A DNA stretch of 30,511 bases from the IMG/VR virus record IMGVR_UViG_3300046002_000768, positions 1 through 30,511 of that record, one strand, 5' to 3'. Shown here piece after piece: positions 1-30,511 of the stretch. The translations under genes were made by a program, and so were the position numbers. The notes beneath the pieces were generated by a model. That model ran no database searches. It saw only the letters and a program-made list of their open reading frames with translations, and had not been told where the DNA came from. The stretch comes from a virus. Numbering within the stretch: the first letter of the stretch is position 1; each line of letters starts with the position of its first letter.

Positions 1-267
1 GAATATGTCGGTGTAATAAAGATAAAGGTCTAGCCCCATAAGGTCATAAATAGTTGCTTCGCTTCCCACCCCTAGTTCTGCCCGCCCTCTGTCGTTGTAC
101 TCGCTAGGCATTTCCTGCCATTCCTGCACAATCTTGTTGTAATAAACAGGGAGGTAACCCTCTACCCATTCCCCGCTATTATCGCGTATATCTTCTAAGG
201 TTTCCCCTTGTTCCTTGATTGCATTAGTAAACTCTGCTTTCATTGCTTCCTTGATTTGGTGACTCAT
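1..267 (-). CDS. small phage protein of unknown function, 3' end outside window
   Basis: This leftward reading frame is open for 89 codons and runs off the window edge without a stop. It begins MSHQIKEAMKAEFTNAIKEQ and later carries EWVEGYLPVYYNKIVQEWQ and a C-terminal stretch rich in Leu and Tyr (DLMGLDLYLYY). A perfect AGGAGG lies at 275-280, seven bases before the ATG at 265-267, which fixes the start. The protein is acidic, has no membrane segment and looks helical. It resembles small uncharacterised proteins of actinobacteriophage early regions (VPVYY..I...W type); that comparison is from memory, not a search. It lies downstream of the 49-residue gene on the same strand and is probably in the same leftward operon. 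Function unknown. Confidence 0.8.
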   Translation of the reverse strand, partial: MSHQIKEAMKAEFTNAIKEQGETLEDIRDNSGEWVEGYLPVYYNKIVQEWQEMPSEYNDRGRAELGVGSEATIYDLMGLDLYLYYTDIF

Positions 268-307
268 TGCCCTGCCTCCTGTCTAAATCGGGCGGTGTTG
301 CCCTTGT

Positions 308-348
308 GCCCCCGTCGGATTGTGAACCCGTACCCGCTAGGCGGGGGC
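308..348 (-). promoter_or_regulatory. GC-rich stem-loop between the two leftward genes
   Basis: GCCCCCG (308-314) and CGGGGGC (342-348) are a perfect 7-bp inverted repeat. The loop contains a competing short hairpin, CCCGC-TAG-GCGGG (333-345). It lies in the 89-base gap between the two minus-strand genes. There is no T run on the minus strand after it, so it is not a standard terminator. It could be an mRNA processing or stability element or a weak attenuator. The function is inference. Confidence 0.35.
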
Positions 349-356
349 TATGTTGC

Positions 357-506
357 TTAGTTGAAGACTTTAGACCATTGCCCGTCGATTGACTTGATTA
401 TTTCTATTAGTTCTTTAGTCTCCCACATTTCGCCATTGCTTGACTTGATACCGTAGATATTGCCGTTCTGTGTAATTTCGTAGCCTCTATAAGTGAATGT
501 GTACAT
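357..506 (-). CDS. 49-residue protein of unknown function
   Basis: This is a leftward gene of 49 codons plus TAA, starting MYTFTYRGYEITQNGNIYGI and ending IDGQWSKVFN. The sequence looks like two or three short beta strands (YTFTYRGYEITQNGNIYGIKSS) followed by an amphipathic helix (KELIEIIKSI), an arrangement seen in many tiny phage early proteins. Two ATGs are possible. The one at 513-515 directly abuts GGGAG, which is too close, while the one at 504-506 has GGGAG at a usable distance of nine bases and is preferred. It is the first gene after the promoter-like sequence at 551-579 and probably forms an operon with the partial gene at 1-267. Function unknown. Confidence 0.7.
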   Translation of the reverse strand: MYTFTYRGYEITQNGNIYGIKSSNGEMWETKELIEIIKSIDGQWSKVFN

Positions 507-550
507 CTGGTTCATCTCCCTGTCTAGTTGTGGTTTACCTTACATAAAGA

Positions 551-579
551 ACATTACAGGCTCACTTAGCCCTTGTCAA
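551..579 (-). promoter_or_regulatory. leftward sigma70-like promoter
   Basis: Read on the minus strand, a perfect -35 box TTGACA (579-574) is followed after 17 bases by TAATGT (556-551). The -10 box matches the consensus at only three of six positions, but the spacing is ideal. A start site near 544 would give a leader of about 38 bases before the ATG at 506. The palindrome at 590-605 lies just upstream. Confidence 0.5.
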
Positions 580-589
580 GCCCTATCGG

Positions 590-605
590 TGTGATTTACA
601 TCACA
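590..605. promoter_or_regulatory. CRP/GlxR-like binding palindrome
   Basis: The sequence TGTGATTTACATCACA is a perfect TGTGA-N6-TCACA dyad, the known consensus for CRP-family regulators including GlxR of Corynebacterium. Its centre lies about 53 bases upstream of the predicted start site of the leftward promoter. Regulation by a host cAMP-type regulator is inference. Confidence 0.45.
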
Positions 606-642
606 TTGTCGGAACCTGTGCGCCTGTAGGCTTATGTCTATT

Positions 643-653
643 TGTCGACAATT
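643..653. repeat. TGTCGACAATT direct repeat, copy 1
   Basis: TGTCGACA is an 8-bp palindrome followed by ATT. The identical 11-mer occurs again at 840-850, 197 bp away, in the same intergenic region. Possibly a protein-binding site; no known regulator is assigned. Confidence 0.45.
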
Positions 654-666
654 ACGGGGGGGATAT

Positions 667-678
667 ATCCTATAGGAT
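667..678. repeat. ATCCTATAGGAT palindrome, copy 1
   Basis: This is a perfect 12-bp palindrome. An identical copy lies at 736-747, 69 bp downstream, with further ATCC and ATCCTAT half-sites between them (around 712-732). This is the pattern expected of an operator array or iterons. The binding protein is unknown. Confidence 0.55.
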
Positions 679-735
679 TATGTAGGGAAAGCGTAGGGGG
701 ATAGTACGGTAAGGATTATATATCCTATATCCAAT

Positions 736-747
736 ATCCTATAGGAT
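736..747. repeat. ATCCTATAGGAT palindrome, copy 2
   Basis: Second exact copy of the 12-bp palindrome at 667-678; the shared core extends to TATCCTATAGGATT in both copies. Centre-to-centre distance is 69 bp, close to 6.5 turns of DNA. Confidence 0.55.
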
Positions 748-839
748 TTTCATTTATCGATTTATCTATTTATATATATGCCTCCCACAAGGGGGCAATA
801 TGTCCATATCACATAATGAGATTAGTAGTCATATAGATA

Positions 840-850
840 TGTCGACAATT
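840..850. repeat. TGTCGACAATT direct repeat, copy 2
   Basis: Exact second copy of the 11-mer at 643-653, in the same orientation. Confidence 0.45.
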
Positions 851-940
851 GCAGTAAGTGTAATGATTTGACCCCAGGTTTGTTTATATTATGTTGAGTG
901 TATATATATGTCTCACCCTAAAATTTTCTGTTATATATGC

Positions 941-958
941 GCCCTGACCAGGGCTTTT
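941..958 (+). terminator. weak terminator-like hairpin
   Basis: GCCCTG (941-946) and CAGGGC (949-954) form a 6-bp stem that is followed by TTTT and then an AT tract. The orientation would stop rightward transcripts arising inside the intergenic region before they reach the terminase gene. The T run is short, so it may be an attenuator or simply another of the GC hairpins in this region. Confidence 0.35.
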
Positions 959-1052
959 ATATATTAGCCCCCCTTATATAAAATATCTTTATAATAAGTG
1001 TTCGGTTTTGGCACTTCCAACGGGTTATCTTATATGTAATATAAAATAAGTT

Positions 1053-1087
1053 CTAGCGAACTTGCTTCGCTAGGGCTACGCAAGTTC
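1053..1087 (+). promoter_or_regulatory. two mutually exclusive hairpins before the late operon
   Basis: CTAGCGAA (1053-1060) pairs with TTCGCTAG (1066-1073) across a 5-base loop. GAACTTGC (1058-1065) can instead pair with GCAAGTTC (1080-1087). The two 8-bp stems share bases 1058-1060, and 1061-1065 is loop in one and stem in the other, so they cannot form together. This is an attenuator-like arrangement. It is followed at once by CTTATATATAATATATAA (from 1087), which contains a TATAAT at 1093-1098. It could equally be a DNA dyad for a regulator or packaging protein. Confidence 0.45.
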
Positions 1088-1092
1088 TTATA

Positions 1093-1098
1093 TATAAT
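1093..1098 (+). promoter_or_regulatory. candidate -10 box for the late operon
   Basis: TATAAT lies in an AT tract 92 bases before the terminase ATG. No good -35 box is found at normal spacing, so recognition may depend on an activator or a phage-modified polymerase. This is a weak prediction in an AT-rich tract. Confidence 0.25.
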
Positions 1099-1189
1099 AT
1101 ATAAATATATATGAACTCAATGTCCTACCTGAGCATAGTTATGTCGTTTCCCAGAGGGCGTTATATGACCGTATTTGGGGGACAAATAT

Positions 1190-3058
1190 ATGGGTAGAAA
1201 ACCTGGTATTCAGAATATTCCAAAGGGCGAAGCCCAAGAGAAAGTTCTTATCCAACTGAGCCAAGGCTCAACTATTACCGCTGCTATGGCAACCGTAGGG
1301 CGCAACGATGTAACCTTTCGTCAATGGTCAATGGCTAACCCTGACTTCAAACAGAGGGCAGATGAAGCCAGACTCCAAGGTAAGGGAATCAAGGCTGACC
1401 TAGCAGGACTCAAGGATATAGCCTTCCCCGACTTCTGTGAGCAGTTCTTAGACACAAAGTTATTTGACCATCACCTTGACTGGTATGACCTCATTGAGGG
1501 CAAAGAGCCAAGATGGATTCACCCAAGTATGACCTTTGAGCAAGGTGCCCTCAACCGTATCCTTATCAACGTTCCACCTGAGCACGCAAAGTCTACGGTT
1601 ATCACAACCAACTATGTGGTTCACAAGATTGTTACTAATCCTAACTCCCGAGTTATTATTGTTTCAAAGACTCAGGGTATGGCACGCAAGTTCCTTGGTG
1701 CTATCAAGACAAGGCTTAGCCACCCAGCCTTTATCAAACTTCAGGTTGCTTTCGGACCTAATGGTGGTTTCAAGGCAGATGCAACACAATGGTCTGCCGA
1801 TATGATTTATCTAGGAACAGGGCGAGACTCAGGTGAGAAAGACCCCACCGTCCAAGCCTTAGGTTTTGGTTCACAGATTTACGGCGCTCGCGCTGACCTA
1901 ATTATCCTAGACGATGTTGTGATGAACTCAAATGCCCACGAGTGGGAGAAGCAAATCGAATGGCTTCAAAAAGAAGTTATCACACGTCTGGGGCGGCACG
2001 GAAAACTCGTTATCGTAGGAACCCGTGTCGCGCCCATTGACCTCTACAAAATGATTAGAGATGGTGGGCAATGGACTGGAGGCAAATCTCCATTCACTTA
2101 CTTTGCTCAACCAGCAGTTTTAGAATTCGACGAAAAGCCTACTAATTGGAAAACGCTTTGGGCGAAGACCGATAAACAAGAAGGCGACATAGATGAGATT
2201 GGTGAAGATGGACTTTATCCGAAATGGGATGGACCCTCTCTCTTTACGCGCCGCTCTGAAGTTGCGCCATCTGTCTGGGCTATGGTCTACCAGCAAGAAG
2301 ATGTCCAAGAAGACTCAATATTCTCTCCAACCTGTGTGGCTGGCTCAGTCAACGGAATGCGAAAAAGAGGACCTCTAAAGGCTGGCATCCCTGGACACCC
2401 TAAGCACACAGAGTCCACCTATACGGTTATAGGACTCGACCCTGCTATGGCAGGTGCAACTGGTGCCGTTGTCTGTACTTACAACAGAGCCGATGGAAAA
2501 ATTTATGTTTTAGATTGTGTCAATATGACAGACCCAACTCCCGCCAAGATTCAAAATCTTATCGAAGACTGGGTTGAGAAGTACAAGCCACAAGAACTAC
2601 GAATTGAAATCAACGCTCACCAGAAGGCTTACGCCCTCGATGATGACTTGAGAAACTATTTAGCATCTTATGGTTGCCAACTGAACTCACACTTTACTGG
2701 CAAGAATAAATGGGACACATCTTTTGGTGTGGCATCTATGGCAAGTTTGTTTGGAAGTACCAGAGATGGTCGCTTCCAAGATAACAATATTCTCGAACTT
2801 CCAAGCAATGAAGGTTCTGAAGGTCTCAAGACTTTGACACAAGAACTCATTACTTGGAAACCTGATACCAAGAACCCTACCGACTGTGTAATGGCTCTAT
2901 GGTTTGCAGTTATTCGCATCAGAGAATTGATGCAGAAGTCAAGCAAGGTAGGGCAGTATCAAACAAACAGATGGGCGACTAGGGCACAACGCTCTGGACG
3001 TGGCTCACTCAATTTAGACGAAGCCTTTGCCGAACAATGGGCAGAGCAATACGGATAG
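1190..3058 (+). CDS. terL: terminase large subunit with N-terminal TerS-like HTH
   Basis: This is the ATP-driven motor and nuclease that packages DNA through the portal. Numbering from the ATG at 1190 (622 residues): residues 16-53 look like a helix-turn-helix (TITAAMATVG, then VTFRQWSMANPDF), as in small terminase subunits. The ATPase domain has a degenerate Walker A, VPPEHAKST (about 128-136), Walker B LIILDD (about 237-242) and a coupling motif VGTR near 276. The RNase H-like nuclease domain shows VIGLDPAMAG (D near 416), RIEIN (E near 473) and NPTDCVMALW (D near 565), the expected three acidic residues. An in-frame TTG at 1175 is possible, but GGGGGA sits 8 bases before the ATG at 1190, which is preferred. 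The portal gene follows 7 bases after the stop. No separate small terminase gene is present in the window. Confidence 0.93.
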   Translation: MGRKPGIQNIPKGEAQEKVLIQLSQGSTITAAMATVGRNDVTFRQWSMANPDFKQRADEARLQGKGIKADLAGLKDIAFPDFCEQFLDTKLFDHHLDWYDLIEGKEPRWIHPSMTFEQGALNRILINVPPEHAKSTVITTNYVVHKIVTNPNSRVIIVSKTQGMARKFLGAIKTRLSHPAFIKLQVAFGPNGGFKADATQWSADMIYLGTGRDSGEKDPTVQALGFGSQIYGARADLIILDDVVMNSNAHEWEKQIEWLQKEVITRLGRHGKLVIVGTRVAPIDLYKMIRDGGQWTGGKSPFTYFAQPAVLEFDEKPTNWKTLWAKTDKQEGDIDEIGEDGLYPKWDGPSLFTRRSEVAPSVWAMVYQQEDVQEDSIFSPTCVAGSVNGMRKRGPLKAGIPGHPKHTESTYTVIGLDPAMAGATGAVVCTYNRADGKIYVLDCVNMTDPTPAKIQNLIEDWVEKYKPQELRIEINAHQKAYALDDDLRNYLASYGCQLNSHFTGKNKWDTSFGVASMASLFGSTRDGRFQDNNILELPSNEGSEGLKTLTQELITWKPDTKNPTDCVMALWFAVIRIRELMQKSSKVGQYQTNRWATRAQRSGRGSLNLDEAFAEQWAEQYG

Positions 3059-3065
3059 GACGCTA

Positions 3066-4877
3066 ATGGCATTATCAATGGAGCAGGTAGCAGCACGGGT
3101 ACAAGCCCTTCGCTATCGCAATAACGAGCGCGACGCTCGCAACTTGGATGTCCTTGCTGTCCGTAAAGGCAAGATTGCAGAAGTATATCCAGATTTCTTT
3201 CCAGACGGAGTAGATGCAAATGTCGTTGCGAATTTTATTGACATTGTTGCCCGTGATTTATCCGAAGTTATGGCACCACTACCAGCCGTCAACTGCTCGG
3301 CAGCGAATCAAGTTAGTGACCGTGCTCGTACTTTCGCGGATAAAAGAACTCGCATTGCTTCTAATTATTTTCAACATTCTGACCTTGCGGTACAAATGTA
3401 CTCGGGAGCAGACTGGTATATAACATACGGTTTCGTCCCTTTCATTATTGAATTAGACGAAGAATCAAAACTGCCACGTATCCGCGTAGAAAATCCAATA
3501 GGGGCTTACCCTGAATTTGACCGCTACGGACGTTGTGTGGCATTTGCAAAAAGATATATGATGACGCTAGGCGAATTGGTAACTCAGTTCCCTGAGTATG
3601 AGCGAGAGTTGCTAGGTGGCTACGGCTATAAGCAAGACCTCAATCACCAGGTTGAGATGATTCGCTATTATGACAAAGACCAATCACTTATCTATCTACC
3701 ATCAAAAGATAATCTAGTTCTGTCCAAGGCTAATAACCCATTGGGCAAGATGATGGTTGTCATCGCACGTAAGCCATCTATTGATGGTGAACTACGTGGA
3801 CAATTTGATGATGTTCTTGGTATCCAATTGCTTCGCAATCGTTTTGCATTGCTTGCAATGGAGGCAGCGGAGAAGAGCGTACAGGCTCCAATCGTACTTC
3901 CTCAAGATGTACAAGAACTACAACTTGGTGGAGATGCGGTTATCCGTACATCCAATCCTGCAGGTGTTCGCCGTGTAGAACTTTCACTTCCACAAGGTGC
4001 ATTCACTGAACAGAATCTCCTCAATCAAGAACTACGAGTTGGCGCTCGTTATCCAGAAGGACGTACTGGAAATATCAATGCCTCAATCGTCACAGGACAA
4101 GGCGTGCAGGCACTTATGGGTGCATTTGATACACAAGTCAAATCAGCCCAAGCAATTTTTGCAGCAGCACTACGCGATGTAATCGGAATTTGTTTTGAAG
4201 TAGATGAAGTCATCTATCCAGAAGAGAAGACCATTCGTGGTGTTGACTCTGGTTCTCCTTACGAAGTTACATACAAGCCAACCAAAGACATCAAGGCTGA
4301 TTACTCAGCCGATGTCCGCTATGGAATGCTTGCAGGACTAAACCCAGCACAGGGTCTTATCTTTATGCTACAAGCACTTGGTGGCAAACTCATCTCCCGT
4401 GATATGGCAATGCGTGAACTTCCCTTCACTGTCAATGTCACACAAGAACTTGAGAAGATTGAAATTGAAGATATGCGAGCAGCACTGCTCGGTTCACTCA
4501 CTGCCTACACACAAGCAATTCCACAAATGGCTACACAAGGTCAGGATGCTTCAGAGGTAGTACGTAAGATTGCTGCGGTTATCAAGGCTCGTCAAAAGGG
4601 TCAAGCACTAGAAGACGCTATTGAAGCCACTTTCGCTCCGCAGCAGCAAGTTCCTCCTGCTGGGGCGATGCCAAATACAGTTGAGCAAACGTCCCCTGCT
4701 CCTGTGGCTCCTCCAGCAGGAGGCGCTATTGCTCCAGAACAAATGCCACCAGAGGCACAGGGACAAGTACAAATGCCTCAACCACAAGCACAACGACCTG
4801 ACATACAAACATTGCTTTCAAGCCTTACTGCAAGCGGTAAAGGTGCTGCAAGCGTAAGAACAGTAAATCGTAGATAG
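3066..4877 (+). CDS. portal protein
   Basis: This is the dodecameric ring at the capsid vertex through which DNA enters and leaves, and to which the tail attaches. At 603 residues it is a normal length for portals. It begins MALSMEQVAARVQALRYRNN and contains an IENPIGAYPEF-like stretch (IRVENPIGAYPEFDRYGRC, about 142-160) typical of portal wing and stem regions. A long helical region in the second half leads to a Pro/Gln-rich, probably disordered C-terminus (PQQQVPPAGAMP onward). The call rests on its position directly after terL, its size and its overall character. The ATG at 3066 has AGGA five bases upstream and follows the terminase stop closely; an upstream ATG inside terL at 3027 is less likely. 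Confidence 0.85.
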   Translation: MALSMEQVAARVQALRYRNNERDARNLDVLAVRKGKIAEVYPDFFPDGVDANVVANFIDIVARDLSEVMAPLPAVNCSAANQVSDRARTFADKRTRIASNYFQHSDLAVQMYSGADWYITYGFVPFIIELDEESKLPRIRVENPIGAYPEFDRYGRCVAFAKRYMMTLGELVTQFPEYERELLGGYGYKQDLNHQVEMIRYYDKDQSLIYLPSKDNLVLSKANNPLGKMMVVIARKPSIDGELRGQFDDVLGIQLLRNRFALLAMEAAEKSVQAPIVLPQDVQELQLGGDAVIRTSNPAGVRRVELSLPQGAFTEQNLLNQELRVGARYPEGRTGNINASIVTGQGVQALMGAFDTQVKSAQAIFAAALRDVIGICFEVDEVIYPEEKTIRGVDSGSPYEVTYKPTKDIKADYSADVRYGMLAGLNPAQGLIFMLQALGGKLISRDMAMRELPFTVNVTQELEKIEIEDMRAALLGSLTAYTQAIPQMATQGQDASEVVRKIAAVIKARQKGQALEDAIEATFAPQQQVPPAGAMPNTVEQTSPAPVAPPAGGAIAPEQMPPEAQGQVQMPQPQAQRPDIQTLLSSLTASGKGAASVRTVNRR

Positions 4878-4885
4878 GAAAATAA

Positions 4886-5146
4886 ATGGCAGGGGACACT
4901 TTCAAATCAAAAATGGAAGAAGCCATATTACTTCTTGGACAAGAAGATGAAGATGGTGCAGACCAAATCTGTGTCAATTGGATTCTTATTAGTGAGTGGG
5001 CAGATTACAAAGGCACACGATTCCTTACAACTGATGTAAGCGACTCGATGACACCTTGGAATGCTTACGGAATGATGGCACTTGCTGAACAATATTCATA
5101 TGACGCGAACGAACAATTTGATGATGAGGAAGAGGAGGACTACTAA
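4886..5146 (+). CDS. small acidic protein next to portal
   Basis: 86 residues, soluble, with a strongly acidic C-terminus (FDDEEEEDY). The middle, VNWILISEWADYKGTRFLTT, looks like a compact helix plus strand. AGGAAAAT precedes the ATG. The stop overlaps the next start by one base (TAATG). Its constant neighbourhood (portal upstream, virion proteins downstream) suggests a minor virion or assembly factor. I do not recognise the family and give no function. Confidence 0.8.
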   Translation: MAGDTFKSKMEEAILLLGQEDEDGADQICVNWILISEWADYKGTRFLTTDVSDSMTPWNAYGMMALAEQYSYDANEQFDDEEEEDY

Positions 5147-5586
5147 TGGCTGGTAATGAAAATAGTGGTGGTATCCGACCAACTGCATCTCAGAATAACT
5201 TTGGTATTTCCGCAACTGGCGGAGCAGGTTCTGCAACTGGTGTTCCAAATATTGACTACACAGGCTTTGCTTATGGTCAAAATGGTGAAATAAATGCACA
5301 ACAATCTGCTGCTCCAATGGGTTCACAAACTCAAGCAATGCCAGCATTGCCAGAGATAACACCTATTACAGCACCATCAACAACACCTGAGCGTCCGATT
5401 ACATACGGTATGCCATTTGGTGATGGCGCAGGTTCAGAAATTCTTCCGCTTCCTGCTATGGTCACACGTCAAGATGACCCATCCGCACAGATTATTCGCG
5501 CTATGTACCAACAGAATCCACGCAATGAAGATTTGCGTTTTTTAGTTGAAACGATGGATGCACAGCAACAGCAAATGGGACAATAG
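5146..5586 (+). CDS. low-complexity virion-region protein
   Basis: 146 residues. The first 100 are rich in Gly, Ala, Ser, Thr, Pro and Gln and probably disordered. The last 40 look folded and helical (DDPSAQIIRAMYQQNPRNED and FLVETMDAQQQQ). AGGAGGAC precedes the start strongly, and the start is coupled to the upstream stop by TAATG. Its own TAG overlaps the GTG start of the giant protein. The layout, a flexible tail with a helical end, suits a scaffold-like or connector protein that binds the giant protein or portal. That role is inference; the family is not recognised. Confidence 0.75.
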   Translation: MAGNENSGGIRPTASQNNFGISATGGAGSATGVPNIDYTGFAYGQNGEINAQQSAAPMGSQTQAMPALPEITPITAPSTTPERPITYGMPFGDGAGSEILPLPAMVTRQDDPSAQIIRAMYQQNPRNEDLRFLVETMDAQQQQMGQ

Positions 5587-8500
5587 TGGCTGACCAAAAT
5601 AAAATTTCTGGTGTACTCACTCAAGCACAAGTTGATGCAGAGGCTACATATGCTGCTGCATCTAGCATAAATCCTTATCAGGCTGCTCTTATAAAGAAAA
5701 ATGCTCAAGGAAACATTATGTCTCCTGGCGTTCTTGAATCTTTGAGTGCACTTGGTGTAGATGCTAAGACTGGTGTTGGGGCAAGCATTGCTAACATTGA
5801 TGCACAGACTCGTGAGACTCGCCTTGCTGACCAAAAAGCAATTGCTCAAGAACGTGAAAGACAAAACTTTGATAACTCTGGCAAAGGAATATTTTGGCGT
5901 GGAGTCAAAGGTTTAGTCAAAGGTGCAACAGTTGGATTAGGAAATACTTTTTCATTACTAAATGCAACTGCTCGCACTGGTGGTGCAGAGTTAGTTCGTT
6001 CTGCACAATCATTTGCATCTGCATCTGCTGGTTTGCCAACTATCCAACAGGCTCCAGTTCCTTCAGCATTTGAACAAACAATTGCTGGACAAATTGCACT
6101 CAAGTCTATTGAAGATGTAAAAAAAGGAAAGTTCCCTGACATCCAATTAGGTGATGGATTCTTCCCATCTGAAGAAACAGGTCTTGGACACGTTGCACGT
6201 CAAGCAAGTCTTAGCGCAGCAAAGATAGCAGTCAGGAATTCTAAAGGCGAAGTAATTGGTTATCGTCCACGTACAATCCTTGGTGATACTTATTCAAACT
6301 TATTTACTCTTGGCAACCCTGAATCAGATGCTGGAAATGTTATCGCATTAGCAGCAGATATTACTGGTAGTTTTTTACTCGACCCAGGTATCGCTCGTGC
6401 GGTAGATGTAAGGGCGCTAAAGAAACTTGCTGAGCAAGACCGCGCTGCGGGTGCATTAGGCAAAGCAGCAGCCAATGAAGAGCGTATCAAGAAACTTGAA
6501 GAAGTACAGAACAGAGCAATTCAAGATGCTGCTGCAGTTCGCAAGCAAGCAGATGCTCTCAAGAAAATCAAGATTACTCAAGCACAAGATGAACTTGCAA
6601 CTGCACGCTCTATTCGTGAGGGCAAGAACGTTGATGCAATCAAAACATCTATTGGCGTTCGCACCGCACAGGCTCGTTTAGATGAGATTGCACAATACGA
6701 AACACAATTTACACAAGAATTAGTAAATGCAACAGAGTCACGCAAAGCAATTGAAGCAGCACTCAAGGCTCCTAAAGTAGTAGCCCGAGCAGAAGCCGCT
6801 CTTGGTAAGCAACTCAAACAACTTGAACAAATGAAGGCTGATATTGCACGCATTACTGCTGAAGGCAGAGTGCCAATGTCTACTGCAGATGATGTAGCAG
6901 CATTGGAAAGTACAATCAAGGCTACTCAAGATAAACTTGGTGGGGCAAAGCAACTCATTGGTGAGACTCCAATTACTGAAGATGCACTTGTTACCGCAAA
7001 GCAACTCGAAGATGCTGCTAAAACAAGACTCAAAGAAGCAAAAGATTTCAAAAAAGGTTCACTAGCACAAGTTGCAGAACGCGAGCGCACAGCAAAACTT
7101 GCTGGACGTGCACGCGAGATTGCAGCAAAGGATGCACTTCGAGCAATCAAGTCTGAAAAAACACTTTCAGAAAAACTATCAGATGCTACCTTGAGTCTCA
7201 AGGATAAGCGCACTGCGTGGGGACTCTCTGTTAGAGAACTTGCCAACTTAGACCAGACTCTTGCGCGTCCTGAGTTTGCATATCAGGCTATTGCTGATTT
7301 CCTAACTGGTGGTCACGGCACTGTCGCAGTTGACAGACTTGTTGAGATGACTGACTGGAAAGAAATTTGGCGTAAAAGCGGTGGTCGTATGGACCACAAG
7401 ATGGCTCAGGGTTTAGCAGATGCTAAGACACCTGATGATGTTGTAGATATTCTAAGTCCATATCTTCTTCGTGGAGATATACAGGGCGGTATTCTAAAGC
7501 CTGGGTTGCTATCTCGTATGGGTGAATCAATCACTGAGCGTACTGCATTCGCTATGCCACTAGCAAAGAACTTGCAAGGTGTTGGAGCACGTGTTCAATC
7601 ACGTATGGCAGAACATCAAAAGGTTGTTGCCCTCTTTGATGGTTTCTATAGTGGTCTTCGTGCACAAAAAGATTTGATTGCTAAGCCACTCAAGCGTGGC
7701 TACACCACAAAAATCAAAGGTGGAGCAATTGTCAATACACACGATAGAGAAGAACTTCTTCGTGCGACTGAAGATTTTGGCGTAGCCGCTAAACTTCCAA
7801 AAGAAGTACTTGATAAAATTGTAGATGAGATTGCTAATGCTGCAACTAACTCTGTTGCTGGTTATGCAGCATCTGTAAAGTTGATGAAAGCAGTATTTGC
7901 TCATCACGCAGAGCGAGTTCCTCCACATATGCGCGATGCCTTTGACAAGTATACAACTGCATTTGAAAGCAGTGTAGAAGAAATGTCATCTTACTGGGCA
8001 TCTCGTCACGCAGCAGGAGCAGAACTAAAGTACATCACTCTTACAGGTGATGCAGTAATTCTTCCTGGACCACATATGTCTTCTGAGTTATTGAACTCAA
8101 CCGTATATTTCCCTCCAGTAAGTGAGTTGCTCAAACTTACTTCTAAGTTATCAAAGTACAAAACTTTGTCAGAGGGCACACGACTTGCTGATGCAGCAAT
8201 AAATGGTTTTTGGAAGAAACTGGTACTTGTTCGTCCAGCATATATTATTCGTAATATTGCAGAAGAACAAATCCGCGTAGCAGCATTGGGTCACATATCA
8301 TTTTTCAATAACCCAGGTATGGCATTGGCTATGTGGCTTGGTCGTCAAGATGGACCAGTAGTTCGCCGTATACTCAATCAGTTTGATACTTATCGCAACA
8401 CAGTATTTGATGAATCATTCTCAACTGGTGATACAGCATTAGACATACTTGATGAAACACTCGGTCACGGAATGAAGAATTCCTATGTTGACATAATGGG

Positions 8501-11015
8501 TGTAGACAAAGCAGGTTCATTTGATGAGCGTGCTTACAAAGTATTACAATTCAAGAACGTTGGCGCAGTTCCATTTGGACATAAAAGATTTTTTGATGGA
8601 GTTGCCAACGCACTTCGTATGCTCAACTCAGATGAAATGGCTCGCGTAGTAGCAGGATATAATCCTGCCTTTGTTACAGAAGCAATTGCTAAAGGTCAGT
8701 TCCGCCAAGATGCGGTAGTTGATTATTTTCTTACTGGTCCAGGTCGCAAGACCCTCAATGACTTTGCAGAATCTACACCAAATGATTTTGCTGCATTCTT
8801 GAAGACACCAGATGGACTCAAGAAGTATTTGTTTACAGCAAAAGATGCTAAATCTGGCAAAGATATATCAATGCTTGCTCGTGTGACCGAGGCTGCAGGT
8901 GGCAATAAGTCACTTATGGAACTTATCGCTAAAGGCAAGACAACAATTGCTGGCAAAGATTTGACTATTCCTAGACCTACCGATTCAGCAATCAATTCGA
9001 TTAGCAATTCTAAGCAAATGCGTGCAGGTAAGAAAGAACTACTTGAATCACAAAGTGTATTTGCCAAGGAATTGAAATCCTTGTCTGACAAGGCTGGCAA
9101 TTGGGATGGCGTTCTAATGAATGTGCCATCTCGCAACCTTGCATATCTTGAAAGTAAGTCAGATAAGCGCACATTCGTAGAGTGGTTCTTTGACCGTTCA
9201 ACAGAATTAGAAAAAAATTCTACTTTTGGTCCAGAGTTCCGTCAGGCTTACTGGGATGCTATCAATAAAATAGCAAAGGCTCTAGATGCTGATGCTAAGG
9301 CTAGACTTCTTACTGCTGCTGAAGGTTCTTTGACTACATTGCAAAAAGCAGGAAAGCAAGTTGGGGATAAACACCCAGTATGGAATGCTTTCCGTGCAGC
9401 AGATGGCAAAGGTCCACTTACTCTTGAAGATGCTCACGCATATGCTGACAATTATGCACGCAAGCAGGTCAAGGGTTTGTTCTACAACGCTCAAGAGAAG
9501 CGACTTATCTTTCATCAACTACGTTTGATTGCACCATTTGCATCAGCGTGGGAAGACACCATCCGCAGATGGTCTGAACTTGCAGTAGAGAATCCATTAG
9601 AAGTATATAAGGGTGTCAAAGCACTTGACTGGTTGCAGAATCCAGAGTCATCTGCAATCTATGGGCTAACAGACGCACAAGATTACTACGACCCTAACCA
9701 AGGATTCTTCTTTACTGACCCTAACTCAGGGCAACGTCAGTTCTTTGTACCGTTTTCTGGAACAGTAATGGCTAAACTAGCAAAGGTTGCAACTGGAGCG
9801 AACTATTCAGGTGCTCCTATGACATTTACTTCTAATCCAGCATCATTCAACTTTGCTCTTGGAGCAGGAACTATTTTGCCAGGTATCGGTCCAGGAGTGA
9901 CAATACCTCTTAGCGCACTAGGTACATTCAATAATAACTTTATTGACAATATGCCATTGGGTATTCAGAAGTGGATATTCCCATTTGGTCGTTCAGACTT
10001 TAGTGGTGGCATAGCATCTGCTGTACTTCCTGGTAACTGGAACAAGATTATTGGTGGCGTTACTGGAATAGAAGGCACATATGCTTCTAACTTCAAGCCA
10101 GTAATGAACTATCTTGCATCTGGTGGCAACTATAATCTTGACGACTCAGATGACCAAGCAAGACTTGTGCGCGATACAGATACATTTGCGCGTTGGGAAT
10201 CCATTATGCGCGGTGTTGTGGGTCTCATATCTCCTATGTCTCTTATTCAGCAAGGACTTGCTAAGGATAAAGACGGAGATACAACTCTACAGATTGCAGT
10301 CTACAATGACTTTCAAGAGATTCTAAAGAATAATGATGGCGACTACAATAAGACTTGGTTTGATTTCCTAAACTTATATGGTCCATCACAGGCATTTGCA
10401 ATCATCAGCGCAAGTTCTGGTAATGGTCCATCAAACTGGGATTCATACGCATTCGTTGTAAAGAATCCAGATGTTGCATCTAAGTATCAAGACATCTGGG
10501 GATATGTAATGCCAGGCGGTGGACTATCAACAGAGATGTACAATTGGAATCTTATCCACGATACAAAGAAACGTCTACCCGCTAAAGATATTCTCAAAAA
10601 AGTAAACAATCAAAGATACTATGCAACTCGTGATGCACTGATGACCAAGGTTGACTCAGGTGAACTGGATAAAAATCAATACACAACTGCAGTTCAGTAT
10701 CTAAAAGAATCAATGGGTGGTGGTCCAGTCACAGAGTTTGACCTTAGCAAACGTGGTCGAATTATTGACCAACTAAAACTACTAACCGCTGATGAGCGAT
10801 TTGTAGATATTCCATCCGTTACCGCGCTGCGTGACTATATGTACTTGCGCCAGACAGCACTAACAAATCTTGGCAAGAAGAATTTTACTGGTGCACAATC
10901 TGAACAATCTGAAAGAGATTGGCTTGCATCGCAAGCAGAGTGGATTATTCAAAAGAACCCAGACTTTCAAAAGATGTTTTATGGATTTTTCGCAAATGAA
11001 TTGGAAGGAAAATAA
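5586..11015 (+). CDS. giant 1809-residue virion protein, probable ejection protein
   Basis: This is the largest gene of the window. Residues 100-150 contain a Gly/Ala-rich amphipathic segment (FWRGVKGLVKGATVGLG) that may touch membranes. Residues about 275-550 are a long coiled coil rich in Ala, Glu, Lys and Gln. Near 877-900 is VRPAYIIRNIAEEQIRVAAL, and near 1287-1330 an aromatic/Arg-rich helical stretch (YADNYARKQVKGLF, FASAWEDTIRRW). The C-terminal part is globular. No lysozyme or protease motif is evident. The size, coiled coil and operon position fit an internal virion protein that leaves the capsid with the DNA, like T7 gp16, or less likely a tape measure. It starts with GTG overlapping the upstream TAG (TAGTG) and ends in TAATG with the next gene. 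Confidence 0.8.
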   Translation: MADQNKISGVLTQAQVDAEATYAAASSINPYQAALIKKNAQGNIMSPGVLESLSALGVDAKTGVGASIANIDAQTRETRLADQKAIAQERERQNFDNSGKGIFWRGVKGLVKGATVGLGNTFSLLNATARTGGAELVRSAQSFASASAGLPTIQQAPVPSAFEQTIAGQIALKSIEDVKKGKFPDIQLGDGFFPSEETGLGHVARQASLSAAKIAVRNSKGEVIGYRPRTILGDTYSNLFTLGNPESDAGNVIALAADITGSFLLDPGIARAVDVRALKKLAEQDRAAGALGKAAANEERIKKLEEVQNRAIQDAAAVRKQADALKKIKITQAQDELATARSIREGKNVDAIKTSIGVRTAQARLDEIAQYETQFTQELVNATESRKAIEAALKAPKVVARAEAALGKQLKQLEQMKADIARITAEGRVPMSTADDVAALESTIKATQDKLGGAKQLIGETPITEDALVTAKQLEDAAKTRLKEAKDFKKGSLAQVAERERTAKLAGRAREIAAKDALRAIKSEKTLSEKLSDATLSLKDKRTAWGLSVRELANLDQTLARPEFAYQAIADFLTGGHGTVAVDRLVEMTDWKEIWRKSGGRMDHKMAQGLADAKTPDDVVDILSPYLLRGDIQGGILKPGLLSRMGESITERTAFAMPLAKNLQGVGARVQSRMAEHQKVVALFDGFYSGLRAQKDLIAKPLKRGYTTKIKGGAIVNTHDREELLRATEDFGVAAKLPKEVLDKIVDEIANAATNSVAGYAASVKLMKAVFAHHAERVPPHMRDAFDKYTTAFESSVEEMSSYWASRHAAGAELKYITLTGDAVILPGPHMSSELLNSTVYFPPVSELLKLTSKLSKYKTLSEGTRLADAAINGFWKKLVLVRPAYIIRNIAEEQIRVAALGHISFFNNPGMALAMWLGRQDGPVVRRILNQFDTYRNTVFDESFSTGDTALDILDETLGHGMKNSYVDIMGVDKAGSFDERAYKVLQFKNVGAVPFGHKRFFDGVANALRMLNSDEMARVVAGYNPAFVTEAIAKGQFRQDAVVDYFLTGPGRKTLNDFAESTPNDFAAFLKTPDGLKKYLFTAKDAKSGKDISMLARVTEAAGGNKSLMELIAKGKTTIAGKDLTIPRPTDSAINSISNSKQMRAGKKELLESQSVFAKELKSLSDKAGNWDGVLMNVPSRNLAYLESKSDKRTFVEWFFDRSTELEKNSTFGPEFRQAYWDAINKIAKALDADAKARLLTAAEGSLTTLQKAGKQVGDKHPVWNAFRAADGKGPLTLEDAHAYADNYARKQVKGLFYNAQEKRLIFHQLRLIAPFASAWEDTIRRWSELAVENPLEVYKGVKALDWLQNPESSAIYGLTDAQDYYDPNQGFFFTDPNSGQRQFFVPFSGTVMAKLAKVATGANYSGAPMTFTSNPASFNFALGAGTILPGIGPGVTIPLSALGTFNNNFIDNMPLGIQKWIFPFGRSDFSGGIASAVLPGNWNKIIGGVTGIEGTYASNFKPVMNYLASGGNYNLDDSDDQARLVRDTDTFARWESIMRGVVGLISPMSLIQQGLAKDKDGDTTLQIAVYNDFQEILKNNDGDYNKTWFDFLNLYGPSQAFAIISASSGNGPSNWDSYAFVVKNPDVASKYQDIWGYVMPGGGLSTEMYNWNLIHDTKKRLPAKDILKKVNNQRYYATRDALMTKVDSGELDKNQYTTAVQYLKESMGGGPVTEFDLSKRGRIIDQLKLLTADERFVDIPSVTALRDYMYLRQTALTNLGKKNFTGAQSEQSERDWLASQAEWIIQKNPDFQKMFYGFFANELEGK

Positions 11016-12184
11016 TGGGTGGGAATACATTAGGAGATGGCAAGGGTGGTGTGAAGACCAATACAACTGCAACAATCTCTCCAGAAGCACTTATCGCCGC
11101 GGCTCAGCGTGCTGGTGGACCTAGTACTGCCAAGACTTCTGGCGACATAATTACTGGTGTATCTCTTGGTCAAGACCCTGTTACAGGTAAACCAATTACA
11201 GGTGTTGTATTTACTCCAGGGTCCGAGGAATCTTATATAAAGAGGTTACCACCGCAAGACCGTATTGCTTTCCAGAAAAAGATGTTTGCTCTTGGGATAT
11301 ATCCAAAGGGATTCAAACCAACCTTTGATGGTATGGTAACAAAAGAAGACTTTGATGCTGTTGCTAAACTTATATCAGTTGGTGAACAACGTGGTAAAGG
11401 CGACCTCAATGAGATTATCAACATTGCTAAAAAGGAACCTAAGGTACTCAACTACCTCAGGACTGGTGGCTATGCCCCTACTGGAACGGTTGTAGTAACT
11501 GATACAAAAGAGGCTGCATCTAATCTCAATGATTACTTCCTGAACTTATTCAATGACAAGCCAAGTAAAGAAGAAATAAAGGCATACCAGACCGCTCTCA
11601 ATACAAGAGAACGTAGTGCCAAGGGTGGAGTTAGTCAACAGGAGCGTCAGGATATTATTCTTTCAGTTGCTAACTCACGTATTACTAAGGCTTCACAGGG
11701 TGCATTAGCAGGAGATATAGCAGCAAAAGATGTGTTAGATAGTGGAAGCATTGGCAGAAGAGTCCGAGAGATTCGCCAAGCCTACGATAACAATGGTATT
11801 ACAGTTAGTGATAGAACTGTATATAACCTAGCAGGTAAGTCTATCCGTAGCCAAGAGGCTTATGACAATATCCTTGAAGATATAAATCAGAATGCAACAT
11901 TGCAATGGGGTCAACTAGCCACTGGGCTAAAGCCTGGTCAAGATATGCGTAGCAAACTACAGCCGTATATTACATTGCGTTCACAGATTCGTGGTATCCC
12001 AGAGGACCAAATCAAGGTATCCGATATGGAAGATGTTATGAATGCAGATGGAACTTTCAAACGTCCTGCTGAATACAAGACAAATCAGTATAAAAGCAAC
12101 GACTATCTACAGAGTCAAGCATATAAAGATACTGTCCTCAACGATACACAAGTTGTATTACGCAACTTTGGGATTGGTTCATAA
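11015..12184 (+). CDS. predicted internal virion protein
   Basis: 389 residues, soluble. The N-terminal 60 residues are Gly/Thr-rich. About residues 74-118 (YIKRLPPQDRIAFQKKMFAL, then FDGMVTKEDFDAVAKLI) resemble a small helical fold with a faint likeness to peptidoglycan-binding type 1 repeats (ALG.YP.F...G.V...D), which would suit a protein that meets the cell wall during entry. The rest is helical and Gln/Asn-rich (TLQWGQLATGLKPGQDM). Both ends are coupled by one-base overlaps with the giant protein and the next gene, suggesting the three are made in fixed ratio and act together. The function is inferred from context only. Confidence 0.7.
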   Translation: MGGNTLGDGKGGVKTNTTATISPEALIAAAQRAGGPSTAKTSGDIITGVSLGQDPVTGKPITGVVFTPGSEESYIKRLPPQDRIAFQKKMFALGIYPKGFKPTFDGMVTKEDFDAVAKLISVGEQRGKGDLNEIINIAKKEPKVLNYLRTGGYAPTGTVVVTDTKEAASNLNDYFLNLFNDKPSKEEIKAYQTALNTRERSAKGGVSQQERQDIILSVANSRITKASQGALAGDIAAKDVLDSGSIGRRVREIRQAYDNNGITVSDRTVYNLAGKSIRSQEAYDNILEDINQNATLQWGQLATGLKPGQDMRSKLQPYITLRSQIRGIPEDQIKVSDMEDVMNADGTFKRPAEYKTNQYKSNDYLQSQAYKDTVLNDTQVVLRNFGIGS

Positions 12185-13278
12185 TGGCTGCAGCAGATTA
12201 TATTGACCCAGCACAAATTAGAGGGCGAGAAAAAACTGCCGCTATTGCCGCTGCTGCAAAGATTGCAGCACCTATTGTAGAACCTTGGTATGGCGCTGGA
12301 ATGCTTGGTACTGCACCAGTTGCAATGCCAGCATATGACCCATATGCAATCATATCTCCATTAGATGTAGCCAATGCTGCTAAGCCTGGAGTCGTACCTG
12401 CACCATCGGTTTCAGACAAGAAGATTGTAGACCCACCTGCTGAAACAACTGTGAATCCAGCATTTGCTATCATAGAAAATACACTAAAGAACTACGGTAT
12501 GGAAGGCGTTGCTGCTGCTGTAGCAAAGGTACGCGCTGATTATCCTGAAATAAATAGTGTTGATTTGCTTACTTTGCTCAAAGTAGACCCACGTTATAAT
12601 GAACCTTATCTAAAGCGTTTTGCTGGTAATGCAAACCTTATGAAGAAGGGTCTTCCAACACTTGATGATGCTACTTATCTCAAGGTTGAGAAAGAATACG
12701 AAAAGATTTTCAAGGCATATGACACACCATTGCTGGCTAATCGTGAAAACTATGCAACTCTTATTGGTAACTCAATGGATGCAGAGGATGTAACAAGTAG
12801 AATTATTCTTGGATATGACCGCCTCAAAGCAGACCCAAATTCAGAAACAGCATTTAGAACTTTCTTCCCAACCCTTTCAAAGGGTGACATTGTATCTGCA
12901 ATGCTCAATCCAGAAGTTATGCTTCCAGCATTAGAGCGTAAGGTAAAGGTAGCAGAGATTGCTGGTTCAGCACTTACTGCTGGACTAGAAGCAAACCAAG
13001 TATCAGCACAATCATTGGCAGACTTTGGTGTTACTAAGCCACAAGCCCAAATTGGTTATCAGAGGATTGCATACGAAAAGCCACGTGGTGAATTCCTATC
13101 AGCAATATCACCTGAAGAAGGAATCAAATACACACAAGGTTTAGCGGAGGACATCCAGTTCAAGAAAGATGCCAAAGCAATCAAGCAACAAGAGATGCTT
13201 ATTGAAAAAGAGAAGGCTCGTTTATCTGGAAAATCAGGTATGGCACGAGGCGCACTCTCTAGCCCAAAGGCTTTCTAA
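12184..13278 (+). CDS. predicted internal virion protein
   Basis: 364 residues. An Ala-rich N-terminus (YIDPAQIRGREKTAAIAAAA) and a Pro-rich linker lead to helical segments (NTLKNYGMEGVAAAVAKVRA near 98-117), a central helical domain (EKEYEKIFKAYDTPLLANRE) and a C-terminal charged helix (FKKDAKAIKQQEMLIEKEKA) that could form a coiled coil. No signal peptide or membrane segment is seen. It is the last gene before the structured leader of the scaffold and capsid genes, and is coupled to its upstream neighbour by TAATG. Probably a virion protein working with the giant protein; the family is not recognised. Confidence 0.7.
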   Translation: MAAADYIDPAQIRGREKTAAIAAAAKIAAPIVEPWYGAGMLGTAPVAMPAYDPYAIISPLDVANAAKPGVVPAPSVSDKKIVDPPAETTVNPAFAIIENTLKNYGMEGVAAAVAKVRADYPEINSVDLLTLLKVDPRYNEPYLKRFAGNANLMKKGLPTLDDATYLKVEKEYEKIFKAYDTPLLANRENYATLIGNSMDAEDVTSRIILGYDRLKADPNSETAFRTFFPTLSKGDIVSAMLNPEVMLPALERKVKVAEIAGSALTAGLEANQVSAQSLADFGVTKPQAQIGYQRIAYEKPRGEFLSAISPEEGIKYTQGLAEDIQFKKDAKAIKQQEMLIEKEKARLSGKSGMARGALSSPKAF

Positions 13279-13403
13279 ACAAACAGAATCCCACTCTAAT
13301 CGACCAGCATAGAGTGGCGTACAAGACTGGTAGTAAGAGCCAGCCCAATCCCCCGATTGGAATCTGAGGCTTGCGAACTAACTAATAGAGAAGGGTGGTT
13401 GCT
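13279..13403 (+). promoter_or_regulatory. structured leader before scaffold and capsid genes
   Basis: This is one of the few gaps over 100 bases inside the late operon. It contains CCACTCT (13291-13297) with AGAGTGG (13311-13317), a 7-bp inverted repeat, and CCAATC-CCCC-GATTGG (13345-13360), a tight 6-bp hairpin. An outer AGCC/GGCT pair around the second hairpin is also possible. No T run follows, so it is not a terminator. It may be an RNA processing or stabilising site, or hide a promoter that boosts scaffold and capsid synthesis. AGAAGGG at 13389-13395 is the ribosome site of the next gene. Confidence 0.4.
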
Positions 13404-13880
13404 ATGAGCAACAACTACTGGGATGAAGACGAAGACGACCTAGATACACAGGACGATGTACAGATGGATGGAAGTGACCTCCTAAAGAAGTTACGGAAAG
13501 CCAAACGTTCAGATGAAAAGCGTATCAAAGAACTCACTGAGCAACTTGAGGGATTATCCAAGTCGCAGCGTGAGCGTACAGTCAAAGATGTCCTAGAAAA
13601 GCAAGGTGTAAATCCAAAGGCACAACGATTGATTCTAAAAGACTTAGAGGAAATTACAGAAGAGTCAGTGAATAACTGGCTTGATGATAATGGAGACTTG
13701 TTCGGAATCACCCGTGCACAGGAGGCACCTAAAGCGAGTGAAGTTGACCGCGCTGCATTACGCCAGCAGGACAGTGTAACTCAAGGTGCAACAACACCTG
13801 ACCGAGCAGAGAACCTAGAACAACGATTAGCAAATGCAGAATCTGCAGATGAAATCTTGTCTCTACTCCGCTCACAATAA
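13404..13880 (+). CDS. probable capsid scaffolding protein
   Basis: 158 residues, highly charged. It has an acidic N-terminus (MSNNYWDEDEDDLDTQDD), a coiled-coil helix (about 24-60, LLKKLRKAKRSDEKRIKELT), a second helical region (VKDVLEKQGVNPKAQRLILK) and a short C-terminal helix (ENLEQRLANAESADEILSLL). This is the composition of scaffolding proteins, and it sits directly before the major capsid gene, where scaffolds normally are. The ATG at 13404 is chosen because AGAAGGG is correctly spaced 8 bases before it; an in-frame GTG at 13395 would overlap that ribosome site. Confidence 0.75.
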   Translation: MSNNYWDEDEDDLDTQDDVQMDGSDLLKKLRKAKRSDEKRIKELTEQLEGLSKSQRERTVKDVLEKQGVNPKAQRLILKDLEEITEESVNNWLDDNGDLFGITRAQEAPKASEVDRAALRQQDSVTQGATTPDRAENLEQRLANAESADEILSLLRSQ

Positions 13881-13916
13881 TCATAGTTTCTAACTACTAA
13901 AAAGGAAATAACCTAA

Positions 13917-14870
13917 ATGGCTAACGCATTCGTATCCACAGCCTCCGATAACCTCGGAGGAACCGCTGGGTCCGCTGGTCTAGTACAGAAGGCTTATGAC
14001 CGTCTCTTGGAGTTCGCACTCCGCTCAGAGCCACTCATTCGCTCAGTTGCTGACAAGCGCCCAACAAACCAATCAATCCCAGGTTCAACAGTTGTTCTAC
14101 AACGCTACGTTGACCTTGCTGCAGCAACAACTGCACTCACAGAAACAACTGACCCAGATGCAGTAGCAATGTCTACACCAACAACAGTTACTATTACTCT
14201 CAATGAGTACGGTAACTCTGTTCTTGTAACACGTGCTTTGGAACTCTTCAGTCTTTCTGATGTAGACCCAGCAATTGCTAACATCATCGCATTCAACCTT
14301 GCCGATTCAATCGACTCAGTTGCAATGACAACACTTCGTGGTGGAACTAACGTAATTTACTCAGGTTCAACTGCAACATCAACAGCAACAGTTACTGCTG
14401 CTGCAACACTTTCTTCAGCAAACATCCGCAAGGCTGTTGCTAAGTTGCGTGCTGGTAAGACAACAGCCCGTAAAGGTTCACTCTACTGGGCTGGTATCCA
14501 CCCAGAAGTTTCACACGACCTCCGCGCTGAGACAGGTTCAGCAGGATGGCTTCTTCCTAACCAATACGGTTCTGCACAGGACCGCATCTGGGCTGGAGAA
14601 ATTGGAACATACGAAGGTGCATACTTCGTTGAGTCACCACGCCTTTACTCTGCAACAGACGGTGCTTCATCTGCAAAGGTGTACCGCACAATCCTCGCAG
14701 GACAGCAAGCAATGGCAGAAGCCGTTGCCGAAGAACCACACGTAGTCATCGGACCAGTCGTGGACAAGTTGATGCGTCACCGCCCAATGGGTTGGTACGG
14801 CGTACTTGGCTTTGCTCGCTACCGCGAAGAAGCACTATACCGAATCGAATCAGGTTCATCAATCGCATAG
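13917..14870 (+). CDS. major capsid protein (N4 gp56-like / HK97 fold)
   Basis: 317 residues. After a short N-terminal arm, helix LVQKAYDRLLEFALRSEPLI (22-41) leads to GSTVVLQRYVDLAAATTALT (56-75) and VTITLNEYGNSVLVTRALEL (91-110). This is the pattern of the N4 gp56-like major capsid family (a beta strand ending near a LTE-type motif, then ..VTL.EYGN...). The C-terminus has GWYGVLGFARYREEALYRIE. Length and position after a scaffold fit. AAAGGAAAT precedes the ATG. Codons look strongly biased to C-ending forms (AAC, TTC, ATC) compared with neighbours, as expected of a very highly expressed gene. A long stem-loop follows the stop. Confidence 0.88.
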   Translation: MANAFVSTASDNLGGTAGSAGLVQKAYDRLLEFALRSEPLIRSVADKRPTNQSIPGSTVVLQRYVDLAAATTALTETTDPDAVAMSTPTTVTITLNEYGNSVLVTRALELFSLSDVDPAIANIIAFNLADSIDSVAMTTLRGGTNVIYSGSTATSTATVTAAATLSSANIRKAVAKLRAGKTTARKGSLYWAGIHPEVSHDLRAETGSAGWLLPNQYGSAQDRIWAGEIGTYEGAYFVESPRLYSATDGASSAKVYRTILAGQQAMAEAVAEEPHVVIGPVVDKLMRHRPMGWYGVLGFARYREEALYRIESGSSIA

Positions 14871-14880
14871 TTGATTGACG

Positions 14881-14920
14881 GCTAAGCAGTAGGAACGGCG
14901 AACACGACCTACTGCTTGGC
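14881..14920 (+). promoter_or_regulatory. 13-bp stem-loop after the capsid gene
   Basis: GCTAAGCAGTAGG (14881-14893) pairs with CCTACTGCTTGGC (14908-14920), 13 bp with one G-U pair, across a 14-base loop. It lies 10 bases after the capsid stop. What follows (AGTAAATTCACTATAAGGAG) has no T run, and the operon continues, so it is more likely an mRNA-stabilising or processing hairpin, or a partial terminator that sets capsid mRNA excess. Confidence 0.6.
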
Positions 14921-14944
14921 AGTAAATTCACTATAAGGAGACAA

Positions 14945-15214
14945 ATGGCAGACTATACATTCACAACACCTTATGTACTTGAAGGTCCATCAGGTGGTCA
15001 TCGTTTGTTTTACTTTGCCAACTTACGTAAAGGTATTACTATCGTAAAGTCTGGTGCCACTTACTCACAGATTCGTTACCCAGTTGATTCAGACTTAGAA
15101 GATTACGATGAGGTCTATCGCGGTGGGTATCAGCACACAGTAAACGATGCAATAAAAGCAGCACTCATTGCTGGTGGAGTAGGGATAACAGAGGCAAACT
15201 TCGTAGCACAATAA
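14945..15214 (+). CDS. small protein after capsid, unknown function
   Basis: 89 residues with beta-rich character (YTFTTPYVLEGPSGGHRLFY, then RKGITIVKSGATYSQIRYPV) and a C-terminal helix (HTVNDAIKAALIAGGVGITE). A strong AAGGAG lies 6 bases before the ATG. Its place directly after the capsid gene suggests a virion component such as a capsid decoration or head-completion protein. Proteins of this look recur in actinobacteriophage structural operons, but I know no function. Confidence 0.75.
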   Translation: MADYTFTTPYVLEGPSGGHRLFYFANLRKGITIVKSGATYSQIRYPVDSDLEDYDEVYRGGYQHTVNDAIKAALIAGGVGITEANFVAQ

Positions 15215-15221
15215 GGGACAA

Positions 15222-15533
15222 ATGAATCTACACAGAATGCAGAAGCATCCTGAATATGTTGAAGGATGTTTTGGTTGTAAGGTCGGAACACTTGAACTCA
15301 ACTCAGGTGATGCGACTAGAGATATACCAGATAAAAAATGGAACTCTGAATTGCAGGCATATCGAGATGCGAGAGCACAAGGTATCCAGCCTTCAGGAAC
15401 AAGAATGAATGATATAGAAGCAGCACATAAAGCGTCAGAGACATTGGGTAGAGCATACGATGCTGACTCAATGCCTAAGGCAAAAGATATAAACCACAAA
15501 TCCGCTGAAGTAATGAAAGAACTGGGAGTATAA
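15222..15533 (+). CDS. small protein with CxxC, unknown function
   Basis: 103 residues. The N-terminal half, MNLHRMQKHPEYVEGCFGCK, has a CFGC pair (C16, C19) with nearby His residues and could bind a metal. It continues with SELQAYRDARAQGIQPSGT (about 44-62), a phrase I recognise from small conserved actinobacteriophage proteins, and ends in charged helices. AAGGGA precedes the ATG. It lies among small genes after the capsid gene. Family function unknown; a virion or head-associated role is inferred from position. Confidence 0.75.
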   Translation: MNLHRMQKHPEYVEGCFGCKVGTLELNSGDATRDIPDKKWNSELQAYRDARAQGIQPSGTRMNDIEAAHKASETLGRAYDADSMPKAKDINHKSAEVMKELGV

Positions 15534-15534
15534 A

Positions 15535-15675
15535 ATGCCAAAAGTAGGAATGAAAGAATTCGCATACACAGCAAAGGGTATGAAGGCAGCCAAGATGGAA
15601 GCCAAGAAAACTGGCAAGCCAATGAAGAAGGCTGGCAAGAAGGCTATGCCTAAGAAAATGGGCAAGAAGAAGTAA
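15535..15675 (+). CDS. 46-residue lysine-rich basic protein
   Basis: A 46-codon gene beginning MPKVGMKEFAYTAKGMKAAK and ending in lysine and glycine blocks (KKMGKKK). It sits exactly between two genes: the ATG is one base after the upstream TAA, and its own TAA is directly followed by the next ATG. The start PKVGxKxFAYTxKG is typical of tiny basic proteins found in the head region of many phages. The charge suggests nucleic acid binding or capsid decoration; neither is shown. Its ribosome site (GGGAGT) lies inside the end of the upstream gene, 9 bases before the ATG. Confidence 0.8.
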   Translation: MPKVGMKEFAYTAKGMKAAKMEAKKTGKPMKKAGKKAMPKKMGKKK

Positions 15676-15864
15676 ATGGCAATGCAACCAACTGGTGATG
15701 CTGCTGCAAAGATGTATCGTCAACAAGTATCAAAGGCTGGCGTAGCAAAGGCACAGAAAGAAGCAACTGCTGCACTCAATGCCAAGTACCCAGGAATGTT
15801 TATTCCAGAGACAAGAACAACTCCTGGTTTGAACAAGACTAAAGCAACAGCAAAGAAGAAATAA
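15676..15864 (+). CDS. 62-residue basic protein
   Basis: 62 residues. The N-terminal helix AMQPTGDAAAKMYRQQVSKA is followed by KAQKEATAALNAKYPGMFIP and a basic end (NKTKATAKKK). It starts at the base after the stop of the lysine-rich gene, so the two are almost certainly co-translated. With its neighbours it forms a cluster of small basic proteins. No family is recognised; a head-associated or DNA-binding role is inference. Confidence 0.75.
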   Translation: MAMQPTGDAAAKMYRQQVSKAGVAKAQKEATAALNAKYPGMFIPETRTTPGLNKTKATAKKK

Positions 15865-15878
15865 TAAAGGTGGGGACA

Positions 15879-16559
15879 ATGCAAGAAACAATTTCAGTTG
15901 CTTGGTGTGACAATGGAATGGTTGATGGGAAGTTTACTCAAGGAATGGTGGATGTACTACTCCACTCAGGACTAAAGTTTGAAACTTCACTACGCAGCCA
16001 AGGTAATCAAATCGGTAGACAAAGGGAAACTATTGTCAAGTACTGGTATGAGAATAATAAATCTGACTGGCTTCTATGGCTTGATTCAGATGTTGTTGTT
16101 AGTCCAGAAAAGTTCAAACTTCTATGGGATAACAGAGATTCAGTAGAACGTCCACTTCTTACAGGAGTTTACTTTACTACTGATACACCTGAAGAACCAC
16201 TGATGATTCCAATGCCAACAGTCTTTGAGTTCGTAGAACAAGATGAACAAGTTGGAATCAAAAGAATGCACCCAATGCCTAAGAATAAGTTCCTACGGGT
16301 AGGAGCAGCAGGTATGGGGTTTGTGCTTATGCACAGAAATGTTATTACAAAGATACTTGAAGAAGTTCCTAACGCACCAATCTTTACTGAGATAGGTGTA
16401 AACAAATCTTTTATGGGCGAAGACATTTATTTCTTTGCCCTATGTGATAAGGCAGGAATTCCAGTCTGGTGTCACACAGGAGCAACGGTTCCACATATGA
16501 AACGTTTCTCTTTTGATGAAAGTTATTACGATGCCTTCAATGGCAGTAAGAGGAAATAA
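15879..16559 (+). CDS. GT-A-like glycosyltransferase
   Basis: 226 residues. SDWLLWLDSDVVVSPEKFKL (62-81) has the DSD metal- and nucleotide-sugar-binding motif of GT-A enzymes (D69, D71). Later GAAGMGFVLMHRNVI (about 143-156), a GED triplet (180-182) and a His near 206 (TVPHMK) match the acceptor-side and metal-ligand pattern of family-2-like enzymes. The N-terminal Rossmann part has QGNQIGRQRETIV. It lacks membrane segments and is short for the family, as phage-encoded members often are. It lies in the virion operon, so it may glycosylate a structural protein or host surface sugars. AAAGG lies 8 bases before the ATG at 15879; an in-frame GTG at 15870 overlaps that site and is rejected. Confidence 0.78.
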   Translation: MQETISVAWCDNGMVDGKFTQGMVDVLLHSGLKFETSLRSQGNQIGRQRETIVKYWYENNKSDWLLWLDSDVVVSPEKFKLLWDNRDSVERPLLTGVYFTTDTPEEPLMIPMPTVFEFVEQDEQVGIKRMHPMPKNKFLRVGAAGMGFVLMHRNVITKILEEVPNAPIFTEIGVNKSFMGEDIYFFALCDKAGIPVWCHTGATVPHMKRFSFDESYYDAFNGSKRK

Positions 16560-16849
16560 TGTCAGAAGCCTGGACACGCAAAGAAGGTAAGAACCCTGCT
16601 GGTGGACTCAATGCCAAAGGCAGAGCATCTTATAAAGGTGGCACACTCAAGCCACCCGTAAAGTCTGGAGACAATCCACGCAGAGCATCTTTCCTAGCGC
16701 GTATGGGAAATATGCCAGGACCAGAACGCAAACCTAATGGTGAGCCAACTCGTTTGCTTTTATCTCTACAGGCTTGGGGTGCCAGTTCTAAGGCTGATGC
16801 TAAGAAAAAGGCAGCAGCAATATCTAATAGAAACAAGGGTAAAAAATAA
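16559..16849 (+). CDS. conserved small basic phage protein (DUF6321-like)
   Basis: 96 residues. The sequence AWTRKEGKNPAGGLNAKGRA followed by GDNPRRASFLARMGNMPGPE and RLLLSLQAWGASSKADAKKK is a highly conserved signature found in many phages of bacteria from diverse waters; I believe it is the family called DUF6321, from memory. It ends in a lysine/arginine tail (NRNKGKK). The start overlaps the glycosyltransferase stop by one base and its own stop overlaps the next start likewise. Function unknown; basic residues and the Gly-rich N-terminus suggest nucleic acid contact. Confidence 0.75.
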   Translation: MSEAWTRKEGKNPAGGLNAKGRASYKGGTLKPPVKSGDNPRRASFLARMGNMPGPERKPNGEPTRLLLSLQAWGASSKADAKKKAAAISNRNKGKK

Positions 16850-17133
16850 TGGCAGTAGGTACCCCTGGTAGTCCGCTATGTGCGGAACTCAACCGCTTGG
16901 CAAATGGTGGAACGTATCCTAACCGTAACGTTTTCAAAGACGAGCAAGGCGCAGCCAATGCTTGGGCGGGACTAACTGGCGCAGCAGTGCGTGGTGTAGT
17001 CGGTGCCTTGAATTACAAAGTAAGCACATCAAGGACACCTGCTGCTTTCAAAGACATTGATGGCGTATGTAATGAACTTGCTGGAACTACTGGACTTGCA
17101 GCACCTGAGGCACTAAGGAGAATATCTTCGTGA
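16849..17133 (+). CDS. small conserved protein of unknown function
   Basis: 94 residues, mildly basic. It reads MAVGTPGSPLCAELNRLANG, then KDEQGAANAWAGLTGAAVRG and NELAGTTGLAAPEALRRISS, a small helical protein with repeated Ala/Gly helices. Starts with TAATG coupling after the DUF6321-like gene. Its TGA overlaps the GTG start of the next gene by four bases (GTGA). It lies at the border between head and tail genes and could be a head-tail joining factor, but nothing in the sequence proves that. Confidence 0.7.
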   Translation: MAVGTPGSPLCAELNRLANGGTYPNRNVFKDEQGAANAWAGLTGAAVRGVVGALNYKVSTSRTPAAFKDIDGVCNELAGTTGLAAPEALRRISS

Positions 17134-18068
17134 CGACTACCCTAAGCAATATGATTGATGAAGTACTTATCAATCTTGCAGGATACACATTCCAACAGGA
17201 CCGTGCTACCTATCTAAAGACTGCTATTGCAACTACAACATCTTCTGCAGCATCCCCATTAGTTGTATCTCTTGGTTCAACTGACAGTGTGGGCAAGGGA
17301 GTCATCGAGATTGATGAAGAACTTCTATGGGTAGACTCATATGACCGCGTTTCCAATACAGCAACAATTGCTCCCTATGGTCGCGGATACTTAGGAACAA
17401 CTGCAGCAACTCACAGCGCAGATGTCAAGGTTTCCATCTCACCAACCTTCCCACGCTTTAGCGTCAAGCGAGCAATCAACGATACAATCCGCTCCCTTGG
17501 AGCAAACATCTTTGCAGTCAAATCAACATCATTTACTTTCAACGCAGCAGTATCTACTTATGCTTTCGCTAACTTGAACATCAAGAATATCTTGACAGTT
17601 TCGTGGCAAAGCATTGGACCTTCTAAGGAATGGATTCCACTACGCAAATGGGATTTCGATTCTATTGCAAATCCTGAGGCATTTGGATATGTAACTGGAA
17701 CAGATACTGTTCAAACAATTACTCTTGGTCAAGCGCCTATCTCAGGGCGCACAGTCAAAGTTACATATGCGACAGACCCAGAAGCATTTACAACTAATGC
17801 CCAAGACTACTCAACTCAGACAGGATTACCAGAATCTACACGTGATGTAACAATCCTTGGAACAGCCTATCGCCTGCTCTCATTCCTAGACCCAGCACGT
17901 GCTGCACAGGTTAGCCCACAGGCTGATGAGACAGATAGCAAGCGCCCATACGGTGCATCACAGAGTGCCACTAAACAACTTTATGCTCTATACACACAAC
18001 GCCTCAATGAAGAAACAAAAGCACAACAGCAAAACTACCCACCCCGTGTTCACTTTAGTCGTCGATAA
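17130..18068 (+). CDS. probable head-tail connector or tail protein
   Basis: 312 residues. An N-terminal helix (LSNMIDEVLINLAGYTFQQD) is followed by a beta-rich module, residues about 33-108 (VIEIDEELLWVDSYDRVSNT, then YGRGYLGTTAATHSADVKV). This module resembles the one at the start of the next protein. After it come FPRFSVKRAINDTIRSLGAN (a helix as in adaptor proteins), more beta strands and a C-terminal helix (YALYTQRLNEETKAQQQ). The GTG at 17130 is supported by AAGGAG nine bases upstream and overlaps the previous stop. Position after the head genes suggests an adaptor of the portal or a tail-hub protein. Moderate certainty of the class, low of the exact role. Confidence 0.65.
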   Translation: MTTTLSNMIDEVLINLAGYTFQQDRATYLKTAIATTTSSAASPLVVSLGSTDSVGKGVIEIDEELLWVDSYDRVSNTATIAPYGRGYLGTTAATHSADVKVSISPTFPRFSVKRAINDTIRSLGANIFAVKSTSFTFNAAVSTYAFANLNIKNILTVSWQSIGPSKEWIPLRKWDFDSIANPEAFGYVTGTDTVQTITLGQAPISGRTVKVTYATDPEAFTTNAQDYSTQTGLPESTRDVTILGTAYRLLSFLDPARAAQVSPQADETDSKRPYGASQSATKQLYALYTQRLNEETKAQQQNYPPRVHFSRR

Positions 18069-18077
18069 GGAACTTCA

Positions 18078-19775
18078 ATGACAGTTAGAAAATACTCCTC
18101 ACGTGCTCAACAGACAACGCTGAGTGCTCCCATTACTTCGACTGCTGGCACAATGTCTGTTGTCAATGGCGCTTCTCTTATGGGTGGCAAGACGCTTACT
18201 GGCACACAAACTTACACAGTTGTCATTGACCCAGATACATCACTTGAAGAAATTGTAGATGTTACCGTATACAGTACTGGTAACACACTAAATATTACTC
18301 GTGGTGTAGATGGTCCAACTCCTGGTACAGGCTCTGCTCACTCTGCTGGCGCAGTAGTTCGACATATGGCAATCGGTAGAGACTATCAAGATGCCAATGA
18401 CCACCAAGAGGCTTCAACTGGTGTACACGGAATTACTGGCGCTGTTCTAGGAACAACAGATACTCAGACTATTACCAACAAGACTATTGCCGCTGGCTCT
18501 AATACTATTTCAGGTATTACCTCAGCAATGATTACTGACGGTACTCTGGTCAATGCAGATATAAACGCATCTGCTGCTATTGCTTACAGCAAGTTGGCTT
18601 TGACTGGCGCTATTGTTTCTGCAGATATTGCTAATGATACAATTGTAAATGCAGATATAAATACTGCTGCAGGAATTGCTTTATCTAAACTAGCAACTGA
18701 CCCATTAGCCCGTGCTAACCACACAGGCACACAGACTGCATCAACTGTCTCAGACTTTGACACCCAAGTACGTACATCTCGTTTAGACCAAATGGCTGCA
18801 CCATCTGCTGCTGTGTCAGTAAACAGTCAGAAGATTACAAATCTTGATTCACCAACTTCTGCAGCCGATGCCGCAAATAAAGGTTATGTAGATACACAGA
18901 TTACCGCCCTTGTTGGTGGTGCTCCTGGAACACTTGATACATTGGGTGAAATTGCAACTGCTATCAATAGCAGCGGTTCATTTGCTACATCTGTAGTACT
19001 ACGCGATGGCACACAGGCTATGACTGGTGCTTTGGCTATGGGAACTAACAAGATTACAGGTCTTGGAACACCTACTGTATCTACAGATGCAACCACTAAA
19101 GGTTACGTAGATGGCATTACAACTGCTCCTAGCAACTTGACTGGTGTTATTACATCTGTTGGTCCAGCAACCTCTATAGCCTCTCAAACAGGTACTGGTA
19201 CTAAGTTTGTAGTAGATGATAGCCCAACACTTATTACCCCTGTGCTTGGTGTGGCTACAGCCACATCTATCAATGGCACAACTATTCCGTCAACTAAGAC
19301 TTTAGTAGTAACTACAGATAAAATATCTACTCTTGCTGCTACAACCTCTGCTGAACTTGCTGGTGTTATCTCAGATGAGACTGGCTCAGGTGCTCTTGTC
19401 TTTGGAACTAGCCCTACTATTGCAACCCCAGTAATATCTAGCCCTAAAATCTCTAGCACTTATAGTGCTAAGACTGCTGCATATACATTTGCATCTGGCG
19501 ATGAAGGTAACATCTTCTCAATGAACAATGCTGCTACTCAGCAGTTCAACATTCCAACCGATGCTACATTCAACTTTGCAGTTGGTACTGAAATCAACGT
19601 GTTTTGGATTACAGGTGCAGGACAACCTACTATTGGTGCAGTAACTCCTGGCACAACAACTGTTATCTCAACTGGTGCTACCAGTGCCACACCTAAACTT
19701 CGTGTAGCCAACTCTGGTGCAACTTGCAAGAAACTTGCTGCAAATAGTTGGATAGTGTTTGGAGACTTAGCCTAA
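18078..19775 (+). CDS. tail fibre protein
   Basis: 565 residues. Residues 10-110 carry the beta module shared with the preceding protein (VIDPDTSLEEIVDVTVYSTG, then HSAGAVVRHMAIGRDYQDAN), likely the virion-attachment part. Residues about 125-215 are quasi-repeats of the kind TNKTIAAGSNTISGI, MITDGTLVNADINASAAIAY, SADIANDTIVNADINTAAGI, typical of trimeric fibre shafts. Two copies of the fibre motif NL..PT...DA..KGYVD follow (KITNLDSPTSAADAANKGYV near 252, KITGLGTPTVSTDATTKGYV near 323). The C-terminus is a beta domain (NIPTDATFNFAVGTEINVFW) of the receptor-tip kind. No catalytic motif is seen. Likely the long fibre that holds the adhesins encoded downstream. Confidence 0.82.
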   Translation: MTVRKYSSRAQQTTLSAPITSTAGTMSVVNGASLMGGKTLTGTQTYTVVIDPDTSLEEIVDVTVYSTGNTLNITRGVDGPTPGTGSAHSAGAVVRHMAIGRDYQDANDHQEASTGVHGITGAVLGTTDTQTITNKTIAAGSNTISGITSAMITDGTLVNADINASAAIAYSKLALTGAIVSADIANDTIVNADINTAAGIALSKLATDPLARANHTGTQTASTVSDFDTQVRTSRLDQMAAPSAAVSVNSQKITNLDSPTSAADAANKGYVDTQITALVGGAPGTLDTLGEIATAINSSGSFATSVVLRDGTQAMTGALAMGTNKITGLGTPTVSTDATTKGYVDGITTAPSNLTGVITSVGPATSIASQTGTGTKFVVDDSPTLITPVLGVATATSINGTTIPSTKTLVVTTDKISTLAATTSAELAGVISDETGSGALVFGTSPTIATPVISSPKISSTYSAKTAAYTFASGDEGNIFSMNNAATQQFNIPTDATFNFAVGTEINVFWITGAGQPTIGAVTPGTTTVISTGATSATPKLRVANSGATCKKLAANSWIVFGDLA

Positions 19776-20320
19776 TGCCAATGCTAGGAATTATGGCTTC
19801 AGCAATCTCTGGCAATCTGTGGGCACCTGCTGGTGCCTATGACTCTATTTCCAGCGTAACTCTATCTGCTGCTGCGTCTAGCATTACTTTCAGTGGTATT
19901 CCTGCTACTTATACACACCTACAAGTACGCATAATGACAGGTTCAAGTGGTGCTGCTACTGACTCAATTCTTATACAACTCAACTCAGATACAACTGCAA
20001 CTAATTACTATTGGCACAGGCTTTATGGCGATGGTTCTACTGCATTTAGTGGTTCTTCTAATGCTAATACAGTTATTGACGTGTCAGGAACAGGCACTAA
20101 CTTTTCAGGCAGCGTTGTAGATATTTTAGATTACACAAATACTAATAAATATAAGACCATACGAACATTATCGGGTTACGATGCAAACGGCTCAGGTCGT
20201 GTGGGTTTGAATTCTACTTTATGGAAGAATACAGCAGCCATTACTAATATCGTATTTGTAATTTCAGGCGGCGCTAATTTTCCAACCAACTCATCCTTCG
20301 CCCTATACGGAGTAAAATAA
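19775..20320 (+). CDS. adhesin-type tail protein, single beta module
   Basis: 181 residues, essentially one beta-sandwich-like module from SSVTLSAAASSITFSGIPAT (about 27-46) to LWKNTAAITNIVFVISGGAN and the end SSFALYGVK. The same module forms the N-terminus of the two following proteins. The ATG at 19775 is chosen because it overlaps the fibre stop (TAATG) with GGAG ten bases upstream; an earlier in-frame start would lie inside the fibre gene. This copy lacks the polyglycine domain of its paralogues. Probably a fibre-tip or baseplate protein for host recognition. Confidence 0.78.
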   Translation: MPMLGIMASAISGNLWAPAGAYDSISSVTLSAAASSITFSGIPATYTHLQVRIMTGSSGAATDSILIQLNSDTTATNYYWHRLYGDGSTAFSGSSNANTVIDVSGTGTNFSGSVVDILDYTNTNKYKTIRTLSGYDANGSGRVGLNSTLWKNTAAITNIVFVISGGANFPTNSSFALYGVK

Positions 20321-20321
20321 T

Positions 20322-21701
20322 ATGGCAACTAATACTTATGTAGCGCTAGCAACTAATACACTGACAAGCACTGCTACTAATCTTACTTTTAGTTCTATTG
20401 CTGGAACTTATACTGATTTAGTTTTAGTTGCTAACTTCAAATCATCTGCTACAAGTGGTATATCTGTTCAATTCAATGGCGATACTGCGAGTAACTATTC
20501 TTGGACATTGTTATATGGCACTGGTTCTGTTGCTGGCTCTGCTAGATATTCAAATCAAACTAGTATAACTATTGGATATACAACAGCATCAAATTTCAAT
20601 ACAACAATTTGCCAATTCCAAAACTATAGCAATGCAACTACATATAAAACTTTGCTTTCTAAAGGGTCTAGCGCAGACTATGAAGTAGATAATATGGCTG
20701 GACTATGGCGCAGCACTGCTGCAATAACAAGCATAAAAATCAACTCCTCAGGAACGCTACAAATTGGCAGTTCCTTCTCACTCTACGGAGTCCTTGCAGA
20801 AGGTGGCGCTAAAGCAACTGGCGGTTATGTAACTTCTGACTCAAGTTATTATTACCATACCTTCTTAGCCTCTGGAACATTTACTCCACTATCAACGCTG
20901 TCTTGCGATGTGTTAGTTGTCGCAGGTGGTGGTGGTGGTGGTTCTGAATACTATGTTGGAGATGGTCCTGGCGGTGGTGGTGGCGGTGCGGGTGGATTTA
21001 GATTACTTACATCTCAATCAATGACTGCTACTGCAAAAACTGTAACAGTTGGCGGTGGCGGTGCGGGTTCACCTATTGCGTTTAGCCCAAGTTCTCGAGG
21101 AGGTTCAGGGGTAACTTCTTCCATTTCTGGTTCAGGGCTTACAACTATTTCAGCCACAGGTGGCGGTGGCGGTGGTAGTTATAACACTGCAACTAACGGT
21201 GCTGCTGGTGGTAGTGGTGGTGGTGGAACGTATGGCGCAGACATTACGGGTGGCGCAGGTAATTCAGGTTCATATTCACCAGTTGAAGGATACGCAGGTG
21301 GTTCTGGAAACCTTCTTAGTTCTGGTGCAGGCGGTGGCGGTGGTGGTGCGGGAGCCATAGGAGCAACTGCTACAACTGATGTTGGTGGTGCTGGTGGTGT
21401 AGGTGCAGGTGGAACAGGATATACAAATTACGCAATAATAAATACTATGGGTGCTGCTACAGGCACAGGACAATTAGTTTCGTCTAACTATTATTATGCA
21501 GGTGGCGGTGGTGGTAGCGGAAAAACAACTGCTGGCGCTGGTGGCTATGGTGGTGGAGCGACCAATCTAAGAACTAGCGTTGCGGTAAATGCAACAGCAA
21601 ATACTGGTGGTGGTGGAGCAGGTTCTTATTATTTATCTGCTGGTGTTGTAGGTGGCGCAGGCGGTTCAGGTATTGTCATTGTTAGATATGCAAAGGTATA
21701 A
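20322..21701 (+). CDS. polyglycine adhesin, paralogue 2
   Basis: 459 residues. Residues 10-160 repeat the beta module of the preceding gene (STATNLTFSSIAGTYTDLVL, TTYKTLLSKGS, LWRSTAAITSIKI, SSFSLYGV). Then SYYYHTFLASGTFTPL and CDVLVVAGGGGGG start the C-terminal glycine-rich domain (about 185-459), which closes with GGSGIVIVRYAKV. Repeated Gly-rich runs of six to eight residues separated by variable loops fit the polyglycine type II sandwich seen in phage S16 gp38-type adhesins, where the loops at the tip bind receptor. GGAG lies nine bases before the ATG. Probably a receptor-binding protein. Confidence 0.82.
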   Translation: MATNTYVALATNTLTSTATNLTFSSIAGTYTDLVLVANFKSSATSGISVQFNGDTASNYSWTLLYGTGSVAGSARYSNQTSITIGYTTASNFNTTICQFQNYSNATTYKTLLSKGSSADYEVDNMAGLWRSTAAITSIKINSSGTLQIGSSFSLYGVLAEGGAKATGGYVTSDSSYYYHTFLASGTFTPLSTLSCDVLVVAGGGGGGSEYYVGDGPGGGGGGAGGFRLLTSQSMTATAKTVTVGGGGAGSPIAFSPSSRGGSGVTSSISGSGLTTISATGGGGGGSYNTATNGAAGGSGGGGTYGADITGGAGNSGSYSPVEGYAGGSGNLLSSGAGGGGGGAGAIGATATTDVGGAGGVGAGGTGYTNYAIINTMGAATGTGQLVSSNYYYAGGGGGSGKTTAGAGGYGGGATNLRTSVAVNATANTGGGGAGSYYLSAGVVGGAGGSGIVIVRYAKV

Positions 21702-21711
21702 GGAGATATAA

Positions 21712-22989
21712 ATGCCAGCAAATTACGTACTCCTAGAACGCGTCGAAGTAGGCGCTGCTGGTGCATCCAGCATTACCTTCAACTCAATTCCTCAGACTGG
21801 CTATACCGATTTGAAGGTTGTATCTAGTCTTCGCGGTGATGCAAATACAGTTGATATGACTTATACATTCAATGGTCTAACAACTAATCAATCTGGAAGA
21901 TTACTTAGAGGAAATGGCACTGCAGCAGCCTCAGGAACAGACACGCTTATTTATGGTCTACAAAATGCAAGCACTTATACAGCGAGTACCTTTACTAATT
22001 CAGAACTTTATATTCCTAATTATACTTCTGCTAACTATAAATCTATGTCACAAGATGGCGCTACTGAAAACAATGCCACTATTTCATACACTTATTTAGT
22101 AGCGCAACTTTGGTCTGCTACTGCTGCAATTACATCTATTGGTTTAGTTGCTGGTAGTAGCGGTAAATTTGTTCAGTATTCCTCAGCATCCCTATACGGT
22201 CTTGCAGCCGTAGGCACTACACCAACTAAGGCACCAAAGGCTTCTGGCGGTTCAATCATCCAGACCGACGGTACTTATTGGTACCACGCCTTCCTTGCCT
22301 CTGGCACATTTACACCAGCCGTAGGGTTGAGTTGTGATGTGTTGGTAGTAGCAGGTGGTGGTGGAGCAGGTGTTGGTTATGGAGCAGGTGGTGGTGCTGG
22401 AGGATTACTTGCTTTTACATCACAATCTGTATCAGTTGCAACAAATGTAACTATTGGCGCTGGTGGTCCATCTCCTCTTAGCGGTAATCTACCTGGAACA
22501 AATGGTAACAACTCTATATTTGGTTCACTTACAACTTCTGTTGGTGGTGGCGGAGGTGGCGCTACAACTTCTGCTGGAAAGACTGGAGGTTCAGGAGGCG
22601 GTGGAGCAGGACCTAGCGCAGGAGTATTTCCTGGTGGTAGTGCAACTTCTGGACAAGGTAATAATGGTGGTACTGGTGGTGCTTCTGCATCTGCTGGTGG
22701 TGGTGGTGCGGGTGGTACTGGAGGAAATGCCGCAGGTTCAGTAGGCGGTGCTGGAGGAGTAGGCACAGGTGCTTATTCTTCTTGGGGTTCTATAACTGGT
22801 ACAGGAATTTTAGTTTCTGGAACTTATTACTTTGCTGGTGGTGGAGCAGGTGTTGCTGGTGGTACTGCAACAAATGGAGCAACTGCACCTGGAACTGCTG
22901 CAAAAGCAAATTCAGGTTCAGGTGGAGGCGGCGATACTATTGGAGCCAATGGTGGTTCGGGAATTATTATTGTTAGATATTTAGCGTAA
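21712..22989 (+). CDS. polyglycine adhesin, paralogue 3
   Basis: 425 residues with the same layout as the preceding gene: beta module (GASSITFNSIPQTGYTDLKV, NYTSANYKSMSQDG, LWSATAAITSIGLV, SASLYGLAAVG; about 1-170), then TDGTYWYHAFLASGTFTPAV, CDVLVVAGGGGAG and a glycine-rich domain ending GGSGIIIVRYLA. The framework is alike but the loops between Gly runs differ from paralogue 2, which suggests divergence in receptor specificity. AAGGAG stands 7 bases before the ATG. The three consecutive paralogues look like products of tandem duplication. Confidence 0.82.
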   Translation: MPANYVLLERVEVGAAGASSITFNSIPQTGYTDLKVVSSLRGDANTVDMTYTFNGLTTNQSGRLLRGNGTAAASGTDTLIYGLQNASTYTASTFTNSELYIPNYTSANYKSMSQDGATENNATISYTYLVAQLWSATAAITSIGLVAGSSGKFVQYSSASLYGLAAVGTTPTKAPKASGGSIIQTDGTYWYHAFLASGTFTPAVGLSCDVLVVAGGGGAGVGYGAGGGAGGLLAFTSQSVSVATNVTIGAGGPSPLSGNLPGTNGNNSIFGSLTTSVGGGGGGATTSAGKTGGSGGGGAGPSAGVFPGGSATSGQGNNGGTGGASASAGGGGAGGTGGNAAGSVGGAGGVGTGAYSSWGSITGTGILVSGTYYFAGGGAGVAGGTATNGATAPGTAAKANSGSGGGGDTIGANGGSGIIIVRYLA

Positions 22990-23005
22990 AGGAAAAGGAA
23001 AACAA

Positions 23006-23344
23006 ATGTCACATTGGGCAGAAATAGATTCAAACAACATCGTCTTGCGTGTACTCGTGGGCGATAACAACGAGGCAGATGAAGGCGAAGCCTTTATGAA
23101 ATCACTTGGTGGCACTTGGGTCAAGACAAGTTACAACGGAAATATCCGCAAGAACTATGCAGGTATTGGCTATTCATACGATACAGGTAGAAATGCTTTT
23201 ATCCCACCTAAGCCATTTGAGTCTTGGGTACTCAGCGAAGAGACTTGTCAATGGGATGCACCAAAGCCTCGCCCTGATTCAATTGATGGCGAGATGTGGT
23301 TATGGAATGAAACAAACCTAGATTGGGAGATAGCAAATGGATAA
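23006..23344 (+). CDS. conserved tail-associated protein
   Basis: 112 residues starting MSHWAEIDSNNIVLRVLVGD. It has the phrase RKNYAGIGYSYDTGRNAFIP followed by PPKPFESWVLSEETCQWDAP, a signature I know from small structural-region proteins of cyanophages and other aquatic phages, often encoded beside tail fibres. Beta-rich, with many Trp and Tyr, no membrane segment. AAAGGAAAA precedes the ATG. It may be a fibre chaperone or a small tail component; its exact job is not known. Confidence 0.8.
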   Translation: MSHWAEIDSNNIVLRVLVGDNNEADEGEAFMKSLGGTWVKTSYNGNIRKNYAGIGYSYDTGRNAFIPPKPFESWVLSEETCQWDAPKPRPDSIDGEMWLWNETNLDWEIANG

Positions 23345-23567
23345 GCCAAAGCGTATTGAAGTCAACTGCACAACTGGTGTTGTATCAGAGATTGAACTCA
23401 CCGATGAAGAGATTGCACAACGTGAGCAAGATGCTGTGATTGCAGAGATGGAACGCGCAGAGCGCGAGTCTGCAGCACAAGCAGTAGCAGATGCAAAACT
23501 ATCTGCTCAGGCTAAGTTGGCTGCACTTGGTTTGACTGGCGATGAAATCGCTGCACTAACGAAGTAG
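23337..23567 (+). CDS. small helical tail-region protein
   Basis: 76 residues overlapping the upstream gene by 8 bases. A short strand pair (KRIEVNCTTGVVSEIELT) is followed by a long charged helix (EEIAQREQDAVIAEMERAER, AAQAVADAKLSAQAKLAALG) and the end LGLTGDEIAALTK. The ending LAALGLT.DE..AL is common in small proteins encoded next to phage tail fibres. GGGAG stands 6 bases before the ATG. The amber stop is followed in the same frame by 27 open codons (23568-23651). Probably an accessory or assembly factor for the fibres. Confidence 0.75.
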   Translation: MDKPKRIEVNCTTGVVSEIELTDEEIAQREQDAVIAEMERAERESAAQAVADAKLSAQAKLAALGLTGDEIAALTK

Positions 23568-23651
23568 TTGGATACATTTGTAAGCAGTCTTATACCCCTG
23601 TTTAGGGATATAGATGATGCAGTAGATGAAGCGGAAGAACAAATATACTAA
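23568..23651 (+). other. 27-codon open frame after an amber stop
   Basis: Directly after the TAG of the 76-residue gene, in the same frame, TTG opens 27 codons (DTFVSSLIPLFRDIDDAVDE, then AEEQIY) ending in TAA at 23649-23651. The content is acidic and helical and looks coding. It could be a tiny stop-start coupled gene with TTG, an amber read-through extension, or the remains of a longer ancestral protein. Without it, the gap 23568-23660 holds only the ribosome site AAGGAG of the next gene. Confidence 0.35.
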
Positions 23652-23660
23652 GGAGATACG

Positions 23661-25901
23661 GTGGCTGGTAGAGATATAACCGAAGGTGACAGTGGTGTCT
23701 ATTCCTCCTACGATGGCAGTGGTATCTCAACTGTTGCACGTGGTGTTGCTGATATTGGTATCGTTTCATCTGCTACTACTTGGCAAAACACTGATGTTGC
23801 ATACGATGTAGCAATCGGTGGCTTGCCATTTATCTATGCAATCAATGATGCACGTCCATACATTCGCCAGACTGCGCCTTACAGGAAAGACCAGTTTGAC
23901 AATGGTAAAGAGCCAGGCGAGCAATCGCTCACTGGTTGGTGGCTACGTTCTCAATCATCATTCCACTCTGGTTCAGGTATAAAGTTCTATGACCCATCTG
24001 CTGGTGAGACTGTTGACTATAGATTTACAGATAGTAAAGGTGTTGATGTCTGGACTAAGGGACAAGTAACCCTGCTCAAAGATACTACTGCTACACACTA
24101 TACAAGTGGTCCAATACAGACTAACGGCAAACCATTTCAAATTGCCCGCTCTATTGAATATGGCACAACTCAAGGCGTACTGCTTTGGGATGAGTATGAT
24201 GTAGATAAGATTGCAGAAGATGGAACTAAGATAGATTTCTTAGATTACAATACTGGAACTGATTATGCGGTTCAGGCTATATGTGATGACGGTACCTATG
24301 CTTATTGGATTACCAATGTTTTGAATACTGGAACTCCCCGATTGCGCGTATATAAGAAATTACTAACTGGAGTCTCTGGCGCTGGTGATACTCTTATGAT
24401 TACGGACAATGGTATTACTGTAACTAGTGCTACTATGGAATACGTCAAAGACCGTATTGTTATGGGTATCAACAATAAGATATATGAAATATCATCATCT
24501 GCAACTGCTCTTCCAACTCCTATTTATACACATAGTGATACTGATATTGTCTTCTCAAGCATTACTGCTTCTGGTCCAGCCATCTATATAGCAGGCTATA
24601 GTGGCACTCAGTCAAGCATATTCAAATTTACTCTCAATACTTCTGGTGTTATGCCTACTCTTACTACTGCTATCACAGCAGCAGAGATGCCAGTTGGGGA
24701 AATTGTCTATAAGATTTATTACTACCTAGGTTATATGATGATAGGTACCAGCAAAGGAATCCGCGCAGCGGTTGTCTCAGACCAAGATGGCTCTATCAAC
24801 TATGGTCCACTTATTGTGCAAACTACTCAGCCTTGCTATGACTTTGCTGCTAGAGACAGATTCATATGGTGTGCTACTGGAGTAGACGGAGCACCAGGAG
24901 TTATCCGAATTGATTTAGGTAACGAAATAGAATCATTGCGTTTTGCTTATGCTAACGACTTATATGTAAGCGGAACTACTGGATACAAGACAACAACCTG
25001 TGCATTTGCTGGAACAACAGACCGATTGGTATTTGCGACCACCGCACTCAATGCTGGTTCAATAAATAATAAGGCTCTTACTTCTAACGTTGCAACCCTT
25101 ACCACTGCTGCAGTACACGGCTTAGCCGTTGGCGACGAAGTATGGGTAGAAGGCGTTGACGCTACATTCAATGGTAAATACACTGTTACTGGTGTACCAA
25201 CTACTACTACATTTACCTATGCTAAAACTAATACTGACGTAGCATCTGCTGCCGTATCCCCAGTTGGTACAGTCAATAAGGTCGGTAGTATCAACATTGA
25301 AACAAGTGCAACATTATCATCTACTGGTTACATAACTACAGGTTACATCCGCTATGGAACACTTGAACCTAAGAACTTCAAGCGTCTTCTTGGGCGCGGA
25401 GACTTTACTTATGGTTCTATGATTCTCTATAGCATTACAAGCAATGGTGATTCTTATGACCACATATCTTATGATGCGACCATTGGTTCACCAGAAGTAA
25501 CAACATCACAGCCTGAGTTAGCGCAAGAATATCTTGCATATAAGTTTGAACTATATCGTGATACAACTGATTCAACTAAGGGTCCTACATTCAAGGGCTA
25601 TCAGGCTAAGGCAACTATTGCTACCCCTCGCCAAAGAGTTGTAAGATTTCCAGTGTATTGCTACGATGTTGAGACAGATAGATTCAATACAGTAATTGGA
25701 TATGAAGGCAGAGCCTTCGATAGAATTTTATCTTTAGAAGACAAAGAAGAAACAGGAGATGTACTTACCTGGCAAGACCTATCAACTGGCGAATCACGTC
25801 AGGCAGTAATAGAGCAAGTCACATTCACCCGTATGACACCACCCGATAAGAGATTTGATGGTTTCGGTGGCATCTTAGAGATAACAATTAGGACAGTATA
25901 A
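23661..25901 (+). CDS. large tail protein, probable beta-propeller (nozzle or spike)
   Basis: 746 residues, almost entirely beta. The start carries GVADIGIVSSATTWQNTDVA and WWLRSQSSFHSGSGIKFYDP (about 93-112). From about 160 to 430 there are repeated blade-like strands (YAVQAICDDGTYAYWITN, MTDNGITVTSATMEYVKD-type, YIAGYSGTQSSIFKF, RFIWCATGVDGAPGVIRI) as in beta-propellers. Residues about 470-535 contain a separable module (NVATLTTAAVHGLAVGDEVW, FNGKYTVTGVPTTTTFTY) that recurs in unrelated phage structural proteins. The C-terminus returns to beta (FPVYCYDVETDRFN). Size and position recall the podoviral nozzle protein (T7 gp12-like), but a siphoviral minor tail protein cannot be excluded. GTG start with AAGGAG 7 bases upstream. 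The stop overlaps the next ATG. Confidence 0.72.
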   Translation: MAGRDITEGDSGVYSSYDGSGISTVARGVADIGIVSSATTWQNTDVAYDVAIGGLPFIYAINDARPYIRQTAPYRKDQFDNGKEPGEQSLTGWWLRSQSSFHSGSGIKFYDPSAGETVDYRFTDSKGVDVWTKGQVTLLKDTTATHYTSGPIQTNGKPFQIARSIEYGTTQGVLLWDEYDVDKIAEDGTKIDFLDYNTGTDYAVQAICDDGTYAYWITNVLNTGTPRLRVYKKLLTGVSGAGDTLMITDNGITVTSATMEYVKDRIVMGINNKIYEISSSATALPTPIYTHSDTDIVFSSITASGPAIYIAGYSGTQSSIFKFTLNTSGVMPTLTTAITAAEMPVGEIVYKIYYYLGYMMIGTSKGIRAAVVSDQDGSINYGPLIVQTTQPCYDFAARDRFIWCATGVDGAPGVIRIDLGNEIESLRFAYANDLYVSGTTGYKTTTCAFAGTTDRLVFATTALNAGSINNKALTSNVATLTTAAVHGLAVGDEVWVEGVDATFNGKYTVTGVPTTTTFTYAKTNTDVASAAVSPVGTVNKVGSINIETSATLSSTGYITTGYIRYGTLEPKNFKRLLGRGDFTYGSMILYSITSNGDSYDHISYDATIGSPEVTTSQPELAQEYLAYKFELYRDTTDSTKGPTFKGYQAKATIATPRQRVVRFPVYCYDVETDRFNTVIGYEGRAFDRILSLEDKEETGDVLTWQDLSTGESRQAVIEQVTFTRMTPPDKRFDGFGGILEITIRTV

Positions 25902-26104
25902 TGACAGTGGCAAACTGGACATCACTTATTGTTGCAATCATTGCTATTGTAACTGGCTTTGCTGGCGCAGTACGTTGGTTAGTAAAGCATTACCTGTACG
26001 AATTGAAGCCAAATGGGGGCGGTTCCGTGAAAGACCAAGTGAACCGATTGGAAGAACGCGTTGACCAAATCTATATCCTTCTCTGTGAGAAAGACAGCAA
26101 GTAA
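25901..26104 (+). CDS. small single-pass membrane protein, holin-like
   Basis: 67 residues. A hydrophobic segment (about 7-28, [20 protein letters not shown]) is followed by a positively charged stretch (VKHYLYELK), a Gly-rich linker and a coiled coil ([19 protein letters not shown]). This layout, one membrane helix plus cytoplasmic coil, is common for proteins that open phage lysis cassettes and may act as holin or holin partner. It starts with TAATG overlap after the tail gene. The next gene begins inside its 3' part in another frame, an unusual 44-base overlap. Confidence 0.75.
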
Positions 26105-27446
26105 GTACGCAGTATTTTTTCTACTATTAGGAACTTCATTCTTTTGGAGTCCTTCAGCAGAGGCTGTATCTACAGGACCAGTTCAAGTCACTTGTACTAA
26201 TGGTACATTTGGTACTGGCTGGGATAATGCCAATCAATATTTTGCTGATAAAGGAAACATAGCAGAGTACTATTGTTTTATAGTTCATAACACTGGATAT
26301 ATTAGCGACACAGTTCAAGACTCTGCACTACGTTGGTATAACGGAGTAGTTCCTACTCCTGTTGTAACTCCAACTCCCGATACTTCATCATCTCCTTCAC
26401 CTCAGCCAACTTCACCATCACCTTCGCCTGAGCCAAGTCCTGATTCTCCAACTGTGGTTTCTGAACCTTCACCTTCTCCGACTGTAGAATCACAAACTGC
26501 TCCCTCAAATCCTGAAACTCCGACTCCCGTTGTTGAAACTTCAACTGCTCCAACTTCAACTGAGACTCAAACTGTTTCTTCTGAGACAACAACAGCAACC
26601 CAAGAAACAACGACAGTATTAGAAACAAGTACTGCACCATCTAATCCCCCAATTCCTGTAGAGCCAGTGGCTCCAGAACCTCAACCTGTTCCTCAAACAA
26701 TACCAGACCCTGCCCCTGTTGTAGAGCCTCAACCACAACCTCAACCTGAGCCAGTTCCTGACCCAGCCCCAACGCCTGAGCCAGAGCCTGAACCTCAGCC
26801 CGAACCTGAGCAGCCACAACCTGTAGAACCTGAACCTGAGCCTCAAGAACCTCCACCTGTAGAAGAGCCTCCCGCAGAGATTCCTGAGCCTGCTCCAGAA
26901 GAACCATCTCCTGAACCAGAGGAACCTGCTCCTCTTCCAGAGGAAGTTCCTGCTCCTGAAGTTCCTGAACTTGCCCCTGAACCTGCACCTGAGCCTCCTG
27001 AAGTAGAACCAGAAGCACCGCTAGTCGCTGATGAAAATGCTACTGATGAAGAAAAGGCAATCATAGCAGATGTTCTTATTTCTGCAGCAATGGGTGAAGC
27101 ATTGACGACACAAACAATTCAAGACGCTGGTCTTACCTTTGCTGACCTACCACCAGAGACACCTGTCGAGGTGCGTCAAGATGCCAATGGTAACGAAGTT
27201 GTTATCACAGCAGAGGTAGCAGTAGCCCTTGAATTACTTGATAACCCAGCCGAATTACTAGCAGAAGTTTTCTCAGACCCAGGACAGGTACTCCTAGCAA
27301 TAGGAAGTATCGGTGCTGATATGAGTACAGAAGAAAGAGCAGAGTCTGAAAAGACTGTAGTTGCTGCCGTCATCGTAGGTCAAATCGCAGGACAGGCAGC
27401 AGTTGGTGCTGCTGCTGGTGCTGCCGCATACAGGAGGAAAATATGA
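26061..27446 (+). CDS. secreted, wall-spanning Pro/Glu-rich protein with C-terminal membrane anchor
   Basis: 461 residues from TTG 26061 (GGAAG six bases upstream); a GTG at 26085 is an alternative start, 453 residues. Signal peptide: basic RKTASK, hydrophobic [14 protein letters not shown], cleavage likely after SAEA (residue 35). Residues 36-97 form a small domain with two cysteines (C45, C72). Residues about 98-322 are a low-complexity Pro/Glu/Thr/Ser/Gln spacer with PEPEPQPE-like repeats. Residues 323-430 are acidic and helical. A hydrophobic Ala/Gly segment (432-457) and RRKI form a C-terminal anchor. Predicted topology: folded head outside, spacer through the wall, C-terminus in the cytoplasm. 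It lies between membrane proteins and the endolysin, so it may be a lysis factor (spanin- or LysZ-like in role) or a surface display protein. No LPXTG motif. Function unknown. Confidence 0.75.
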
Positions 27447-27613
27447 AGCAATGGTTTTCAGATATGGCTAATCAACTATGGACACTCTTAGGAATGTTCA
27501 TTGCTTGGGTCGTCCTCGATGGCTCAGCAAAAGTAATAGTTGGCTATGCAATCTGGGTATCCCTAGTTATCTGGGGTGTCACTTACAAACTACGCAATCT
27601 AAAGGACGAGTAA
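27443..27613 (+). CDS. 56-residue two-helix membrane protein
   Basis: A 56-codon gene starting [20 protein letters not shown]. Two hydrophobic segments (about 12-26 and 31-47, [18 protein letters not shown]) flank a short turn with LDGSAK, and a charged tail RNLKDE follows. AGGAGG lies just before the ATG, which overlaps the previous TGA (ATGA). Its TAA overlaps the following ATG (TAATG). Location between the secreted protein and the holin candidate suggests a role in lysis, for example a second holin or antiholin. The phrase [13 protein letters not shown] recalls small proteins of tailed phages, from memory. Confidence 0.82.
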
Positions 27614-27855
27614 TGGAAACATTGAAAAATGTAATGATGAGAATCGTTGCTGTTATTGCAGCGGAAGCACTAGGAGTTATCGGTGCTGGTTCTCTAGTAG
27701 GTATCGAAGTATGGCAAGCAGCAGTTCTTGCTGGAGCATTAGGTTGCGCCAGAGTCCTTGAAGCACTTGCACGTTTCTTCTTAGCAGATGGCAAGTTAGA
27801 TGCTGATGAAATCAATGCAGCCTTTGCCAAGGTCGATAAGAAAGCAGTTCAATAA
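27613..27855 (+). CDS. probable holin
   Basis: 80 residues starting [20 protein letters not shown]. Two hydrophobic segments (9-29 and 34-56) with a short connecting loop lead to a charged C-terminus (LADGKLDADEINAAFAKVDK). The AAEALGVIGAGSLVGIEVWQ stretch and the DGKL.. DEIN.AF end match holin-type proteins next to endolysins in actinobacteriophages, as I remember them. The ATG at 27613 overlaps the stop of the upstream gene, and the stop overlaps the endolysin ATG. An upstream in-frame ATG at 27478 would lie inside the previous gene in another frame and is rejected. It would form the membrane hole that lets the endolysin reach the wall. Confidence 0.75.
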   Translation: METLKNVMMRIVAVIAAEALGVIGAGSLVGIEVWQAAVLAGALGCARVLEALARFFLADGKLDADEINAAFAKVDKKAVQ

Positions 27856-28364
27856 TGGGTCAACGTTTAGATTTTATAGCAGTAGCCAAAGGTGAACTTG
27901 GAGTTATCGAAGGACCTAAGGACAACGAGACAAAGTACGGTGCCTTTACTAAGGCTAACTTCTTACCTTGGTGTGGCTCATTCGTCAACTGGTGTGCCAA
28001 TGAAGTGGGTCTAAAGATTCCTAATTGTGTATCAACACTTGCAGGAGCGCAAGCATTTATCAAAAAAAACCAGTGGGAAAAAGCAGAAGAAGCAATGCCT
28101 CTACCAGGAGACATCGTGTTCTTTGACTTCCCCAATGATGGAGTAGATAGAATCTCACATATTGGGATTGTTGTCAAAGACAATGCTGATGGCACAGTCA
28201 CTTGTATCGAGGGTAATACTGCTCCAGATAAGAAGGGTGACCAGCGCAACGGTGGACAAGTCTGCCTCAAGATTCGCGCTTACAAGAAGAAGAATGGTTC
28301 CAAGTTGAGGAAGTCTCAGACTGTAACCATCGTTGGCTTTGGTAAGCCAGTCTTCAAGTCATAA
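27855..28364 (+). CDS. endolysin, CHAP domain amidase/endopeptidase
   Basis: 169 residues, a single CHAP domain. The catalytic Cys is C40 in FLPWCGSFVNWC, the catalytic His H102 in ISHIGIVV, and the third position E119/N121 in CIEGNT. MPLPGDIVFFD (81-91) is the usual strand preceding the His. No signal peptide and no separate wall-binding domain are present; the basic C-terminus (KKKNGSKLRKS) may help bind the wall. CHAP enzymes cut peptidoglycan stems or crosslinks and are typical for phages of Gram-positive hosts. Start overlaps the holin stop by one base, a normal holin-endolysin pair. Confidence 0.88.
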   Translation: MGQRLDFIAVAKGELGVIEGPKDNETKYGAFTKANFLPWCGSFVNWCANEVGLKIPNCVSTLAGAQAFIKKNQWEKAEEAMPLPGDIVFFDFPNDGVDRISHIGIVVKDNADGTVTCIEGNTAPDKKGDQRNGGQVCLKIRAYKKKNGSKLRKSQTVTIVGFGKPVFKS

Positions 28365-28367
28365 CAA

Positions 28368-28496
28368 ATGTTTGAAGAAGAGTTCGATGAATTCCGTTCT
28401 TACATATGTGAGCACTGCAAGAACAAGGGTGCCCGCTTATATAAAGGATGGATGTTCTACTGTCAACCCTGCATAAACGAAAGAGAAGATGACTAA
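28368..28496 (+). CDS. 42-residue Cys4 zinc-binding protein
   Basis: A 42-codon gene. C14-x2-C17 (YICEHCKNKG) and C32-x2-C35 (FYCQPCINERE) are spaced like a zinc ribbon or treble-clef knuckle. The rest is acidic (MFEEEFDEFR). It starts 3 bases after the endolysin stop and its TAA is directly followed by the next ATG, so it belongs to the operon. Its ribosome site is weak, so translation may depend on coupling. A zinc protein is unusual inside a lysis cassette; function unknown. Confidence 0.75.
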   Translation: MFEEEFDEFRSYICEHCKNKGARLYKGWMFYCQPCINEREDD

Positions 28497-28685
28497 ATGG
28501 ATATAAACAAAGCAAAGCAAATCGCCCTATCGTATCTCCGTGCTGCAGCAGCAGTAGCAGTCGGACTATATATGGCAGGAGAGCACGACCCTAAGAAGTT
28601 GGCTATGGCATTCATAGCAGGTCTAGTCGGACCAGCATTGAAGGCTTTAGACAAGTCAGCACCAGAGTTTGGACGTACCAAATAA
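28497..28685 (+). CDS. 62-residue membrane protein, second holin candidate
   Basis: 62 residues. Two hydrophobic segments, about 10-28 (ALSYLRAAAAVAVGLYMAG) and 35-51 (LAMAFIAGLVGPALKAL), with charged turns (EHDPKK) and a polar tail (DKSAPEFGRTK). Such small two-helix proteins at the end of lysis cassettes often act as holin or antiholin. It is the last gene of the operon; a strong terminator lies 28 bases after its stop. The ATG directly follows the stop of the zinc-protein gene. Confidence 0.75.
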   Translation: MDINKAKQIALSYLRAAAAVAVGLYMAGEHDPKKLAMAFIAGLVGPALKALDKSAPEFGRTK

Positions 28686-28712
28686 GCCTCTAGCAGGCTG
28701 TTTGAGACACTT

Positions 28713-28756
28713 AGACCCTCAGGTCATAGGATTACCTATGGCTTGGGGGTCTTTTT
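28713..28756 (+). terminator. strong rho-independent terminator of the late operon
   Basis: AGACCCTCA (28713-28721) pairs with TTGGGGGTCT (28743-28752) in a 9-bp stem with one G-U pair. A second perfect stem CATAGG-ATTA-CCTATG (28725-28740) lies inside it, and TTTTT (28752-28756) follows. The composite stem plus T run is a clear terminator. Confidence 0.88.
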
Positions 28757-28906
28757 GTCATTTCTCGGCGTGTCTTATCAGGTAAGTTGATGTGTTGTAT
28801 GTGTATAATTTATATATAAGATAATATATATAATATATATAGGCGCGGAGCGCCTTATATAATATATATATATATAATATATATGATATACTATAACTAA
28901 ATAGAT
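28757..28906. other. AT-rich region before the right-hand operon
   Basis: No gene is seen. The stretch consists of TATATA tracts with a GC hairpin AGGCGC-GGA-GCGCCT (28841-28855) in the middle. It holds a TATAAT at 28804-28809 and further TATAAT-like words. The same kind of module (GC hairpin, CTTATAT, AT tract, ATATATATGA) stands before the terminase gene. It may contain the promoter of the right-hand operon or a melting region of a replication origin. Confidence 0.6.
28804..28809 (+). promoter_or_regulatory. candidate -10 box
   Basis: A perfect TATAAT in an AT-rich stretch 48 bases after the terminator. TTGATG at 28787-28792 is too near (11 bases) to be a normal -35 box, so this is a weak call. 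Confidence 0.25.
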
Positions 28907-28986
28907 TTACATAGTCTTCCTGCGTTTGAGTACTCTCCTGTCCTCCGCAGGAGGACTATGTAACAACTTTATGACAGGAGAAGTCA
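28907..28986 (+). promoter_or_regulatory. RNA-switch-like leader of the nuclease genes
   Basis: TTACATAGTCTTCCTGCG (28907-28924) pairs with CGCAGGAGGACTATGTAA (28946-28963), 18 bp with one T-G pair, around a 21-base loop. A shorter hairpin GTCCTCC-GCA-GGAGGAC (28940-28956) competes with it. TCTCCTGTC (28934-28942), mainly in the large loop, is fully complementary over 9 bases to GACAGGAGA (28973-28981), which includes the ribosome site AGGAG of the GTG at 28987. Together these form a possible pseudoknot or switch controlling translation. As DNA, the 18-bp repeat could also be an operator or origin element. Confidence 0.6.
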
Positions 28987-29175
28987 GTGATTCAATTAGA
29001 TAGTTACGAGTTACCTGAGCATATATCTTACTCAGCGTTTACAACTTACCTAACCTGCGGTTATCAGTACTACCTTGGAAGATTACTCAAGGTACCTGAA
29101 GAACCGTCCATCTGGTCAGCAGGAGGCAGAGCCTTTCACTACGCTGCAGAATTGTGGGACTTAGAAAATGAGTAA
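28987..29175 (+). CDS. N-terminal part of a split RecB/Cas4-like nuclease
   Basis: 62 residues, beginning SYELPEHISYSAFTTYLTCG. The pattern S-x-(S/A)-F-x-x-Y-x-x-C (C24) and GGRAFH (46-51, with His 51) are the start of the RecB-type PD-(D/E)XK fold: the first Fe-S cysteine and the motif-I histidine. The remaining motifs lie in the next gene. Starts with GTG preceded by AGGAG at 6 bases. The stop overlaps the next start (ATGAGTAA). Alone it cannot be an active nuclease, so it is either a subunit, one half of a recoded product, or the product of a frameshift mutation. Together with the next gene the length (about 260 residues) equals that of one-piece Cas4-family phage exonucleases. Confidence 0.75.
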   Translation: MIQLDSYELPEHISYSAFTTYLTCGYQYYLGRLLKVPEEPSIWSAGGRAFHYAAELWDLENE

Positions 29176-29767
29176 CTCATATTGGGATAAGGCTTGGGCT
29201 AAAGAAACTGAAGGACTAGATTTCGCCACTGCTCGTAGAGCAGGGCGTGCCACCAAAGATAATCCTAACAAGGAGGATGAGCATTGGTGGAATGAGCAAG
29301 GCTCCAAGTGGATAGATAATTATATCCTTTGGCGCAAGAATAATTCTAACTGGAAAATCTGGACTACACCACAAGGCGTAAAGGCTATTGAATTGGAACT
29401 CAATCCAATCATTGCTGGCGTGCCAGTCAAGATGTTCATTGATAGAATCTTTGAGGTCGATGGACAACTTGTTATTGTTGACCTCAAAACATCAGCACGC
29501 AAACCAATCTCCGACCTTCAACTAGGCTTCTACAAAGTAGGAGTCGAGATGATGCTAGGGGTTGAAGTCAATCTAGGAAACTACTGGATGTCTCGTGAAT
29601 CGGGGACAGGGGAAATGATTGACCTTAGAAGATATACCAAGGACACGCTGGAATACTTTGTCGATGGCTTTGATAAAGCACGAAAGGCTGGTATATTTCT
29701 ACCGAACCTACAATCGTGCAGTTACTGTGGACTCACAGCATACTGCCAATTCACAAAAGGAAAATAA
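29168..29767 (+). CDS. C-terminal part of a split RecB/Cas4-like nuclease
   Basis: 199 residues carrying the catalytic core: D92 in MFIDRIFEVDG, D105-x-K107 in LVIVDLKTSA, and QLGFY (Q118...Y122, the RecB QxxxY motif). C184, C187 and C193 (SCSYCGLTAYCQF) complete a four-cysteine Fe-S cluster together with C24 of the upstream protein. The N-terminal 60 residues contain WW and aromatic residues (EDEHWWNEQGSKWIDNYILW). The ATG overlaps the upstream stop by 8 bases, one frame apart. A frame-2 TAG at 29162-29164 limits any shift to the overlap. Probable role: DNA end-processing in replication or recombination. Confidence 0.8.
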   Translation: MSNSYWDKAWAKETEGLDFATARRAGRATKDNPNKEDEHWWNEQGSKWIDNYILWRKNNSNWKIWTTPQGVKAIELELNPIIAGVPVKMFIDRIFEVDGQLVIVDLKTSARKPISDLQLGFYKVGVEMMLGVEVNLGNYWMSRESGTGEMIDLRRYTKDTLEYFVDGFDKARKAGIFLPNLQSCSYCGLTAYCQFTKGK

Positions 29768-29770
29768 CAA

Positions 29771-30157
29771 ATGGCAGAAGACTACAAACTTCAAGTGTCT
29801 ATTCGCACTTCCTTGAATAAGGATGCGGATATGATAAACATCCGTGCTAATACAGTAGATGAACTCAGCGTACTGCTTGAGGGAATTGCTGATTACTCAA
29901 CACAGATTGCAGCAACAGCGAAGATGGTAACTGGTGCTTACACCGTAAGCCCTTTGGCGACAACGGTTTCAACTCCCGTCACAGCGCAAACTCCATCCTT
30001 CGTAACCGCCCCGCAAGTGGCTCCGTCAAGTACACCAACGTGTATTCACGGTCAGCGCATCTTCAAGTCGGGTCAGGCGAAAGCAACGGGCAAGCCTTAC
30101 GCGATGTGGGTCTGCCCACAACCGATGGGCGCAGACCAATGCAAGCCAGTCAACTAG
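29771..30157 (+). CDS. protein with C-terminal zinc-finger-like motif
   Basis: 128 residues. The N-terminal part (EDYKLQVSIRTSLNKDADMI, then NIRANTVDELSVLLEGIADY) looks like a beta-beta-alpha fold. A Thr/Pro/Ala-rich linker (60-90) follows, then CIHGQRIFKSGQAKATGKPY and WVCPQPMGADQC: C91, H93, C115 and C124 may bind one zinc. The end motif C-x-HG...G...(K)PY..W.C...C is known to me from small proteins beside replication genes in actinobacteriophages. It follows the nuclease by 3 bases, so it may be a DNA-binding partner. The family name is unknown. Confidence 0.72.
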   Translation: MAEDYKLQVSIRTSLNKDADMINIRANTVDELSVLLEGIADYSTQIAATAKMVTGAYTVSPLATTVSTPVTAQTPSFVTAPQVAPSSTPTCIHGQRIFKSGQAKATGKPYAMWVCPQPMGADQCKPVN

Positions 30158-30236
30158 AAATACAATAGAGAATTGGTAGAGGGGTAGTTATTCGGGGAAG
30201 GTCTCTGCCCCTCTTCCAACTTAGATAGGAGAAATT
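30158..30236 (+). promoter_or_regulatory. short intergenic stretch with inverted repeat
   Basis: AGAGGGG (30178-30184) and CCCCTCT (30208-30214) form a 7-bp inverted repeat around a 23-base loop; GGAAG (30197-30201) and CTTCC (30213-30217) can pair instead. AGGAGA (30227-30232) is the ribosome site of the next gene. No T run follows, so a terminator is unlikely. Confidence 0.3.
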
Positions 30237-30368
30237 ATGGAAAAGAAAATAGGAAAGTATTGGTTCTACTGTGGTCACAAGAGTGGCTTTGGTATTGGCT
30301 TTGATGTTTGTAAATACTATTGGAACATTGACCTTGGCTTCTGGTACATAGGGCAGGAGTTCAATTGA
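30237..30368 (+). CDS. 43-residue protein rich in aromatic residues
   Basis: A 43-codon gene reading MEKKIGKYWFYCGHKSGFGI, then GFDVCKYYWNIDLGFWYIGQ and EFN. Aromatic residues make up nearly a third of it. Two cysteines and a His (YCGH, DVC) could bind metal. It has no clean membrane segment. AGGAGA stands five bases before the ATG. Its TGA overlaps the next ATG (TGATG style), so the two are coupled. It resembles tiny beta-hairpin proteins of phage early regions. Function unknown. Confidence 0.65.
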   Translation: MEKKIGKYWFYCGHKSGFGIGFDVCKYYWNIDLGFWYIGQEFN

Positions 30369-30511
30369 TGGAAAAGACAGTTGATATACAACTAAAAGAA
30401 TTACGTGAACGAATCGCATTAGAGATTGAACTCGCTTGTCAACAAGCACTCGAAGATAAAGAACACGATAACAATATGAAGTGCACCTGTAGTATAGCAG
30501 CAGATATTGCA
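30368..30511 (+). CDS. small helical protein, 3' end outside window
   Basis: An open frame of 48 codons that reaches the window edge: MEKTVDIQLKELRERIALEI followed by ELACQQALEDKEHDNNMKCT and CSIAADIA. The first 30 residues form a charged amphipathic helix (LRERIALEIELAC), of a type common in actinobacteriophage early regions, where a C-terminal C.. AA..A follows. Start overlaps the upstream stop by one base. The function and full length cannot be seen. Confidence 0.7.
   Translation, partial: MEKTVDIQLKELRERIALEIELACQQALEDKEHDNNMKCTCSIAADIA

Follow-up and report, generated by a model that had tools for sequence, protein, structure and literature searches.

A phage nuclease of the Cas4/RecB type divided between two overlapping genes, with its proposed active site and predicted metal cluster shared between the halves

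Results

The window, by which we mean the whole stretch of DNA analyzed here, is a 30.5-kb virus record (30,511 nucleotides; IMG/VR record IMGVR_UViG_3300046002_000768) from a tailed phage. Its putative nuclease operon comprises the following features:

28907-28963, plus strand: leader stem-loop, with arms at 28907-28924 and 28946-28963 and a loop at 28925-28945
28935-28942, plus strand: loop segment CTCCTGTC, the complement of the ORF1 Shine-Dalgarno, with which it is proposed to form a pseudoknot
28973-28980, plus strand: ORF1 Shine-Dalgarno segment GACAGGAG, 6 nt before the GTG
28987-29175, plus strand: ORF1, predicted N-terminal part of the nuclease; GTG start, 62 aa; holds C24 and H51
29168-29175, plus strand: stop/start overlap ATGAGTAA, 8 nt, joining the end of ORF1 to the start of ORF2
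29168-29767, plus strand: ORF2, predicted C-terminal part of the nuclease; ATG start, 199 aa; holds D92, D105, K107, Q118, Y122, C184, C187 and C193
29771-30157, plus strand: next gene, an L5/D29 gp49-like protein of the same replication gene block (PF25690, E 4.2e-9)

Ahead of the leader, positions 28810-28890 form a strongly A+T-rich stretch of TATA repeats, with lysis genes on one side and the nuclease operon on the other. Further upstream (26061-27446) lies a 461-aa open reading frame, rich in Pro/Glu/Ser/Thr repeats and with an apparent N-terminal signal sequence, for which PHROGs gave no match.

Both gene products fall on a single profile, PF12705 (PDDEXK_1), ORF1 at positions 1-48 (E 8.8e-7, 29.5 bits) and ORF2 at positions 69-247 (E 3.6e-9, 37.4 bits), each above the 22-bit cut-off, and PHROGs assigns both to exonucleases (ORF2 against phrog_1870, E 1e-37). 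By these matches ORF1 encodes the N-terminal part and ORF2 the C-terminal part of one PD-(D/E)XK (PF12705, Cas4/RecB-like) nuclease, in agreement with a sequence-only reading of this DNA that had proposed a RecB/Cas4-like enzyme in two overlapping genes. The CRISPR Cas4 profile PF01930 scored 21.7 bits against ORF2, with a cut-off of 22.7, and 24.8 bits against the one naturally fused relative, L063, to which PF12705 is the better fit (positions 1-247, 67 bits). A search by sequence of solved structures returned no relative up to E 0.1, and the function of all relatives is annotated by homology.

The residues expected of such an enzyme are distributed over the two chains, C24 and the histidine of the GGRAFH motif (H51) on ORF1, and D92, D105-x-K107, Q118xxxY122 and C184/C187/C193 on ORF2. 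The residue numbers and their division between the genes had been given correctly by the sequence-only reading, and neither the four cysteines nor the putative catalytic residues vary in the 137-139 split loci scored. One-piece homologues had been said to hold all of these residues in one chain, which is the case in 45/45 non-redundant proteins. The active-site set required by the PF12705 family (H, D, DxK and QxxxY) is present across the divided pair, whereas the usual architecture, with all motifs on one polypeptide, gives way to two genes in 138/139 loci; we file the pair as a two-gene variant homologous to PF12705 and not as a typical member. The layout of the cysteines, C24 being N-terminal and C184/C187/C193 C-terminal, fits the iron-staple arrangement of AddB and Cas4 (PMC3466216). 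Both halves are, judging from pN/pS values of 0.14 for ORF1 and 0.17 for ORF2 in the split loci, under purifying selection.

Scans of viral contigs, guided by protein sequence or by alignment, gathered 139 distinct loci with both halves. The ATG of ORF2 overlaps the stop of ORF1 in 132 of them, with a constant frame step and an overlap of 8 nt (95 loci), 11 nt (28), 14 nt (4) or 20 nt (5). Six of the remaining loci have one or two genes between the halves and one, L063, is fused; none of the 139 has halves that are adjacent yet non-overlapping. Comparison of the junction in related genomes, which had been named as a check, thus finds the overlap kept and only L063 in a single frame. The junction sequence itself varies (ATGAGTAA, ATGGTTAA, ATGACTAA, ATGAATGA, ATGACAACTAA and longer forms) with no common slip site, while the ATG is always kept. 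All 132 overlapping loci have an ATG in the ORF2 frame among the final 27 nt of ORF1, as against 35 with one in the other frame (these sequences being related and not independent), which points to selection for the ORF2 start codon, with its position shifting between 8, 11, 14 and 20 nt. Most overlapping loci lack a good Shine-Dalgarno before ORF2, which fits termination-reinitiation, and short overlaps of this stop/start kind are enriched in genes for the subunits of heteromeric complexes (PMC10666635). A TAG at 29162-29164 in the ORF2 frame had been taken to confine any shift to a few bases; this holds for the window but not for many relatives, in which the ORF2 frame is open far upstream. 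Conserved with all key residues across 137-139 distinct loci, the split is, on these comparisons, not a matter of chance, and is old, stable and no sequencing error.

The six loci with separated halves (L144, L168, L183, L287, L288 and L364) include some that were seen in more than one metagenome assembly (e.g., L144 with L146, and L168 with L169 and L174). Their halves are 82-90% identical to those of the window (one contig-end fragment is lower), keep every key residue, have pN/pS values as low as elsewhere and remain within 1 kb of each other. The inserted genes encode 71-218 aa and in most cases start with the overlapping ATG, or right at the stop in L168; four of these loci provide ORF2 with an AAGGAG site of its own, and in L144 its coupling is through an ATGA overlap. 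As whole genes stand between the halves, those phages have to produce two chains and a frameshift product is excluded there. Overlapping and separated loci are interleaved within one clade of the tree, and on this phylogeny the insertions must have arisen at least twice.

In L063, represented by a single contig, the halves are fused through a 16-nt deletion (its length taken from comparison with L080). Its position well inside the overlapping clade (support 100/82) marks it as a derived re-fusion. One open frame is present in 80/80 distant homologues from one of the scans, and in the tree the one-piece and split groups each lie on one side of a fully supported, very long branch. Scans for intermediates, seeded by distant sequences, returned only one-piece homologues at ~25-35% identity and nothing between ~35% and 75%. 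The simple reading is that the split arose by fission of a one-piece ancestor, with the break site in the loop following the H51 helix and a summed length of the halves ~6-13 residues below that of one-piece proteins.

A structure model of the fused L063 protein (pLDDT 82.5, pTM 0.80) matched the nuclease domain of AdnA (Z 17.3), ACE1 (Z 16.0), AddB (Z 15.4) and Cas4 (Z 13.3), and is as a predicted fold closest to the iron-staple nucleases; the break point falls within a low-confidence loop of this model. When ORF2 was modelled alone its core remained confident, while the pLDDT of the three-cysteine region went from ~86-87 to 47-49, the two models having been built on different alignments, so that the loss of confidence in this region without ORF1 is only suggestive.

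The leader stem-loop has a folding z of -4.6 against shuffles. Among 23 diverse relatives, 14 of the 18 stem pairs have changed on both sides, pairing is preserved in 99.1% of cells as against 42-48% when the arms are slid, and no shuffle reaches this level of covariation. The Shine-Dalgarno segment GACAGGAG is invariant in the 23 elements except for A/G at one position, and its complementarity to the loop is present in 23/23 aligned elements, with 7/8 pairs never varying. Since this second helix hardly varies, covariation offers no proof of it and the pairing is suggested by complementarity; we regard it as a strong suggestion that the loop pairs with the ORF1 Shine-Dalgarno as a pseudoknot. 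Scanning for the DNA pattern alone, without reference to the protein, brought up at least 119 leader stretches. We analyzed 75 newly fetched copies, and in all 73 with enough sequence the nuclease pair follows the leader, directly in 41 and after a small gene in 32. Rfam holds no family for the element, with matches at chance level only.

The overlapping form is also carried by the cultivated Planktophila phages E7 and F5, which belong to a type of lytic viruses infecting "Ca. Nanopelagicales" (PMC10202952). One of these isolates, with its genome sequenced, counts among the 138 split loci, and the other has the same junction. Two contig scans of 84,980 bacterial and archaeal genomes found no relative, and hence no prophage copy that would point to a host, and the host group is therefore taken from the isolates; we infer that the window's own host belongs to the same group as the hosts of E7 and F5. 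In phage F5 the gene order runs from the split nuclease through a gp49-like gene to a DnaB-like helicase, RusA, a primase and a sigma factor, with no cas1/cas2 neighbors near the nuclease. A DnaB-like helicase likewise comes after the one-piece homologues of Mycobacterium phage Sheen and of a Cutibacterium phage. This replication-gene neighborhood suggests a role in replication or recombination.

Discussion

The arrangement found here is very probably that of a stable two-subunit iron-staple PD-(D/E)XK exonuclease, the halves of which are made by translational coupling. A two-subunit nuclease was among the options left open by the sequence-only reading, and it is supported by the conserved overlap, the separated loci and the separate selection on both halves, all of which, like the divided residues, are evident at the level of sequence. 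In this model, a one-piece ancestral gene would have broken in the loop after the GxxxH-histidine helix to give two genes with a short stop/start overlap. Ribosomes would start ORF1 at its own Shine-Dalgarno and reach ORF2 mainly through termination-reinitiation where the two genes overlap. The two chains would fold together non-covalently: the active-site histidine and one cysteine, the first, of the presumed [4Fe-4S] staple would come from ORF1, and the metal-binding D/D/K core and the remaining three cysteines from ORF2. The complex would probably serve, by analogy, in the 5′-end resection of phage DNA in the course of replication and recombination. What we infer in this model is that the halves assemble physically, bind the cluster and cut with this polarity, and that their translation is coupled.

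It is conceivable that ORF2 alone is the working enzyme and that ORF1 has taken another role, as a regulator, scaffold or decoy, its residues being kept by descent. The D/D/K core does lie on ORF2 and is predicted with confidence when this half is modelled alone. However, C24, H51 and nearly all ORF1 motif positions are invariant in 138-139 loci and identical to those of one-piece homologues, without the drift that a changed role would be expected to bring, and even the separated genes are found no more than 1 kb apart; we consider this explanation improbable.

Programmed ribosomal frameshifting (+1 or -2) at the overlap, yielding a functional one-piece enzyme with the separate chains as by-products, would account for the constant frame step of all 132 overlapping loci and has a true fusion, L063, as a natural counterpart. 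Against it stand the varying junction sequence and overlap length, the lack of a common slip site and the ever-present ATG, and as an obligatory mechanism, an option of the sequence-only reading, it is refuted by the six distinct loci with genes between intact, selected halves. Frameshifting is thus very unlikely as an explanation of the split, though a minor fused product could still arise from it in the overlapping loci. The third option, a mutation that recently disabled the gene (or an indel from assembly or sequencing), might be prompted by a junction only a small shift away from a single frame and by the existence of one-piece homologues, but is left with next to no likelihood by a split that recurs in 138/139 distinct loci of many metagenomic origins and in both phage isolates, with invariant catalytic residues and pN/pS of 0.14-0.17 in the halves.

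Returning to the two-subunit nuclease, its closest counterparts are the one-piece Cas4-like PF12705 exonucleases from phages of mycobacteria and Cutibacterium, such as the 265-aa gp72 of Mycobacterium phage Sheen, which share ~30-35% identity over the full length, the same residues and the place upstream of a DnaB-like helicase, and differ in being one gene and one chain with an H51-to-D92 spacing of 108-115 residues as opposed to ~102 for the summed halves. A phage clade of one-piece exonucleases within pfam12705 has been described (PMC5704561). The nuclease domains of AddB and AdnA have the same predicted fold as the split pair (Z 15-17), and AddB and Cas4 carry four cysteines placed as in the pair, with one towards the N-terminal end and the other three towards the C-terminal end. 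Both Cas4 and AddB use these cysteines for the cluster and are 5′-3′ exonucleases, although a zinc-bound relative, 3L0A, is also known (PMC3466216). In contrast to AddB, AdnA and Cas4, the split pair has no helicase domain and no cas1/cas2 neighbors, and has its N-terminal cysteine on another polypeptide.

Catalytic phage proteins in two chains that must reassemble have precedents in Aeromonas phage Aeh1 NrdA, which is fully active, phage 25 gp43A/43B, which co-purify, and T4 topoisomerase (PMC2988022). The nuclease is a different enzyme, has no recognized homing endonuclease between its halves and, unlike these examples, is split throughout a whole clade with the stop/start overlap as the usual form. 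We found no published split nuclease of the Cas4/RecB type in the open-access literature, and the word "split" is absent from the Cas4 phylogenomics paper (PMC5704561).

The system offers an iron-staple nuclease that has been split in nature and tested by evolution, and in which two polypeptides would have to complete a single metal cluster and a single active site. The overlapping, gene-separated and re-fused relatives form a natural series in which to study the assembly of a metal cluster across two chains, and to ask if a split of this sort has regulatory value or is neutral. The hosts of such phages are freshwater actinobacteria of very high abundance, and with two of the phages in culture these questions can be taken to infection experiments.

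With regard to regulation, it is possible that the leader stem-loop is a translational switch. The replication gene 32 of phage T4 is controlled via a leader pseudoknot and autoregulated. We tentatively raise the idea, rather unlikely as it stands, that the split is kept by selection: the leader pseudoknot, by blocking the ORF1 Shine-Dalgarno, and the coupling to ORF2 would together set the nuclease dose, with activity arising only once the two chains come together and so make the metal cluster and active site complete, perhaps under autoregulation like that of T4 gene 32.

Two further observations concern neighboring genes. The genes inserted between the halves (L183 2182-2526, L287, L288, L364 and L168 1051-1374) encode small, lysine-rich proteins of a single family that has no known relatives, and L168 carries a second inserted gene of 218 aa. 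Searches of Pfam and PHROGs gave no significant match to a known endonuclease and no informative family for them, DUF7574 being rejected at 25.1 bits, under its 27-bit cut-off; an ancestral homing-endonuclease insertion, since lost, is possible. At L201 (OX376641.1) the primase also lies in two overlapping genes, at 29023-29649 and 29498-29887 on the minus strand, with a 152-nt overlap, the N-terminal part corresponding to phrog_360 and the catalytic part to phrog_849.
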